Part shown: one piece after another, positions 1 through 64,000 of the stretch | How positions within the stretch are numbered: the stretch's first letter is position 1 | How the letters are laid out: every line of letters begins with the position of its first letter | DNA from: Bacillus gobiensis | GTDB taxonomy: Bacteria; Bacillota; Bacilli; Bacillales; Bacillaceae | Assembly: GCF_001278705.1 (NCBI RefSeq) | Contig: NZ_CP012600.1 | Span: 2,666,190-2,730,189, forward strand | Length of the DNA stretch: 64,000 nt | Direction: 5' to 3' | Translations under genes and position numbers: made by a program | Notes under the pieces: model-generated | Told to the model about the DNA's origin: nothing | Databases searched by the model: none | What the model saw: only the letters and a program-made list of their open reading frames with translations

Positions 1-814
1 AGTCATCTAATGAGGAAAGGTGGGCATCATTGCTTGAGTTTTCGCAATGATCACACTTCCACTTGCCTTCTTCTCTTTTCATTGGCAGTCGATCACAAGA
101 CGGACAATGCACACCTGTCAGAATGTCTTTCTCTGCGATTTGGAATTGCTGCAGAATAGAAGGTTGGATTGGTTGATGATTTTTATAAAGGCGATGAGAA
201 ATTTTTTTCAGTTCTTTATTCGATAATTTCACTGTTTTATGTAATGCTTCGAGAGCTTCAAGCTTGAAAGGGAGTGCATTGGAGTGGATCACTTTTTCTT
301 TCATTTCTTTCTCATTAGGGGAGCACCTTATAATTGTCGAAGAATTGCTAATGACGACCAATGAGACAATCGGTACACTCGGGTAATGATTATCTGCTAA
401 CCAGTATTTGAGCTGCTTCTCCTGTTTCTTCACCTGCAAAATAGGGTCCGGAAATCCTTTTTCCTTGCCGTCAACTGTACGAATCAGCTGGTGAAATACC
501 TGATCAAAGTACAGGCTTCCAGAGATATTTTTCACTTCAAGGATCAGAAAAAAATGCGGTGACAAAATTAAAGTATCCATTTGAAAATAATGCTTTTGGC
601 GATTTTGAAGCCTGAGATCATGCAGTAAATGATACTTGTCTGCCGGAAGAAAAGTTAAGTGGTAGTCAATCGATTGCTCTCCCCGATAGCCGGCATAACT
701 TTTTAACAGCTCTTCTTCGATTTTTTTGCGGCTGGGATGATTTGAAGGCAGTCTTCTTAACAAAGCCTTGAAGATTAAAATTTTTCGGGGGATTTTTCTA
801 TCTTTTACGATCAA
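1..814 (-). CDS. NERD-domain protein, 3' end cut by window edge
   Basis: The frame is open from a TTG at 814 down to base 2 with no stop, so the C-terminus lies outside the window; 271 residues are visible. An AAGGAG ribosome-binding site about 8 bases upstream supports the TTG. The middle looks like a nuclease-related NERD domain: GEQSIDYHL near residue 45, MDTLIL near 80 and LEVKN near 93 carry the acidic and lysine residues expected of a PD-(D/E)XK-like fold. The visible C-terminus has a CPSC...CEHC zinc ribbon. Proteins of this family are common in Bacillus but their cellular role is poorly defined. The assignment is by motif only. Confidence 0.75.
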   Translation of the reverse strand, partial: MIVKDRKIPRKILIFKALLRRLPSNHPSRKKIEEELLKSYAGYRGEQSIDYHLTFLPADKYHLLHDLRLQNRQKHYFQMDTLILSPHFFLILEVKNISGSLYFDQVFHQLIRTVDGKEKGFPDPILQVKKQEKQLKYWLADNHYPSVPIVSLVVISNSSTIIRCSPNEKEMKEKVIHSNALPFKLEALEALHKTVKLSNKELKKISHRLYKNHQPIQPSILQQFQIAEKDILTGVHCPSCDRLPMKREEGKWKCDHCENSSNDAHLSSLDD

Positions 815-985
815 AAAGGGACACTCCTTTTTCTTCTATTATACGAGTTGCTTCGGCAATGGAGAAGGTATACCTCTAATTTAAGATTATTTTTATAGAA
901 AAAGTCGATCTTGCTTCTGCCTGGATTAAGAATCTACTTTTACCAGGAGAATACTGACCGATAAGGGAATTTTGGTGACTGTTTG

Positions 986-1510
986 GCTGATTTTTGTAAC
1001 CACTTTGCTATTTTTTGCGACCACTTTTGCTTTTTTTCGGATCACTTACGAAATTATTCGACCCCCAACCGATTCCAGCAGCTTTTCCTCGGGCAGCCGA
1101 TCCGCTTCTCAAACGGGATTCGACCCGTTTCGGGAGTTATTACGACCGCTTCGCTGATTTTTGTGACCACTTCAGGATTTATTGCGACCTCTTCTGCTTT
1201 TTTTCGGACCACTTGCGAAATTATTCTTCCCACACCGGGTACGGCTGCTTCTTCTCAGGCAGTGAGTCCGCTTCCGCTTACGGGATTCTGACCGATCTGA
1301 GTGTTTTTGCGACCGCTTCGCTGATTTTTGTAACCACTTCGGGATTTATTACGACCTCTTCTGCTTTTTTTCGGACCACTAGCGAATTTATTCGACCTCA
1401 CCCGATTCCGGCAGCTTTTCCTCAGGCAGCGAATCCGCTTTGCTCACGGGATTCTGACCGCTACGGAAGTTTTTGCGACCTCTTCCCCTTTTTTTTGGAC
1501 CATTTTCTAA
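986..1510. repeat. 167-bp tandem repeat built of 21-bp subunits (array A)
   Basis: The word gctgatttttgt starts at 986, 1153 and 1320, exactly 167 bp apart each time, and the rest of each unit matches with scattered substitutions. A partial fourth unit follows. Within a unit, cores of the form TTTTKCGACCACTT recur about every 21 bases (for example at 999, 1020, 1041 and at 1145, 1166, 1187, 1208). Because 167 is not a multiple of three, successive copies fall in different reading frames. The long open frames here are therefore probably not genes. Bases 815-985 hold nothing recognisable. Confidence 0.9.
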
Positions 1511-1558
1511 ATAATTCGCCTCGCAACTGCTCCAGACAGGCTGCTGACAATACGAAAA

Positions 1559-1585
1559 ATCCACCTGCATATGCAGATGGAGCCA
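1559..1585 (-). terminator. Rho-independent terminator
   Basis: On the minus strand a hairpin with arms TCCAtCTGCA and TGCAGgTGGA is followed by TTTTT. It lies just downstream of the broken zinc-ribbon/GyrI gene. Confidence 0.7.
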
Positions 1586-1590
1586 AAAAC

Positions 1591-2272
1591 CTAAGCCTTC
1601 ACAGCAATATATATTTTCACTTGTGCTTCGTCTGGATTTATTGACTCAGCATCATACACTTCAAAATCTCCTGTGAAGGTGCGGGGATGCTTGTCTTTCC
1701 AATTCCAGATTGTGTTCCATAATTCAGGCACCACCTCTTTGACATTTCCTGTTCGAGAAGTGAATACCGCATATGTTGATTCCGGCAGCAGGCTGGAAAA
1801 TGAAGATCCCTCCTTTTTTTCTGTAAAGCTTCCAATCGCAAAAGTATACCCCCCTGATTCATCACTTGTCTAATTTGTATATAAAGCAATAATATCTTCT
1901 TTTGGAGATTGCCTTGCAAAATATCGCTCCCATAACAACGGAATTTCTCCTTTGCCGTCTATTTCTTTCTCATTCGATGTCTCCGTTGAAAACCTGCGTC
2001 GGCAATTTCACAAATAACGGATCAACTTTCCAACGCGATAATGCAGGCAGTACTTCTTTTAAAATCGATCTCGCTTGCTGCTCGGGCATTCCTTCCCCTG
2101 TCATATGCGGTACGCAGATTTCTATCATTTCTTCCATTGTGGTGTCTGGCTGAGTGAATGTACCGTTTTCGTAACAATACTTACAATATTCATTCGTTTT
2201 CTCTCCTGTTTGTTCGGTTCCAAAAACCTCTAATGACATTGGCATGCTGCAGCTTTGGCAAATTTGTTCCAT
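1591..2272 (-). pseudogene. Broken zinc-ribbon plus GyrI-like effector-binding protein
   Basis: The first 100 residues, from 2272, carry a zinc ribbon (CQSCSMP...YCKYCYENG) and the TQPDTTMEEMIEICVP block typical of putative zinc-ribbon proteins. That frame stops at 1970. The expected GyrI-like (AraC effector-binding) half continues in another frame from about 2000 (TSNEKEIDGKGEIPLLWERYF) to a TAG at 1591. It is also cut by an in-frame TAG after ALYTN near 1870. So a single ancestral gene has at least one frameshift and one nonsense mutation. GyrI-type domains bind small hydrophobic ligands, but this copy is unlikely to make the intact protein. Sequencing error at one site cannot be excluded; two independent lesions make true decay more likely. 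Confidence 0.75.
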
Positions 2273-2306
2273 TTGATCTCCTCCTTTTTCTCCAAGTATA
2301 CAAAGA

Positions 2307-2334
2307 GAAACCTGACAGCAGTTTGTCAGGTTTC
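2307..2334 (-). terminator. Terminator overlapping the stop codon of the WYL regulator
   Basis: Arms GAAACCTGACA and TGTCAGGTTTC form an 11-bp perfect stem around a 6-base loop. The TGA stop of the upstream regulator (2326-2328) lies inside one arm. The T-rich tail is weak (TCTTTG). Confidence 0.65.
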
Positions 2335-3264
2335 ATACATGTGATAAATTTCTTTTGCTAATTCGTTTAGTTTTTTACGAATATGCAACGGCCGGACCAC
2401 TTCAATAGACGTGCCGAAGTTCAGCAAAAAGCCGTACAGCCCTTCGTCTTCCGGATACGCTGTAGTAATGATCATTTCTTCCCGCTCATTCAGCTGTATT
2501 GCTTCGACTCCGAACCATTCCTCAGCCAGTCTTTTGCCTTTGTCTTTCACACGAATCTCTAATTCCACCAAATTTTCAGGCTTATTCCATTCTGTATCCC
2601 AAGGAAGGTCTGTAAGCTCTACCTTTCTCCTAACAAAAGTCACGGTTGATGTCTGGATATCCTTCATCCGCATCAGTTTAAAAAAGCGAAATGCTTCTTT
2701 CTCCATACAGTAGGCATAAAGGTACCAGTTCCGCGATTTCAGTACCAACGTATGCGGCTCAGCCTGCCTTACTGAAACCATCCCTTTATTATTTACATAG
2801 GAAAATGAAACGATATGAGTGCTGTCAATTGCCTCGCTTAAGAGCTGCAGCTTATTTTTTATCTTCTCGTCTTTTCCCCAAGTCGAAATATCGATAAACC
2901 ACTTGTCTGTTTTTGCTTGAAATTTACTTTCACCATCATGCTTGACAAGATTTCGGATTTTTTCCAATGCAGCTCTCATATGATTGGAGTCATACGTAGA
3001 GGAAATACTATGTAAAGCTGTAGCGATAGCTGCAAGTTCATCTTCGGTCAGCCACTTTTTCTCGATACGATATTCATCCATGATTCCGATGCCGCCTCCG
3101 GTCCCCTGATAAGTGATGACCGGAATTCCCGCTTGATTGATCGTATCGATGTCACGGTAGATCGTTCGGACAGAAACTTCAAATATATCAGCCAACTCTT
3201 TTGCCTGAATTCTGCGCTTCCCAAGCAACACAACGATGATTGCTAACAGCCGATCCAATTTCAT
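2326..3264 (-). CDS. YafY/YobV-like transcriptional regulator (HTH_11 plus WYL)
   Basis: This 312-residue protein starts MKLDRLLAIIVVLLGKRR, the usual opening of a DeoR-like helix-turn-helix; the recognition helix is near VSVRTIYRDIDTINQAGIP (about 30-50). The central and C-terminal parts fit a WYL domain (HTLVLKSRNWYLYAYC near 180-195), which in this family senses ligands or nucleic acids. It lies 27 bases downstream of pxpC on the same strand and is probably cotranscribed with the 5-oxoprolinase operon. In B. subtilis the equivalent place holds the unrelated IclR-type gene kipR. That it regulates the pxp operon is an inference from position only. Confidence 0.85.
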   Translation of the reverse strand: MKLDRLLAIIVVLLGKRRIQAKELADIFEVSVRTIYRDIDTINQAGIPVITYQGTGGGIGIMDEYRIEKKWLTEDELAAIATALHSISSTYDSNHMRAALEKIRNLVKHDGESKFQAKTDKWFIDISTWGKDEKIKNKLQLLSEAIDSTHIVSFSYVNNKGMVSVRQAEPHTLVLKSRNWYLYAYCMEKEAFRFFKLMRMKDIQTSTVTFVRRKVELTDLPWDTEWNKPENLVELEIRVKDKGKRLAEEWFGVEAIQLNEREEMIITTAYPEDEGLYGFLLNFGTSIEVVRPLHIRKKLNELAKEIYHMYET

Positions 3265-3291
3265 CCCGGTGACCCAACTTCCTTTCTAAGG

Positions 3292-4299
3292 TTATGTTTT
3301 CCTGTATTCCAATGCAATACCGGTTTGGAGCTCAGTCATCATTTGTTCGTTTTCTATCAGGATGTCTTCAGCTTCTTTCCGAGTTACTGGAGAAAAACGG
3401 AGCTTTTCACCTGGCATCAATTGACCAATGGTAGGTAAGTCGGCCGTTATTATTTGTCCAATACGCGGATAGCCTCCGGTCGTCTGCCGATCTGCCATGA
3501 GGATAATCGGATTGCCATCAGGAGGTACTTGTATCGTCCCAAAGGATACAGCTTCAGAAAGCATTTCGAGTGGCTCTGTCAATTTTAACTGCGGTCCGTT
3601 CATTCTGTAGCCCATCCGGTCTGACTGGCCGGAAATTTGAAAAGCTTCAGATAAAAACTTCTTTTGTGTTTCATTCGTAAACTTTTCAAATTGTTCTCCC
3701 GGAATCACCCGAATGACAGGTTCCTTTTTAAAAGATAGAAAAGGAGGATAATAGACAGACCATTCCGGAGCGGCGCAGCTGTATTCATTAAGCAGCTTAT
3801 TCATAAACCTCAGGACCGCTTCCTTCTTTTCACCGATTTTCAGTGGATCTCCTTTTTGCAGCGCTCTTCCGCTAAACCCGCCAATCGCGCCCCTGAGATA
3901 TGTACTTTTGCTGTTCATCACTATAGGAACATCAAATCCTCCTGCAGCTGCTAAATAACAGCGTGAGCCGGAACGCCTGGGTCCGAAGGTAAGCGTCTGA
4001 TCCTTCTTTAAAACAAACGGTTTCCACGCTTTCATCGGGCTCCCGTCAATCGAAAGTGCTGCATCAGCCCCAGCTGCGGCAAGCAGTACATCTTCCTCTG
4101 CTCGAAGTGAGGGTCCGGGTCCCATTAAAGTGATTTCGAGAGCAGCTTCGTTTTCAGGATTGCCGACAAGGAAATTTGCAATTCTGAGAGAGTAAGTATC
4201 CATTGCACCTCCCGTCAGAACACCATGCTTTTGGTAGCCAAATCGGCCGAGATCCTGAATTGTCGTGAGCAGGCCGGGTTTTTCGATAAGGAGACTCAT
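3292..4299 (-). CDS. pxpC: 5-oxoprolinase subunit C (biotin-dependent carboxyltransferase-like)
   Basis: This 335-residue protein (B. subtilis KipA/YcsJ) starts MSLLIEKPGLLTTIQDLGR, the signature of the urea amidolyase/carboxyltransferase subdomain family, and contains QSDRMGYRMNGP and GGYPRIGQI further on. PxpA, PxpB and PxpC together hydrolyse 5-oxoproline, a metabolic damage product of glutamine and glutathione, to glutamate at the cost of ATP. Its ATG overlaps the end of pxpB by four bases, so the two are translationally coupled. Confidence 0.93.
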   Translation of the reverse strand: MSLLIEKPGLLTTIQDLGRFGYQKHGVLTGGAMDTYSLRIANFLVGNPENEAALEITLMGPGPSLRAEEDVLLAAAGADAALSIDGSPMKAWKPFVLKKDQTLTFGPRRSGSRCYLAAAGGFDVPIVMNSKSTYLRGAIGGFSGRALQKGDPLKIGEKKEAVLRFMNKLLNEYSCAAPEWSVYYPPFLSFKKEPVIRVIPGEQFEKFTNETQKKFLSEAFQISGQSDRMGYRMNGPQLKLTEPLEMLSEAVSFGTIQVPPDGNPIILMADRQTTGGYPRIGQIITADLPTIGQLMPGEKLRFSPVTRKEAEDILIENEQMMTELQTGIALEYRKT

Positions 4300-5033
4300 G
4301 CGTCTTCCTCCTCTTCATATGCTAAAAATTCTTCTTCACTTATCGGGTGGAATTTAACGATATCTCCTGCTTGAAGCAGGCTCGGTGGTTCAGATAGCGG
4401 CCTGAATAAAGCTAGCGGGGTTTGTCCGATCAGCTGCCAGCCCCCAGGTGTTGAAATAGGGTACACGCCAGTCTGCTTCCCTGCGATCCCAACCGAGCCC
4501 TTCGGAATTGAAGTTCTCGGTGAAGAGCGCCTCGGGGCTGCGATTTTTTCATCCAACCCTCCGAGGAAAGGAAAACCAGGGGCAAAACCGATCATATAAA
4601 CTGTGTATTCCCCATTCGTGTGGATGTCTATTACCTCATCGTCTGTCAGGCCATTGCTGGCTGCAACCTCCTGTAAATCAGGGCCAAATCTGCCACCATA
4701 GCATACCGGGATACGAATGGTGCGGGCAGTACTTTCCAATGAGCCTGGCATTTTATCAAGGCTTTCTTCTATATTCGATTTCACCCACTCAAATGGAGCC
4801 TGCTTCGAATCCTTATAGACGACCCAGGGATCATAAAACAGAGTAACACTTGTAAATGAGGCTACACATTCAATGAAGCCTTTAAACGGGTGATCTTCAA
4901 AATAACGGGCAGCAGTCTGGACCATTTCATGCACCTTCTGGTTGATTTCTTCGCCAAACCTGACTGTTATTGCTGAATCACCAAGGGAGGATATCGTTAT
5001 GCTTCTTGATTCTTTCGCTGACAATAACATCAC
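4296..5033 (-). CDS. pxpB: 5-oxoprolinase subunit B (KipI family)
   Basis: The protein is about 245 residues. Conserved blocks are LGDSAITVRFGEEI at the start and GFAPGFPFLGGLDEKI near 155, followed by RTSIPKGSVGIAGKQTG and STPGGWQLIGQTP, all typical of the allophanate hydrolase subunit 1/PxpB fold. In B. subtilis the homologue KipI also inhibits the sporulation kinase KinA; whether that holds here is unknown. The strong AGAGGTG ribosome-binding site overlaps the GTG-ATG start, so a TTG at 5024 may be the real initiation codon. Confidence 0.93.
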   Translation of the reverse strand: MMLLSAKESRSITISSLGDSAITVRFGEEINQKVHEMVQTAARYFEDHPFKGFIECVASFTSVTLFYDPWVVYKDSKQAPFEWVKSNIEESLDKMPGSLESTARTIRIPVCYGGRFGPDLQEVAASNGLTDDEVIDIHTNGEYTVYMIGFAPGFPFLGGLDEKIAAPRRSSPRTSIPKGSVGIAGKQTGVYPISTPGGWQLIGQTPLALFRPLSEPPSLLQAGDIVKFHPISEEEFLAYEEEEDA

Positions 5034-5079
5034 CTCTATATAAAAGAAAAATACAGAAAATCAAAGTTTTCTGTATTCA

Positions 5080-5880
5080 TTATAGTACACCGTATTGTTC
5101 ATCGCTAACATCGGTTACAAACATGTGGCCTGGGGAATGTGTAATCATCAGTTCCGGCTTAGCATGCATGGCAACAGCCTGGGGGGTTACTCCGCAAGCC
5201 CAAAATACGGGAACTTCCCCAGCATCAACTGAAACCGCATCACCGAAATCAGGCGCAGCCAAGTCTTGGATCCCAATTGTTTCTGGGCTCCCAATGTGTA
5301 CCGGACCGCCATGAACAGCTGGAAAACGGCTCGTCACCTGGACAGCACGGACCACATCTTTTTCTTTTACCGGCTTCATGCTGACGACCATATTCCCGTC
5401 AAATTTCCCTGCCCTTGTACAAGCGATATTCGACTTATACATCGGTACGTTGCACCCCAGGTCAATATGCCGAATCGGAATGCCATTGTTGATCAAAGCG
5501 TGTTCAAAAGTAAAGCTGCAGCCAATCAGAAAACCGACCATGTCATCTTCCCAAAATGGCGTAATATCCTGAACCTCTTCAGATAACTCTCCATTCCGAT
5601 AGATACGGTAGCTTCCGATATCAGTTCGAATGTCACCCTCTGGAGCAACCAGGGAAGGTATCGGCGAACCTGGTTCGGTCACGTCAAGCAACGGACAGGG
5701 TTTTTGGTTTCGTTGGCAAAAAAGCAGAAAACTAAAGGCGTCTTCTTTTTTTAATACTGCGAGATTGGCTTGGGCATATCCTCTGGCCACACCTGCTGTC
5801 GGCCCGTTAAACTGGTTGGTTCGGATTAACTCACGAATCTCACGCGGAGACTTCCCGGCTAAATTTTTCAAGACTGCCAC
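5080..5880 (-). CDS. ycsI: Putative hydro-lyase YcsI (DUF1445)
   Basis: This 266-residue DUF1445 protein carries GPTAGVARGYAQANLAVL near 30-45, VGFLIGCSFTFEHAL near 115 and SPGHMFVTDV near the C-terminus. Related proteins include D-glutamate cyclases, which interconvert D-glutamate and 5-oxo-D-proline. The location between the ycsG transporter and pxpB fits a role in feeding or draining oxoproline. The substrate here is inferred, not shown. It starts 5 bases after the stop of ycsG and is 46 bases upstream of pxpB. Confidence 0.9.
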   Translation of the reverse strand: MAVLKNLAGKSPREIRELIRTNQFNGPTAGVARGYAQANLAVLKKEDAFSFLLFCQRNQKPCPLLDVTEPGSPIPSLVAPEGDIRTDIGSYRIYRNGELSEEVQDITPFWEDDMVGFLIGCSFTFEHALINNGIPIRHIDLGCNVPMYKSNIACTRAGKFDGNMVVSMKPVKEKDVVRAVQVTSRFPAVHGGPVHIGSPETIGIQDLAAPDFGDAVSVDAGEVPVFWACGVTPQAVAMHAKPELMITHSPGHMFVTDVSDEQYGVL

Positions 5881-5885
5881 TCTCC

Positions 5886-7094
5886 TTATGATTGAAATAA
5901 ATCAATGATCGTATAAATCCCCATAAACGTCATGACGACAACAACAAACATTCCTGAAATGAGCAGCCATTTCGGATGCTTATAGTCGCCGACGATTCTT
6001 TTTTTCGTTACCGCAACTAGAAGCGACCCAAGAGCGATCGGTAAAATAAGAGCATTTAATGCTCCGACAATAACCAAAACGTCGACAGGACGTCCAACCG
6101 TTATAAAAGCAATTGTTGAAATGGCAATAAACGCAATAATAATGAGATTTTTATTTTTTTCAATTGCCGGGCTGAAGGTTTGAATAAACGAAACAGAGGT
6201 GTATGCAGCACCGATAACAGACGTAATCGCAGCCGCCCACATCACAATACCGAAAAATTTAAGCCCAATCATTCCAGCTCCATTCTGAAAAACGGAGGCA
6301 GCCGGGTTGTTTGGATCTAATGCTGCTCCGCTAGACACAACACCTAGCACAGCAAGGAATAAAGCGATACGCATTACCGTCGTAACCAATATTCCGATAA
6401 TCGAGCTTTTCGTTACCTCCGGAAGACTGTCAACTCCTTTGACTCCGGCGTCCAAAAGCCGATGACCGCCTGCAAATGTAATATATCCGCCTACCGTTCC
6501 TCCGACAAGTGTCACAATTGCAAGTATATCAATTTTGTCAGGCACAAACGTTTTTACTGCAGCTTCTCCAACAGGTGGTGTTGTAGCGAAGGCAATGTAA
6601 ATCGTTAATAAAATCATAACAATGCCGGCAATTTGCGTAAAACGGTCCATCGCTTTTCCTGCTTCTTTTACCAAGAAGACCAGAATGGCAATTACTGCAC
6701 TGATTGCAGCCCCCATTTGCGGAGAGATGCCAAATAGAGCCTGCAATCCGAGACCGGCACCGGCAATATTGCCGATGTTGAATGCCAATCCTCCGATCAC
6801 GATTAAGCCTGCAAGTACAAAGCCCAGACCCGGCAGCACCATATTAGCAATATCCTGTCCTCTTTTTTCAGTGACTGCAATGATGCGCCACACATTCGTC
6901 TGGGCGAAAATATCTAATAGTAATGAAATTAAAATAACAAAACCAAAGCTTGCAAGCAGGCTTTGGGTAAATACTGTCGTTTGAGTTAAAAACCCGGGTC
7001 CGATCGCTGATGTTGCCATCAAAAAGGCCGCACCGAGCAATAGCGTCCAATTGCTTTTCTTTCCGTTTTTTCCTGATGTATTAATCGGATCCAT
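5886..7094 (-). CDS. ycsG: NRAMP-family membrane transporter YcsG
   Basis: I place the start at ATG 7094 because AGGAGG sits 8 bases upstream; an upstream extension of 51 residues would overlap the pxpA end. The 402-residue product has about 11 hydrophobic segments and begins with the conserved GPGFLTQTTVFTQS block of the NRAMP fold. The family normally moves divalent metal ions with protons. Members encoded with pxp genes lack clear metal-transport evidence and may carry another solute. Confidence 0.88.
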   Translation of the reverse strand: MDPINTSGKNGKKSNWTLLLGAAFLMATSAIGPGFLTQTTVFTQSLLASFGFVILISLLLDIFAQTNVWRIIAVTEKRGQDIANMVLPGLGFVLAGLIVIGGLAFNIGNIAGAGLGLQALFGISPQMGAAISAVIAILVFLVKEAGKAMDRFTQIAGIVMILLTIYIAFATTPPVGEAAVKTFVPDKIDILAIVTLVGGTVGGYITFAGGHRLLDAGVKGVDSLPEVTKSSIIGILVTTVMRIALFLAVLGVVSSGAALDPNNPAASVFQNGAGMIGLKFFGIVMWAAAITSVIGAAYTSVSFIQTFSPAIEKNKNLIIIAFIAISTIAFITVGRPVDVLVIVGALNALILPIALGSLLVAVTKKRIVGDYKHPKWLLISGMFVVVVMTFMGIYTIIDLFQS

Positions 7095-7104
7095 GTTTTT
7101 CCTC

Positions 7105-7863
7105 CTAGCGTACGGATTTTGCTTCAATGTTAGCTTGTTCGAATGCTCCTCTAATTTTTTTCGCAAAGGATAATGCACGGATTCCGTCGCCGTGAATACA
7201 GATGGTGTCTGCTTGTATCGATATTTCTTCTCCGCCAAGCGTTGCAACTTTCTTTTCTTTCACCATCCGAATCACCTGATGGACAGCTTTTTCATCATTC
7301 GTAATCAGTGCCTCAGGCTGGCTTCTGGAAGTCAATGTACCATCTGGTTGATAGGTGCGATCGGAGAAAACCTCACTTGCGGTAGCAAGTCCTATATTTT
7401 CTCCGGCATTAATTAATTCACTGCCGGAAAGTCCGAATAAAACGAGCTCAGGATTAACCTTATATACCGCTCTGGCAATAGCATCCGCTAAAGAAGGATC
7501 CGCGGCAGCCATATTATATAAAGCCCCATGCGGTTTTACGTGCTGCATCTCAGCACCTTCCGCTTTTAAAAATCCGTAGAGGGCGCCAATTTGATAGACA
7601 ACAAGGTCATATGCTTCTTCAGAAGAAAGCTGCATATTCCGACGACCAAAACCAATTAAATCTGGCAAACCGGGGTGAGCGCCGATTTTTACTTCTTTTT
7701 CTAACGCAAGGCCTACCGTCTTTCGCATAACACTCGGATCTCCCGCATGAAATCCGCATGCGATATTCGCTGAGGTGACATAATCAAGAATCTCACTATC
7801 GTTCCCTTTTTTATATGTACCAAAGCTTTCTCCCAAGTCACAGTTTACATCAACTCTGCTCAT
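7105..7863 (-). CDS. pxpA: 5-oxoprolinase subunit A (LamB/YcsF family)
   Basis: The start at ATG 7863 is chosen for the AAAGGAG ribosome-binding site; 252 residues follow. The protein opens with [12 protein letters not shown], continues with [12 protein letters not shown] and KPHGALYNM, and ends with CIHGDGIRA, all diagnostic of the LamB/YcsF family. It is the first gene of the operon and forms 5-oxoprolinase with PxpB and PxpC. The gap to ycsG is only 10 bases. Confidence 0.94.
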
Positions 7864-7891
7864 ACAGATCACTCCTTTCTCAGGTAGGACG

Positions 7892-7900
7892 ATTATAACA
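7892..7900 (-). promoter_or_regulatory. Extended -10 promoter of the pxp operon
   Basis: The minus strand reads TGTTATAAT, an extended -10 element, about 30 bases before the pxpA start codon. No good -35 hexamer is visible, which is common for extended -10 promoters. Confidence 0.5.
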
Positions 7901-7954
7901 TTCGATTTTATAAGAAGGGAGGCGTTATTCATCTGCTATTTTTAATATGAACAA

Positions 7955-7982
7955 AAAAATCCACCTCATTCAGTGGATTTTT
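7955..7982. terminator. Bidirectional terminator
   Basis: Arms AAAAATCCAC and GTGGATTTTT flank an 8-base loop, giving T-tracts on both strands. It ends the efflux operon read on the minus strand. Confidence 0.8.
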
Positions 7983-8000
7983 CCGATGGATACGCGCTCG

Positions 8001-8336
8001 TTATCGTTTGTCATTTTCAGAAAAATTCTTTAAGACATTTCGATAAAGATTGTCATTAAGCTCGTTTTTCGGCTTTTCTGTATCATAGGTTTCATTGTCT
8101 AAAGGTTGGAGCTCTTTTAAAGCCTGACGGTATGAGACGTCGTTCATCTTTTCTGGCTGAACATCTTCCCTGGTTACCGGACTCCCGATCCCTTCGTTCC
8201 TCTCTGGCTCTTCCTCCGGCAAATGATCGGGAGCACCCGTTTTTCTATTTTCAGGAGAGGCAGCTTTAAGATTCATCGTAATGAGAGCTGCAATGACAAT
8301 AATGACAAGGATGACAATACCTATCAAATACGTCAT
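8001..8336 (-). CDS. Small single-pass membrane protein, unknown function
   Basis: This 111-residue protein starts with a strongly hydrophobic segment (TYLIGIVILVIIVIAALIT). It is followed by a charged, low-complexity cytoplasmic-type tail rich in Glu, Asn and Lys, with two short repeats: VSYRQALKEL and NLYRNVLKNF. I do not recognise the family. It lies 18 bases downstream of the flavodoxin gene and ends the efflux operon. Confidence 0.65.
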   Translation of the reverse strand: MTYLIGIVILVIIVIAALITMNLKAASPENRKTGAPDHLPEEEPERNEGIGSPVTREDVQPEKMNDVSYRQALKELQPLDNETYDTEKPKNELNDNLYRNVLKNFSENDKR

Positions 8337-8354
8337 ACGATCATCTCCTTTTCC

Positions 8355-8879
8355 TTAGTTTGCTGCCGCTTGGACGACTTTCGCAACACGTCTTCCTAGA
8401 GCCGTTCCAATTGCAGCTCCTTCCTCCGGCAAAATATCGCCATCGTTTACCGAGCAAGTAACGCCCGCCCCATAATAAGAGCCATACAGGGCGTTTTCTG
8501 GAACATTCGCCGGAAGCCCGACGATGATCATCCCCTGATGAAGCATCGGGGTGATCAGGTTCAGCATCGTGGTTTCAATGCCGCCATGAGTTGTAGCTGT
8601 TGTACAAAAAACGGCTCCAATTTTATTAACAAGCAGCCCTTTTGCCCACTGTTTTCCAAGCTTGTCAATCCATGACTTCAACCCTGAGCTGATGGTTCCG
8701 AAATGGCCCGGACATCCCCAAATAATTGCATCCATATCTTCAAGCTTATCAATATCAGCTTGATCAACGTGGTCAATAAAAACTTCCGCTGAAGGGATTT
8801 CTTTTGCTCCATTCTCAATCGCTTCAGCCAGCTGCTTCGTATGATTGCCTTCACTGTCATAAACAACATAAATCTTCAT
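8355..8879 (-). CDS. Flavodoxin-family NAD(P)H:quinone oxidoreductase-like protein
   Basis: This 174-residue protein has the FMN phosphate-binding loop near the start ([17 protein letters not shown]) and [20 protein letters not shown] near residue 54, as in WrbA-type flavoproteins. [14 protein letters not shown] near 92 is another FMN contact. A WrbA-like enzyme reduces quinones by two electrons and so protects against redox-cycling toxins. That fits its position 24 bases after an EmrB-type drug exporter. Confidence 0.85.
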
Positions 8880-8903
8880 CTTGCACCCTCCTAAATTCTC
8901 AGT

Positions 8904-10508
8904 TTAATACTCTTTCACTTCTTTTGGAGCAGGCAGCATTTTCACGTTCTTTTTATGTGCTTTCTTTCGCAAATGATCTTTTCGCACATCTCTTAAAAAT
9001 AATGCAAGAACGACACCAATGCCGCATATAAAAGCAGTTAGAAAAAATGCGTCGTTAATACCCATTACATTTGCTTCGGCATTTGCCTGTTTGAGAAGGC
9101 TGCTATAAACGATTTGCTTCGCCTGATCAAGAGGAATATGCAGATGGCCTGCTATCGATTGTACATAAGATTGAAAGCTATGCATAAAACTCGGATCTGC
9201 TGTGTTCGTCTGATCAGCTATAACTGAGTAATGAAACGATGTCCGGTTAGTATAAGCAGTAGTAATTAAGCTGATTCCAATCGATCCGCTGATTTGACGA
9301 AGGGTATTTGCCATCGCCGTTCCGTGGCTGTTCAGTTCTTTTGGCAGCTGGTTCATACCTGCTGTCATTACCGGCATCATAAGCAGTGAGATTCCAAACG
9401 CGCGTATCATATAAATGACCATGATGTGAGTATAAGATGTCTGTACCGTTAAGAACGTATAATCGAACGTTGTAACCGCAGTTATGATTAGTCCGGCAAT
9501 CGTCAGAGGCCGCGGTCCGTATTTATCAAAAAGTATTCCTGAAATCGGTGACATGACAAGCATCACTAATGCCCCCGGCAATAAGAGCAGCCCAGAATCC
9601 AATGCCGAAAAACCAAGCAAATTCTGCAGATAGATCGGCAGCAAAAACATACCGGAAAACAAAGCTACCGTAATAATGATATTTAAGACGCTTGATAATG
9701 AGAAAATGTCGTATTTAAACACTCGAAAATCAAGCATAGGTTCAGGTGACTTCAGCTGTTGAAAAATGAACGCGGCAATTCCAACGACACCAATAATAAC
9801 AGTTGTCAGCACTATAGGATCATCCCAGCCTTCACTTCCCGCTTCGCTTACCCCGTAAAGCAAAGAGGCAAAGCCTGCGACACTAAGGACTGTTCCAAGA
9901 AGATCAATTTTAATTTTCCTCGGCTCAACCATATTTCTGAATAAGAAAAATGCGGCGATCAGCACAACAAAAGCCAGCGGCACTAGGCCATTAAACATAA
10001 GCCTCCAATGATAATGTTCAATAATCCAGCCGGATAAAGTCGGACCTACAGCGGGAGCAAACATCATGGCCAGCCCAAATACACCCATACCTTTTCCTCG
10101 GCTTTCAGGCGGAAAAATAAATAGGATTGTCGTCATAACAAGCGGCTGTAAAATTCCTCCCCCAATTGCTTGGATGAGCCTCCCTGTCATCATGATTGGA
10201 AAATTGGTCGCTATTCCGCAGATCAATGTTCCAATTGTAAAAAACATCATCGCTGTAAGAAATAAAGACCTGCTGCCGAATCTGGTGATCAAAAAAGCAG
10301 ACAAAGGAATCAGGATGCCATTGACCAGCATATAGCCGGTCGTTAACCATTGGATAGTAGAGGTGTCAACACCGAATTCTGTCATTAAATGAGGCAACGC
10401 CACGTTCAATAGCGTTTGATTTAAAATAGCCAAAAACAAGCCAGCCATTAGAATGATCAGAATCGATTTCGGATTTTCTGTTTTTGGTTTATTTTCTTGC
10501 AATGCCAT
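8904..10508 (-). CDS. DHA2-family multidrug exporter, EmrB/QacA type
   Basis: This 534-residue protein is the usual length for a 14-helix major facilitator. It has LPHLMTEFGVDTSTIQWL and TGYMLVNGILIPLSAFL at the start, and GRLIQAIGGGILQPLVM and GLAMMFAPAVGPTLSGWI, the motif C region of drug/proton antiporters. It should export lipophilic compounds with the membrane-fusion partner encoded just upstream. AGGAGG precedes its ATG. Confidence 0.92.
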   Translation of the reverse strand: MALQENKPKTENPKSILIILMAGLFLAILNQTLLNVALPHLMTEFGVDTSTIQWLTTGYMLVNGILIPLSAFLITRFGSRSLFLTAMMFFTIGTLICGIATNFPIMMTGRLIQAIGGGILQPLVMTTILFIFPPESRGKGMGVFGLAMMFAPAVGPTLSGWIIEHYHWRLMFNGLVPLAFVVLIAAFFLFRNMVEPRKIKIDLLGTVLSVAGFASLLYGVSEAGSEGWDDPIVLTTVIIGVVGIAAFIFQQLKSPEPMLDFRVFKYDIFSLSSVLNIIITVALFSGMFLLPIYLQNLLGFSALDSGLLLLPGALVMLVMSPISGILFDKYGPRPLTIAGLIITAVTTFDYTFLTVQTSYTHIMVIYMIRAFGISLLMMPVMTAGMNQLPKELNSHGTAMANTLRQISGSIGISLITTAYTNRTSFHYSVIADQTNTADPSFMHSFQSYVQSIAGHLHIPLDQAKQIVYSSLLKQANAEANVMGINDAFFLTAFICGIGVVLALFLRDVRKDHLRKKAHKKNVKMLPAPKEVKEY

Positions 10509-10545
10509 GGTAAAAAACCTCCTTTCTGTTCAACCTGAGCTTTCA

Positions 10546-11181
10546 TTATTTTTCAATTTTCACAGACGCGTTCATACCCGGTAAAACTTTATCAGAAGGG
10601 TTACTGATAGATATCTTCACTTGAACCTTTTGAGTCGTTTTCGTATAATTCCCGCTTGCGTTTGTTTGCGGAAGCAAATCAAACGTGGAGTTTGTTGCAT
10701 AGCCGATCTTTTCAACTGTCCCTTCAAATGTGGAACCCGGATCCCCGTCGACTGTGACATCTACTTTGTCATTTACTTCTATTTCGCTTAAATCGGTTTC
10801 TTTAATATTTGCAGTTACGTACAGGTTATCCATATCGATAACTTCCGCCAAGGCTTGCCCGGCTTGAACGAGTTGTCCATCCTGCGCTTCGTTCTTAACA
10901 ATCGTTCCATCAGAAATGGTCTTCACATCCTGTGAACCGGATTCAGATTTGACCTTTGCTATTTTATCGTCCTTGGATACTTTATCTCCTTCATTCATGT
11001 TCCAGTCGTTCAAAACACCAGCAGCCGAAGCAACGATTTGTGTCCGGTCCCCCTGTACATGCGCTTCATCTGTTTTGACAAATGAGCTGTTTTGATAATA
11101 AAAATAAACGCCTCCTGCAATGAGAGCAAGAATGACAATAAGTCCAATTAGATTTGCTACAAGCAATTTTCCTCTGCTCAT
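10546..11181 (-). CDS. EmrA/HlyD-like membrane-fusion protein
   Basis: The product of 211 residues has one N-terminal membrane anchor (NLIGLIVILALIAGGVYFYY), two lipoyl-like halves around TQIVASAAGVLNDWNMNEGDKV, and a beta-barrel region ending VLPGMNASVKIEK. It is shorter than Gram-negative EmrA because it lacks most of the coiled-coil hairpin. That is normal in Firmicutes, where no outer membrane has to be spanned. It is first in the operon with the exporter. Confidence 0.9.
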   Translation of the reverse strand: MSRGKLLVANLIGLIVILALIAGGVYFYYQNSSFVKTDEAHVQGDRTQIVASAAGVLNDWNMNEGDKVSKDDKIAKVKSESGSQDVKTISDGTIVKNEAQDGQLVQAGQALAEVIDMDNLYVTANIKETDLSEIEVNDKVDVTVDGDPGSTFEGTVEKIGYATNSTFDLLPQTNASGNYTKTTQKVQVKISISNPSDKVLPGMNASVKIEK

Positions 11182-11213
11182 AATGATTTTCTCCTTTCAA
11201 ACATGTAAATAAA

Positions 11214-11225
11214 TTTGTTAACAAA
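11214..11225. promoter_or_regulatory. 12-bp palindrome TTTGTTAACAAA, probable operator
   Basis: This perfect palindrome lies about 6 bases downstream of the -10 hexamer of the efflux promoter, where a bound repressor would block transcription. Confidence 0.55.
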
Positions 11226-11230
11226 GTTAA

Positions 11231-11259
11231 ATATTAATTTAGGATAGTAAAAAAATCAA
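11231..11259 (-). promoter_or_regulatory. SigA-type promoter of the efflux operon
   Basis: The minus strand reads TTGATT (11254-11259), 17 bases, TAATAT (11231-11236). It lies about 50 bases upstream of the membrane-fusion gene. Confidence 0.75.
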
Positions 11260-11275
11260 CAGAAAGCTTTCAGAT

Positions 11276-11287
11276 TTTACATGTAAA
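11276..11287. promoter_or_regulatory. 12-bp palindrome TTTACATGTAAA, probable operator
   Basis: This perfect palindrome lies about 16 bases upstream of the -35 hexamer. A related ACATGTAAATAA word recurs at 11201. No regulator gene is adjacent in the window. Confidence 0.5.
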
Positions 11288-11451
11288 TAATTAGAAATCA
11301 ATCAATTGGTATATTTCCTTACAAAAATTCCATTTCTACTCAAAAAATATGCTATTGTAAATTTCACCTATTTATTTCTTTGTCCTCGCATGTCTAAATC
11401 ATTTAAGAATACTTACTCTTGAAGGGAAGCTTTTAAAAGGGGGAGAGTGGT

Positions 11452-11964
11452 TTGAAAAGAACCTCTTATCGCGGGATAAGTTTAAGGGAAGCTGAGCATG
11501 TGATCAGGCATCAAAAGTATGTAAGGAGCGAATCGAGAGTTTTTTGCAATGGGATTACAGCAAAACCCGTTTATGGCCAAGGGGTTTATATGGTAAACGA
11601 TTTAGAGCTCGCTGCTCAGTACGCGTTTTGTCATGCAGAGGCTGAATTACAGCCTGGGGTTGTCTTAAAGCAAGAAGTCGTGTTTGAAAATCCATTGATT
11701 CTTAATCGAAATTATGGAGAAAAACAGCTGAAATTGGATGCATGGACGTGGAAAACATCATCAGCTCTATTTGAATCGATGTCACAGCCTTCTTCTGAAA
11801 GGATCGGGGATTGTATAAAGGAGTATTTGCTTCTGAAGGGCTATGATGGCGTGATATCCCACCTTGGAGACGAATTAATTCATTATGTTTCTTATTTTCC
11901 CGAAAAACAAATAGGCAAAATCTCGTGGCACCTTTCCTTCAGTATTCAGGATTTGATTGTTTAA
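11452..11964 (+). CDS. Putative ADP-ribosyltransferase-like protein, standalone
   Basis: This 170-residue protein starts at TTG behind a GGGGGAG site. I do not recognise a named family, but the pattern resembles a minimal ADP-ribosyltransferase fold: TSYRGIS at the start; GQGVYMVNDLELAAQYA near 43-59, like the G-x-Y...A..Y helix of that fold; then VVFENPLIL; LLKGYDGVI near 130; and a final E before IHYVSYFPEKQIG. A catalytic H-Y-E-like arrangement is only suggested. No neighbouring immunity or antitoxin gene is evident, and no secretion signal is seen. It may instead be a degenerate or housekeeping member, or an unrelated family. Confidence 0.55.
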   Translation: MKRTSYRGISLREAEHVIRHQKYVRSESRVFCNGITAKPVYGQGVYMVNDLELAAQYAFCHAEAELQPGVVLKQEVVFENPLILNRNYGEKQLKLDAWTWKTSSALFESMSQPSSERIGDCIKEYLLLKGYDGVISHLGDELIHYVSYFPEKQIGKISWHLSFSIQDLIV

Positions 11965-11967
11965 CGT

Positions 11968-11996
11968 AAAAGAGCAGCCATCCAGACTGCTCTTTT
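11968..11996. terminator. Bidirectional terminator
   Basis: Arms AAAAGAGCAG and CTGCTCTTTT flank a 9-base loop between two convergent genes. Confidence 0.85.
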
Positions 11997-12221
11997 CTAG
12001 CTTGTTGCATTTTTTTCTTTCTGATTGATGATCACATTTGAAAAGTACTTTCTGGCATCTGCATTGCCTATGATCAACTGCTTAACGTCACCTGTTTGCG
12101 AATGGGAAAACTTAAGCACAGAGCCATTAAAGTTTTCATACACATGACTAATGTAGTATCCATTAGCCAGAAGCCCATCAATCAGCTTTTTTTCCTTTTC
12201 GTATTCCTTAAATTCTGACAT
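11997..12221 (-). CDS. Small protein of unknown function
   Basis: The product is 74 residues from the ATG at 12221, preferred over ATG 12230 because AAAGGA lies 8 bases before it and would otherwise touch the start codon. It opens MSEFKEYEKEKKLIDGLL and has a predicted alpha/beta pattern (GYYISHVYENFNGSVLKF, then KQLIIGNADARKYF). I do not recognise the family. It lies 36 bases downstream of hydA and may be the last gene of the pyrimidine operon. Confidence 0.6.
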   Translation of the reverse strand: MSEFKEYEKEKKLIDGLLANGYYISHVYENFNGSVLKFSHSQTGDVKQLIIGNADARKYFSNVIINQKEKNATS

Positions 12222-12257
12222 CCGCTTCATCCTTTTTATATTAATACTTACACATAG

Positions 12258-13673
12258 CTAGCGATGTTGGACCGGCATTTTCAGTTCGGATTCCGATCGA
12301 AATCTGCTTCGTTTTAAATATTTTCCGGCTCCCGGCTTTCCTGTAAAAGCCTTATCCTTGATGACAAATTCCCCTCTGCTTAGCACAGATACAGGCTCAC
12401 CAGTAACCTCCATGCCCTCAAAAGCATTGTAGTCCACATTCATATGGTGAGTGGAAGCAGAAATTGTCCGCTTTTTATTCGGATCAAAGATCACAATGTC
12501 AGCGTCACTGCCGACAGCAATCGTCCCTTTTTTCGGAAAAAGTCCGAACAGCTTTGCACTTTTCGTACTGACGAGATCGACAAATTGATTAAGGCTGATT
12601 CTTCCTTTTTTTACACCTTCCGAAAATAACAAGCTGAACCGGTCTTCAATCATCGGTCCGCCATTTGGTATTTTCGAAAAATCATCCCGTCCCAAATCTT
12701 TCTGGCCGTTAAAATGGAACGAACACTGATCAGAACCGAACGTCTGCAGCTGTCCGCTTTTTAGCGCGTTCCATAACACCTCTTGATTCCACTTCTCTCT
12801 CAGCGGCGGGGACCAAACGTACTTGGCACCTTCAAAATTTTCTTTTTCCAAATCCGTTTGATCGAGCAAAAGATACTGTGGGCACGTCTCACCCCATACT
12901 TGGTAGCCTTTCGACCTGGCTTCGGTAATTTTTTTCACCGCTTCTGCACATGACACGTGCACCACATACAATTGGGAGCCTGCGAGCCCTGTTAGCTCGG
13001 CTGCCCTTCCCGTTGCTTCTCCTTCCAGCTCTGGAGGACGGGTTAACGCATGATAAATCGGGGAAGTGTTCCCTTCACTCAGCGCTTTAGTGACCAAATA
13101 TTCAATCACATCACCGTTTTCAGCATGAACCATTACGAGGGCGCCAAGCTTCTTCGCTTCCACTAACGTACGGAAAAGCGTTTCATCATCAGCCTGAAAA
13201 ACATGCTTGTAAGCCATGAATACCTTAAAGGAGGTAATCCCTTCTTCTTCGATGATAACAGGAAGCTCATTTAAAATAGCTTCATTGGCCTCGCCGATCA
13301 TCAGATGAAATCCATAATCAATGACTGCTTTGTGCTGCGACTTTTCATGCCAAGTATTGACTGCTTTTTGCAGGGGCTCTCCTTTATTCGTAAGGCAAAA
13401 ATCGATGATCGTCGTAGTCCCGCCATAAGCAGCTGCGATCGTTCCTGATTCAAAATCATCACACGTTACTGTGCCGCCAAACGGCATATCGAGATGAGTA
13501 TGAGGATCGATCCCGCCAGGAAAGAGGTAATTCCCTGTCGCATCAATAATCTCCGCTTCTTCCGCGTCAAAATCCGTTCCAATCGCAGCAATTTTTTCGT
13601 CTTCAATCAAGACATCCGCTTCATACATGTCTGAGGCTGTTACAATTGTTCCGCCTTTAATTAGTTTTGCCAC
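12258..13673 (-). CDS. hydA: Dihydropyrimidinase
   Basis: The product is 471 residues. DPHTHLDMPFGG near 57 is the metal-binding HxH motif of cyclic amidohydrolases. SFKVFMAYKH near 150 carries the lysine that is carboxylated to bridge the two zinc ions. VHAENGD and YVVHVSC supply further ligands, and GSDQCSFHF the late aspartate. It opens 5,6-dihydrouracil and dihydrothymine to the N-carbamoyl-beta-amino acids, after PreT-PreA reduce the pyrimidine ring. No beta-ureidopropionase gene for the next step is present in the window. Confidence 0.93.
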   Translation of the reverse strand: MAKLIKGGTIVTASDMYEADVLIEDEKIAAIGTDFDAEEAEIIDATGNYLFPGGIDPHTHLDMPFGGTVTCDDFESGTIAAAYGGTTTIIDFCLTNKGEPLQKAVNTWHEKSQHKAVIDYGFHLMIGEANEAILNELPVIIEEEGITSFKVFMAYKHVFQADDETLFRTLVEAKKLGALVMVHAENGDVIEYLVTKALSEGNTSPIYHALTRPPELEGEATGRAAELTGLAGSQLYVVHVSCAEAVKKITEARSKGYQVWGETCPQYLLLDQTDLEKENFEGAKYVWSPPLREKWNQEVLWNALKSGQLQTFGSDQCSFHFNGQKDLGRDDFSKIPNGGPMIEDRFSLLFSEGVKKGRISLNQFVDLVSTKSAKLFGLFPKKGTIAVGSDADIVIFDPNKKRTISASTHHMNVDYNAFEGMEVTGEPVSVLSRGEFVIKDKAFTGKPGAGKYLKRSRFRSESELKMPVQHR

Positions 13674-13697
13674 CGCTTTACGCCCTCCTTCATTTAA

Positions 13698-14957
13698 TCA
13701 AGTGATTCTTTGTATCGCCGCTTGGCGTTCATTCCATGTCATCGGCTTCGAGCTCGGAATTTCAATCATGTCAATCGCGTTTTCTACCGGGCAAACGATG
13801 CTGCACAGGTTGCAGCCGACACAATCCTCTTCTCTGACAGAAAGATAGCCCTTGCCGTGCTCATCGGTCAGCCTGTCAATGCATTGGTGCGCCGTGTCCT
13901 CGCAAGCAATGTAGCATTTGTTGCAGTTGATGCACGCATCCTGATTGATACGTGCGACGCTTTTATAGTTCAAATCCAGGTTGCCCCATTCGGTGTACCG
14001 TTCGACTGTTTTTCCGATCAGCTCTTCAACCGAGTGAAGCCCTTTGTCATCCAAATAGTTGGTCAGTCCGTCAACCATATCTTCAACGATGCTGAATCCG
14101 TGATGCATTACTGCTGTACACACTTGAACGCTTCCCGCTCCCATCAGCATGAATTCGACGGCATCCCGCCAATCAGAGATTCCGCCTATACCTGAAATCG
14201 GCACGTTAATGCTGGTGTCACCGGCACATTTCCCAACCATATTAAGAGCAATCGGCTTAACCGCGGGACCGCAATAACCTCCGTGTGATCCTTTCCCGCC
14301 AACGTGAGGAACAGTATTCCAAGAATCAATATCCACTCCCATTAAGCTGTTAATCGTATTGATCATGCTCACCGCATCCGCTCCGCCTTGAACAGCAGCA
14401 TATGCAGTTGCTGTGATATCCGTTATATTTGGCGTCAGCTTGACAATGACCGGCGTCTTTGCGGCTTCCTTCACCCAATACGTCTGTTTTTCCACCAGCT
14501 CCGGTACCTGTCCGGTCGCTGATCCCATACCGCGTTCTGCCATACCGTGCGGACAACCGAAGTTCAGCTCCAATCCGTCCACTCCTGCAGCCTCTGTTTT
14601 TTTCACAAGCTCGTGCCATTTTTCCTGAATCGGGTCAACCATTAAGGATGCAATGATCGCGTGGTTTGGAAATTTCTTTTTTGTTTCATAAATTTCTTTT
14701 AGGTTTACTTCGAGAGGACGATCGGTGATGAGTTCAATGTTGTTAAAGCCCGTAACGCGGCGGCCGTTAAAATGAAGGGCAGAAAATCTTGATGATACAT
14801 TGAGGATTGGATCGCCGAGCGTCTTCCAGACCGCTCCGCCCCATCCCGCTTCAAATGCCCGCTGAACTTGATATCCTGAGTTGGTCGGCGGTGCCGAGGC
14901 GAGCCAAAACGGATTAGGAGCCTCGATCCCTGCAAAGGTAATATGTAAATCTGCCAA
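13698..14957 (-). CDS. preA: NAD-dependent dihydropyrimidine dehydrogenase, subunit PreA
   Basis: The product of 419 residues has a TIM-barrel dihydroorotate-dehydrogenase-like domain with FMN contacts (NPFWLASAPPTNS at the start, ELNFGCPHGM near 130). The C-terminus carries two 4Fe-4S clusters: CINCNKCYIACEDTAHQC and CVGCNLCSIVCP. With PreT it reduces uracil and thymine using NADH. It ends 24 bases before hydA in the same operon. Confidence 0.94.
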   Translation of the reverse strand: MADLHITFAGIEAPNPFWLASAPPTNSGYQVQRAFEAGWGGAVWKTLGDPILNVSSRFSALHFNGRRVTGFNNIELITDRPLEVNLKEIYETKKKFPNHAIIASLMVDPIQEKWHELVKKTEAAGVDGLELNFGCPHGMAERGMGSATGQVPELVEKQTYWVKEAAKTPVIVKLTPNITDITATAYAAVQGGADAVSMINTINSLMGVDIDSWNTVPHVGGKGSHGGYCGPAVKPIALNMVGKCAGDTSINVPISGIGGISDWRDAVEFMLMGAGSVQVCTAVMHHGFSIVEDMVDGLTNYLDDKGLHSVEELIGKTVERYTEWGNLDLNYKSVARINQDACINCNKCYIACEDTAHQCIDRLTDEHGKGYLSVREEDCVGCNLCSIVCPVENAIDMIEIPSSKPMTWNERQAAIQRIT

Positions 14958-14975
14958 AAGAGCTAACCTCCTTTA

Positions 14976-16367
14976 TTAAGCTGTTTCATGCTTTACTGCA
15001 GCTGACAGTAGACGGTGAATTGAATGGGCAGCCATTTTTCCTTGCTGAGCAGCCGTCACAACCATCGCATCCCCTTTGCCTGCTTTAAAAATGACATCGC
15101 CTGCAGCAAAGATTTTCGAGTTGGAGGTTTGGTACGTTCCGCTATCAATCGTTACGATACCTTGCTCATGGTCAAGCTCCATTTCTTCTATTAGACGGGT
15201 GTATCGGGTTTGGCCGATGGCGAGAATAACGGCATCCGTATCCATCACTTCGTTCGACCCTTCAATAGGAACTGCCTGTCGTCTGCCGGAGTGATCAGGC
15301 TCTTTGATTTCCATGGAAACACATTCAATCCCCCTTACAGCTCCGTTTTCATCTCCGAGAATCTTGACGGGCTGTGTGAGCCATTCAAATTCAATTTCAT
15401 CCTGCTTAGCAAAATCGTATTCAAAAGGGTACGCGGTCATTTCCTTAACTGTCCTTCTGTATAAGACATTTACCTTCTTAGCTCCTAAACGAACCGAACA
15501 GGTAGCGGCATCTATTGCCGTATTTCCGGCACCTACGACGGTTACTTTTTTTCCGACAAAATCTTGTGTTAATGGAGGTGATTTCGTACTTTTTACAAAA
15601 TCAATCGCGTCATACACTCCATTTAAACCTTCTCCCTCAATGTTCAGGGAAGGAACATCAGACATGCCTATAGCTAAGACGACGGCATCATGTCCATCAA
15701 TAAGTTCTTTTACCGAAATATCCGTGCCTACTCGCGAATTGGTGCGGATCTCAACTCCTAACTGTTCTACCTGGCTTACTTCCCATAATGATACGTCTTG
15801 CGGCAGTCGGAAAGAAACAATCCCATATGTGTCGAGACCGCCAGCCTTATCTTCAGCTTCAAAGATTGTGACACTAAAGCCAGTGCGGGCGAGCTCTCTT
15901 GCGGCCGATAGCCCTGCGGGACCTCCTCCGATCACTGCAATTTTTTTCCCATTCGGCAATCCGGGCTGAAAAAGCTGCTGATTGTTTGTCATCGCCCAAT
16001 TCGTAGCGTGACGCTGCAAATTGCCAATCATAATCGGAAGGGAAGCATCGTTCAAAACACAGGCCCCTTCGCACAGCTCTTCTGTCGGACAAACTCTGGC
16101 ACATGTTGCTCCTACCGGATTCGCATCCATGATCACTTTAGCCGATCCTTTCATATTTCCTGAGGCAATCTTCTTTATAAACGATGGAATATTTATTTCT
16201 GTTGGGCATGCTTTTATACAAGGCGCGTCATAGCAGTACAGACATCTGTTTGCTTCATCCATTACTTCTTTCGGTGATAAATCAGGTTCAATTTCTGCAA
16301 AATTGGCTGAGAGATCGTGAAGTGAAATATTTTTATGCAGCAGTCTGTTTTTATTCAAGCTTTTCAT
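14976..16367 (-). CDS. preT: NAD-dependent dihydropyrimidine dehydrogenase, subunit PreT
   Basis: The protein has about 463 residues. The N-terminus holds cysteine clusters for two 4Fe-4S centres (CLYCYDAPCIKACP and CARVCPTEELCEGAC). Two dinucleotide-binding folds follow (AVIGGGPAGLSAAREL for FAD and VTVVGAGNTAIDAA for NADH). The start is uncertain: AGAGGTG abuts the ATG at 16367, so the TTG nine bases later may be used; an upstream TTG at 16394 has no ribosome-binding site. It is first in the preT-preA-hydA operon. Confidence 0.93.
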   Translation of the reverse strand: MKSLNKNRLLHKNISLHDLSANFAEIEPDLSPKEVMDEANRCLYCYDAPCIKACPTEINIPSFIKKIASGNMKGSAKVIMDANPVGATCARVCPTEELCEGACVLNDASLPIMIGNLQRHATNWAMTNNQQLFQPGLPNGKKIAVIGGGPAGLSAARELARTGFSVTIFEAEDKAGGLDTYGIVSFRLPQDVSLWEVSQVEQLGVEIRTNSRVGTDISVKELIDGHDAVVLAIGMSDVPSLNIEGEGLNGVYDAIDFVKSTKSPPLTQDFVGKKVTVVGAGNTAIDAATCSVRLGAKKVNVLYRRTVKEMTAYPFEYDFAKQDEIEFEWLTQPVKILGDENGAVRGIECVSMEIKEPDHSGRRQAVPIEGSNEVMDTDAVILAIGQTRYTRLIEEMELDHEQGIVTIDSGTYQTSNSKIFAAGDVIFKAGKGDAMVVTAAQQGKMAAHSIHRLLSAAVKHETA

Positions 16368-16407
16368 GCACCTCTTTCGTTTAAATTTTCTCAAAATTCA
16401 TAACATT

Positions 16408-16436
16408 ATCGTATTGTATCAATAATTGAATGTCAA
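16408..16436 (-). promoter_or_regulatory. SigA promoter of the preT-preA-hydA operon
   Basis: The minus strand reads TTGACA (16431-16436), a 17-base spacer, TACGAT (16408-16413), 41 bases before the preT start. The hexamers are near consensus, so any control must come from a bound regulator that I cannot identify. Confidence 0.8.
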
Positions 16437-16524
16437 TCTTTTAATTGCATATTAAAATATGTTTTTATTTTATAAAATAGAAAACTCATTTATAATAATG
16501 AAAAAGATAGAGAGATGTGAGAGT

Positions 16525-17046
16525 ATGAATCAGCAAGAGATGGCAGCTGAAATCAATGCGCTGGAAAGAAAAATAGAAGAACAGCAGCACACATTGGCTC
16601 AATTAAAGGAAACATTAACTTGTTTGGAAGAACAGGAAGCAGAACGCCGCCGTTTTATTTCGTCTAAAGAAATAATCGATTTGGTTTATTCACACATCGG
16701 CAAACGGTTGAATATGTCTACCATGAAACGATGGGCAGACGAAGGCTACCTTGGAGAAGTTATTGATGAAAAAGAAAGATTCTGGGCCATAAAATCTAAG
16801 CAAGGGAAAAAAAGATACGTGTATCCGAAAGCTGCCGTTTTTCCATTTTTAAATGAAAAAGGCTACTTAAAACCTAAATTTGCAGTGCTCGATGCGGTTG
16901 AAGCAAAACAAGGGATTAAAGGAATGATTATTGATTTTTATCTCGAAAAAGAACATTTTTGCTACACTCTCCAGCTTGACGGCACGTTCCAATCCATTAG
17001 CGGAATCAATGAAGATGACCTGCAGCTAGTTGAGAAGGAGATTTGA
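16525..17046 (+). CDS. Coiled-coil/winged-helix protein, unknown function
   Basis: The product is 173 residues from the ATG at 16525 (an earlier in-frame ATG at 16498 has no ribosome-binding site). Residues 1-45 are a Glu/Gln/Leu-rich coiled coil (INALERKIEEQQHTLAQLKE). The middle (SSKEIIDLVYSHIGKRLNMS then MKRWADEGYLGE) reads like a MerR or excisionase-type helix-turn-helix. It ends 3 bases before the next gene, so the two form an operon. DNA binding is an inference from this pattern. Confidence 0.6.
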   Translation: MNQQEMAAEINALERKIEEQQHTLAQLKETLTCLEEQEAERRRFISSKEIIDLVYSHIGKRLNMSTMKRWADEGYLGEVIDEKERFWAIKSKQGKKRYVYPKAAVFPFLNEKGYLKPKFAVLDAVEAKQGIKGMIIDFYLEKEHFCYTLQLDGTFQSISGINEDDLQLVEKEI

Positions 17047-17049
17047 TCG

Positions 17050-17439
17050 ATGAAAGCAAACGTCCGATTGATAAACAATAAAGAAAATCAAGCCATTGCC
17101 CGGCAAATCAGAGATTACAATCTCCGTACAGGAAATACTGTATCAATCTCCTTTGAAGAAAATTTATCGGAAATTGTGTTTTCTGGAGAAAAAATCCTCA
17201 TACCACACAAATATTGGAATAAGGATAATCTGATCATCGAAGGAGAAGCAAAAAAAGAAGAAAACGACTGCCTCATCGAGCCAAGCGAAAAAGGAAAAAC
17301 AGTCAACCTCCATCTCGATGCCGAGCTCGTCGACGAACTAAACAAAATCAAAGAGCACGTCTTAAGCAAAACCCAGCACGAAATCGTCCTTGAATTATTT
17401 AAAAAAGGGCTACATCAGTATAAACGTGAGAATCAGTAG
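17050..17439 (+). CDS. Small protein with ribbon-helix-helix-like C-terminus
   Basis: This 129-residue protein is of no family I recognise. The last 45 residues (KTVNLHLDAELVDELNKIK then QHEIVLELFKKGLHQY) have the strand-helix-helix spacing of CopG/Arc-type DNA-binding proteins. The N-terminal half is predicted beta-rich. It is tightly coupled to the preceding coiled-coil gene. The pairing recalls plasmid maintenance proteins, but no ParA or replication gene is present. Confidence 0.55.
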   Translation: MKANVRLINNKENQAIARQIRDYNLRTGNTVSISFEENLSEIVFSGEKILIPHKYWNKDNLIIEGEAKKEENDCLIEPSEKGKTVNLHLDAELVDELNKIKEHVLSKTQHEIVLELFKKGLHQYKRENQ

Positions 17440-17451
17440 GGGGTTGAAGCA

Positions 17452-17742
17452 GTGAAAAAGTTTTTTTACGCAGGGTTATTATCGACGCTGGCTTCAATTA
17501 TCTGTTCTCTTTTGACAAATGATACAACCTACATCTATAAAGTAGCAGGCACTCTTGCAGTCATCGGAATTATTTTATCAGGGCTTTATCTCCAGACGTT
17601 TACCACTGAATTCCAGCAGCGAGGACATTCCAATACAGAAAGCAAAGAGGATCGTAAACAACGAACGGATAGCGGAATTAACTGGGCACTCTTTGCCTTG
17701 CCGAACACTCTGTGCTGCATTGTTGTATTTTTGTTTTTTTAG
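17452..17742 (+). CDS. Small membrane protein (DUF5316-like)
   Basis: This 96-residue protein has three hydrophobic segments (FFYAGLLSTLASIICSLL, VAGTLAVIGIILSGLYL and WALFALPNTLCCIVVFLFF) separated by a charged loop (HSNTESKEDRKQRTD). Size and layout fit small DUF5316-type membrane proteins of Bacillus. It begins 12 bases after the previous stop. Confidence 0.55.
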   Translation: MKKFFYAGLLSTLASIICSLLTNDTTYIYKVAGTLAVIGIILSGLYLQTFTTEFQQRGHSNTESKEDRKQRTDSGINWALFALPNTLCCIVVFLFF

Positions 17743-17804
17743 ATGCTCAGGATTAAGCGGGTGAGCTGGAGCTTGGTGGCACTTGAAAAAGTGGTGCGAG
17801 GCAA

Positions 17805-18080
17805 ATGCTGGTATATTGGTTGGATCGCCGGTATATAGTAAACGGGAAGCGTTATACTCATACTTTTGCTACATTTAAAAGGGTTGAAGACATTAAGAAA
17901 GAGTGGAAACATTCCAATCCAACGAAAGCTTGGATTCGTGAAGATATGAAGTTCCATGCACTGAAACACAATCCCCTCCAGGAATTAAAACTGGATAAAT
18001 TGCCACATCCAGATAAATATGCTTCATTAGTAAATCCTCAAGGTCCTCGTATCAGTAAACGAAAAACTCTTCTCAGGTAG
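17805..18080 (+). CDS. Hypothetical protein, probably 5'-truncated by a frameshift
   Basis: This 91-residue frame has a basic composition (YIVNGKRYTHTFATFKRVED) and no recognised domain. The sequence just upstream in another frame (SWSLVALEKVVRGKCWYIGW) reads naturally into it, which suggests a frameshift near 17830. There is no convincing ribbon-of-Shine-Dalgarno sequence before ATG 17805. Treat the start as unproven. Confidence 0.4.
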   Translation: MLVYWLDRRYIVNGKRYTHTFATFKRVEDIKKEWKHSNPTKAWIREDMKFHALKHNPLQELKLDKLPHPDKYASLVNPQGPRISKRKTLLR

Positions 18081-18094
18081 AATCAAAGAAATTC

Positions 18095-18148
18095 GTCTCC
18101 CATGTGTCAATGATGCTATCTTTATCTTCAGAAATGGGAGACTTTTTC
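18095..18148 (+). terminator. Long-loop terminator
   Basis: Arms GTCTCCCAT (18095-18103) and ATGGGAGAC (18134-18142) are followed by TTTTT. The loop is 30 bases. Confidence 0.55.
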
Positions 18149-18193
18149 GAGATAACAATCGAAGACGCTTTCCTACTCTATCAGATCAATCCT

Positions 18194-19304
18194 TCAGCAA
18201 GTTTCAACTTGTTTAATCCAATTTCTTATTTCTCTAGTCAAATTTAAATAAATACGTTTTTTTCGTATGTCTTGATAGGCTCATTCGCCAATTCAAGGTT
18301 GCTTGGTGAGCTTTTTCGAAGTATGCTGATGCCTTTTCAAAATCATCATGATGTTTATGATACATCGCAATATCTAAGGTTAATTCGGCAACGTCTGACC
18401 ATCAATCTTTACTGCCTAGGTAATCCAATGCATTTTCAATTGAAATACTATCTCCTATGTCATACAAAGCATGGATCAAATTTAGTTTCGATAAATACTC
18501 AATTTCTCCTTCTTCTTTAGCACGAGAAACAGCTTGGGTATGCCAATGACGCGCTTCGTCCATCTTTTCCAATTTATATAAACTCCTGCTTAGCATGTAC
18601 ATCGAACGAATACAAAAGATGGATTGGTTATGTTCTGGAATATTAATCGCTTTCAAAAAACAATCTATAGCTTCTGGTAACACGTTTCTTCAGTCATAGG
18701 ATATACCGAGGTTGAAATAAGCAAGGCTCTCTGTGTAACGAAACCCGTGGGTTTTCGCTCTATCTAAGGCGTTCTTGTAATGGTTTTCGGCTTCATCGTA
18801 CCGGTGAAGATCAAGTTTATTTGCTGCTAAAACCATTTCACTGTTAATGGTTTTTTCAATATAGTCCTCAGTTGCATTAAAAGATTCGAACGCTTTTTTT
18901 GCATAATTTAATGAAAAGAAGTGTTGATCGACTTGGTAATAGGCAATAGCAAATTTGTAATAATTGATCGCATCCATATAGTTTTTTTTATGAAATTCGT
19001 AGATTCTTGAAAAAAATAAATAATAATATTGAATCATGGTGTTTGTTTGTTTAATATCGCCTTTGTTTTTATTAATCAATTGATAAACTCTATCTGATTC
19101 TGGGAATTCTTGAACCATGAGGCTATGACGAAAATCTAAGAGACTAAAGTATAGGAGTAAGTCTTGGTGGTCTTCTATAACAGGATAGGTATGAAGAATC
19201 TGATCTCTCATTGCAACTGCCTTAGGAATATTGTGTCGTTTAATGTCGTGATACCAATGGTTTAACATTTTAGCGACTTCTTCATACGAACCTTCATTAG
19301 TCAA
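18194..19304 (-). pseudogene. rap-family response-regulator phosphatase pseudogene
   Basis: The N-terminus (EEVAKMLNHWYHDIKRHN, RDQILHTYPVIEDHQDLLLY) and successive TPR repeats identify a Rap protein. In B. subtilis these dephosphorylate Spo0F or sequester ComA and are inhibited by Phr peptides. The frame is cut by TGA at 18690 (after LGISYD) and, still in frame, by TGA at 18402 (after LGSKD). A frameshift near 18275 then moves the C-terminal YQDIRKKRIYLNLTREIRNW into another frame, ending at 18194. The total span matches a full-length Rap of about 370 residues, so this is decay, not truncation. No phr gene is visible downstream. Confidence 0.85.
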
Positions 19305-19572
19305 TCACTTTCCCCCCTTCCTTTTTACAAATTTAAGATTATCCATTATCTGTATTATGACAAAAATCGGGTTTTTTGAAAGTGTCGGAATTAAACGAAA
19401 ATAATTACTGGGCAGTCATTCTGAAGAAATGAAGTTTCGCGTTGACACACAAGCTCCTGATTTTCGTGATATTGAACAAACTCCCGACAAATTTCTTATG
19501 CAGGCTGCACGTTTACTTCGAAAATCAGCTTGCCTTATGATAATTGTAAGAAAAGAAAACGGAGGGATACAT

Positions 19573-20706
19573 ATGGCTAGAATCAGCTTGCAAAATATTT
19601 ATAAAACATATGATAAAAACGTGACAGCGGTTAAGGATTTTAATTTAGAAATTAATGATAAAGAGTTTATTGTCTTTGTCGGACCTTCCGGATGCGGCAA
19701 ATCAACCACTTTACGTATGATTGCCGGACTTGAGGAAATTTCCTCCGGAAGCTTCTATATTGACGACAAGCTGATGAATGATGTTGCCCCAAAAGACAGA
19801 AATATCGCGATGGTCTTTCAAAACTATGCCCTTTACCCTCACATGGATGTTTATAGCAATATGGCATTCGGATTAAAATTAAGAAAATATAAAAAAGACG
19901 AAATCGACCGCCGTGTAAAAGATGCAGCAAAAATTCTCGGTTTAGAGGACTATTTAAACCGCAAGCCAAAAGCGCTGTCTGGCGGACAACGTCAGCGGGT
20001 TGCCCTCGGCAGGGCGATTGTTCGTGATGCGAAAGTGTTCTTAATGGACGAGCCTTTGTCTAATCTGGATGCAAAGCTTCGTGTGCAAATGAGAACAGAA
20101 ATTCAAAAACTGCATAAACGGCTTCAAACGACAACAATCTATGTAACACATGATCAAACCGAAGCGATGACTATGGCAACTCGCTTAGTCGTCATGAAAG
20201 ACGGTATCATTCAGCAGGTGGGCGCGCCAAAAGAAGTTTATGACAATCCAGACAATGTGTTCGTTGGCGGGTTCATCGGCTCTCCTTCAATGAATTTCTT
20301 TCAAGGTACCCTATCAAACGGATACTTTCATATTGATGAGAAAACGAAAGTGAAAGTGCCTGAGGATAAATACAAGGATTTACTTGATCAAGGGTATAAC
20401 AATAAAGAAATAATCCTTGGCATTCGCCCGGAAGACATTCACGATGATGCAGAATTTATGAAAGCATCATCAGAAACAAAGTTAAACATCATGATCGAGG
20501 TCTCCGAATTAATGGGTTCTGAAACATACCTGTACTCTAGCATCAACAACCAGAATTTCGTCGCTCGTGTGGATGCGCAGGCTTCAGCAGCAAGCGGACA
20601 ATTTAAAGAGTTAGCCTTCGATATGGCGAAGGCGCACTTCTTTGATAATGAAACTGAAGAACGTATTACCGCAGAGATGAAAGAGTCCGTATCGCAAATT
20701 GTTTGA
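19573..20706 (+). CDS. msmX: MsmX/UgpC-type sugar ABC transporter ATPase
   Basis: The start at ATG 19573 has GGAGGG 7 bases upstream; a longer frame to 19429 lacks one. The 377-residue product carries Walker A GPSGCGKST (37-45), signature LSGGQRQRV, Walker B FLMDEPLSNLDAK and the C-terminal TOBE/MalK-type regulatory domain (GIRPEDIHDD). MsmX is a shared energy-supplying subunit for several oligosaccharide importers, which explains why no permease genes are next to it. Confidence 0.92.
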   Translation: MARISLQNIYKTYDKNVTAVKDFNLEINDKEFIVFVGPSGCGKSTTLRMIAGLEEISSGSFYIDDKLMNDVAPKDRNIAMVFQNYALYPHMDVYSNMAFGLKLRKYKKDEIDRRVKDAAKILGLEDYLNRKPKALSGGQRQRVALGRAIVRDAKVFLMDEPLSNLDAKLRVQMRTEIQKLHKRLQTTTIYVTHDQTEAMTMATRLVVMKDGIIQQVGAPKEVYDNPDNVFVGGFIGSPSMNFFQGTLSNGYFHIDEKTKVKVPEDKYKDLLDQGYNNKEIILGIRPEDIHDDAEFMKASSETKLNIMIEVSELMGSETYLYSSINNQNFVARVDAQASAASGQFKELAFDMAKAHFFDNETEERITAEMKESVSQIV

Positions 20707-20723
20707 ATCGTTTATTAAAAAAA

Positions 20724-20772
20724 CATCCAGCGATCGCGTATGTTCTTAGGAATGCTACGCGATCGCTGGATG
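20724..20772. terminator. 17-bp perfect stem terminator
   Basis: Arms at 20724-20740 and 20756-20772 are perfectly complementary and contain CGATCGCG. The minus strand has a run of seven T after the stem; on the plus strand the tail is GATTTGTTT. Confidence 0.75.
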
Positions 20773-20794
20773 GATTTGTTTGGATGCTTTAATT

Positions 20795-20920
20795 TTAAAC
20801 ACAGCCCCTCTTTCTCTTTCTAAAGTCGACCTCTATATCCTTTAATCTCTCTCTTGCCACTTTTCCTTCATTTCTACGAGATAGCTCTTGGTACATCTTA
20901 TTTAGACTAATTGGTTTCAT
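20795..20920 (-). other. Intergenic stretch with a 41-codon minus-strand frame
   Basis: Bases 20773-21115 have no clear gene. On the minus strand a frame from ATG 20920 to TAA 20795 reads MKPISLNKMYQELSRRNEGK and continues as a basic helix, but it has no ribosome-binding site. The 19 bases around its start (20909-20927) recur at 26470-26488 upstream of the LXG gene. It may be a remnant of a mobile or toxin-associated unit. Confidence 0.3.
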
Positions 20921-21115
20921 ATGGATATAATAATAATAATTAGGTAATATTCGTCCTTTTCCCTTTTACCAACAATTAAAGGGCAAAAGTAGGGTAAATG
21001 TGCTGGGATCCGTGTGATTGAAGAAAATCAATGTTATGATATAGGATATTAGTAATATACAACACATAAAACAACGCAACATTTAAAGAATTTGTTTAAT
21101 TAAGCGGAGGTTATT

Positions 21116-22057
21116 ATGAATCTGTTGGAAAACTCGGATAACAAACATAAAGGACTAGAAATTTTCTTAAAATCGATTATGTCATTCATTGGCGTAGCCT
21201 TGCTTGCTATGGGGGCAATGCTGTGTAAACAAGGAAATGTAGGGCTCGATCCTTTTACAGCGATAAATATTGGAATTTCGGATAAAATAGGCTTGAGTTT
21301 AGGCACTTATCAGCTCCTGGCCAATCTGTTCATTATCTTATTTGTTTTATTTTTGGATCGAAAAAAAATCGGCATTGGCACAGTTATTAATATGGTTGGT
21401 GCCGGTTTTATGATTGATTGGTTCTCGAGTATTTACAGCTCTGTATTTCATTATGAACCAACCATTCTGACCGGCATTGTGAATGGAATATTAGGACTGC
21501 TTCTTTTCACTCTGGGCACTTCTTTATATATGTGCGCGAAAGTCGGTGTTGCTCCTTATGATGCACTTGCGCCGATCGCATCAAAAAGGCTGCGTGTTAA
21601 GTATAGAATTTGCCGAGTTGTCCAGGATTTAGGATTTATGGTTTCTGCTTTAATTGCAGGCGGTCCGATTGGTCCAGCAACAATCATTATTTCATTTTTT
21701 GCAGGTCCGTTAATCTCTTTTTGGAATACTCGTCTCAGTAGAAATATTGCTGCATCAATAGTTGAATTCAGCAAAAACCCTTCCGGAAAGAATATTGGAC
21801 ATGGAGTCGGAGGAGCCGGCAGATATACAGTTCATTTGGTCAAAGAAAGTTATAACCTGACACTGATTACACAGGAACAGCTGTCCGATTATTCTGATGA
21901 AGAACTGGAGCAGAGAGTACAACAAACAGCTCGAACCCTCAAAGACACAAAAGCAGTTGTAAGAAATACAATAAATCAATATGTGATGTTAAAAAGAGAA
22001 GAACGCCGTCGGAAAAAAGCTGAAAACCAGAATAAAAAGAATGAAAAAAAACAATGA
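21116..22057 (+). CDS. YczE/YitT-like multipass membrane protein
   Basis: The product is 313 residues with about five membrane segments (for example FIGVALLAMGAMLCKQGN and YQLLANLFIILFVLFL). GNVGLDPFTAINIGISDKIG and AKVGVAPYDALAPI are the paired repeats typical of YczE. YczE is about 215 residues; this one has an extra 90-residue hydrophilic tail from about 225, ending in a Lys/Glu/Asn-rich stretch. A strong GGAGG precedes the ATG. B. subtilis YczE is needed for antimicrobial peptide production; no such role can be read from context here. Confidence 0.8.
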   Translation: MNLLENSDNKHKGLEIFLKSIMSFIGVALLAMGAMLCKQGNVGLDPFTAINIGISDKIGLSLGTYQLLANLFIILFVLFLDRKKIGIGTVINMVGAGFMIDWFSSIYSSVFHYEPTILTGIVNGILGLLLFTLGTSLYMCAKVGVAPYDALAPIASKRLRVKYRICRVVQDLGFMVSALIAGGPIGPATIIISFFAGPLISFWNTRLSRNIAASIVEFSKNPSGKNIGHGVGGAGRYTVHLVKESYNLTLITQEQLSDYSDEELEQRVQQTARTLKDTKAVVRNTINQYVMLKREERRRKKAENQNKKNEKKQ

Positions 22058-22097
22058 TGCTTTAGTCTGAACCTCATAAATGGGATTCAGAAATAAT

Positions 22098-22137
22098 AGC
22101 CAGTTCCCTATATTTAGTGGAACTGGCTTTATTTTTG
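22098..22137 (+). terminator. Rho-independent terminator after the YczE-like gene
   Basis: Arms AGCCAGTTCC and GGAACTGGCT flank an 11-base loop and are followed by TTATTTTTG. Confidence 0.85.
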
Positions 22138-22327
22138 TATAATGGCTATTAACTCCTCTTTACTAATACTCTCAGGTAATATCACAATAACTCCCTCCCA
22201 AAATCCCAGACTTTTTGGATGATTATTGATTTTGATGTGGGGAATAATGATTACGATAGAAAAATTACGGGAAAGACCATAATAATACATAGATTGTTTT
22301 AATGACCGAAAGGAGATTTTTCATCAC

Positions 22328-23335
22328 ATGAAAGCTTTAGTATTAACTGAAAATAAGCGTATGGAACTTCAAGAAGTTTCTGAGGAGCCATTAGCAGATA
22401 ATGAAATGAAGGTGAAGGTGAAATACGTGGGCATATGCGGTACTGACAAGCATTTGTTTCATGGTCAGCCAGGTTCCGCACAAGCCAATCCGCCGATCGT
22501 TTTAGGACACGAAATTTCCGGGGTAATTGCAGAAGCAGGAAAAGGTGTGAAAAGCCAACTCAAAGTCGGGGATCGTGTAACCATAGATCCGAATATTTCA
22601 TGCGGCTACTGTGATTATTGCCATGAAAATAAGCCTCAGCTTTGTGTTAACATGCAAGCAATCGGTGTTACACGCGATGGCGGAATGGCAGAGTATGTCA
22701 ATGTGCCAGAAACCAATATATATAAGATTCCCGACAGTCTAAGTTTTAAAGAAGCCGCGATGGCTGAACCGGTCAGCTGTGTTGTATATGGAATAAGGCA
22801 ACTAACAATTAAACCGCAATACACAGCCCTCGTGGTAGGCGATGGCATTATTGGACAAATGTTTACGCAATATCTGGCAAATAGAGGATTGAAGAAAGTC
22901 GATGTCAGCGGCCGTAATCCGAAAAAAGTTGAGACGTTAAAAAAAATTGGGGCAACAAAAGTTTTCAATCCTGAAAAAGAAGAGCATGATGAAAAATATG
23001 ATATCGTCATTGAATGTGTCGGCGTAACGGCTACACTGGAACGTGCAATAAACTTCGCACGCCGTGGCGGTCAAGTCTTAATGTTCGGCGTCTCCAACCC
23101 AGATGACTTAATTCAAGTGAACGCCTACGATATATTCTTTAAAGAGTTAACCATTAAAGGCGCATTCGTCAATCCTTATTCCATGCGAGATGCTATACAT
23201 ATCTTAGCTGACAAAACAGTTGATGCCGAGCAGCTAATCACGCATGAAATCAATCTTGAAGATGTCCCTGATGTTTTGGCAGGAAATATCAATTACAAAA
23301 TTACCAAAGCTATCATTAAGTTGGATGATGAATGA
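22328..23335 (+). CDS. Zinc-dependent medium-chain alcohol dehydrogenase
   Basis: The product is 335 residues. GICGTDKHLFHG (catalytic Cys near 37), GHEISG (catalytic His near 62) and CGYCDYCHENKPQLC (structural zinc, 90-104) are all intact. The cofactor fold begins VVGDGIIGQMFTQYL near 168. Close relatives include sorbitol, threonine and 2,3-butanediol dehydrogenases; the substrate cannot be told from sequence. It is a single-gene unit with its own terminator. Confidence 0.88.
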   Translation: MKALVLTENKRMELQEVSEEPLADNEMKVKVKYVGICGTDKHLFHGQPGSAQANPPIVLGHEISGVIAEAGKGVKSQLKVGDRVTIDPNISCGYCDYCHENKPQLCVNMQAIGVTRDGGMAEYVNVPETNIYKIPDSLSFKEAAMAEPVSCVVYGIRQLTIKPQYTALVVGDGIIGQMFTQYLANRGLKKVDVSGRNPKKVETLKKIGATKVFNPEKEEHDEKYDIVIECVGVTATLERAINFARRGGQVLMFGVSNPDDLIQVNAYDIFFKELTIKGAFVNPYSMRDAIHILADKTVDAEQLITHEINLEDVPDVLAGNINYKITKAIIKLDDE

Positions 23336-23373
23336 ATCATCCCGTAAACAGTGAAAATTGATTAAATCAACTT

Positions 23374-23422
23374 TGACGTGCAGAGTTCTTATACCAGCAT
23401 AACTCTGCACGTCATTTATTTC
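23374..23422 (+). terminator. Terminator after the dehydrogenase gene
   Basis: Arms TGACGTGCAGAGTT and AACTCTGCACGTCA form a 14-bp perfect stem followed by TTTATTTCT. Confidence 0.9.
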
Positions 23423-23895
23423 TCCGCAATTTTTTGAAATATACCCCAAAAATATGGAGTTTATCTGAAATCGACCAGGTAAAAATGATTGAAAGAAATG
23501 TGTCATATTTGAACATGTTTTGTTATAATAGAAAATGTTTTGTTATACTCATACTCAGAACATTTCATCTGCTCCATTAGAAAAATTTCTTTTATAGAAA
23601 AAGCCAGGTTGTTTTTGCTAATAAATGTTGATATTGACCCAAACTACCTCCACTTGGAGTTTTGAATTCTAAGAAACATATTATTAACAACACAACAATG
23701 CAGCTCCTAATTAGGGGCTTATTACTTTTAAGTAGGGATATACTGCTTTATATATGAAAAAAATTCAAGTGGAGCACTAAAGAAACAGTTGTAAAACATA
23801 ATCAATTAAAAGCTTGTCAATATCAAAAGAAGCTTAAGGAACGGATAAGGAGTTTCAATCGCACGAGCATATTTTTATTATAATAAGGAGGAACA
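23423..23895. other. 470-bp non-coding stretch upstream of the nucleoside transporter gene
   Basis: It holds a direct repeat ATGTTTTGTTATA (two copies, about 23514 and 23536); the first contains TATAAT, 17 bases after a weak TGTCAT. A small hairpin AGCTCCT/AGGGGCT lies at 23702-23719. The 9-base words CTCCACTTG (about 23650) and CAAGTGGAG (about 23767) are inverted with respect to each other. I searched for a purine riboswitch aptamer, expected for such a transporter, and did not find it. Confidence 0.4.
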
Positions 23896-25080
23896 ATGAG
23901 ATACGTAATTGGAATCATCGGTTTATTAATAACTTTGGGTTTAGCCTGGATCGTCAGCAATAATAAAAAGGACATTAAATATCGTCCGATTGCAGTCATG
24001 ATTGTGATTCAATTTCTTCTCGGATTCTTATTGTTAAGAACAACGGTAGGAAATTGGCTAATTAAAGGGATCTCAAATGGGTTCTCTGAACTTTTGAATT
24101 TTGCGAATCAAGGCATCGATTTTGTTTTCGGCGGATTAGTAAATGCAAATCAGATGAGCTTTTTTGTCAGTGTATTACTACCGATCATTTTTATTTCAGC
24201 CCTGATCGGTATTCTGCAGCATTGGAGGATACTTCCCCTTTTCATTACCGGCATAGGTTTTCTTCTAAGCAAGATTAACGGTATGGGAAAACTGGAATCT
24301 TATAACGGTATTGCGTCAGCAATTTTGGGACAATCCGAAGTTTTCATATCAGTCAAAAGACAACTTGGAAGCTTGCCTCCGCATCGCTTGTATACGCTTT
24401 GTGCTTCTGCGATGTCGACGGTATCTATGTCTATTGTCGGTTCGTATATGGTTTTGATCAAACCTGAATATGTCGTCACTGCTATATTTCTTAATCTATT
24501 TGGCGGATTTATTATTGCATCAATTATCAACCCCTACAATGTATCATCGGAAGAAGATGTTATCAAAATTGAAGATTACGAAAAGAAACAAACCTTCTTT
24601 GAAGTCCTTGGTGAATACATTATGGACGGATTTCGCGTAGCCTTTACTGTCGCAGCCATGTTAATTGGATTCGTTGCTCTCATCGCAATGATTAATGCTG
24701 TATTTAACGGCATATTTGGCATCAGCTTCCAAGAAATCATGGGATACATCTTCGCTCCATTCGCTTTCTTAATGGGTGTTCCTTGGAATAGCGCCGTCGA
24801 TGCAGGAAGCATTATGGCAACCAAATTAGTGACAAATGAATTTGTTGCAATGACCAATTTATCACAAGGTAATTTTGCTTTTTCAGAACGAACAACAGCG
24901 ATTGTTTCTGTCTTTCTTGTTTCATTTGCAAATTTCTCATCCATCGGGATTATTGCTGGAGCGGTGAAAGGATTACATGCTGAAAAAGGTAACGTTGTCG
25001 CACGATTTGGCCTCAAATTGGTCTATGGCGCAACACTTGTTAGCTTTTTAACAGCCATCATTGTTGGGCTGATTTACTAA
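23896..25080 (+). CDS. NupC/concentrative nucleoside transporter family protein
   Basis: This 394-residue protein has about nine membrane segments. Family blocks are ILQHWRILPLFITGIGFLLS near 114 and GQSEVFISVKRQLGSL near 148 (the conserved G-Q-x-E substrate-site motif). LGEYIMDGFRVAFTVAAMLIGF follows. It probably imports nucleosides with protons or sodium. AAGGAGG precedes the ATG. No nucleoside catabolic genes are adjacent. Confidence 0.9.
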   Translation: MRYVIGIIGLLITLGLAWIVSNNKKDIKYRPIAVMIVIQFLLGFLLLRTTVGNWLIKGISNGFSELLNFANQGIDFVFGGLVNANQMSFFVSVLLPIIFISALIGILQHWRILPLFITGIGFLLSKINGMGKLESYNGIASAILGQSEVFISVKRQLGSLPPHRLYTLCASAMSTVSMSIVGSYMVLIKPEYVVTAIFLNLFGGFIIASIINPYNVSSEEDVIKIEDYEKKQTFFEVLGEYIMDGFRVAFTVAAMLIGFVALIAMINAVFNGIFGISFQEIMGYIFAPFAFLMGVPWNSAVDAGSIMATKLVTNEFVAMTNLSQGNFAFSERTTAIVSVFLVSFANFSSIGIIAGAVKGLHAEKGNVVARFGLKLVYGATLVSFLTAIIVGLIY

Positions 25081-25230
25081 ATTTTTCGAAACGAATTTAT
25101 GAAAATAGGGCTCTTTTCTTTGGTAGTATGCAAATACCGGAGAATGGAGCTCTTGATATATCCGAAATGTATAGCTGACTGCTGACTTTTTCAGATAACC
25201 TGGCAATCCCTTTCGATAGAGAGAAAATTT

Positions 25231-26405
25231 CTACTTCGGCGGCGGAGCATGCCTGACTATATGAAGGAATCCAAGCCCTGAATTGTTTAAGCTCTCCTGC
25301 CGTTTTCCTCTGAGATTTCGTTTCCAAACATGTCTTTACCAATGATTCCTTCAGCCACGCCATTAGCTGAGGCAAGTCCGTAGATTCCCATTTCCGATTT
25401 TTGCAGGATGTCGAAGCCTTTTCTGTTTTTGTAAGCGTCAATAGTATAGGTAGCGTCTACACCTTTTCGGCCACCCCAGCCGATCGCCGGGAAAAATCCA
25501 GCTGCCGCAAGTGCACCGGCTGTAACGCGGTCTGTCTCACTCAGCATTTGCTTGGTAACAGGGTCAATGCCCTGTGTTACTCGTACATAATCATAATAAC
25601 CTGAGAATTCTCCTGTAAAGTTGCAGGCAGCATCCCATGCTTTGTCCAGCAAAGCGCGGTATTCGAGTTCTTTTTGTTCCTTAACGAGACGCCTGGAATC
25701 CTCTTGCTCGTTTTTCATCATCAGGTAGTCGTTGTTGAGCTTTTTGGCCTCCACTCTCATTTGGAAAACGTCACTGTTGCGATAGGCAGTTGCGTTAAAG
25801 TGCAGCGGAGTGACTTGTCCATTCTTTTCCGTGGAAGCAAGCAGCTGCCGGTACAGCGCGGCAACAATCGACTCATCCTCTTCAAGCATTGAATATTCGC
25901 TTTTGAGGCTGCTGTCTAAGGAATTGATCTTCTCAATTGTTTCCGACCGATGTTGTTCTGCATCATTGAATGCGGAAGTAATCGGATATTTGGTAAATGC
26001 CTCGATTGGAACAAGATCATCAATCTTGTTAAGTGTTGCTTTTAATTCTGCCTGCTGCTCAGTCACGATTTTCTCTGAGACGTTGAGTCCAAAAGAAACA
26101 TCATCCTCTAAAAATGGCAAGTGCACCACCGTTTCTCCGGAAAGCTCATGCTCCTCAATGATACCGGAAATGCTTTTCATGAACGCTTCGTTTTTATCTA
26201 TTAAATCAAGCCAAGCGTTCACTACATCTACTTGCGCGCCATAAAATCCTTTAATCGCCTCTGCCCCTTTTCCTTCAAAGCCATCGAGTCCAATTAGATT
26301 TTGAAACGCTTTTTTTAACCGGACCATTTGATCCCTAAATTCAGAATATTCATTGATCCGTTCATTCATAGCTGATATTAAAGTTTTTGCTTCATATATT
26401 TTCAT
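25231..26405 (-). pseudogene. LXG-domain polymorphic toxin gene, C-terminus lost
   Basis: From ATG 26405 the frame encodes an LXG domain (KIYEAKTLISAMNERINEYS at the start, GFEGKGAEAIKGFYG near 50). A pretoxin-like linker follows (DYVRVTQGIDPVTKQMLSE, near 310) and runs into GKDMFGNEISEENGRRA before stopping at 25287. In another frame the expected continuation KRQESLNNSGLG is still visible, ending at a TAG at 25231. So a frameshift near 25300 removed the toxin part, and little of it is left in any frame. LXG toxins are exported by the type VIIb (Esx) system. No immunity gene and no LXG partner genes are present. Confidence 0.75.
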
Positions 26406-26788
26406 CATACCCACAAGATGCCCTTTCATTTTGGATTTTTCTGTTGGTTCATCTTGTTGTTTTTTGCCAAATTGGTTTCATATGGATAGTGTAAGGATAT
26501 TTAGACCAGGTTGGAATAGGTATTTTCTCCTTTTCAGAGGAAAAAGATTGGAAATTAAGCGGAAGAACAGATTAATTTACATTCTTTGACTGAACTTAGT
26601 GAACGATTTATTGTTGAATCCGGATTTGTGGGAGGAATTTAAAGGTTTAAAACAATTTTCATGTAAATTTCGTGTTAAGCAAGAGAAAAGATGTTCAAGG
26701 ATTTATTTTGCTTATCTATGATTCAACCAGTGTTTATCAAAAATGTATATTAAATGTGCCCTTCACGGACATTATAGAACGAAATGTA
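26406..26788. other. Non-coding stretch upstream of the LXG gene
   Basis: No gene seen. It contains the 19-base word shared with 20909-20927 (here 26470-26488). Confidence 0.4.
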
Positions 26789-26818
26789 AAAGAGACCCTA
26801 AAAAACTAGAGTCTCTTT
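26789..26818. terminator. Terminator after the flagellin region
   Basis: Arms AAAGAGAC and GTCTCTTT flank a 14-base loop. It lies 15 bases beyond the second flagellin stop codon on the minus strand. Confidence 0.7.
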
Positions 26819-26832
26819 CAAAGATTCTGAAA

Positions 26833-26877
26833 TTAACGAAGAAGCTGTAAAACTCCTTGTGGTTGTTGGTTGGCTTG
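26833..26877 (-). other. hag: Second flagellin 3' end (probable downstream exon)
   Basis: The 15 codons from 26877 to the TAA at 26833 read QANQQPQGVLQLLR, a canonical flagellin C-terminus. They follow immediately after the predicted last G of the group I intron. If exon 1 ends after the GCT codon at 27240-27242, splicing would give MLAQANQQPQGVLQLLR, as in many Bacillus flagellins. The same number of codons with a similar peptide (QSNQMPKGVLQLLR) also ends the unspliced gene at 27195. Confidence 0.75.
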
Positions 26878-27194
26878 CTTTGCCGCTATGCCTTTCGGCG
26901 ATAGAATAGACTATATCTTCACCCATTTTCATGGGGCTGGGCACTTCGAATGATTTCTCATCCTACGAATCTCATTGCCATAGCTTTAAACTTTAGGCAG
27001 TGCATTCTAGTCGTTGAACCTTCCCCATCCTTTCGGAACAGGGGCTTGGCTGCTGATTATCCAATCTCTTCTGTTTTCAAACCCTCACACTTGCCGTTTC
27101 CAGCTATGCTGTGGTCAGAAAAGCTCTAAGGAAGTTCCAGCAATTCACCCAGTGATGATCTAATCCATTGCCGGACTAGACGCCCTGCAATCAA
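26878..27194 (-). ncRNA. Group I intron (catalytic core) within or after hag
   Basis: On the minus strand the conserved core elements occur in the correct order. Q (AATCAGCAGCCAAGC) is at 27044-27058. A P5 stem CCCC/GGGG caps a GAAA tetraloop. R (GGTTCAACGACTAGA) is at 27006-27020 and S (GAAGATATAGTC) at 26909-26920. P7 pairs GACTA (27008-27012) with TAGTC (26909-26913). P3 pairs GGCAAGTG with CACTGCC. A P9 hairpin CTATCGCC-GAAA-GGCATAG lies at 26886-26904. The probable terminal G is 26878. There is no homing-endonuclease frame. The 5' boundary is not settled: in frame it would fit after 27240, but I could not identify a convincing P1 guide pairing. Confidence 0.85.
27167..27191 (-). other. 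Hairpin just after the first flagellin stop
   Basis: ATTGC-A-GGGC, loop GTCTA, GTCC-G-GCAAT, four bases after the hag TAA. There is no T-tract, so it is probably part of the intron 5' region and not a terminator. Confidence 0.5.
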
Positions 27195-28091
27195 TTATCT
27201 AAGAAGTTGAAGCACTCCTTTAGGCATTTGATTGGATTGAGCCAACATTGCTTGTGCTGCTTGACCAAGAATAGAATTCTTCGTTTGACCCATCATTTCT
27301 TTCGCCATGTCTACGTCACGAATACGAGATTCAGCAGCTGTTAGATTTTCAGAAGATGTTCCCAGGTTGTTGATTGTGTGTTCTAGGCGGTTTTGGTTTG
27401 CACCTAATTTAGAACGTTCAGCAGAAACTTTATCAATTGCAGATTGAATTTTAGTTACCGCAGAAGCTGCTGAATCATGAGAAGATACATCTAGAGCTTG
27501 CTCAGTAATCGTACTGCTTGTTCCATCAGTAACTCCTAATTTGGCATCAGTACCAGTAGTGGTAATTCCTAGTGCACTTGCTCTCATATCAGCAATATCA
27601 AGGGATAAGCTTTGATTTTCGTTTGCACCAATTTGAAATTTAAGACTTTTAGTAGAATCTGTTGATCCATCCTTATCACCATTCAATAACTTTTGAGTAT
27701 TGAATTCTGTTGTATTACCAACACGGTTTATTTCAGAAGTAAGGGAGTTAATTTCTTTTTGAATTTCGCCACGGTCAGTATCTATATTTGTATCGTTACC
27801 ACCTTGAACAGCCAGTTCACGCATACGTTGAAGAATATCGTGAGTTTCGTTTAATGCTCCCTCAGCAGTCTGGATCAAAGAGATCCCGTCCTGTGCATTT
27901 CGAGAAGCTTGATCCAAACCACGAATTTGCCCACGCATTTTTTCAGAGATAGCTAGACCAGCAGCATCATCACCTGCACGATTAATACGAAGTCCGGAAG
28001 ATAATTTTTCCATTGATTTTGATTGAGCGTTAGAAGCTGCACCTAATTGTCGATGCGTATTCAGCGCCGCAATATTGTGATTAATTCTCAT
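27195..28091 (-). CDS. hag: Flagellin
   Basis: The product is 298 residues from ATG 28091, with AAGGAGG 12 bases upstream. The N-terminal D0/D1 (MRINHNIAALNTHRQLG, SSGLRINRAGDDAAGLAISE) and C-terminal D1/D0 (IRDVDMAKEMMGQTKNSILG, then QSNQMPKGVLQLLR) are intact. The central variable domain is short, as in B. subtilis. The flagellar filament subunit is exported through the type III apparatus. The reading described ends at a stop upstream of the group I intron core; splicing could replace the last 14 residues with those at 26833-26877. Confidence 0.93.
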   Translation of the reverse strand: MRINHNIAALNTHRQLGAASNAQSKSMEKLSSGLRINRAGDDAAGLAISEKMRGQIRGLDQASRNAQDGISLIQTAEGALNETHDILQRMRELAVQGGNDTNIDTDRGEIQKEINSLTSEINRVGNTTEFNTQKLLNGDKDGSTDSTKSLKFQIGANENQSLSLDIADMRASALGITTTGTDAKLGVTDGTSSTITEQALDVSSHDSAASAVTKIQSAIDKVSAERSKLGANQNRLEHTINNLGTSSENLTAAESRIRDVDMAKEMMGQTKNSILGQAAQAMLAQSNQMPKGVLQLLR

Positions 28092-28102
28092 TGTTTTGAT
28101 TT

Positions 28103-28135
28103 CCTCCTTGAGTGTATGTTCGCACGTCCTTGTGC
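28103..28135 (-). promoter_or_regulatory. CsrA-binding sites in the hag leader
   Basis: The leader contains the hairpin GCAC-AAGGAC-GTGC (28122-28135) with GGA in the loop, and a second GGA motif in the CAAGGAGG ribosome-binding site (28103-28110). This two-site layout matches the known CsrA repression of hag translation, which FliW relieves; both csrA and fliW are next door. Confidence 0.75.
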
Positions 28136-28186
28136 TTTTTTGCAGAAGCAAGAGGGCGGCCGTCCCTGCTGCTTGCTACATGTTTA

Positions 28187-28213
28187 ATATCGGTCTTTCG
28201 TCGCACAAGTTTA
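28187..28213 (-). promoter_or_regulatory. SigD promoter of hag
   Basis: TAAA (28210-28213), 15 bases, ACCGATAT (28187-28194) on the minus strand; consensus TAAA-N15-GCCGATAT. Confidence 0.85.
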
Positions 28214-28230
28214 CAAATTGGCACAAAAAA

Positions 28231-28253
28231 ATCCTCACTTTTTTTGTGAGGAT
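28231..28253 (-). terminator. Terminator after csrA
   Basis: ATCCTCAC, loop of seven A, GTGAGGAT, then seven T on the minus strand. The csrA stop lies inside the hairpin. Confidence 0.85.
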
Positions 28254-28459
28254 AAGAGACTCAATAGATTGCCTGAGAGATTTGCTGCTCTGCTGTTCTC
28301 TTCCTGGATGGCGACGTAAATTTCTTTACGGTGGATGTCGATGTGCCTTGGGGCTTCGATGCCGATTTTGATTTGGTCGCCTTCGATGGCGATGATTTTA
28401 ATTTCAATGTCATCGCCGATTTGGATGCTTTCGTTTTTCTTTCTTGAGAGAACGAGCAT
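28235..28459 (-). CDS. csrA: Translational regulator CsrA
   Basis: The product is 74 residues. [20 protein letters not shown] and [16 protein letters not shown] are the family core with the RNA-contact residues. It dimerises, binds GGA-containing hairpins and represses flagellin translation. It starts 3 bases after the fliW stop. Confidence 0.96.
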
Positions 28460-28461
28460 GC

Positions 28462-28887
28462 TTAAGCACCTCCAATTAGGTGCTTTGTTTGATAGGCAGC
28501 GTCTTGCAGGATGACCTGCTTTGCCAGCTTGTTCTTACGATTGACGATGACCGGAGCTTTTAAGTTGGCCGTTGTTTTTTCAAACGGTTCTTCAATCGTT
28601 AATAGCACGATAACTTCGACGTCTTCTGTTGATTCCAGTTCCAGCATTTCTGTTGTAGCTTCATCCAGATCGAATTCATAGTCTTTAAAAAACAGAAAAG
28701 GGCTTGTTACGATGAAGGCAAGCTCCTCTGTCGACACCGATTGCAGGACTAGAAACGGTGAATCCTCGGATAACGGGAGGATGGCAAATTTCTTTTCATT
28801 TAAAAATCCGGGCAGACCGTTTTCAAAGGAGAGGATCTCCTCCTCGTGAATGGCGGTTTCACCATGGTATCTCGTTTGGATAATCAT
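28462..28887 (-). CDS. fliW: Flagellar assembly factor FliW
   Basis: The product is 141 residues. [18 protein letters not shown] and FVLQ-type core strands, then [21 protein letters not shown], are typical. FliW is held by flagellin or by CsrA in a partner switch: when flagellin is exported, free FliW sequesters CsrA and hag is translated. Confidence 0.94.
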
Positions 28888-28907
28888 ACGTTCATTCCTT
28901 TATTCGC

Positions 28908-29471
28908 TTATTCTTCAGGCGGAATCACGTCGATATGCAGAGAAGGCTTCTGTTGCATATCAATCGTGACCTCACCGGGGCTATAACCTATTATAGGCTT
29001 TTTCGGGGTCACTTCAATCATTGGTTTTTGCGGTTCCGCTTCAACCTTGACCTGTGCCGGCTCATAATTTGTTTTTACGCTAAAATGAGAAGGGATAAAA
29101 CCGATATTGAATTCAAAAGGACGCCGCTCGCTGTTCTGTTTTGCTTGCTCAGGCATCGGGTTCCCCTTGTTTTCAATCCTCATCATTTCGTTACCTTGGC
29201 TCGCTCTTCTTGACATCCCCTCTAAGACATCCTGCTTTCCCCGATTAGCTGCTTCTTCAATCCGTCTGAAAATATGCTTTAAGTCCATATCCTCCCATGC
29301 CTGCGTCTGATCAATCGTAAGCTTTCCAGGAGTCGTTGTGATTTCCAGCTTGGCAGGCGGTTGCTTGATGTCAATATCAGCAGGCTCTTGCTCAATCGAC
29401 ACGTTAGCAGATCGTATCGTAATACCGATCCGTCCTTGAGTGCTTTCCATCATTAGCCTTGGAAGCTGCAT
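28908..29471 (-). CDS. yviE: YviE-like flagellar-operon protein (DUF6470)
   Basis: The product is 187 residues. It starts MQLPRLMMESTQGRIGI and has repeated ITTTPGKLTIDQTQAWEDM-type strands, then VKVEAEPQKPMIEVTPKKP. It sits before fliW as in B. subtilis. Function is unknown; a beta-rich, repeated fold is evident. Confidence 0.88.
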   Translation of the reverse strand: MQLPRLMMESTQGRIGITIRSANVSIEQEPADIDIKQPPAKLEITTTPGKLTIDQTQAWEDMDLKHIFRRIEEAANRGKQDVLEGMSRRASQGNEMMRIENKGNPMPEQAKQNSERRPFEFNIGFIPSHFSVKTNYEPAQVKVEAEPQKPMIEVTPKKPIIGYSPGEVTIDMQQKPSLHIDVIPPEE

Positions 29472-29508
29472 ATTCAGTCCTCCTCACAACACTTTCTTGT
29501 TACTAAAT

Positions 29509-30125
29509 TCAATCCACATGAATGACAATCTCATTACCTGTTGATTTTCTAAGAAAAGGAGCACTTTTTTCCTTAAAAACGAAATCAAAGCCTGAAATGT
29601 CATCAGGTAATGGTGGGGAGATGATATAATTGTTCGTCATCTGCCCTTCCGATCCAGATCCACCGGAAAAACTGCAATTAAAGTGATCATTTATATACAA
29701 TTCAAAAAATTTATGATGTTCTCTGTTCTCTGTTCTCTCGATCAACTTTGTTATCATGCCAATCAATATTAAAATTGACCACACTGGCATTCGAATACTG
29801 TCGGATAAAGGTAACTGTAATACTCTCCTTGTTCAACCGATTATAATACAGGAATATACTTTCTAAAATCCTTTGGTTCAACGACTGGTCGAAATTCGTC
29901 CTCATCCATTAACGTCAAAAATATCGATCTTAAAAGCTCCTCATAATGGCCGTATTCTTCAGCCCATCTCGAGATCTCTTCTAGAGGTGGAAATCCCGGA
30001 TTATTGTTTGAAATTTCCTTCCGTTGCTTTAATAACGCACAAATTTGTTCATTAATCGAGAGAATCCGTTCATCATAATGGTCAGTGGGACGTTCAAATG
30101 GAATTTTTTCATTTATATTCCTCAT
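29509..30125 (-). pseudogene. Broken gene of unknown function between flgL and yviE
   Basis: Three frames make one protein of about 190 residues: MRNINEKIPFERPTDHYDE to DFRKYIPVL (30125-29841), then SIFLYYNRLNKESITVTF to NIDWHDNKVDRENRE in a second frame, then HHKFFELYINDHFNC to the end at 29509. The second frame change falls on three tandem copies of a 7-bp unit (29718-29738). With two copies the reading VDRENREHHKFFEL is restored. I do not recognise the family. It interrupts the otherwise conserved flgL-yviE spacing and lies next to repeat array B, which suggests insertion. Confidence 0.65.
29718..29738. repeat. Three tandem 7-bp units (GTTCTCT)
   Basis: Three perfect copies lie within the broken gene. 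A change of one unit shifts its reading frame. Confidence 0.9.
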
Positions 30126-30254
30126 TTTCCAAATATTGTGTTACATTCTATCATAACAGATTCGGTAGCTGATTGGTTGCCATTTTTAATCCTAGTAAAA
30201 TTATCTACGATCTAAGGGTCCGTTGCTACCTTCTGGAGAAAAGACTAAACCACT

Positions 30255-30445
30255 TGCTTAATTGCACAAAAAAGAGCCGGAATCGCACAGTTTACCGAGA
30301 TAATTGCACAGAAGAGTGCCGGAATTGCACAGTTTCCCGAGAAAATTGCACATAAGAGCAACAAAAATGCACAGTTCTATTAGATATTTGCACAGAAATG
30401 GTCAAGAATTGCACAATTTACTATGATAATTGCACAGATCCCCTG
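30255..30445. repeat. Nine-unit 21-bp-periodic repeat (array B)
   Basis: The word TTGCACAG (with minor variants) recurs with GCACA at 30264, 30285, 30306, 30327, 30348, 30369, 30390, 30411 and 30432: eight intervals of exactly 21 bases. Between the cores the sequence varies. An open heptad-repeat frame (NCTxxxx) runs through it but has an in-frame stop and no ribosome-binding site. Bases 30126-30254 and 30446-30580 show nothing else. Confidence 0.9.
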
Positions 30446-30580
30446 ACACCTTTCATGATTTCTAATCATCTCACTGGCGCACCAGCCCACCACGCATTTC
30501 CAACAAAGCACTTCTCCTATGATAGATATTCGAACTTTCCAATCTTAATCAAAAAAGCGTGCTCAGGAAGCCCAAGCCGC

Positions 30581-31492
30581 TTATCTTAAAAAGTCAATCA
30601 AGGTTGGCTGAATAATCCGCGAATTGGTTGATAGTGCTGCTCTGTGGACGCTCTCTTGGGAAAGTAAATCGGTAATGACTTTTTCAAAATCAACATCTTC
30701 ATTATCAGAAAGCATTCTCGTCGCTACGACCTTTTGCTGCTCCAGTCGGCTTTCTACCAATTCCATCCGATTTGTTCGCGCGCCTATGTCTGAACGCTCA
30801 GCAATCATTTGATTGGAAAACCCGTCAATATCACTTAAAAAAGACTTTTCGTTGTTTAGAGTTCCTGTTTTGAGTTCATTCTCTAAATCAGTCAGCATTT
30901 CAAAGATATTTTGCCCGCTTGTAGAGCTTCCGCCAAATGCTTCGTTCGGATCGGAGTTGACTTTTAGCGTTACTCCTTTTGAGACATTGATATTTACATC
31001 AGAGGTGCTTTCATAGTTTTCAAAGTTATATGTGTATGAGCCATCATCATTTTTCACAATTGGGGCTTGGTCCGTTTTCGTCCCATTAAAAATATACTTT
31101 CCTGCGACCTGTGAATTGGCCGAACTAATCATTTGTTCCTTTAATTGGCCAATTTCGACGCCGATCGCCTTTCTTTCTTCGAGACCGTTTGTTTCATTAT
31201 TTGCACTAACGACCAATTCTCTGATACGAGAGAGGACATCGATGCCTTCGGTTATATTTGTTTCTGTATTATCAAGCCATGAGCCCGCCTCTGTTAAATT
31301 ACGTGTATACTGATTCACTTCCTCAAGTGACGTTCGGTTTTGCATACTTTTCATCGCGACTACAGGATCGTCGGAAGCCCTTGTGATTTTCTTTCCAGTT
31401 GACAGTTGATTCTGCAGCTTTCCCATTTTCTCGTAGCTAGAAGTAATATGGCGCAACGAGTTTTGTGAAAGCATTCCTTGAGTGATTCGCAC
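30581..31492 (-). CDS. flgL: Flagellar hook-filament junction protein FlgL
   Basis: The product is 303 residues with flagellin-like ends ([20 protein letters not shown] and the C-terminal [17 protein letters not shown]). It joins the hook, through FlgK, to the filament. It lies 11 bases after flgK. Confidence 0.94.
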
Positions 31493-31503
31493 AGCTCTAT
31501 TCC

Positions 31504-32997
31504 CTACCTTCCAACGACACCCATGCCGTTAATGATTTTATCCAATATTTCGTCCTGCAAGGTAATCATTCGGGCTGAGGCATTGTACGCATGCTGGAAT
31601 TGGATCATGTTCGTCATTTCCTCATCGAGAGAAACCGCGCTGACCGTTTGCCTCCGTTGATCGGCGATTGATGTCAAAAGTGTGCTGTTGCTGGCGAGAC
31701 GATTGGCTTCTCTTGCTTTAACCCCCATCTCGCCTATCACTCCTTCATAGTAATCAGCTATCGCGGGATCATTTTTTACTTCAGCAAGCCTGGTCGCGTT
31801 GCTTCCGTCACCTAGGTCTCCATTTCCGGAAGCCGCGATATTATCGGTTGATGCTTTGATCGTATCCGCTACTTTAATGAGAGAAGCTGCTCCTGACGAT
31901 AAGTTTCCTCCGGGATTGAAATCAAAAAATGCCGCTCTATTATCGCCTTTTAATGTTGTTCCGCTCTGGTGAACAGCATTAAATTTTTCAGCAAATGAAT
32001 GAGCCATCTGATCGAGCTTTTGCAGCATCTCCGGAAATACACCTTGCTCTTTGCCGGCAGATTCGATGGACCCATAGGAATCCATTAGGCTTTTCACCTT
32101 GCCGATACTCGTAAACTGATCAGCATTAATGGTCTGGCTGCCCACTTTCATTCCACTGACAAGTCCCGAACCATTGTCATACTCAACATTCATCTGATTG
32201 AATTGATTGGTGTTTCCATTCAGTAGAGATCCAAGCGTATTTTTATTTGCATCTAATAGCTCGATATTAACTGTCCCTTCCGCCATTGGAAGGGCTTGAC
32301 CTTTCGGATCGTTATAAGTGACATTAATATTTGCATAGGTGGTTAGCTCGTCCAGCAATTGATCGCGCTGGTCGTACAAATCGTTCGGGAGATAACCATT
32401 CGGCTCGACCTGTCCGATTTGTTTATTAATCTCATTTAACTGGCTGACAAGTGAATTGACCGTATCCGCCCCGTTTTCTAAATCTTTTCTTAGATTGCCC
32501 TGGACATTTTTTAACGAGTCGGACAAATAATTAAACGTTTCAGCGACGGCCGTACCATTTTCAACGACTACCGACCGTGCGCCTGAGTTGCCGGGACCCG
32601 CGGCAAGATCCTGAAGCGATCCCCAAAATTTATTCATTGTGCTGGTTAAGCCGTTGTCGCCGATTTCATTCATTATGTCTTCCATTTGCTTCATAGCATC
32701 CGCTCGTGATTGCCAATATCCTGTTTTGTTGTTTTCATCGCGGTACTGACCATCTAAAAAGCTGTCTCTGACCCGCTCGACCGTTTGCGCATTGACGCCT
32801 GTACTCATTTGTCCGGGAATGGCAGGGCTGTTCATTGAAATGGATGGATAAGGATTTCCGGCCTCAAATGTTACCCTTTGCCTTGAGTATCCGGGAGTAT
32901 TAGCATTGGATATATTATTTCCCGTAGTATGTAGGGCGGATTGCTGCGCATACATTCCCTGCTTGGATATTTCAAGACCCATAAAGGTCGATCTCAT
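31504..32997 (-). CDS. flgK: Flagellar hook-filament junction protein FlgK
   Basis: The product is 497 residues. It starts [19 protein letters not shown], with [18 protein letters not shown] near 25, and ends with [20 protein letters not shown] and [12 protein letters not shown], the terminal D0 helices. It precedes flgL in the same operon. Confidence 0.95.
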
Positions 32998-33012
32998 TTT
33001 ATTTCCTCCGTT

Positions 33013-33498
33013 CTAAGCCTGTGAATCAAACAAAGCGAGACGATTTCCGGTTTGCGGTTTTCCTTTTTTCGCTTGTCCATAGTTGCCCGTTTCTGAATTT
33101 TTTGGAGCGATCATGTCAAAGGTAAGGGAAACAAATTGAAGGGCTTGGTGAGTTAGCTGCTGATTGATCGAATTGACTTCCTGAAGCTTCGCTAAGAGTG
33201 GAGCCAGCCTGCTGTAAAGCGCTTCGAATTTCGTTTTGTCTTCGCCTTCAGCTTTATCGATGCAGTTACTAATTGTCGCCTCCGTTTGATAGCCGAGAAA
33301 CGCAGCTGTAAGCTCTTCTCTTTTTCTTTCTGTCTGATCAATCGCCTGGAGATACTTTTTTTCTTTAGTCAGGATGAGTGAGAGCAACTTTAGATCATCC
33401 TTTTTAATCGCTTCTGTCTTCTCTTGAGACAGCTTTAATAAATGTTCATGTAACGTGCAAAGCTTGTCCAGTTCATCCAACACAGGTTGAGCTGACAT
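33013..33498 (-). CDS. flgN: FlgN-type export chaperone
   Basis: The product is 161 residues, almost all helical (VLDELDKLCTLHEHLLKLSQ). It is the export chaperone for FlgK and FlgL. Position between flgM and flgK is as in B. subtilis (yvyG). Confidence 0.88.
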   Translation of the reverse strand: MSAQPVLDELDKLCTLHEHLLKLSQEKTEAIKKDDLKLLSLILTKEKKYLQAIDQTERKREELTAAFLGYQTEATISNCIDKAEGEDKTKFEALYSRLAPLLAKLQEVNSINQQLTHQALQFVSLTFDMIAPKNSETGNYGQAKKGKPQTGNRLALFDSQA

Positions 33499-33513
33499 GA
33501 TTTCATTCCTTTC

Positions 33514-33777
33514 TTACTTGTTTTTATAGAAGTTCACCAGTTTTTCCGCGATTCCTTTTGCATCAATTTCGTAGGTGCCGCTGTCGATTTTCCGTTTCAA
33601 CTCCGCAAGTTTTTCTTGTCTCTCCATATTAACCTCCGGAGCCTTTTGAAGTTCTTTTGCTTGTTTAGATATTTCAAGCTTATCCTGCTTTGGGGACTTT
33701 GCCGGTTGTGTATTCTGCTTTTCATATGTTTTAAGGTAGGGATTAATCGGCTGCGTACTCATTCGATTAATTTTCAT
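33514..33777 (-). CDS. flgM: Anti-sigma-D factor FlgM
   Basis: The product is 87 residues. The C-terminal half ELQKAPEVNMERQEKLAELK then YEIDAKGIAEKLVNFY is the SigD-binding part. It holds SigD inactive until the hook-basal body is finished; export or release then frees SigD. Confidence 0.93.
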   Translation of the reverse strand: MKINRMSTQPINPYLKTYEKQNTQPAKSPKQDKLEISKQAKELQKAPEVNMERQEKLAELKRKIDSGTYEIDAKGIAEKLVNFYKNK

Positions 33778-33827
33778 AGTGGTTCACTCACTTTCAAGTT
33801 ACGGTCTGGCATATTATCTTACTTCCT

Positions 33828-33854
33828 TTATCGACAGCATTTCAAGGAAGTTTA
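33828..33854 (-). promoter_or_regulatory. SigD promoter before flgM
   Basis: TAAA (33851-33854), 15 bases, GTCGATAA (33828-33835) on the minus strand, overlapping the 3' end of yvyF. It would make flgM and the hook-junction genes autoregulated by SigD. Confidence 0.85.
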
Positions 33855-34294
33855 GGCGGTTGATTGTTTTTGGTTCGAATGGCATAATACGTTTCTTTTG
33901 AACTAGATTTATCTATAGTATTTGCTGGTTCGCTCTGATTCAAAGGATCTAATTGATTTGTCATTTCTTCACGGCACTTTGCGCAAAATCGCTGCTCGCG
34001 AATGATTGTTTTGCAGCGTTCACACGGATAGCCAAGGTTCGGAAATTTGGAAAGCTGAATCCGTTTTTGTCTAATGAATTTCAAGATTAACTCTTCACGG
34101 ACTCCGGTCTCTTCAGATACCTGAAGCAATGTAGTCTGCCGGTTTTTTTGCTTTCTTAAGAAATCATAGACGACGTCAAACTGTTTTTCTTCCTCTTTTA
34201 AGCAAGCATGGCAAATAGATTGCCACTCATTTTTCACAAACAAAGCGTTGCACTTTGGACAATTTGCTAATTGATTCATCTTGCACGGCTCCAA
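33842..34294 (-). CDS. yvyF: YvyF, flagellar-operon zinc-ribbon protein
   Basis: The product is 150 residues with two zinc-binding clusters: CPKC...CHAC at the N-terminus and CERC...CAKC near 110. A helix-turn-helix-like middle (LLQVSEETGVREELILKFI) lies between. The family is found between comF and flgM; its function is not known. Confidence 0.9.
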   Translation of the reverse strand: MEPCKMNQLANCPKCNALFVKNEWQSICHACLKEEEKQFDVVYDFLRKQKNRQTTLLQVSEETGVREELILKFIRQKRIQLSKFPNLGYPCERCKTIIREQRFCAKCREEMTNQLDPLNQSEPANTIDKSSSKETYYAIRTKNNQPPKLP

Positions 34295-34335
34295 TCTTCT
34301 TGTTACCTATACTATCGGCAAACACGCTGATTTTT

Positions 34336-35028
34336 TCAGCTCCTGATTAGTGTAAAAGAAGAAATAGAATTCGCACCGCCGATTTTCTTTAAGCAACGAG
34401 CAGCCTGGTGAAGCGTCGATCCTGTCGTATATAAGTCATCGATCAAAATAAGATCCTTTCCGAAAACAGAATGATGTTCTGTCGTAAAAACATCATCTTG
34501 CCGCAGACGTTCTCTCCGGCTTTTTTTCGATTGCTTTTCTTTTTTCTTCCTTATTAAAGGATGAGCGGTGGGGAGGTCTAACAGAGAAGCAAGAAGCTCA
34601 GTTTGATTAAAGCCTCTTTCCTTGATTCTATCTTCACTCAATGGAATAGGAACTAAGGTATAAGATTTATTAGGATAAGAAGATTTGAACGCGGATAAAA
34701 AGGAGGACTCAAAGGCATACACTAGCTCGGCATCGCCTCTGAATTTATATCTGGCAAGCGCTTCCTTCATTTCTTCCGTATAAAGAAATACAGAGCGGTT
34801 TTGTGTCAGCAGCCCTTTCGTCTCGGGATCAGCTTCCCATTGAAGGCAATCGTGGCACAGTTCTTCTGCTGTCTGTTCTCTGCCGCACTTTTTGCAGAGA
34901 CTACCTGATATTCTTTGAAATTTATTTCGGCAATCCAGACATAATCGCTCGGCTCTTTTTGTATAAAGCAGGGAACTCCAAATGAAATCCTTGTCCAGTT
35001 TGGCTTCGCATAATAAACAGATCTTCAT
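34336..35028 (-). CDS. comFC: Competence protein ComFC (phosphoribosyltransferase-like)
   Basis: The product is about 230 residues from ATG 35028. An N-terminal zinc-binding part (CLLC near the start, CLDC, CKKCGREQTAEELCHDC) precedes a phosphoribosyltransferase fold with the PRPP loop LILIDDLYTTGST near 195. It is required for DNA uptake during transformation. Its start overlaps the end of comFB by four bases. Confidence 0.93.
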   Translation of the reverse strand: MKICLLCEAKLDKDFIWSSLLYTKRAERLCLDCRNKFQRISGSLCKKCGREQTAEELCHDCLQWEADPETKGLLTQNRSVFLYTEEMKEALARYKFRGDAELVYAFESSFLSAFKSSYPNKSYTLVPIPLSEDRIKERGFNQTELLASLLDLPTAHPLIRKKKEKQSKKSRRERLRQDDVFTTEHHSVFGKDLILIDDLYTTGSTLHQAARCLKKIGGANSISSFTLIRS

Positions 35029-35300
35029 ATTTCTTTCCACTTGCAATGGGGAGATTTTGACTCGATAGCTGCTGCCTCAACTAAAATCACAAGCAAGGAG
35101 GTCTTTGTTTGACGATCAACGAGATCTGAGGTGACAAATGCGAGCTTGTCAGAATCCGAGATATATTTCGGCTTGACGTTGTTTAATGAAATTGCCATCA
35201 CATCGTCTAAGCACTTCTCGCACGTACATGGCATATTCAAATCATCCACATATTGATGAAGAAGAGCCTTAAAGACCACTTCCTTTGCATTGATCAGCAT
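35025..35300 (-). CDS. comFB: Late competence protein ComFB
   Basis: The product is 91 residues. MLINAKEVVFKALLHQYVDD and MPCTCEKCLDDVMAISLN carry the conserved Cys cluster, and the middle (ALNNVKPKY-like) matches the ComFB fold. B. subtilis ComFB binds cyclic di-AMP/GMP-related signals in some reports; the role is uncertain. Confidence 0.9.
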   Translation of the reverse strand: MLINAKEVVFKALLHQYVDDLNMPCTCEKCLDDVMAISLNNVKPKYISDSDKLAFVTSDLVDRQTKTSLLVILVEAAAIESKSPHCKWKEI

Positions 35301-35351
35301 ACGGTCAACTCCTTATTACTTTTTGTTCATACTATCATTTTTTTGTAATTT

Positions 35352-36926
35352 TTAACACCTGTTGATTTGCTGGTCACGCAGAGCTATTTGGTTCATCTCT
35401 TTTATATGGGCTCTGGCTTCCAGCATTGCTTTTGTTTTTCCGTAATGAAAGAAGACGACATGCCCTTTTGCGAATTCCGGATGCCGCCCGGCTCTTCCGG
35501 CAATTTGGACTAGCGCGCTTTCGGTAAAGATCGCGGATTCCGCACCGAGCACACCGACCTGGGCATTTTTCACGGTGACTCCTCTTTCAAGAATCGTGGT
35601 CGTCACGAGTATTTGGAGCTGTTGATCTCTGAACTGCTGGACCTTTTCTTTTCTCATTTTATCTTCTGCGTGAACTCCTTCAGTAAAATATCCGATGCGT
35701 TTTAATAGCTTCACCGTTTGTGTAAGATTCGGAATCGTTGGGACAAATAAAAAGATCGGATTGTTCTTCTCGCAATGGTTTTTCACCCAATTCGTTAACA
35801 CGAGAGGCAGTTTGTTTTTTGATAATTTTTTCTCCCAGTTTCCGATCCATTTCCATGAGGGCTCAGGCAAGGGACGCCGATGAAATCTGGCTGGAATGCG
35901 GACGGCATGCAGCTGGCCTTTTTCTACATCACGTTTCATTTCCTTTGATGGGGTTGCGCTTAAGTATATGCAGGCACTGACATGTTTTCTTGCCTTCTTT
36001 ACGGCGAACTGCAGCTTTTTATCAGCTGAATAAGGAAAGGCATCGACTTCATCAATAATGATGACGTCAAAGGCATTTTTATAGCGGAGGAGCTGATGAG
36101 TCGTTGAGATAGTGAGCGGCTTACGTGTGCCGCGGTCTTTACTTCCTCCGTAAAGCGCGGCGATCTCGAATCCGGAAAACGCGTCCTTTAGCCTTGGAGC
36201 AAGCTCTAGCACGACATCCGTTCTAGGAGTTGCAATGCATACGAGCTTGCCATTCCTTATCGTACCAGCATCCTCGGCAAATAAATCATAAATTCGGTTC
36301 AACGCTTTTTTCCGAGTACGGATTTTCTCAAAAGGCACGATCAGCTTATCGACAAAATGGAGAACCGGTTTAATCTGCAGCAGTCCGCCAATAAAGGCTT
36401 GAGCTCCGCTTAGTCGCCCTCCCCGCTGCAAATGAGCCAAATCATCGACCATAAAATAAGCCCGCGTCCGTTTTTTCAGCGCTTCTAAGTGCTGAAGTAT
36501 CTCCTCCGGTTCCATGCCTTGTTCCGCTAATTCTGATGCTTCAATCGCATAAAATCCTTGAATCATGCAGCTGATCTCAGAATCAAAAGGATATACTTTG
36601 ATGTTTTCCGCCATTTCTCCTGCTGAAACACTGCTCGAAAAGGTTCCGCTAATCCCGCTGGACAAATGCACGCTGATCACCGCATCGTAAGACTCCGCCA
36701 GCTTTTCGTACATCGTGAGAAATTCTCCAAAAGACGGCTGAGAAGTGGTCGGCAGCTCCTTCAATTCTTTTACTTTTTCATAATAATCAGGCCAGCTTAA
36801 ATCAACTTCTTCTTTATAGGATCTGCCCTCAATCACGACGTTAAGAGGTATCATATAAATATTATGCTTTTTCATGATGTCTTCAGGTATGTATGCTGTA
36901 CTGTCGGTCAAAACCGCTATTTTCAT
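35352..36926 (-). CDS. degV-comFA: In-frame fusion of DegV (YviA) and ComFA helicase
   Basis: This is a single 524-residue frame from ATG 36926. Residues 1 to about 227 are a fatty-acid-binding DegV protein (MKIAVLTDSTAYIPEDIM, TTSQPSFGEF, VHLSSGISGTF). They stop at DAGTIRNGK, about 45 residues short of a normal C-terminus. From LVCIATPRTDVVLELAPRL onward the sequence is ComFA, with motif II IDEVDAF, motif III LSATP and motif VI QIAGRAGR. The N-terminal 170 residues of ComFA, with its four-cysteine zinc site and Walker A (GAGKTE), are absent. A deletion between adjacent genes is the simple explanation. Helicase activity is expected to be lost. Confidence 0.9.
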   Translation of the reverse strand: MKIAVLTDSTAYIPEDIMKKHNIYMIPLNVVIEGRSYKEEVDLSWPDYYEKVKELKELPTTSQPSFGEFLTMYEKLAESYDAVISVHLSSGISGTFSSSVSAGEMAENIKVYPFDSEISCMIQGFYAIEASELAEQGMEPEEILQHLEALKKRTRAYFMVDDLAHLQRGGRLSGAQAFIGGLLQIKPVLHFVDKLIVPFEKIRTRKKALNRIYDLFAEDAGTIRNGKLVCIATPRTDVVLELAPRLKDAFSGFEIAALYGGSKDRGTRKPLTISTTHQLLRYKNAFDVIIIDEVDAFPYSADKKLQFAVKKARKHVSACIYLSATPSKEMKRDVEKGQLHAVRIPARFHRRPLPEPSWKWIGNWEKKLSKNKLPLVLTNWVKNHCEKNNPIFLFVPTIPNLTQTVKLLKRIGYFTEGVHAEDKMRKEKVQQFRDQQLQILVTTTILERGVTVKNAQVGVLGAESAIFTESALVQIAGRAGRHPEFAKGHVVFFHYGKTKAMLEARAHIKEMNQIALRDQQINRC

Positions 36927-37444
36927 ATAAACAAAACCTTTCACGTCTTTCTTCTTATTTTAGCTAGAAGATGAATAGATTGGCAAGGTTGTTTATAGGA
37001 AGATTTTCATAACTTCCAAGAGTAGAAAAGAGCTAAGATACCTTTTTGGTCAACTGTTATCTTTATATAGTTCAAAATAGCCTCTTTGCATCACCAAGAG
37101 TATTTCTTAAAAAACTAGCATTTTCACCAATCACTTCATTAGGTAGGAGCACGACTTGATGTGGAGCAACGCATAATAACATAGTAGGTGAAGCCAGTAT
37201 ATAGAATAGCTGAGTCCTGTGCGGAGAATCATGCGTGGAGAGGCTCCATATCATGTCATCATGATGATGATAAATAGATCCCGATAGAAAAAGGGAGCAA
37301 TTCCTTTTAACGAGGAAATTACTCCGGGGTTTTTCTATATTTCCACTTTTTTGAGGCTAGACCACTACTCTAGCAGGATTTTTATTTATTAAATTTAGTG
37401 TTTTCTTTAGGGCCATTTCGTGTTTTCATGCAAAAACATAAATT
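36927..37444. other. 518-bp stretch without a supported gene
   Basis: A 60-codon minus-strand frame (37072-37254) ends GENASFLRNTLGDAKRLF but has no recognised family or ribosome-binding site. A terminator lies at 37293-37325. A 17-base near-palindrome of CAT/ATG repeats sits at about 37256-37272. Confidence 0.4.
37293..37334. terminator. Bidirectional terminator
   Basis: Arms GGGAGCAATTCC (37293-37304) and GGAAATTACTCC (37314-37325), one mismatch each side, with T-runs in both directions. Confidence 0.75.
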
Positions 37445-38023
37445 CTAAATATAAGCAACAAAGCGGCCTAGAGCAATAATAGCTATCCATAGAAATATGG
37501 AGCAAATTGCTGCTGCTTTGACAGATGAAAACTCTTTAATTTCTATTTCTGCACATTTTAAGTTTCTCACATGAAAAACAAATGCATTGATACCAGCTAG
37601 CAAAATGAGCAATATTTTTATTTGAAAAGCAGTATTGTTCATCAAAGCCCTTGGATCATTTAAAAAAAGAAAAGTACCGGATAGGACAACTAGAAAAAAA
37701 CCTAAATGGGCAAGGGGCAACAAGAAATCTGCTGTTTTTTTTACTGACAAGAATTTTCCATAACCTAATAACCTGAGATCAAACAACGCTGTACTCCCCG
37801 TCAATATGGCCAATCCTAAAATGTGGACTACTTCTGATATAGGATAAAACCAAGGATTTATACGTACAGATTGTGAGAGTAAGGTACCTTCAAGCCAAAT
37901 TAGACTGTTTACGAAAGGTGAGAAGACAATAAACTGGGAAAATATCATCAGAGAAAAAAGGGCTGTAAAAAGAGAAATTGAAAAAAACGACAAGCTAATT
38001 TTCATCTTTTTTCGATTTAACAT
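37445..38023 (-). CDS. DUF6644-like membrane protein
   Basis: The product is 192 residues with about five membrane segments (SFFSISLFTALFSLMIFSQF, EVVHILGLAILTGSTALFDL, SAAICSIFLWIAIIALG-type). A conserved His sits in the second (VVHILGLA). The family usually accompanies DUF6152 proteins, as here; the ATG lies at the stop of the upstream gene. The function is unknown. Confidence 0.65.
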   Translation of the reverse strand: MLNRKKMKISLSFFSISLFTALFSLMIFSQFIVFSPFVNSLIWLEGTLLSQSVRINPWFYPISEVVHILGLAILTGSTALFDLRLLGYGKFLSVKKTADFLLPLAHLGFFLVVLSGTFLFLNDPRALMNNTAFQIKILLILLAGINAFVFHVRNLKCAEIEIKEFSSVKAAAICSIFLWIAIIALGRFVAYI

Positions 38024-38026
38024 CAC

Positions 38027-38725
38027 TCACCCTCGTTTCCATAATTTCCGCCACACAACAATTGCTGCTAAAATGCCGAATAGAACAAAAAGCCCTACAA
38101 TCCAGAGAATGGGTTGATTCGCTTCAAACAGTGAATCTTTCTGTTGTTCTTCATTCATGGCAATTGATTCTTGGTCCGAATTGTTAAGGGAAGCTGCAGA
38201 TGAATCAGCATCCCGTTTACAATTTGTTTCCGGAAGAGAAACAGAGCGTTGGCGGACACTTCGATTTTCGTCAAATACAATCAATTCAGGTCTGACTTCT
38301 TTCTGAGAATCACAACTGATATAGCCAAATACTGCTATTTCTTCTCCTGTTTGAGGAGCTTCCGGCATTCCCCATTCATTTAGTCGTGTTGTTGGAGCCA
38401 ATATGAGAGTCCAATTTCCACCGGGACTCGGCAATACTTTAAGATTCTCTAGTGTGTTTTGGAAATTCAGTTCTTCAAGTTCAGGCGGGACATCAATTTC
38501 TTTGATATTTTCAGCAAGGGTCAGTTTATCCGGAACACGTATAATAAGTTCTGGATGCGGATTTTTCCAATTTACTTCCACCACTGTTCCAGAGAAGTAC
38601 AAAGGCTGTGAAGTGTCGAAATAAGACCATCCGTGATGTGCTTGTACAGAAGTATTTTGAATCAACGAAGAAATAAGGATCCCAATAAAAAGAATCAACG
38701 TTATTCCTTTATGCAATTGCAGCAT
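38027..38725 (-). CDS. DUF6152 family exported protein
   Basis: The product is 232 residues with a signal peptide (MLQLHKGITLILFIGILISS), then AHHGWSYFDTSQPLYFSGTV, the DUF6152 signature, and VNWKNPHPELIIRVP. A central DNRS/Ser/Glu-rich linker leads to a C-terminal membrane segment (ILWIVGLFVLFGILAAIVVW). The family is most familiar from Proteobacteria, where it is paired with DUF6644. The pair suggests horizontal acquisition. Confidence 0.75.
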   Translation of the reverse strand: MLQLHKGITLILFIGILISSLIQNTSVQAHHGWSYFDTSQPLYFSGTVVEVNWKNPHPELIIRVPDKLTLAENIKEIDVPPELEELNFQNTLENLKVLPSPGGNWTLILAPTTRLNEWGMPEAPQTGEEIAVFGYISCDSQKEVRPELIVFDENRSVRQRSVSLPETNCKRDADSSAASLNNSDQESIAMNEEQQKDSLFEANQPILWIVGLFVLFGILAAIVVWRKLWKRG

Positions 38726-38849
38726 AAAACTAGCACCTCTTTTAAAGTTTTATTTGGTTCATGCTACTCTCCTTTTATTATGAAATCGATTTTATTATTC
38801 GTCTAATATATAATTACTTATAATCTTATATATAGGAGATATTAATAAA

Positions 38850-39737
38850 ATGGAAATAAGGCATTTACGTTATTTTATCGCTGTAGCTGAAGAATTAAAT
38901 TTTACACGTGCGGCCGAACGCTTGAAGATGGCACAGCCACCCTTAAGCCAACAAATCAAGGAGCTTGAGAATGAATTAGGCACAAATCTTTTTCGTCGTA
39001 CAAAACGAAAAGTAGAGTTGACTGAGTCTGGGCGAGTCTTTCTCACTGAAGCACGTCATACCCTCCAACAACTGCAAAAGGGAGTGGAAATGACAAGGTT
39101 AGCTGCCAGAGGAAAAGTTGGACGGTTGAGAGTCGGTTTTATAGGTTCGGCCATGGACCGATATTTAATAGAAATTATCCAAGCCTATACATCAGCTTTT
39201 CCAGAAGTCACTTTGTCCCTAAAAGAGATGACCTCATCTCAACAATTGGAGGCGCATCAAGCAAATAGGATTGATATCGGATTTATGCGGACTTTTATTT
39301 GCAATGAAAATTATGAATCAAAAATTTATTCAGAAGAACCATTGGTTGCTGTTCTGCCCGAAAAACACCCTTTAGCAGAAAAAGGGAGTATTTCAATTAA
39401 AGAAATTGGAAACGATCCTTTTATTTTTTTTCCTAGAAAATACGGGAGTTATTTTTATGATCTGTTGACCAATTTTTTCAACCGTCATGGTATGTCGCTA
39501 AACGTTGTCCAGGAAGCGATACACATGCATACGATTGTAAATCTTGTGGCCACAGAAATAGGTGTTTCCGTAGTTCCAGAGTCTGTTCAAAATTTTCAGC
39601 GTCCTGGTATAAAATATCTCTATATTAAGGAGGAGACCCCAGACATCACCCTTTGTTATACATGGTGTAAAAACAATACGTCGAGTGTATTGAAAGCTTT
39701 TATTAAGTTAATTAGTGAATCTTCAATCAATAATTAA
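38850..39737 (+). CDS. LysR-family transcriptional regulator
   Basis: The product is 295 residues. The N-terminal helix-turn-helix (MEIRHLRYFIAVAEELNFTR, QPPLSQQIKELENELG) is standard; the effector domain follows (RVGFIGSAMDRYLIEII). It is transcribed away from the DUF6152/DUF6644 pair, and LysR proteins usually control the divergent unit. The 124-bp gap holds an AT-rich promoter zone. Confidence 0.92.
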   Translation: MEIRHLRYFIAVAEELNFTRAAERLKMAQPPLSQQIKELENELGTNLFRRTKRKVELTESGRVFLTEARHTLQQLQKGVEMTRLAARGKVGRLRVGFIGSAMDRYLIEIIQAYTSAFPEVTLSLKEMTSSQQLEAHQANRIDIGFMRTFICNENYESKIYSEEPLVAVLPEKHPLAEKGSISIKEIGNDPFIFFPRKYGSYFYDLLTNFFNRHGMSLNVVQEAIHMHTIVNLVATEIGVSVVPESVQNFQRPGIKYLYIKEETPDITLCYTWCKNNTSSVLKAFIKLISESSINN

Positions 39738-39747
39738 GGTGAAACTT

Positions 39748-39782
39748 CAATCAGTGGGGGTTTTGTTCGTCCCCACTGATTG
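39748..39782 (+). terminator. Hairpin after the lysR gene
   Basis: Arms CAATCAGTGGGG and CCCCACTGATTG with an 11-base loop; no T-run on the plus strand. It may belong to the relic at 39785-39880. Confidence 0.5.
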
Positions 39783-39784
39783 TT

Positions 39785-39885
39785 AGGTGAACCAATCGGG
39801 CTTTTACGGGCAGTTGATTCCCCCCCTAGACTTCTGAGGATTGACCTAAGTCTTTAGAGGTGGGGGCTTACTGCCCGTTAATGCG
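39785..39885. mobile_element. Relic of an IS200/IS605-like end or MITE
   Basis: ACGGGCAGT (39806-39814) and ACTGCCCGT (39870-39878) are perfect inverted arms. Inside them CCCCCCTAGACTT faces AAGTCTTTAGAGGTGGGGG, which forms a long imperfect hairpin. IS605-type right ends and their guide RNAs carry such CCCC...AGACT...AGTCT...GGGG stems. No transposase or TnpB frame is present, so the family is not certain. Confidence 0.45.
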
Positions 39886-40086
39886 GGATAAATTTTGGTT
39901 TACTTTATAATTGAAGGAGATTGCGATTTTTAATTGGGGATAGATAGATTTGGCGCTTAGGGGGAGCCATGAGAGTCAGTGAAGAAAAAGTAAAAGGTAA
40001 GTTTTTTGAAACAGAGGATTGTTCATCCGGGAGTCAAATTATCGGACAAAGGAATTTGTATGGTTGAAATGACGGAACTGGCATTT

Positions 40087-40185
40087 TATCCGACCTATTC
40101 CGTTTCCGTCATATATCGTACCATTATTGAATTATATCCGACCATTATCGCCGTATATCCCCCCTTCCTCGGAATATATCCCCTA
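40087..40185. repeat. Short 21-bp-periodic repeat (array C)
   Basis: TATC (of a TATATCSNACCATTATYG-like unit) recurs at 40114, 40135, 40156 and 40177, exactly 21 bases apart; a more diverged unit precedes them. It ends in the terminator at 40200. Confidence 0.75.
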
Positions 40186-40196
40186 TAAACAGCAAA

Positions 40197-40226
40197 AACC
40201 CCTTGCATATTCGCAAGGGATTTTTT
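40197..40226. terminator. Bidirectional terminator
   Basis: CCCTTGC (40200-40206) and GCAAGGG (40213-40219), with A-run before and T-run after. It terminates degU on the minus strand. Confidence 0.8.
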
Positions 40227-40227
40227 A

Positions 40228-40917
40228 TTATCGCATTTCCACCCAGCCGTTTTTAATGGCGACGACCACTGCCTGGGTTCTGTCGTTTACGTTCATTTTT
40301 TGCAGGATGTTGCTGACGTGATTTTTTACTGTTTTTTCGCTGATGAATAATGATTCGCCGATTCCTCGGTTGCTTTTTCCATCTGCAAGCATTTGCAGCA
40401 CTTCGCATTCTCTTCTGGTCAGAATATGCAAAGGCCGGCGGATTTCCGGAAAGACTTCATGCTGTGTAGTTGCCGGAGCGCCGCTTACTGCCAGACGGCG
40501 GAATTCGTTTACTAGGTTGTGCGTAACCTTTGGATGGAGGTATGATCCTCCTTCTGCTACAACTTTTACTGCTTCAATTAGCGTATCTGCATCCATTTCC
40601 TTTAGCAGATACCCGCGAGCGCCGGTTTTTAATGCATGGGTTACATAATTTTCATCATCATGTATAGATAATATAATGACCTTAGATTCAGGGTAGAGCT
40701 CAACAAGCTGTTTTGTTGCTTCCACGCCATTCACTTTCGGCATGTTGATATCCATGATGACTACATCCGGATGATAATGTTCAACGATGCGCGCAGCCTC
40801 GTCTCCGTCATCTCCTTCAGCAATAACCTCAAAGGTTGGTTCAAAATCCAAAATACGTTTGACACCTTCACGGAATAACTGATGATCGTCAATAATGACT
40901 ATGTTTACTTTATTCAC
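40228..40917 (-). CDS. degU: Response regulator DegU
   Basis: The product is 229 residues. The receiver domain has the phosphoacceptor in [11 protein letters not shown] (near 57) and a LuxR/NarL-type HTH at the C-terminus ([20 protein letters not shown]). DegU controls degradative enzymes, competence, motility and biofilm genes with DegS, encoded 70 bases upstream. Confidence 0.96.
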
Positions 40918-40987
40918 AAGCCACGCCTCCCCATTCTTATTTTTCTATACTGTCGAAATTGGGTCAATATGTCTTTTGTCTCTATTT

Positions 40988-42148
40988 TCATAGAACAAAG
41001 GGTACTTGGACCATAATAAAAGTCCCAAGACCTATTTTTGAATCAATCGTTATTTTTCCGTCTAGCAGATCTACTCTTTCTTTCATGCCAAGCAGTCCAA
41101 ATGATTTGCTTTTATTTTTGCCTGTTTCTTTTATATCAAAGCCTTTTCCATTATCTCGAATAATCAATGTGACGGCTGAATTTGTCATTTCTACTTTGAC
41201 AGATATCTCAGTGGCTTCCGAATGCTTCATGGAGTTTGTCACTGCCTCTTGCGCGAGCCGGAAGAGGGCGACCTCGAACTGGGGAGGCATCCGGACCGTC
41301 TCTGTATCCCCAATTGTCGAAAAAAGAATTTTAATTTTGCCATTGTATTCTTCCGTTGTATTTAAATACTTTCTAAGAGTCGGGATGAGCCCCAAGTCAT
41401 CAAGAGCCATTGGACGAAGATCATAGATAATTCGTCTCACTTCGTACAAAGCGTTTCTCACATTTTGCCTTAAGCCCCGAATTTCCTTAAAGCCTTCTTC
41501 GGTTCCCCTGTCTCTAAAAATTCGTTCGATGAGCTCAGACCTCATCATCACACTGGCCAGCATTTGTGCAGGGCCGTCATGAATTTCTCTTGATACTCTT
41601 TTTCGTTCTTCCTCCTGAGCTTCAATAATTCGAAGTCCAAAATCCTGCTTTGCCTGAGCATCCTGAAGCAAAATCCCAACCTGACGAAGATCCTGATTTA
41701 AATAGTTTAAAACAACAGTAATTTGGCTTACCAGCGATTCTGAGCGTTCAATGATTTCCTGCAGGCCGAGCAGGCGGCGCTCCAAATCATCACGCCTCTC
41801 ACGGAGCTGTTTTTCGCGTTGCTGAATCATCGTCAACTCTACCTGCAGCTTGTGGGCTTTTTCGTATGCTGTTCGGATTTCTTCCTCACTGAATTTATGG
41901 AAGTTTTTGCTGACTTCAGAAAGTCTTCCTCTGGCCATGCGTGTATGAACCTCAAGCTTGTCCCCAACCTCGATAACTTCATTTACCTGCTGCTTCACTT
42001 GCTTTAGTTCTTCTACAGACTGTTCATATTGCTGACGGGATTGTTCACCGATCTGGAAGACTTCATCCTTACTTCCATCAACGGTACTCAGCATTCTCAC
42101 GATGATCGAGTCTAGTACATTGGAATCTATTTTCTTGGAAGTTCCCAA
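40988..42148 (-). CDS. degS: Sensor histidine kinase DegS
   Basis: The start is the TTG at 42148, which has GGAGGG 7 bases upstream; it gives 386 residues, against 385 in B. subtilis. There are no membrane segments; an N-terminal coiled-coil sensor half (QQYEQSVEELKQVKQQVNEV) precedes the HisKA_3 motif (REIHDGPAQMLASVMM) and an ATPase domain (EAVTNSMKHSEATEI, DNGKGF). Confidence 0.95.
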   Translation of the reverse strand: MGTSKKIDSNVLDSIIVRMLSTVDGSKDEVFQIGEQSRQQYEQSVEELKQVKQQVNEVIEVGDKLEVHTRMARGRLSEVSKNFHKFSEEEIRTAYEKAHKLQVELTMIQQREKQLRERRDDLERRLLGLQEIIERSESLVSQITVVLNYLNQDLRQVGILLQDAQAKQDFGLRIIEAQEEERKRVSREIHDGPAQMLASVMMRSELIERIFRDRGTEEGFKEIRGLRQNVRNALYEVRRIIYDLRPMALDDLGLIPTLRKYLNTTEEYNGKIKILFSTIGDTETVRMPPQFEVALFRLAQEAVTNSMKHSEATEISVKVEMTNSAVTLIIRDNGKGFDIKETGKNKSKSFGLLGMKERVDLLDGKITIDSKIGLGTFIMVQVPFVL

Positions 42149-42352
42149 CCTTTTTCCCTCCGTACATTGCATTGTTATCTATTTGTAATTATCGTTATCA
42201 TTGATCTAAGAAACATGTCGATTTATAATGAAAGAATGCGCATACGTTATATGATGTGCAATATTCTTTTCTATCATAACAAAATACGAACAAAAATACT
42301 AAGGTAAGTAAGAAATTGAAGAAAACAGCTGCTTGCAGGAGGTAATTCAAGC

Positions 42353-43015
42353 ATGTTGGATAGCTATTTGACTGTAAAAGAAGAAGGATCTCATGAAATA
42401 GTCATTAATAAATCCCGATTTATCAGCCACATAAAAAGAGCAGCTACTGAAAATGAAGCTCAGGAGTTTATTCAAAGGATAAAAAAAGAGCACTGGAATG
42501 CAACACACAATTGTTCAGCCTATCTAATCGGTGAACGCGATCAAATCCAAAAAGCAAATGACGATGGGGAACCAAGCGGTACTGCCGGAGTGCCAATGCT
42601 GGAGGTTTTAAAAAAACGCGGGTTAAAGGATACTGTAGTCGTCGTTACCCGTTATTTTGGCGGAATTAAGCTTGGAGCAGGCGGACTCATCCGGGCTTAT
42701 GGAAAGTCCGTTTCCGAAGGCTTAAACGAAATTGGAATTGTCGAAAGAAAGCTGATGCGCCTTATGTCTACTCAAGTCGATTACACCTGGCTCGGGAAAA
42801 TTGAGAATGAACTGCGGGAATCTCCATATTTATTAACGAATATTCACTATGCAGACGATGTAACCTTTGACGTATATGTTGAGGAAAATGACAAAGATGC
42901 CTATTTGAAATGGATGACAGAGCTAACAAACAGCAAAAGTGACAGTAATGAAGGACCAATAACGTATCTGGAAAAGGACATTCCCCATAATAAAGGAGAT
43001 TTAACAAATGGCTGA
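42353..43015 (+). CDS. yvyE: YigZ/IMPACT-family protein YvyE
   Basis: The product is 220 residues with an N-terminal UPF0029/IMPACT domain (WNATHNCSAYLIGERDQIQK, DDGEPSGTAGVPML) and a DUF1949 C-terminal part. It overlaps tagV by 8 bases. Function is not established. Confidence 0.93.
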   Translation: MLDSYLTVKEEGSHEIVINKSRFISHIKRAATENEAQEFIQRIKKEHWNATHNCSAYLIGERDQIQKANDDGEPSGTAGVPMLEVLKKRGLKDTVVVVTRYFGGIKLGAGGLIRAYGKSVSEGLNEIGIVERKLMRLMSTQVDYTWLGKIENELRESPYLLTNIHYADDVTFDVYVEENDKDAYLKWMTELTNSKSDSNEGPITYLEKDIPHNKGDLTNG

Positions 43016-44090
43016 ACGTATAAGAGTTCGAGTAAGGAAAAAAAAGAATAAACGAAAGATCATTTTCAAACGAATTGTCTTATTGTTTCTGCTCCTCATT
43101 GTAGGCGCAGGAGCATTTGCAGGATACAAACTCTTTAATACAATATACGCTGTAGATCGTACATATGATGAGCTGGAACGCGGTGACAAATCTAAGCTCC
43201 GTGAGAATGTTGTCGAGATCAATCAGGAGCCCTTCTCCATTTTATTTATGGGAATCGAGAATTATTCAACAGGAGGCGAGGATGGCCACTCAGATTCTTT
43301 GATTTTAGCGACTCTTGATCCGAAGTCGAAATCGATGAAAATGATGAGTATTCCAAGAGATACTCGAACAGAAATTGCCGGCCAAAATGGATTAACAACA
43401 AAAATTACTCATGCGTATAATTATGGAGGCAAAGAAGCAACAATTGAGACAGTAGAGGACTTGTTTGATATTCCTATTGACTATTACGCCACAGTTGATT
43501 TTAGCGGCTTTAAGGATGTCGTAAACGAAATGGGCGGCATCGATGTCGACGTGCCATTTGACTTTACAGAAAAAAGTGATGTCTCAAAAAATAAAAGCCT
43601 TGAATTTACAGAAGGACCGATGCATTTAAACGGTGAAGAGGCATTGGCTTTTGCCAGAATGAGAAAACAAGATCCACGCGGAGACTTTGGCCGAAATGAC
43701 CGCCAAAAACAAGTGATTGCCGCTGCGATTGATCAGATGTCCAAGCCGCAAAATCTGTCGAACATCGATAATATTACGTCAGCAGCCAGTAAAAATATCG
43801 AAACAAACATCAGAATTACCCAGGCTCTCGGTCTACACAGAATTTACAGCGGCTTTAAGAGCGAAAACATAGAATCCTTGACTCTTGAGGGATCGGATGT
43901 CTATCTCCCGAACTCCTCAGGGCAAAACGTTTATTATTTCGAACCGGATGCAGACAAGCTGCAAACCTTATCCACTACGTTACGGCAGCATTTAAAGATG
44001 GAAGGTGAAACAACCGGGACAGCGTCTGAGAAAGAATCGAAATCAGAGGACAATTCAACAGCTTCTGATTCTTCCAGTTCAAATTCCTAA
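43008..44090 (+). CDS. tagV: LytR-CpsA-Psr ligase TagV (YvhJ)
   Basis: The product is 360 residues. A cytoplasmic Arg/Lys-rich start is followed by one membrane helix (IVLLFLLLIVGAGAFAGYKL) and the LCP domain (SIPRDTRTEIAGQNGLTTKI, DPRGDFGRNDRQKQV), with the Arg/Asp residues that hold the polyprenyl pyrophosphate. The last 25 residues are Ser/Glu/Asp-rich. LCP enzymes attach wall teichoic acid to peptidoglycan. Position after yvyE and before tagO is as in B. subtilis. Confidence 0.92.
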   Translation: MAERIRVRVRKKKNKRKIIFKRIVLLFLLLIVGAGAFAGYKLFNTIYAVDRTYDELERGDKSKLRENVVEINQEPFSILFMGIENYSTGGEDGHSDSLILATLDPKSKSMKMMSIPRDTRTEIAGQNGLTTKITHAYNYGGKEATIETVEDLFDIPIDYYATVDFSGFKDVVNEMGGIDVDVPFDFTEKSDVSKNKSLEFTEGPMHLNGEEALAFARMRKQDPRGDFGRNDRQKQVIAAAIDQMSKPQNLSNIDNITSAASKNIETNIRITQALGLHRIYSGFKSENIESLTLEGSDVYLPNSSGQNVYYFEPDADKLQTLSTTLRQHLKMEGETTGTASEKESKSEDNSTASDSSSSNS

Positions 44091-44091
44091 C

Positions 44092-44125
44092 AAAAAAATC
44101 ATGCCAAAAACGGCATGATTTTTTT
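44092..44125. terminator. Shared convergent terminator of tagV and tagO
   Basis: AAAAAAATCATGCC, AAAAAC loop, GGCATGATTTTTTT: T-runs on both strands. Confidence 0.9.
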
Positions 44126-45188
44126 AATTTTTTTTCACCATTCGTTTATAGAACTTGGTAAACGGCTTATATTTTTCATTCACAAGACCGGTAACCTCTG
44201 CAATAATCTGCATGAAGAGGATAAGCATACACAGAATGAAAAGAGAAAGCCAAATTGTTGCGCTTGATAATAAAATAGCACTGAGACTAAAGATGACCCC
44301 AATTAAATAGATGGCAATAACCGTCATTCGATGGGATAATCCGTATGCCATTAAACGATGATGGATGTGTGACTTATCAGGTGAAGAGATTGGCTGTTTG
44401 TTAAGTAATCTCCGGATAATCGCAAAACTCGTATCAAAAATAGGTACACCTAGAATGATAACGGGCACGACAATACTGAAAAGAGTCACGCTTTTGTACA
44501 AACCTAAAAGCGACAATACGGAAATCATATAGCCGAGAAAAAGGGATCCTGTATCTCCCATAAATATTTTTGCCGGATGAAAATTGTAAAAAAGAAAACC
44601 CAGTGTACTTGCAATAACAAGTGCTGATATCGATAAAATAAGTATTTTATCTGCAGTTAATGCCATTACAGCAATGGTGCTTAGTCCAATGACAGAAATA
44701 CCTGCAGCCAGCCCATCCAACCCGTCGATCAAATTAATGGAATTAGTAATGCCAACAATCCATATCACGGTCACAGGAAAGGCAAGCCATCCCAATTCAA
44801 GGCGGTCAGTAAAAAATGGAACTGAAAAGAAGTCCATTGTCAGGCCTGAACTGGCAATCATACAGGCTACCAGAGTTTGTACGGCAAATTTTACTTTTGC
44901 ACTCAAATTAAACTTATCGTCGAGCATGCCAAGGATAATGATAATTACTGCCCCAATGCTTATTGTTCTTATACTGGACTCAAAAAGCCCCATGGCAACA
45001 GCTCCTGCTGCAACCCCAATAAAAATCGCAAGCCCTCCCATTCTAGGCATAAGCTTGCTATGTACCTTTCTCTTATCGGGACGATCCACTGCTCCTATTT
45101 TAATCGCAAAACGTTTAATAAACGGAGTAATAATAATGACGGTTAGCAGAGAGACAAAAAACGCAAAAATTATGCGCTCATAGGACAT
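44124..45188 (-). CDS. tagO: Undecaprenyl-phosphate GlcNAc-1-phosphate transferase TagO
   Basis: The start is ATG 45188 with AAGGAG 9 bases before it; the open frame upstream lacks one. The product is 354 residues with about ten membrane helices. DRPDKRKVHSKLMPRMGG, NSINLIDGLDGLAAG and KIFMGDTGSLFLGY are the catalytic blocks of the polyprenyl-phosphate hexose-1-P transferases. It starts wall teichoic acid and can feed other wall polymers. Confidence 0.95.
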   Translation of the reverse strand: MSYERIIFAFFVSLLTVIIITPFIKRFAIKIGAVDRPDKRKVHSKLMPRMGGLAIFIGVAAGAVAMGLFESSIRTISIGAVIIIILGMLDDKFNLSAKVKFAVQTLVACMIASSGLTMDFFSVPFFTDRLELGWLAFPVTVIWIVGITNSINLIDGLDGLAAGISVIGLSTIAVMALTADKILILSISALVIASTLGFLFYNFHPAKIFMGDTGSLFLGYMISVLSLLGLYKSVTLFSIVVPVIILGVPIFDTSFAIIRRLLNKQPISSPDKSHIHHRLMAYGLSHRMTVIAIYLIGVIFSLSAILLSSATIWLSLFILCMLILFMQIIAEVTGLVNEKYKPFTKFYKRMVKKN

Positions 45189-45334
45189 GGTTAAGTCTCC
45201 TTCATAGTATAAAGTAGTAATAGTATTCAATTCATCTTCATCCATTATACAGCTTACGTCTTCAAGTTAACAAGCATTCATAAAAGATCTGAGCCTTTAG
45301 AAAGATTAAATTTGTATGACATTTGTAAACAAGC

Positions 45335-45364
45335 AAACACATCACCGGTTTTGGTGATGTGTTT
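45335..45364 (-). terminator. Terminator of the teichuronic acid operon
   Basis: AAACACATCACC/GGTGATGTGTTT form a 12-bp perfect stem 2 bases beyond the tuaG stop codon. Confidence 0.75.
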
Positions 45365-45366
45365 AG

Positions 45367-46122
45367 TTATAACCTTTTTTTCACTGCATTTTTAGCATAA
45401 TGAATAAAGCACCAAGATGCTTTTAACAGATGAAGATGTTCAATTTCGCGATACACAAACCAAGTTTTTTGTGCAGCCTTCCATTTATTCCGTGAAATTG
45501 AATTTTCTACAATTCGATATATAGCGAGTGATTCATTCAGCCCGTATGCTTTAAATCCGCGTTTCAAAATGGAAAGCCAAGTGGCAAGATCCTGCCTCGT
45601 ACGGATATTAGGCATTTTAACATCACCGACCTGGTCACGATCTAACATAACGGTTAAACATCCAATTATCGTATTTTTCAATACATCATCGTACGTAAGT
45701 ACTTCAGGAACATCTATTTTGTTAACGAGCAGCTTGCCGCTTTGAGTAATTGAGTCATATCCGGTAAATGTAAACGCGTAGTTGTTTTTTTTCATAAATT
45801 CCAACTGGCGTTCCATTTTCTCCGGTCTCCATTGATCATCACTGTCTAAAAAAGCAACGTAACGCCCTTTTGCAGCTTCAAGAGCAGAGTTGCGGGCGAC
45901 GGCAGCGCCGCCATTCTCCTTCAAAAACACCCCGCGAATACGATCGTCCTTTTTTGTATATTCCTCAATAATCTGTCTTGTCCGATCTGTCGAGCAATCA
46001 TCAGCGATAACCAGCTCCCAGTCTTGATAGGTTTGGTTACGAACAGACTCAATCGTATCTTTTATATAATTTTCCGCATTATATGAAGGGGTAATTACAG
46101 ATACAAGCGGTTTGCGGTTCAT
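45367..46122 (-). CDS. tuaG: Family 2 glycosyltransferase TuaG
   Basis: The product is 251 residues (252 in B. subtilis). PLVSVITPSYNAENYIKDTI opens the GT-A fold; YVAFLDSDDQWRPEKMERQ holds the DxD metal site. It probably adds a sugar of the teichuronic acid repeat. It is last in the operon. Confidence 0.9.
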   Translation of the reverse strand: MNRKPLVSVITPSYNAENYIKDTIESVRNQTYQDWELVIADDCSTDRTRQIIEEYTKKDDRIRGVFLKENGGAAVARNSALEAAKGRYVAFLDSDDQWRPEKMERQLEFMKKNNYAFTFTGYDSITQSGKLLVNKIDVPEVLTYDDVLKNTIIGCLTVMLDRDQVGDVKMPNIRTRQDLATWLSILKRGFKAYGLNESLAIYRIVENSISRNKWKAAQKTWFVYREIEHLHLLKASWCFIHYAKNAVKKRL

Positions 46123-46143
46123 TACTTGTTCAACTCCGTCATG

Positions 46144-46818
46144 TTAGTCATTGGTTTCTCGAAAAATCTCAGGAACAACTACAAGGCAGAATGAGATGGC
46201 CAATCCAATTAATACACCTAAAACCACTCGTTTTTTTGCTGACATACCAGCAGATTTTGTTTCTTCTTCCGCCGTTAAAGGATAAATCGTTTGTGCTGGC
46301 TCTATGGTAAGCATCGTCGTTTCAAGCTCATAAAGGAACCTTTGCTTATCCACCTTGGAATCATCGCTTACGGCTTCATTCTCCAGTTCTTCAATATTTG
46401 ATTGAATGACAGATTGCTTACTCGAAAACAGCTTTTGATCTTTCGCCATAAATGTTTCTGAGATTTTTTTCAGGATCTCACTTGAATCCTCACCTTGATA
46501 ACTTAGCTGAAACAAATGGTTGGATTGAATCTCGATCATTAATTTCTGCTTCACTTCCTCTACTTGCTCTGAAGAAAAGTCAGGAAATGTCTCCTTTAAA
46601 AATGAATCACTCGTCAACAAAACTGGAATTTCTTTTGTGTCATTTAAAGAAGCATCGTTATAACTTCCAGTTTTTATTGTGATCGAAGCAGTATTCTCAT
46701 TCGTCTGAACGCTTGGAGAAATAAAGTATCCAACAATCCCAAGCAATAGAGGCAGTACAATTAAAAATACGATGTATTTTTTGATTCTGACTCCTATTCG
46801 TTTAAGTAAGCCGTTCAT
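46144..46818 (-). CDS. tuaF: TuaF, chain-length-regulator-like membrane protein
   Basis: The product is 224 residues with membrane segments near both ends (YIVFLIVLPLLLGIVGYFI and VLGVLIGLAISFCLVVVPEI) and a helical outer domain, as in Wzz/capsule regulators. It presumably sets the length of the polymer. Confidence 0.87.
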   Translation of the reverse strand: MNGLLKRIGVRIKKYIVFLIVLPLLLGIVGYFISPSVQTNENTASITIKTGSYNDASLNDTKEIPVLLTSDSFLKETFPDFSSEQVEEVKQKLMIEIQSNHLFQLSYQGEDSSEILKKISETFMAKDQKLFSSKQSVIQSNIEELENEAVSDDSKVDKQRFLYELETTMLTIEPAQTIYPLTAEEETKSAGMSAKKRVVLGVLIGLAISFCLVVVPEIFRETND

Positions 46819-46837
46819 AAATTCATTCTCCCCACTT

Positions 46838-48307
46838 TCAATAAAATGAAGAACCTCTTATCGTTAGTCCTTCCGCTTTTCTTTTCTTCATCACATTAAC
46901 GATGGAAATAGCCAAGGCTAGGAACACCCAATGAAAGAAAAGATTTGAAACAGAGCTTGGGCTGATGCTGGATACCAAGAAGCTGACCAAAGCTACAAGA
47001 GTCCCTTCAATAAGCATTTTTTCGTTTCGGCCAAGTCCTTTTCCGTAAAATTGATAAAGCTGTATAAACAGAAAAGCATAAAGCAGGACATATCCAAGAA
47101 AAATAACAAGGCCAAAGTTGACTAGAATTTCAACGAGCCAATTATGAACCTGCTCTACTTGGTTTGTTGCAAAAATCGGCTCATTCTGCAAATAATACGG
47201 AACGTTGCCAACGCCTACTCCAAAACCGAAGGAGTCCAGAAAATAATGAAAAGAGTTCTTTAGTAAATTGGCACGTGCCTCATTCGAAGGCAGCATTTCA
47301 TTGCTATAGGCTGAATTTGACGGAGCAATAAACAGTCGGTAAATAACTCCCGCAATCTTGTTGTAGAACAGGGTTACAAATAAAATTGAGCATGCTGCCG
47401 AGAGAATGACCGCCCACTTTTTTAAAAGGCGGGGCAGCATGATAAATACATAGACAGCCAGTCCTAAAGCAATCCCCAACAAACTTGCCCGCGAGCCTGT
47501 GTAGCCTATAAGAACGACGGAACAAAGTGAAAGAATAAAAGCAGAGCCTTTGACATACCCATTTTTGACGTTTTTGCAAACGGACAAATAAAAAAAGAAT
47601 GTAATCGATAAAAAAGTTGCAAAATCATTTTGATTAAAAAACACTGACGTCGGATAATGCTGTTTATATTCAGGGCCGCTGTACAAAGATGAGCTCGGCA
47701 AATGTTGCATGGTAAAATGATTATAAAAACCGATCAGCATCAACAGTACTGTCATTACCATCCAAATGGAATAAAATGTAACCAGTCGTTCTAATTTAGT
47801 AAAGTGCATGACGATTAAGCAAATAAAGGCTGTGCCCATACCTAAAAGAAATAAGTACTTTAACCCATCTGTCAATGATTTCGTCCACAAAAGCGAAATA
47901 AAACCATACCCCAGCCAAAAAAGGAAAAAAGAAAGCATTCCTTTCACTCTTACATCATCCCACGATTGATGCAGCCCCTTATTTTGCCACGCATTGACAA
48001 TAAATAAAACGAGCGCCGCCACAAGAAGAAGGCGGTAAGGGAATAAGCTGAACGGTCCCACATCGATTGAGTAGATGGCATTATTCAAAAACGTCGCTGC
48101 GATCAGCAGATAAAGAGTCAGCCAAAAAAGCTGCTCCAAACTGACAACCTGCCTGACCAATACAAGAAATCCGATTGCCGCACATCCTGCAATGAGCAGG
48201 AGATACGGACTGGAATTTTTCGAAACAAAAACGTATGTAAGCAGCAAACCGATAACGATTGCCGCGGATCCAAAAAACACTTGATTGATGTATGTACGAT
48301 TGATCAT
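46838..48307 (-). CDS. tuaE: TuaE, O-antigen-ligase/polymerase-like membrane protein
   Basis: The product is 489 residues (488 in B. subtilis) with about 12 membrane helices and a large outer loop near 330-380 (FGFGVGVGNVPYYL, HNWLVEILVNFG), a pattern of Wzy polymerases and ligases. It probably polymerises the lipid-linked repeats on the outer face. Confidence 0.87.
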   Translation of the reverse strand: MINRTYINQVFFGSAAIVIGLLLTYVFVSKNSSPYLLLIAGCAAIGFLVLVRQVVSLEQLFWLTLYLLIAATFLNNAIYSIDVGPFSLFPYRLLLVAALVLFIVNAWQNKGLHQSWDDVRVKGMLSFFLFWLGYGFISLLWTKSLTDGLKYLFLLGMGTAFICLIVMHFTKLERLVTFYSIWMVMTVLLMLIGFYNHFTMQHLPSSSLYSGPEYKQHYPTSVFFNQNDFATFLSITFFFYLSVCKNVKNGYVKGSAFILSLCSVVLIGYTGSRASLLGIALGLAVYVFIMLPRLLKKWAVILSAACSILFVTLFYNKIAGVIYRLFIAPSNSAYSNEMLPSNEARANLLKNSFHYFLDSFGFGVGVGNVPYYLQNEPIFATNQVEQVHNWLVEILVNFGLVIFLGYVLLYAFLFIQLYQFYGKGLGRNEKMLIEGTLVALVSFLVSSISPSSVSNLFFHWVFLALAISIVNVMKKRKAEGLTIRGSSFY

Positions 48308-48340
48308 TCATCTCCCCCTTCTCTCGCATTCCTGCTACGA

Positions 48341-49270
48341 CTAAGAATGAATGGAATTTCGATAAAAGGCAACAGTCTTTTCTAATCCTTCCTCAATCTC
48401 CATCTCAGGCGACCAATTCAGCAGCTCTTTTGTTTCATTGTTGCATAGCACACTATGACGGATGTCACCCGCTCTTTCCTGTTCATATACAGGATCAAGT
48501 GCAGAGTTGGTGATTTTTTTCATTGTCGAGAACAATTCGTTTATTGTAATCGAAGAATTGCTTGAAATATTCAGGCACACATTAGGTTTTGATGTGATCG
48601 CTTGAACGTTTGCTTTGGCAATATCGCCGACGTAAATGAAGTCTCTCGTTTGCTCCCCGTCACCATAAATGACCGGTGCTTTCCCGCTTGAAAGCATGTC
48701 TGAGAAAATCGAAATGACTCCTCCTTCGCCCTTTGCATTTTGGCGAGGACCGTATACGTTGCTGTATCGCAATATACAATAATCGATGCCGTAAAATGTA
48801 TTGGCAAACTTTAAATAGTTTTCAAACATCAGCTTGGTCAAACCATAGGGTGATTCAGGATTCGTGCTGTGTTTTAAATCAACAGGCACATACTGCGGAT
48901 TTCCATATACGGCAGCTGATGAGGCAAAAACGATTTTTTTCACTCCTGCCTCAATTCCTCCGTGCAGTATGTTCAAACCACCTTTAATATTGATGTTTTC
49001 ATCATTAAGAAAATCCTTAATCGATTCAGAAACGCTTACTTGGGCTGCCTGATGAATGATATAGTCCGGATTGATCTTCTTGATGGCGCTAATCGTTTCT
49101 GGCTCTGTAATGTCCATTTCACAAATCTCGATGGGCAAATGACTGATATTCTTTCTGTCTCCGGTAGACTCGTTATCGATAACAACCACTTCATATTGTT
49201 TTTTAAGGAGCTCTTCAACAATATGTGATCCGATAAACCCCATTCCGCCAGTCACTACTACCTTTTCCAT
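48341..49270 (-). CDS. NAD-dependent nucleotide-sugar epimerase inserted in the tua operon
   Basis: The product is 309 residues. The nucleotide-binding start VVTGGMGFIGSHIVEEL, then the catalytic Ser and Tyr (SSAAVYGNP and PYGLTKL), show an intact short-chain extended epimerase. It is most like UDP-glucose/UDP-GlcNAc 4-epimerases. Teichuronic acid of B. subtilis contains GalNAc and glucuronic acid, so UDP-GalNAc supply is a reasonable role. B. subtilis has no such gene between tuaD and tuaE. Confidence 0.82.
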   Translation of the reverse strand: MEKVVVTGGMGFIGSHIVEELLKKQYEVVVIDNESTGDRKNISHLPIEICEMDITEPETISAIKKINPDYIIHQAAQVSVSESIKDFLNDENINIKGGLNILHGGIEAGVKKIVFASSAAVYGNPQYVPVDLKHSTNPESPYGLTKLMFENYLKFANTFYGIDYCILRYSNVYGPRQNAKGEGGVISIFSDMLSSGKAPVIYGDGEQTRDFIYVGDIAKANVQAITSKPNVCLNISSNSSITINELFSTMKKITNSALDPVYEQERAGDIRHSVLCNNETKELLNWSPEMEIEEGLEKTVAFYRNSIHS

Positions 49271-49289
49271 TTGAAAAACTCCCTTATCT

Positions 49290-50624
49290 CTAGGCTTTTA
49301 TGGTGTTTTCATATTTTATGGCAGGACGTCCGATTGAGTGATAAATAATTCCTTCACGCTTCATACTTTCAAGCTCGAATAAGTTTCTGCCGTCAATTAA
49401 AATCGGCTGATTCATTTTCGCTTTGAAACTATTCCAATCGATAGCTTTGACGTCTTCCCATTCCGTTAAAATCAAGCAAGCATCGGTACCTTCTATCGTT
49501 TCGTATAAGTTTTCACTATAGGTTATTTGTTCACCTAAATATTTTTTTGCTTCCTTAATTGCGATTGGGTCATAGGCACATACTTCCGCTCCCAGCTCAA
49601 CAAGCTTGGGGATGATATCGATCGCCGGTGAAGACCTCATATCATCTGTATTCGGTTTGAAAGCCAAACCCAAAATGGATATTTTTCTTCCTTTTATATC
49701 CCCAAACACATCCAGAAGTTTTTGAACCATGATTTGCCTTTGGTTCGCATTAGTCTCAATTACGGCTTCAATTAATTTAAACGGATAATTAACGGAATTA
49801 GCGATGTGAAGAAGTGCAGTCGTATCCTTCGGAAAGCAGGATCCGCCAAAACCAATTCCGGCATTTAAAAACTTTGCTCCTATCCTGCTATCGAGGCCGA
49901 TTCCTTCTGAAACCTTCTTTACGTCGGCTCCTACACGTTCACAAATATTGGCTATATCATTAATAAATGAGATTTTTGTAGCCAGAAATGCGTTAGCCGC
50001 ATATTTAATCATTTCTGCACTTTCCACGCTGCCGGTAACAATTTTATCCGTAAACGGCTGATGCAATTCCTTGATTATCTCGGCGGCTTTTTCACTTGTG
50101 GCACCGATCACAGCTCTTTCCATATTCATTGTATCTTTAATGGCCGAGCCTTCACGCAAAAACTCTGGATTCGATACAACATCAAAAGGAATTTGTCCAT
50201 CTGAGACGTCGCGGACAATTGATTCCACAAGCTTTCCTGTTCCCACAGGCACCGTACTTTTATTAACAATTACTTTATACGAATTTAAATTTTCGCCAAT
50301 CGTTTGCGCGACAGCTTTTACAAAGGTTAAGTCTGCTTCGCCTGATTCTGACATTGGTGTACCAACTGCGACGTAGACAATATCAGATTCACGAATGGCA
50401 TCACCGATATTTACTGTAAATGTGAGCCGTTCATTTTCCAAATTATTCAGAACCATCTCTTCAAGACCCGGCTCATAGATAGGGATAATGCCTTTTTTCA
50501 AATTCTCTATTTTATTCGAATCAATATCACAGCAAATAACCTTATTCCCTTTCTCAGCAAAGCAGGTGCCTGAAACCAATCCTACATATCCAGTTCCTAT
50601 GACGGCAATTGTTTTCAAAATCAT
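49290..50624 (-). CDS. tuaD: UDP-glucose 6-dehydrogenase TuaD
   Basis: The product is about 444 residues. The cofactor fold AVIGTGYVGLVSGTCFAEKG is followed by the catalytic Cys in GFGGSCFPKDT near 258 and the SILGLAFKPNTDDMR late block. It makes UDP-glucuronic acid for teichuronic acid. The exact start (ATG 50624 or the TTG 6 bases later) is uncertain. Confidence 0.94.
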   Translation of the reverse strand: MILKTIAVIGTGYVGLVSGTCFAEKGNKVICCDIDSNKIENLKKGIIPIYEPGLEEMVLNNLENERLTFTVNIGDAIRESDIVYVAVGTPMSESGEADLTFVKAVAQTIGENLNSYKVIVNKSTVPVGTGKLVESIVRDVSDGQIPFDVVSNPEFLREGSAIKDTMNMERAVIGATSEKAAEIIKELHQPFTDKIVTGSVESAEMIKYAANAFLATKISFINDIANICERVGADVKKVSEGIGLDSRIGAKFLNAGIGFGGSCFPKDTTALLHIANSVNYPFKLIEAVIETNANQRQIMVQKLLDVFGDIKGRKISILGLAFKPNTDDMRSSPAIDIIPKLVELGAEVCAYDPIAIKEAKKYLGEQITYSENLYETIEGTDACLILTEWEDVKAIDWNSFKAKMNQPILIDGRNLFELESMKREGIIYHSIGRPAIKYENTIKA

Positions 50625-50784
50625 CGTTCCCTTCTTGATGAATGATTGGCAAGTAGGCATTTTCTTAACTATTTTGGACGGATTTTATGCCCTTTAAACC
50701 GAATCTTTCAAAGTGTCTCGTATGACGGGTAGTAAGAATTATACAAGAGACTATCCCGTAATAGCCCGGTTGGTTTACTTTTAA

Positions 50785-52014
50785 TCAGCGGGTAATACGG
50801 GAATCCTCCTCTGATTGAAGGTTCTCTTGATTTTCTTTCTTAAAAGTTGTCAATGCATTGTGATAATGGTCTGCCAAAAACTTAGCATTTCTATCTGCAT
50901 CGTATTCCAATCGTACCTGTTCGTGAAGTTCTTTTACGATTTCAGGCGTATATGTGTCTTTTTCAGTAAAATCAACAATTGCATTCAAGAGCGCATCAGC
51001 CGATTGAGGACTCACTAACAAATCTTTGTGTCTCCCGAATAAAGAGGGAACCCCTCCAACAGCTGTACTGAGTACAGGTGTTTCCAATGCAAGTGCTTCA
51101 ATTACAACTGTCGGCATTCCTTCGCGGTAGGAAGGAAGAACAAATAGATCAGACAATGAGAGATACTCTGTTACAAGGGAATTTGCGATTTGGCCGGTGA
51201 ATTTCGCTTTTTCTCCCAAACTGCTTTGCAGCGCTTCTTTTTCCGGTCCATCTCCTATAAAAACAGCAAAATAATTGCTTTCCAGCCTCTTTACTGCTTC
51301 AGCCAGCTCATAAACGCCTTTATCCTTTACCAGCCTTCCTACAAATGTAAGAATAACTTTATCAGCTGGCAGCGCATGCGCTTTTCTTAGTTCCATCTTA
51401 TCTAATGCCGGCTTTTGAAACCGGTGAAAATCTACACCGATTGGAAGGAACACGGGCGATACTCCCGCCATTTCCTCTGCCTTTTTCTTTAGTTCCTCAC
51501 TGACCGAAAAGACCATAGAGGCAGATTGAACCGCCAGCAAAAACGCCTGGTACGCACTCCTGCTGTAATGAGGATAGACGTTCACATCACTTCCATGAAG
51601 CGTAAGCACATATGGTACAGATGCTGATTCAGAAACGATCGCCGCAGCTCCTCCTGAAGGCATGGCAAAATGAGCATGAATGAGATCAGGCTTAATGGAA
51701 TTGTTCTTCATCGTTCGGAGCACCGCGCCTGCAATTCTTTTGTGCGGCTGGGCCCACTTTAACTGGCCGGGAACCGCACGGTAGGATGGGCGGTGTACCG
51801 GAATTCCATTTCTGATTTCATATGCCGGAACATTTTCATTCATCTTATATTGTTTTTTTAGCCCTCTAATAAAAGGCAAATTAACGGGTTTTGGGCATAT
51901 AATTTCCACATGAATTCCAAGCCTTTTTAATGCCTGTGCTTGAGTCTCATGAAAAATGCCTGTCCCCGGATTCTGTTCACTTGGATACGTGCTTGTAATC
52001 CATAACACCTTCAT
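50785..52014 (-). CDS. tuaC: Group 1 glycosyltransferase TuaC
   Basis: The product is 409 residues. VLWITSTYPSEQNPGTGIFH opens the GT-B fold; LSDLFVLPSYREGMPTVVIE is the EX7E nucleotide-sugar motif. The last 20 residues are a charged tail (QENLQSEEDSRITR). Its ATG overlaps the tuaB stop by 4 bases. Confidence 0.9.
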   Translation of the reverse strand: MKVLWITSTYPSEQNPGTGIFHETQAQALKRLGIHVEIICPKPVNLPFIRGLKKQYKMNENVPAYEIRNGIPVHRPSYRAVPGQLKWAQPHKRIAGAVLRTMKNNSIKPDLIHAHFAMPSGGAAAIVSESASVPYVLTLHGSDVNVYPHYSRSAYQAFLLAVQSASMVFSVSEELKKKAEEMAGVSPVFLPIGVDFHRFQKPALDKMELRKAHALPADKVILTFVGRLVKDKGVYELAEAVKRLESNYFAVFIGDGPEKEALQSSLGEKAKFTGQIANSLVTEYLSLSDLFVLPSYREGMPTVVIEALALETPVLSTAVGGVPSLFGRHKDLLVSPQSADALLNAIVDFTEKDTYTPEIVKELHEQVRLEYDADRNAKFLADHYHNALTTFKKENQENLQSEEDSRITR

Positions 52015-53474
52015 CGTAATTGCCCTCTCGTTCTTTTATTGAAAAGATTTCGAACGATCTGTTTATTAAAAAGAAATACTAATATTCCATAGCAAACTGC
52101 GCTTATTGCAACAGACAGGGAAAGCTGCAAAACTGTTTTATCCGGAAGAATGGACTGTATTAAGACGTTCACGCAATAAGCCACTCCAGCCATAATCAGT
52201 GTAAGCAGCAAAGGCTGCATTAACGCGGCTGCGTAATCTTTGATACTTAAACGGATTAAATACTTGACGAGCCATCTTCCTATCAAAAAATTAATGAAGC
52301 TAACGGCCGCATAAATCCAGGCAACCATAAGCAAATTACCTGACATTACCGCAGCATAAAGGGATAGTCCGTACAAAATCATGACTCCAAAATCCCAGTA
52401 AAATGCGAGATCCGCCCTTCCTTTTGCTAAAAGAACACTTCCGTTCGGATTCATAATCACCCGGAGGATTCCCACGATTGCCAATACATTTAATACTGGA
52501 ATCGCTACAAGCCAGCGTTCTCCGAAAAACACTTCGATAAACAATTCAGAGACAGCAATCAAGCCAATAAGCAGTGGAAAAGTGATAAACGAAAGCATCT
52601 TCGTCATATTTAAAAATCCTTCTGATATCACTTTATGATCGTTTTGATGCTTAGAGAAGACCGGAAACGCGACTCTAGTAATAATCGGATTAATTTTTAA
52701 TACTGGAATGGTTACGATTTGATAAGCCAAATTATATATTCCGAGTGCTTCTGCCCCGAGAAATCTTCCGATTAGAATCATATCAATATTTGCACCGATT
52801 CGATTCACAAGCCTTGATGCGAGCTGAAAGCCGCCAAATGAAAAAAACTCTTTGACCTCTGTTAATTTAAAGACAAAAGACGGCCTCCATTTTTTTTGAT
52901 AAACCGCAAAATAAGCAAGCCCTCGAAAGGAATACAAAAAAACTTGTGAAATTACATACGCGACAATCGAACTCCCCGAAAAAATCAAAACGATAAGCAC
53001 CGCAAAAGATAAGAGAATGGACAAAACTTCAATCTTGCTCAGGAGCTGAAAGTTCAAATCCTTTTGCAGCAAATATTGAAATTGCTGTCCGAAAGGCGCA
53101 ATAATAAACATGATGGACAAAATCTGTATGAGACCTGTGAGCTCTTCACGATGATAAAAGTCGGCAATTAATGGGCTTAGCGCAAATAAAGCCCCAAAAA
53201 CGAGCAGACCAAATAAGATATTCAGCCAATACAAAGTTGAAAGCTGATTATCTGTCACTTTTTCTTTTTGAATAAGAGCTGCCCCGATACCCATATCGAA
53301 TATAATTTGGGCAAACACGGTAATCGTTGTGATCATTCCGACAAGACCGAATTCCGATATTGTCATGAGATTGCCCAAGAGCGCGAATTGTCCGATTTGG
53401 ATAACCGTAATGAGTAACGTTGACAGACTTGTCCACTTTGCTCCGCCCAGTATTTGCTTTGTAATGGCTGACAT
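52011..53474 (-). CDS. tuaB: Polysaccharide flippase TuaB
   Basis: The product is 487 residues with about 14 membrane helices; the MOP/Wzx family (LLGNLMTISEFGLVGMITT near the start, FFSFGGFQLASRLVNRIG). It should flip the lipid-linked repeat to the outside. It is 15 bases downstream of tuaA. Confidence 0.9.
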   Translation of the reverse strand: MSAITKQILGGAKWTSLSTLLITVIQIGQFALLGNLMTISEFGLVGMITTITVFAQIIFDMGIGAALIQKEKVTDNQLSTLYWLNILFGLLVFGALFALSPLIADFYHREELTGLIQILSIMFIIAPFGQQFQYLLQKDLNFQLLSKIEVLSILLSFAVLIVLIFSGSSIVAYVISQVFLYSFRGLAYFAVYQKKWRPSFVFKLTEVKEFFSFGGFQLASRLVNRIGANIDMILIGRFLGAEALGIYNLAYQIVTIPVLKINPIITRVAFPVFSKHQNDHKVISEGFLNMTKMLSFITFPLLIGLIAVSELFIEVFFGERWLVAIPVLNVLAIVGILRVIMNPNGSVLLAKGRADLAFYWDFGVMILYGLSLYAAVMSGNLLMVAWIYAAVSFINFLIGRWLVKYLIRLSIKDYAAALMQPLLLTLIMAGVAYCVNVLIQSILPDKTVLQLSLSVAISAVCYGILVFLFNKQIVRNLFNKRTRGQLR

Positions 53475-53489
53475 AAACTTCCCTACTTT

Positions 53490-54149
53490 TTATCTGGCTC
53501 CGTCTCCAGTTAACACAACTTTAAACGTTTTTAACATAATCTTAATATCCATTAGAAAAGTCAAGTGATTAATATAATATAGATCAAAAATAAGTTTTTC
53601 TTTCGGGCTGATTTCATATCCGCCGTTTACTTGTGCCCAGCCTGTTAAACCAGGCTTTACAATTAAACGGTTTGTAAACCCGGGTATTTGGTTATTAAAT
53701 TCTGCAGTGAAGCAAGGTCTTTCCGGTCTTGGACCTACTATACTCATGTCTCCGAGAAGCACATTCAGCAGCTGAGGCAATTCATCAATTCTCGTTTTGC
53801 GAATAAAAGAACCGATCCTTGTAATCCTCGGATCATTCGCTTCAGCCCATTTTGCACCGCTTTTCTCGGCATCTTTTCTCATTGACCTTAGCTTGATGAC
53901 CTTAAAATACTTCCCATTCATACCGACGCGTTCTTGTATATAAAATGGTGAACCCGGTGTTTCAATTGAAATTAGCATAGCAAAAAAAAGGATTACCGGA
54001 AAAGCAAAAACAAGACCAATGATTGAAAATGCAATATCCAGCATCCGCTTTACTATTAAATATTTTTGTGCTTTCACGGACAATGGCCGGGACCGGTCTT
54101 GACGAACACGATACTGCCTATACAAATTCATGCTTTTTTCTGCATTCAC
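53490..54149 (-). CDS. tuaA: Undecaprenyl-phosphate sugar transferase TuaA
   Basis: The product is 219 residues. One membrane segment (MLDIAFSIIGLVFAFPVILF) precedes a bacterial sugar transferase domain (KVIKLRSMRKDAEKSGAKW, RIDELPQLLNVLLGDMSIVG, GPRPERP). It commits to teichuronic acid by loading the first sugar on the lipid carrier. It is first in the operon. Confidence 0.92.
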   Translation of the reverse strand: MNAEKSMNLYRQYRVRQDRSRPLSVKAQKYLIVKRMLDIAFSIIGLVFAFPVILFFAMLISIETPGSPFYIQERVGMNGKYFKVIKLRSMRKDAEKSGAKWAEANDPRITRIGSFIRKTRIDELPQLLNVLLGDMSIVGPRPERPCFTAEFNNQIPGFTNRLIVKPGLTGWAQVNGGYEISPKEKLIFDLYYINHLTFLMDIKIMLKTFKVVLTGDGAR

Positions 54150-54203
54150 TTAACACACACCTCACGATAGAATAGGACTGTTTTGCCGTGCTATGCAGAG
54201 TTT

Positions 54204-54241
54204 AGCATACGAAAGTAAAGAATCTGTAAAGATAGTGTTAA
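54204..54241 (-). promoter_or_regulatory. Pho-box promoter of the tua operon
   Basis: On the minus strand TTAACA (54236-54241), TTTACA (54225-54230) and TTTACT (54214-54219) recur every 11 bases, the PhoP box pattern (TT-A-ACA-like, 5-base gaps). A -10-like TATGCT follows at 54204-54209. This fits induction by phosphate starvation, when the cell swaps teichoic for phosphate-free teichuronic acid. Confidence 0.75.
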
Positions 54242-54353
54242 AGTCTGACTCTATCATTACGAGAATATTTCTTTAATGTATTTTTATTGTAAAGGTTAGA
54301 ATAATAGGATGATGTTTACTTAATATCCATATTTAAACTACAACAATCAAAAA

Positions 54354-54380
54354 AACAGATAACCAATTTGGCTATCTGTT
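54354..54380 (-). terminator. Terminator after the S8 protease gene
   Basis: AACAGATA/TATCTGTT with inner ACC/GGC, followed on the minus strand by seven T. Confidence 0.75.
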
Positions 54381-54414
54381 TCTAATAGATTTCATTATTC
54401 ATAATTATGCTGTA

Positions 54415-56508
54415 TTATTGCGGTATTTCGAAAGTCTCCAATTGACGAACCACTTGATCACTTACTGATTTTTTACCGCCCAGTACCGTGAATCCCTTCA
54501 TTTTATTTGAGGTGATGACTTCGTTCGTTGCATTTGGCAATGACCGGGCATCTGTAAACATCATAGGGCGGTTTTGTTTTGCAGCCAATACTGATCCGGA
54601 AAGGGCATCCGCATAAGCATAGCCATTGCTGATAAAGGCTTCATTAGATGTAGAAAAATAGTTTTTTGCAATGTGTGAAGCAACCTCAAAGCGGCTGTTA
54701 CCGCCAATTCGCGTCGGAGAAGGCAGTTGCTGGTACACATTCTCGCCGACACTGATTTTTCCTCCGACAACAATCGTGGATGACGTTCCTTTGTTTCGCA
54801 AAGCATTCGCAGTTGGCTCTGGCAGTGATTCCGAAGTTGTCAGCAGGATTGGAATCTTGTTTTTCGCCGCATAGGAAGCAATAGCGAGGCTGTCTGCATA
54901 TGCTGTTCCGTTGGCAATGACTGCTTTTGATTGGCCCGGAAGCTTTCCCGCAATGTTTTCCGCCACTTGATAGCGGCTGTCTCCTCCGATTCGTTCAACT
55001 GTACCCACGAGCTTTTTTATTTCATTTGCAACATTGTCCTGAACACTTAGGCTGCCGCCAATAATAATTGCTTTTTTGGCTTTCAGTTGGGTCATACGTT
55101 CCTTCGTTGAACCAGTCAGTTTGTTGTTCTCTGTCAACAAAATGGGCGCATTGTGATGGTAGGCCAAAGGCGCGGCAGCCAGCACATCTGCATAGGCGCT
55201 TCCGTTGGCAATAACGACAGTATTTGCCGTGCTCCATCCTTTTTTAGAAACATTGGCCGCTACCTCGTAACGGCTTGCTCCATCAAGACGATCCACCGGT
55301 AAGGGCGTATTTTTCATCGCCTTATCAACATCAATACGACCGTTTCCAAATAATATGTCTTTACCTTTTTCACCTAAATCGATTGTAGACTTCATTAAAA
55401 TGCTAGTCACTTTATCTGCGGACAGCAAAGGATTTTTTGAAAGGATCAAAGCTGCAGTTCCAGAAATGGCAGGCGCAGCCATGGAAGTTCCATTCATTGT
55501 TCCATACTTGCTGCCGGTCACTGTCGAGTAGATTCCTTCTCCCGGAGCAGAAATATCAATCTCCGGCCCATAATTGGAAAAGTTCGAATGTGCATCCTGA
55601 CTATTCGTTGATGAGACAGATATCACTGAATCTAAAGCAGCTGGATATTCAGGGACATCAGAACCATCATTACCTGCAGATGCTACTGTCACGATTCCCT
55701 TCGACCGGGCATAATGAATGGCTTCTTCCATTACTTGCGCATAGTTGGTCGTGCTTAGGCTCAGGTTAATGACATTCGCCCCGTGATCTGCTGCATAGAT
55801 GATAGCGTCAGCAACATCATACGCATTTGCTTCTTTTCCTTCAAAAACATCAATCGGCAGTATTTTCACATTTGGAGCGATGCCGGTAATGCCCAGCTTA
55901 TTTAAAGAAGCGGCAATTATACCTGCCACATGAGTGCCGTGCTTGTCAGCAGTAATTGTTTTCCCGCCGGTAACCGCGTTATATGAAGGCAAAACGTTCC
56001 CTTTTAAATCAGGATGATCACTTTGTAAACCTCCATCAATTACTGCAACAGTGATGTCGGAAGATCCTTTCGTAATATCCCAGGCTTTTTCCATGTTGAT
56101 CTTCTTTAATGACCATTGATGACTATAGCCAGGTTCTTGTGGTACGTAAGCGGACTCTATGACAAAGTTCGGTTCGACAAACTGTACACGCTTATCGTTT
56201 CTTAATCTCTCAGCGGTGCCTTTCAATTCAGACTCCGGAGAAGCTGATACAAGAGAAAAACCGCCATTTTCATTATAAGTTTGTTCTGATAGATGATAGT
56301 TAGCCAGTATTTGAGATTTCTCTTCTTCTTTAATAGAAGGCTCGAATTTAATAACTAACTCTCTTTGACTAAAATCTTTTTCTTCATCAAATAATCCGTC
56401 TATTTGAGTTTTACGAATGTCACTAGAACGATCATCTGCTTCCGCATAGGTCGTCTGTATATTGATGAACAAAAACAATATAGAAAGAATACAGATCGAT
56501 TTTTTCAT
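54415..56508 (-). CDS. Subtilisin-type protease with three C-terminal cell-wall-binding repeats
   Basis: The product is 697 residues. It has a signal peptide (MKKSICILSILFLFINIQTT), a fervidolysin-like prodomain (about 45-118), then the catalytic triad Asp158 (AVIDGG), His190 (HGTHVAG) and Ser342 (GTSMAAP). Residues from about 405 (VDRLDGASRYEVAANVS) form three cell-wall-binding type 2 repeats. The repeats are very similar to those of the adjacent LytC. It is likely a wall-anchored protease that trims surface proteins or autolysins. B. subtilis has no such gene at this site. Confidence 0.93.
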   Translation of the reverse strand: MKKSICILSILFLFINIQTTYAEADDRSSDIRKTQIDGLFDEEKDFSQRELVIKFEPSIKEEEKSQILANYHLSEQTYNENGGFSLVSASPESELKGTAERLRNDKRVQFVEPNFVIESAYVPQEPGYSHQWSLKKINMEKAWDITKGSSDITVAVIDGGLQSDHPDLKGNVLPSYNAVTGGKTITADKHGTHVAGIIAASLNKLGITGIAPNVKILPIDVFEGKEANAYDVADAIIYAADHGANVINLSLSTTNYAQVMEEAIHYARSKGIVTVASAGNDGSDVPEYPAALDSVISVSSTNSQDAHSNFSNYGPEIDISAPGEGIYSTVTGSKYGTMNGTSMAAPAISGTAALILSKNPLLSADKVTSILMKSTIDLGEKGKDILFGNGRIDVDKAMKNTPLPVDRLDGASRYEVAANVSKKGWSTANTVVIANGSAYADVLAAAPLAYHHNAPILLTENNKLTGSTKERMTQLKAKKAIIIGGSLSVQDNVANEIKKLVGTVERIGGDSRYQVAENIAGKLPGQSKAVIANGTAYADSLAIASYAAKNKIPILLTTSESLPEPTANALRNKGTSSTIVVGGKISVGENVYQQLPSPTRIGGNSRFEVASHIAKNYFSTSNEAFISNGYAYADALSGSVLAAKQNRPMMFTDARSLPNATNEVITSNKMKGFTVLGGKKSVSDQVVRQLETFEIPQ

Positions 56509-56586
56509 CTTTCTCCTCCCTTTTGTTCGGACAAGAACTCCATTCTTTTTATCTCCGTATCTACTCTACCATAGAATATTAAAAAA

Positions 56587-56617
56587 CAGGTAGCCCCCGG
56601 GAGACTACCTGATGATG
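56587..56617 (-). terminator. Terminator after lytC
   Basis: CAGGTAG/CTACCTG stem, then six T on the minus strand. Confidence 0.8.
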
Positions 56618-56629
56618 ATCAATTCGATT

Positions 56630-58114
56630 TTATTTATAGTATGCTTTGATCGCTTCATAAATGGCTTGGGCTACTCTGTCCTGATAATATGGATCATTTA
56701 ATTTACTAGCATCACTACTATTAGATACGAATCCAGTTTCCGCTAATACAGCTGGCATGTTTGATTTATCAATAACCTTTATCCAATTTCCCTCAGAAAT
56801 TCCACGATCTCTGGTTTCCATCGCTTTCGGGATTCTCTCTTGAAGTTCCTGAGCTAATCTTTTACTGCTTGCAGAACCATTATAATAAAATGTGTCACTA
56901 CCTACTACATTATTGTTGTCACTTGAATTAGCGTGGATACTAATAAAAATGTTTGCATTTGCAGCATTCGCTTTTTCGACGCGATCATCAAGAGTTGGAT
57001 ACGTATCTCCTGTTCTAGAAGCAATTGTAAATTCTCCTGCTGCATCTAGTTTCTTTACGACTTTGTTTGATATTGCAAGATTAACATCTTTCTCTTTAAT
57101 ACCTGCATATCCTATTGCACCCGGATCACTTCCGCCATGACCAGGATCAATAAATAATATTTTGGCGGCATTATTTAATTGATTCATCACATTTGTTTGT
57201 ACGGATATTGTACCGCCGAGCACTGTGAACGAATTTATGTTCTTCAAACCAATAACATCTTTGGTTTTTTCCGGCAATGTTTTTGCATCTGTAAACAGCA
57301 TCGGCCGGTTTTGCTTTGCAGCCAAAACTGATCCTGACAAAGCATCAGCATAAGCATAGCCGTTGCTGATAAAAGACTCTTTCGATGAAGAATAATATTT
57401 ATCAGCAATGTTTGAAGCTACTTCAAAACGGCTGGCTCCTCCGATTCGCGTTGGAGAAGGGAGCTGATCGTACACACTCTTTTCTACACTGATTTCTCCG
57501 CCTACGACAATCGTGGAAGATGTTCCTTTATTTCGCATCGCGTCTATCGTTGGCTGTGGAATCGCCCCCGAGGTTGTGAGCAAGATCGGAATTTTGTTTC
57601 TAGCCGCATAGGAAGCGATTGCAAGGCTGTCCGCATATGCGGTACCGTTCGCTATGACAGCTTTTGATTGGTTCGGAAGCTTTCCCGCAATATTTTCCGC
57701 CACTTGATAGCGACTGGCTCCTCCAATTCGTTCAACTGACCCTACGAGTTTATTAATTTCGTGTTCCACATTTCTTTGAACACTAATATCTCCGCCAATA
57801 ATGATAACCTTTTTCGCTCCGAGCTGTTTGATTCGATCCCTCGTAGGACCTGTAAGCTTGTTGTTCTCTGTCAACAATATGGGCGCGTTGTGAAGATAAG
57901 CCAAAGGCGAGGCAGCCAATACATCTGCATAGGCGTTTCCGTTGGCGACAATCACTGTATCTGCAGAGTTCCACCCTTTTTCCGATACATTGACAGCCAC
58001 CTGGTAACGGCTAGCGCCATCAAGACGCTCCACTGAATTGGCAGCGAAAGCATTAGGGATAAATAAGATTAGCCCGAACATAATGAGTATTATGCTCTTT
58101 ACATGTAACCACAA
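56630..58114 (-). CDS. lytC: N-acetylmuramoyl-L-alanine amidase LytC
   Basis: The product is about 494 residues. I prefer TTG 58114 over the longer frame, since GGAGGG lies 7 bases before it. A signal peptide (IILIMFGLILFIPNAFA) is followed by three cell-wall-binding type 2 repeats (about 30-325), and an amidase_3 domain with ILFIDPGHGGSDPGA, the SIHANSS zinc His, and the catalytic Glu in LAETGF. It is the main vegetative autolysin in B. subtilis, involved in motility and cell separation. It lies downstream of lytB. Confidence 0.93.
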   Translation of the reverse strand: MWLHVKSIILIMFGLILFIPNAFAANSVERLDGASRYQVAVNVSEKGWNSADTVIVANGNAYADVLAASPLAYLHNAPILLTENNKLTGPTRDRIKQLGAKKVIIIGGDISVQRNVEHEINKLVGSVERIGGASRYQVAENIAGKLPNQSKAVIANGTAYADSLAIASYAARNKIPILLTTSGAIPQPTIDAMRNKGTSSTIVVGGEISVEKSVYDQLPSPTRIGGASRFEVASNIADKYYSSSKESFISNGYAYADALSGSVLAAKQNRPMLFTDAKTLPEKTKDVIGLKNINSFTVLGGTISVQTNVMNQLNNAAKILFIDPGHGGSDPGAIGYAGIKEKDVNLAISNKVVKKLDAAGEFTIASRTGDTYPTLDDRVEKANAANANIFISIHANSSDNNNVVGSDTFYYNGSASSKRLAQELQERIPKAMETRDRGISEGNWIKVIDKSNMPAVLAETGFVSNSSDASKLNDPYYQDRVAQAIYEAIKAYYK

Positions 58115-58214
58115 AAATGTTCCCTCCAAATTTAGATAGTTTTTAAGTCAAAAAAGCGAAAAGGAGACGGGATCAAAGGCATCAAAAGACGCCTCTGACG
58201 TGTCTCTTTTCAGA

Positions 58215-60284
58215 TTAATAATTTGTTAGATTTGCACCAGGATAATAAAACTTCAAAATATCGATATACGATTGTCCAGCATTCGCTCTAGCTTGAGCCC
58301 CATACTGGCTCATTCCAATTCCGTGGCCGTATCCTCTGCCATAAAAGATGAACGAACCGTCTTTGTTTTCAATATGGAACATCGTACTTTTAATATTAGT
58401 TGATCCTGCTTTTGATCTAAAATCACCCGCTTTTATGGTAACCGTTCCATTACCAGGTGAGACTGCACCTGATAGATTATCTTGGGCTGAATACTTAACG
58501 TCAACGGTTACGAATTCTGCCCGCTGTCCCCTAGTCGTACCTCTAGTACTGACATTCGTTACTTCTTCAATCGTTACGGTTTTCGTATTTCCCAATTGCT
58601 TTTCAATATCTGACTTTAAAGTACTGTAAAACATATCTTTGATTTTCTGTCTGTCTAATAGATAGTTCCATTCAAAATTTGGATTAAACGGATCCGGCTG
58701 GGCAGACAGATAAGGCAATGAAGTTCCCCATACGGCACTGCTGTCCTCAGTATGTCCTCCATTATTTGAAGAAAATGCAGCAGTAATTGGCTTTCCGTAT
58801 TGATCTCTCAGCACTTTTCCTCTTGTTTCTTCTACTAACCCGGAGGTTCTGCTGTCCCATTCATAGCCGCCGAAAACTTGATAGCTGGTCGTATCATCAA
58901 TTGTTTTCCCTTTGTTTTTTACGGCTACAGTTCTTGCAGCAACGCTTTGGGCCTTTAATGCCTCCACATGCCAGCCTGCAGGCATTTCTCGAGGGACGAC
59001 ACCTTTTATGTAATCTTCAAATGGTATGTTTTCATTCGTTGGCCGGACAAACCTGCCAGCTTCTACCGCAAAATTCATGTTTCCTAAGTATCTTCTTCCA
59101 CTAATGCTCATGACGTCTTTATTGTAATCGACAGGCTGAGCTGTAAAAGTCGTGCCCAGGTTTTTAATTTTTGCCCCGTGCTGCTTTAATTCAAGATTTC
59201 CGTTGATCGATTCAACAGTATATCCGTTTCCGGTCAACATACCGCTTAGGCTGTTTTGCACCGTGTCGGTGATCGAAATGATTCCGCCGAGCAAGCTGTA
59301 TTTAGATGTATTCTGTTCGTTAAGTAAGTTTTTCACTGGATCGGGAAGACTGTTTGGTTCGATCAAAAGCAGCGAGCTTCCTTCCTTTGCCGCGAGTACC
59401 GAACCTGTAAGTGCATCAGCAAATGTTTGGCCGTTTGAAAGAAATACTTTATCTGCTTTCATTCCTAGCTGCTTGATTAAATTAGCGGATACTTCATATC
59501 TTGATCTTCCGTCTACTCGCTCAACAGAAGCACCTTTCTGCTTAAGCGTATTTTCAACGCCTGAGCTGACACTTAAACGCCCGCCGGAAATAACCACACG
59601 GCTTGGAATCGTATAATCGTTTCGAATGGTATTATTTCCTGAAAGCAATATCGGATATCCGTTCATTGCAGCGTACGAAGCGCTCGACAGTGCATCCGTA
59701 AATTTCATTCCTGTTGCCACAACAGCACCACTAGCACTCGGAAAATAGCTTTTTTGAATGTTTTTGGCTACTTCGTAACGTGTCGCCCCGCCAATCCGAT
59801 TGACGTTCCCGTAGTTTGACAACGTTTTTTCCACATTCTTCGATACACTGATCGTGCCGCCAATAATTAAAATATTATCTGGATTCAATTTTTTTATTTC
59901 TTCTTCTGTTTTTGGGGTGAGGCGATTCGCATCAGTTAAGAGGATCGGCCCGTCTAATTTGTAGGCAAGAGGAGTCGAGGCTAACGCGTCACCAAACGCG
60001 TCACGATTGACAACAATAACATTCGCGGGATTTGTCCATCCGGCATTCGCTACGTTGTTCGCCACATCAAAACGTGTATCTCCTCCGTAACGGGTCGTGT
60101 CTGCCATTCCATTAACCTTGTATTCTCCATTAATATCGATAAACAAACTCTCTTTGTTTCCTATGTAGTTTTTTAGCTTAACAGAAATCGTATCATTCTC
60201 TCCTGCGCTTGCAGGTGCGGCCAGTGGCAATAACAAGGCAGACGCCACCACTGACGGCAGAAGCAGGCGCTTCACACATTTCAA
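58215..60284 (-). CDS. lytB: SpoIID/LytB protein, modifier of LytC
   Basis: The product is 689 residues from TTG. A signal peptide (LLPSVVASALLLPLAAPASA), three type 2 cell-wall-binding repeats (about 60-345) and a C-terminal SpoIID domain (EDYIKGVVPREMPAGWHVEA, SNNGGHTEDSSAVWG, YGRGYGHGIGMSQYGAQA) are all intact. In B. subtilis it stimulates LytC. A 100-bp gap with an imperfect hairpin separates it from lytC. Confidence 0.93.
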   Translation of the reverse strand: MKCVKRLLLPSVVASALLLPLAAPASAGENDTISVKLKNYIGNKESLFIDINGEYKVNGMADTTRYGGDTRFDVANNVANAGWTNPANVIVVNRDAFGDALASTPLAYKLDGPILLTDANRLTPKTEEEIKKLNPDNILIIGGTISVSKNVEKTLSNYGNVNRIGGATRYEVAKNIQKSYFPSASGAVVATGMKFTDALSSASYAAMNGYPILLSGNNTIRNDYTIPSRVVISGGRLSVSSGVENTLKQKGASVERVDGRSRYEVSANLIKQLGMKADKVFLSNGQTFADALTGSVLAAKEGSSLLLIEPNSLPDPVKNLLNEQNTSKYSLLGGIISITDTVQNSLSGMLTGNGYTVESINGNLELKQHGAKIKNLGTTFTAQPVDYNKDVMSISGRRYLGNMNFAVEAGRFVRPTNENIPFEDYIKGVVPREMPAGWHVEALKAQSVAARTVAVKNKGKTIDDTTSYQVFGGYEWDSRTSGLVEETRGKVLRDQYGKPITAAFSSNNGGHTEDSSAVWGTSLPYLSAQPDPFNPNFEWNYLLDRQKIKDMFYSTLKSDIEKQLGNTKTVTIEEVTNVSTRGTTRGQRAEFVTVDVKYSAQDNLSGAVSPGNGTVTIKAGDFRSKAGSTNIKSTMFHIENKDGSFIFYGRGYGHGIGMSQYGAQARANAGQSYIDILKFYYPGANLTNY

Positions 60285-60318
60285 GATTGCATTCCCCCAT
60301 CTGGATCCTAAATTGTTT

Positions 60319-60654
60319 TTATTTTGTTTCTATTTCTTTAAGCTCCAATACTCCATTATCTGCTTCTACATACTTCACTTCAACAGAAGTACCATCCTCA
60401 ATTCCTTTTGCCTTCTCTTGCAGTTCTGAATCTACTTGAAATGTAGTTTCTTCCCCATCAATCTCGACAGCTATCGTGTGCTCGTCTGCCAAACCAGAAA
60501 ATGTTCCACTTTTGCTTACTTCACTGGATTCTGTCTCGCTGCTGCTGTTTTCTGTCTGGTTGTCACTGTTTTTCTGATCTTCAGGAGCAGCCTCATTCGT
60601 TCCGCAGCCGGCTAAGAAAAGCATCAGTGACATAGATAAAACAAATTTCTTCAA
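60319..60654 (-). CDS. lytA: Lipoprotein LytA
   Basis: The product is 111 residues from TTG; AGAGGTG lies 7 bases upstream. The lipobox LAGC (15-18) is followed by an Asn/Ser/Glu linker and a small C-terminal domain. It is acidic as is B. subtilis LytA (102 residues), and it is first of lytABC. A SigD-like promoter is doubtful: TAAA (60696-60699) and GTCGATAT (60675-60682) are 13 apart instead of 15. Confidence 0.85.
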   Translation of the reverse strand: MKKFVLSMSLMLFLAGCGTNEAAPEDQKNSDNQTENSSSETESSEVSKSGTFSGLADEHTIAVEIDGEETTFQVDSELQEKAKGIEDGTSVEVKYVEADNGVLELKEIETK

Positions 60655-60771
60655 ATTTCTTCACCTCTACCTCTATATCGACATTACGTAATAAGTTTAA
60701 AGGAAAAAAATGATCTTTGAAACCATTTTTCGGATCTTTTCGTCTAATTTTTGTAATCTAAAAGATTTAGG

Positions 60772-60800
60772 TTGTTTGGATTATGTCTTACCAATATAAT
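60772..60800 (+). promoter_or_regulatory. SigA promoter of lytR
   Basis: TTGTTT (60772-60777), 17 bases, TATAAT (60795-60800), 34 bases before the lytR ATG. Confidence 0.75.
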
Positions 60801-60833
60801 CAAATTAAACTACTAAAAATAAGGTGAGGAAAT

Positions 60834-61778
60834 ATGAGAGCTGAGAAAAAAAGAAAAAAGAAAAAAAAGGTGTTAGCAATCGTCCTGTCCATCATTGGTA
60901 TATTCATATTAGTTGCAGGGGGTTATGCCTACTTCCTTTGGGATAAAGCAGCAAAGACTGTAGCCAGTATTAATGAAGAAATCAATCCGTCAGACCGGCG
61001 TGTTGAAAAAGTAGATGTGAACAAAAAGGATCCTGTGTCTGTTTTAATTATGGGTGTCGATGAAAGAAGCGGCGACAGCGGCCGTTCAGATTCTCTGATC
61101 TATATGGCAATCAATCCCCAAACAAAGACAACGGAAATGGTAAGTATTCCTCGTGATACGTATACAGAGCTGGTGGGGAAAGGCACGATGGATAAAATTA
61201 ACCACTCCTATGCATACGGCGGAACGCAAATGACGATTGACACGGTTGAAAATTTTCTTGATGTCCCTGTTGATTACTTCGTAAAAGTAAATATGGAAAG
61301 CTTCAGAGACATCGTAGATACTCTTGGCGGAGTTACCGTAAACAGTACATTTGCTTTTGACTATGATGGATATTCATTTAATGAAGGCCAGTTAGATCTA
61401 AACGGAAAAGAAGCACTCGCTTACTCAAGAATGAGGTATGATGATCCGAGAGGCGATTTTGGCCGTCAAGACCGGCAAAGGCAAGTGATTGAAGGTATTA
61501 TTGATAAAGGCGCTAATATCTCATCGATCACGAAATTCGGAGACATGTTTAATGTTGTTGAAGATAATGTAAAAACAAACCTTTCATTTGATAATATGTG
61601 GGACATTCAATCGAACTATAAACAAGCGGCTGATCATGTCGTTCAACACGAATTGAAAGGCACAGGGGGAAAAATAGGCGGCGTGTATTATTATCAAGTG
61701 AACGAAGATGACCGGCTTGCGATTTCGAAAGAACTGAAAGAAAATTTAGAAATGGACAAAACGGCAAGCAAAAACTAA
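60834..61778 (+). CDS. lytR: LCP-family protein LytR
   Basis: The product is 314 residues. A Lys-rich start, a membrane helix (VLAIVLSIIGIFILVAGGYA) and the LCP domain (SIPRDTYTELVGKGTMDKIN, DPRGDFGRQDRQRQV) are as in TagV. It is divergent from lytABC, as in B. subtilis, where it was first described as an attenuator of that operon. LCP ligase activity on wall polymers is established for the family. Confidence 0.92.
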   Translation: MRAEKKRKKKKKVLAIVLSIIGIFILVAGGYAYFLWDKAAKTVASINEEINPSDRRVEKVDVNKKDPVSVLIMGVDERSGDSGRSDSLIYMAINPQTKTTEMVSIPRDTYTELVGKGTMDKINHSYAYGGTQMTIDTVENFLDVPVDYFVKVNMESFRDIVDTLGGVTVNSTFAFDYDGYSFNEGQLDLNGKEALAYSRMRYDDPRGDFGRQDRQRQVIEGIIDKGANISSITKFGDMFNVVEDNVKTNLSFDNMWDIQSNYKQAADHVVQHELKGTGGKIGGVYYYQVNEDDRLAISKELKENLEMDKTASKN

Positions 61779-61814
61779 TTTAAAATTCGCTGTCCGATAA
61801 GCTCTCTAAAAAGT

Positions 61815-61857
61815 AAAGCAGCAAAAGAAAATTGATCCTTTTTTCTTTTGCTGCTTT
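61815..61857. terminator. Bidirectional terminator after lytR
   Basis: 17-bp perfect arms AAAGCAGCAAAAGAAAA and TTTTCTTTTGCTGCTTT. Confidence 0.85.
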
Positions 61858-61863
61858 TGCACT

Positions 61864-62544
61864 CTAAATAGAAATTTTTCGATATTGTTTTCCCTTATTG
61901 ATATAAGGAGCTGTAAAAATCCATGCTATGATTATATTGGGCACCCAGCATAGCCATGAAATCACTATGTAATAGGAAGCATAAGCTTCACCGCCAAATA
62001 TCATAGCAAATAACCCGAGCCACAACCGTAATGTTACTGCCACAAAAGTTAAACTGTAGCTTCTTATTACCCACGCTCGATGAAAAAGTATCTCTCCTTT
62101 CACCGCATGGTAAGTCGCCATCAGGGTCGTAAAAATCCATAAAACAGAAAGGATAATAAAACCAACGTGGGAAATAATCCCCCCCGTAGAATAAAAGGCT
62201 ACATAGAATCCCGAGAGTCCTCCGATTAAAATGCCTCCCACATATATGTATCCCATGATTCGATGAATGGACAGGTTATTTTTTCGAATCTTTTTGATAA
62301 ATAAGAAGGGACCAATTAGCAAGGGGATTGCCGATCCAAAAATATGGATTAATATCATTACATCCCATATACTGGATAGTTTCTCTTGATAATAATCGAC
62401 TTTAACAAAATAAAATCCAGAATTCGCCAAGCCGATAATCCCATATTGAATAATAGCATATATAACGATGCTAAACCCTAATACAAACATGCCCCATTTA
62501 AAAAACATTGTTAATTTACTGGTTTCTGTCAATGATCTAAACAA
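61864..62544 (-). CDS. DUF2306 family membrane protein
   Basis: The product is 226 residues with about six membrane helices and conserved histidines (HIFGSAIPLLIGPFLFIKK, HRIMGYIYVGGILIGGLSG, HRAWVIRSYSLTFVAVTLRL). This resembles DUF2306 proteins related to the cytochrome b561 fold. Function unknown. It stands alone before the peptide cluster genes. Confidence 0.78.
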   Translation of the reverse strand: MFRSLTETSKLTMFFKWGMFVLGFSIVIYAIIQYGIIGLANSGFYFVKVDYYQEKLSSIWDVMILIHIFGSAIPLLIGPFLFIKKIRKNNLSIHRIMGYIYVGGILIGGLSGFYVAFYSTGGIISHVGFIILSVLWIFTTLMATYHAVKGEILFHRAWVIRSYSLTFVAVTLRLWLGLFAMIFGGEAYASYYIVISWLCWVPNIIIAWIFTAPYINKGKQYRKISI

Positions 62545-62639
62545 CCTTTCTACTTGCTCGGTTTAATATATTTGTGCGTACTATCAAACAAAAACCACTG
62601 ACATTAATCCCTTATGACTCAAACAACTTTATCTTTATA

Positions 62640-63335
62640 TTATTTCATATTTTCATTTTCAACCAAGTCTTTTAATAGCTCTGCAGCATCAAGCGTTTCC
62701 ATATTATTTATCTGACAGGTCCCACGTATACAAACAGTTAGTTGATAGCGGCATTCGACTTGAAAGGTCTGAAAAGATACATTTTGCTGTTTTCCGTCTA
62801 ATGTTATAGTGGGTCTATCAAAATATACATTTGTATTTAGTCGATCCGGTGACAGACTCAGCCCTGTTCCGATCATTTTTAAAAAGCTTTCCTTTACTGT
62901 CCAAATCGTATAGAAATATTTTTCGGCTTCATCATCAGGAAGAGATTGCAGATATGCATACTCTTCCTTCGTAAGTGCCCCACTCATTGAATCTAGGCAG
63001 ACTGGCTTTATATATTCAATATCCACACCTATTTCGTACTTAGAAACTGCTAATACAACCAAACGCATTGAATGAGAAATATTAAATTGAAAATGGTTTT
63101 GATTCTTCACAAAAGGCTTTCCATACTCTGTAAAGCTAATGGAATCAGGATACTGGCTGCGTGGCAAGACCTTTTGAAGCATCATATACCCAAGTAAGCT
63201 TCTTATAGAGTCTTCTATATGATAAAAGGATTTTATCTTCTCTCTTTTAATAGGAGGAAGCAAACAAATCGCTTTATTGATCATCTCTTCATCTATCGCA
63301 TCCGGTAATTCCGCTAGAAATAACTGCGTACTCAT
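62640..63335 (-). CDS. Sfp-type 4'-phosphopantetheinyl transferase
   Basis: The product is 231 residues. FNISHSMRLVVLAVS, GVDIEYIKP and the magnesium/CoA site WTVKESFLKMIGTGLSL are all intact. It activates carrier domains of peptide and polyketide synthases by adding the phosphopantetheine arm. It starts 3 bases after the thioesterase gene. Confidence 0.92.
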   Translation of the reverse strand: MSTQLFLAELPDAIDEEMINKAICLLPPIKREKIKSFYHIEDSIRSLLGYMMLQKVLPRSQYPDSISFTEYGKPFVKNQNHFQFNISHSMRLVVLAVSKYEIGVDIEYIKPVCLDSMSGALTKEEYAYLQSLPDDEAEKYFYTIWTVKESFLKMIGTGLSLSPDRLNTNVYFDRPTITLDGKQQNVSFQTFQVECRYQLTVCIRGTCQINNMETLDAAELLKDLVENENMK

Positions 63336-63338
63336 AAC

Positions 63339-64000
63339 TCACACTACTGATAATTCTAAAGTCTCTGCTATTTTTTGGACAATCACCTGTTCATGCTGAT
63401 GAATAAAAAAGTGATTTCCTTCCATCTTAATGCAATCAAAGCTTCTGCTTGTCAGTGAACTCCATGCATCGATGGATTCCACTGCAACACTTCTATCACC
63501 TTTTCCAGCGAATGCTGTAATAGGGACAGATAATACTTTATTATCAGCAGAATATTGGTATGTTTCGCAAATCTGAAGATCTGCTCTCATAATAGGAAGC
63601 ACTATATTTAATAATTCTTTATTATTTAGAACAGTTTCCGGTGTTCCATCTAACTCTCTCAACCTCTGAATAAGCGCATCATCTGGTAAATTGTACGTCG
63701 TTTTATTCGTGCTTCTCTGAAGATGAGGAGCTCTATGAGCTGAAGGGAAAAAGTGCCTTGGCAGCAATCCTTCACTTTTATTTAAAGACTGGATCAATTC
63801 ATAAGCGATTAAAGCTCCCATACTATGACCAAAGAAACAATATGGTTTTTCCTCTAAATAAGGAATCATGGCTTTTTTTAACGTCTCCACTAAAATATCC
63901 TTATGACGAATAGATGGTTCAGTGATTCTTCTTCCCCTTCCCGGCAGCTCAATACTCGCTAGCTCAAGATCATCCGGCAAATATTTGTTCCATGTTTTGT
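63339..64000 (-). CDS. Type II thioesterase of peptide/polyketide synthesis, N-terminus cut by window edge
   Basis: The frame is open to base 64000; the visible protein (about 220 residues) starts at TWNKYLPDDLELASIELPGR. It has the nucleophile GHSMGALIAYEL near 58 (visible part) and the late catalytic His in GNHFFI, as in GrsT/SrfAD proteins that clear mis-primed carrier domains. With the adjacent phosphopantetheinyl transferase it indicates a synthase cluster to the right. Confidence 0.9.
   Translation of the reverse strand, partial: KTWNKYLPDDLELASIELPGRGRRITEPSIRHKDILVETLKKAMIPYLEEKPYCFFGHSMGALIAYELIQSLNKSEGLLPRHFFPSAHRAPHLQRSTNKTTYNLPDDALIQRLRELDGTPETVLNNKELLNIVLPIMRADLQICETYQYSADNKVLSVPITAFAGKGDRSVAVESIDAWSSLTSRSFDCIKMEGNHFFIHQHEQVIVQKIAETLELSVV

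Follow-up and report, generated by a model that had tools for sequence, protein, structure and literature searches.

A group I intron near the end of a Bacillus gobiensis flagellin gene that may supply an alternative C-terminus to the unspliced mRNA

Introduction

Reports of group I introns in bacterial protein genes are few, and coupled translation has been put forward as one reason for this (PMC3984707). In the recA and nrdE introns described in the same source, an in-frame stop follows the upstream exon and is thought to aid folding of the intron RNA. Group I introns in the flagellin genes of thermophilic Bacillus and Geobacillus (Hayakawa and Ishizuka 2009, 2012) are cited in PMC3984707 and PMC4853749; according to the citing passage in PMC4853749, which places them in subgroup IA2, their splicing promotes motility at higher temperature. 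In Clostridioides difficile, a group I ribozyme under c-di-GMP control works on a ribosome-binding site (Lee et al. 2010, via PMC8987985). C.te.I1, a group II intron in a surface-layer gene of Clostridium tetani, is described as giving unspliced and spliced mRNAs that each encode an isoform (PMC3919590).

The intron described here lies in hag, the flagellin gene of Bacillus gobiensis. With the introns of Hayakawa and Ishizuka it has in common that it is a group I intron in a flagellin gene, but the motility effect reported for those fits a non-functional unspliced form, and a second tail goes unmentioned in the citing passages of PMC3984707 and PMC4853749. The in-frame stop after the upstream exon is shared with the recA and nrdE introns as presented in PMC3984707. 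Like the C. difficile ribozyme, it is a host-adapted group I intron without an endonuclease that would affect translation, although the passage in PMC8987985 describes no coding tail. The nearest parallel in effect is C.te.I1, which in the account of PMC3919590 is a group II intron with four alternative splicing reactions and a shifted 5′ site, whereas hag has one group I intron and one alternative ending, and both endings are held alike. No description of the two-tail arrangement was found in the literature searched, a search that did not cover Hayakawa and Ishizuka 2009 and 2012 themselves. The arrangement would be a natural bacterial case of intron retention, with two selected, nearly equivalent protein ends coming from one gene.

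Results and discussion

The hag locus and its intron

The window, by which we mean the whole 64,000-nt stretch analysed, carries hag on the minus strand (28091–26833), recognised as flagellin by profile search (Flagellin_N 172 bits, Flagellin_C 97 bits). Its upstream neighbours, csrA (28235–28459) and fliW (28462–28887), are also on the minus strand. The genome yielded no further flagellin: its sole other Flagellin_C match scores 26.6 bits (cut-off 23), and the gene is read as flgL-like. Downstream of hag (25287–26429, minus strand) is a gene with an LXG domain and a pre-toxin TG region (PF04740, PF14449), the product of which is presumably part of a secreted toxin, adjoining the flagellar genes.

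The initial annotation had recognised the core of a group I intron on the minus strand and called for a covariance search. This search returned an RF00028 (group I intron) match at 27213–26886 of the minus strand that covers the whole model (1–253) with 81.8 bits (cut-off 50, E 2.9e-19), the sole RNA family at gathering score within the window. The intron interrupts hag between codon GCT, which ends at 27240, and codon CAA, which starts at 26877, 14 codons before the end of the gene. Intronless genes read uninterrupted GCN-ATG-YTN-GCN/CAR-GCN-AAY-CAR-CAR-CC (the slash marks the junction) in 65 of 80 family genomes, the window's own genome not being among them. The insert therefore extends from C27239 to G26878 (362 nt, minus strand), and P1 agrees on the 5′ border. 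The terminal G26878 directly precedes the 3′ exon in the window; a G was required here by the pattern used to find relatives, so the relatives are no independent test of it. No homing endonuclease is encoded, there being no ORF of at least 60 aa inside the 362 nt.

Two flagellin endings can be read from this layout. The 5′ exon (27240–28091, minus strand) contains the Flagellin_N and Flagellin_C matches and ends in AMLA at the GCT codon. The open frame (28091–27195) passes the intron border by 14 codons and a stop, so that the first 45 nt of the intron (27195–27239, minus strand) encode QSNQMPKGVLQLLR, hereafter tail 1, the ending used if the mRNA is unspliced. Directly behind G26878, the 3′ exon (26833–26877, minus strand) encodes QANQQPQGVLQLLR and a stop, hereafter tail 2, the ending used if it is spliced. 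The joined exons would encode AMLAQANQQPQGVLQLLR up to the stop, the same ending as in several relatives without this intron (L003, L013, L018, L019, L026), and the protein has 298 residues both unspliced and in its predicted spliced form. As already stated in the initial annotation, whose span of 26833–27242 corresponds to the intron and the second tail, there are two tails of 14 codons plus stop with 11 of 14 residues identical by an eye count; at the nucleotide level, 13 of 42 positions differ. Residues 2–5 set the tails apart, as does residue 7 (K for Q) in the window. The second hag exon will escape an annotation that relies only on open frames.

Distribution among relatives

A pattern scan of GTDB genomes, which required the sequence from P7 to the 3′ exon and placed no requirement on tail 1, gave at least 118 stretches. 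Among the matches listed are members of Metabacillus, Peribacillus, Sporosarcina, Exiguobacterium, Paenibacillus, Brevibacillus and Anoxybacillus, as well as Clostridium acetireducens, Caloranaerobacter, Thermohalobacter and Haloimpatiens, and in eight of the more distant members direct reading showed tail 1. Together with other loci, including family RF00028 matches, the set of relatives comprised 133 rows in 132 loci. To be parsed, a row had to show a stop at 45 nt of the intron and a GGG resembling the guide; 122 rows parsed into 117 distinct introns of 343–551 nt, which become 118 with L101, all related to one another and not independent. The 11 unparsed rows include L101, which has the tail and a different guide, six rows cut by the locus end and four without an intron 5′ end. 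Among the 118 distinct introns whose 5′ end is present, tail 1 is open in 117, the exception being L043, which has two stops in tail 1 and by eye looks like a gene remnant. Because the tail is conserved across 118 distinct introns, neither chance nor decay fits.

In a sample of the order, the 3′ junction pattern occurred in 64 of 397 genomes and 33 of 135 genera, and an RF00028 match was present in 39 of 80 family genomes. Within the genus, the intron DNA matched no genome but the window's own (1 of 44). The nearest of the 108 other aligned introns is 84.5% identical to it, which lends no support to a recent transfer of the intron by itself. The best ungapped identities of hag to flagellins of other genera are 0.842 for its 3′ part and 0.806 for its 5′ part, compared with at most 0.733 and 0.752, respectively, for 40 same-genus copies (31 of which end in QNVLQLLR). 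Given that hag is nearer to flagellins of other genera than to these copies, it may have arrived in the genome together with its intron.

Four loci (L054, L063, L109 and L110) contain only intron 3′ parts, without P1 and tail. In L109, from Neobacillus mesonae, a small ORF (MAVKHIPTGVV...) that has a ribosome-binding site of its own occupies the place of P1 and tail upstream of 7231, and the intron remnant stands behind an intact intronless flagellin gene. In L110 and L063, the intron 3′ fragments and a QANQQP exon lie in repeat-like surroundings, with more than one copy in L110; by eye, the 3′ part looks as though another element had copied it.

A predicted insurance exon

We consider it probable that the intron contains an insurance exon, by which the unspliced mRNA becomes productive, with the tail in the P1 loop replacing the C-terminus. 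The P1 loop would thus have been turned into a coding exon, a complete flagellin C-terminus and stop fitting within it, and ribosome and P1 would compete on the unspliced mRNA. A ribosome reaching the intron before its removal would open P1, read tail 1 and terminate at 27195, immediately ahead of the P1 3′ strand and the guide, so that full-length flagellin would be released and the ribozyme core would not be entered. Were the ribozyme to fold and splice first, the mRNA would carry tail 2, the ordinary C-terminus. Whatever the speed of splicing, the cost of the intron to its host would then be small, and this in the filament gene.

Cells make flagellin in great quantity, and the C-terminus of the protein is packed into the core of the filament. 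For these reasons a truncated flagellin would be harmful, which makes insurance the simplest interpretation of the tail. The intron suggests a route round the barrier of coupled translation, in that the unspliced state is itself made productive. Elsewhere in the family, 11 of 12 further group I loci have an unspliced frame, with endings such as ADQMG, QGGSR, NLC and EQAA.

Selection on both tails

In 108 of 117 introns, codons 7–14 of tail 1 encode QGVLQLL and then R, Q or K; over all 117, this segment has 76 distinct nucleotide versions. In 116 sequences (without L043), pN/pS for these codons is 0.11 in frame versus 0.71 and 4.75 in the other frames, and 0.48 for codons 2–6. Changes were also counted by parsimony on a FastTree tree of the ribozyme cores of 116 introns, which includes L043 and leaves out L101 and L107 (exon 2 of the latter runs off its contig). 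On this tree, codons 8–13 of tail 1 underwent 159 changes, 157 of them synonymous, and codons 7–14 underwent 185 synonymous and 19 nonsynonymous changes, 17 of the 19 at codons 7 and 14. Codons 9–14 of tail 2, which lie outside the search pattern, underwent 130 changes (125 synonymous, 5 nonsynonymous). These values bear out the expectation of the initial annotation that both tails are selected.

The last residue changes to or from Gln on six branches in tail 1 and five in tail 2; all five tail-2 branches are also switch branches of tail 1, and two of the five are reversals. Gln ends both tails in 12 introns, tail 1 only in one, tail 2 only in none and neither tail in 103. Copying between the tails is unsupported, tail 1 differing from its own tail 2 at 6.62 of 24 nt and from all tail 2s at 6.66. 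Both tails thus appear to be maintained independently as protein. Tail 2 would be joined to the flagellin frame only via splicing, and the constraint on it implies that splicing occurs in nature; self-splicing is implied by the same selection on exon 2. Comparison with relatives likewise supports the two full-length products that the initial annotation had predicted.

We regard it as unlikely that the tails are functionally different isoforms and splicing a switch, responding for example to temperature or ribosome traffic, that alters the filament or the binding of an export partner. Residues 2–5 are mostly SNQM in tail 1 of the relatives and ANQQ in tail 2 (the latter required by the search pattern), and because of this difference the tails need not be equivalent; temperature-dependent splicing has also been reported for other flagellin introns (PMC4853749, citing Hayakawa and Ishizuka 2012). 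However, residues 2–4 are where P1 pairing restricts the codons, codons 1–6 of tail 1 vary between species (73 nonsynonymous changes on the tree), and the remainder of tail 1 is held like tail 2, R/Q swap included, which looks like equivalence rather than division of labour.

Conservation of tail 1 for the RNA structure of P1, and not for translation, is very improbable. Tail 1 does lie within the P1 loop, and its codons 2–4 form a covarying helix, but codons 8–13 change almost only synonymously and across split codon boxes (Leu TTG, CTT, CTG and CTA; at codon 14, Arg AGA, AGG, CGA and CGG), the other frames lack such a pattern, and the last residue tracks that of tail 2. We give just as little credence to a dead intron with tail 2 left over, or to tail 2 as the end of a decayed second flagellin gene, the alternative that the initial annotation had raised. 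Remnants do exist in some genomes (L043, L054, L063, L109, L110); against this, the RF00028 match here is full, tail-2 codons 9–14 are under purifying selection though the intron separates them from the flagellin frame, no second flagellin was found, and the parsed introns are too short to have held one.

P1, the guide sequence and the 3′ site

The initial annotation had predicted splicing after GCT (27240) and had seen no convincing P1 guide. P1 can now be located. Its exon strand GCU/C (27239–27242, minus strand; the slash, between 27240 and 27239, marks the splice site) pairs with GGGC within the internal guide sequence GGGCGU (27180–27185, minus strand), G27184 and U27240 forming a G.U pair. 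P1 is short, consisting of three exon pairs and C+1:G. Over the 118 distinct introns, U(-1).G and C(-2)-G are found in 118 of 118 and C(+1)-G in 117; position -3 is G with C in 114, G with U in three and U-A in L101, a compensatory change in which the codon before the intron is TCT, the guide GGGA and P1 accordingly UCU/ with GGGA. At position -4, a purine facing G makes a mismatch in 113 of 118. At the codons preceding the insertion site, 116 of 117 genes with the intron have YTR-GCT, versus 10 of 49 intronless copies, the latter taken from fetched loci, mostly of the window's own family.

P1 is prolonged by an extension helix, whose 5′ strand CAAUCAA (27228–27234, minus strand) lies inside tail 1 and whose 3′ strand UUGAUUG (27188–27194, minus strand) directly follows the tail-1 stop. 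It joins codons 2–4 of tail 1 to the bases after the stop, as AAUCAA:UUGAUU in the window and as GAAUAG:CUAUUC, AAAUAAC:GUUAUUU, ACAACA:UGUUGU, GAAUACA:UGUAUUC, CAAAU:AUUUG and others in relatives. A run of at least five Watson-Crick pairs is present in 104 of 118 introns, compared with 15% of shuffled spacers, and the run is below five in 14 of 117. The mean longest run over 117 introns is 5.93 with the intron's own partner, 4.70 (sd 0.09; maximum of 500 permutations 4.97) with permuted partners and 4.16 with partners from other strand classes; as the permutation test ignores relatedness, the 13 different classes of 5′ strand are the more direct argument. Two of these classes, CAGCAA and AACCAA, have a weak extension (mean 4.67). 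Because this helix covaries among relatives, splicing after GCT is well supported by comparison.

P1 was recovered neither by minimum-free-energy folding of the region (z -1.66; 7 of 100 shuffles as good) nor by RNAalifold on 109 introns; neither of the two can handle the pseudoknot of the group I core, hence the use of direct pair counts. A 5′ splice site at CCU/ (27222/27221), which would lengthen the flagellin by six residues and for which AUGCCU is able to pair with GGGCGU in the window, is scarcely credible at all and is refuted by the relatives, 32 of 117 of which have CCG, CCC, CCA, TCG or GCA as codon 6 and so lose the splice-site U while GCU and GGGC stay.

A hairpin also spans the 3′ splice site (26872–26884, minus strand), where bases preceding the terminal AAAG form pairs with an alanine codon in exon 2, GGC (26884–26882) with GCC (26874–26872). 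GGC:GCC and CGC:GCG covary at the third codon base, and the hairpin is fully paired in 106 of 117 introns (mean 2.81 of 3 pairs versus 2.32 in shuffles, maximum of 1000 shuffles 2.44). No conserved P10 pairing between guide and 3′ exon was recognised by eye.

A second flagellin intron and tmRNA

The relatives often carry a second group I intron upstream in the same flagellin gene, between RDVD and MAKEMM (L003, L005, L006, L008, L011, L012, L013, L014, L018, L019, L026 and others). Where both are present, it lies about 435–445 nt upstream of the 3′ exon of the hag-end intron. Its unspliced frame, of which 18 nt are intron-coded in 40 copies and 21 nt in six, ends in YALAA and a stop in 34 of 46 distinct copies, a count that leaves out four further matches without a readable 5′ part. 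All 12 remaining copies have related forms ending in Ala: YVLAA (4), YVLSAA (2), YDLAAA (2), and YAKAA, YVIAA, YVLSVA and YDLAVA (1 each). YALAA resembles the ssrA degradation tag, and among 16 tmRNA genes scanned in the family the tag ends in ALAA in 12 and AVAA in three, with one odd prediction; the three AVAA hosts (G072, G074, G075) carry YALAA introns, so that the match to their own tag is not exact. Changes at the second residue follow the partner strand, and since RNA pairing thus explains part of the sequence, coding selection on YALAA is not proven. We treat the ending as a lead towards a coded degradation tag.

Tentatively, and with more doubt than confidence, we propose that a bacterial intron can bear selected 5′ coding 'insurance' and that Bacillota flagellin genes hold two introns of this kind, in which the hag-end intron would replace the C-terminus and the RDVD/MAKEMM intron would add an ssrA-like YALAA tag for destruction of the truncated flagellin. 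If true, coded fail-safes would account for the survival of introns, in the face of coupled transcription and translation, in a gene that is heavily translated. In five genomes of the set (G051, G055, G057, G062, G065), sub-threshold group I intron matches overlap the 3′ end of the tmRNA match by 12 nt, as if these tmRNA genes held an intron.
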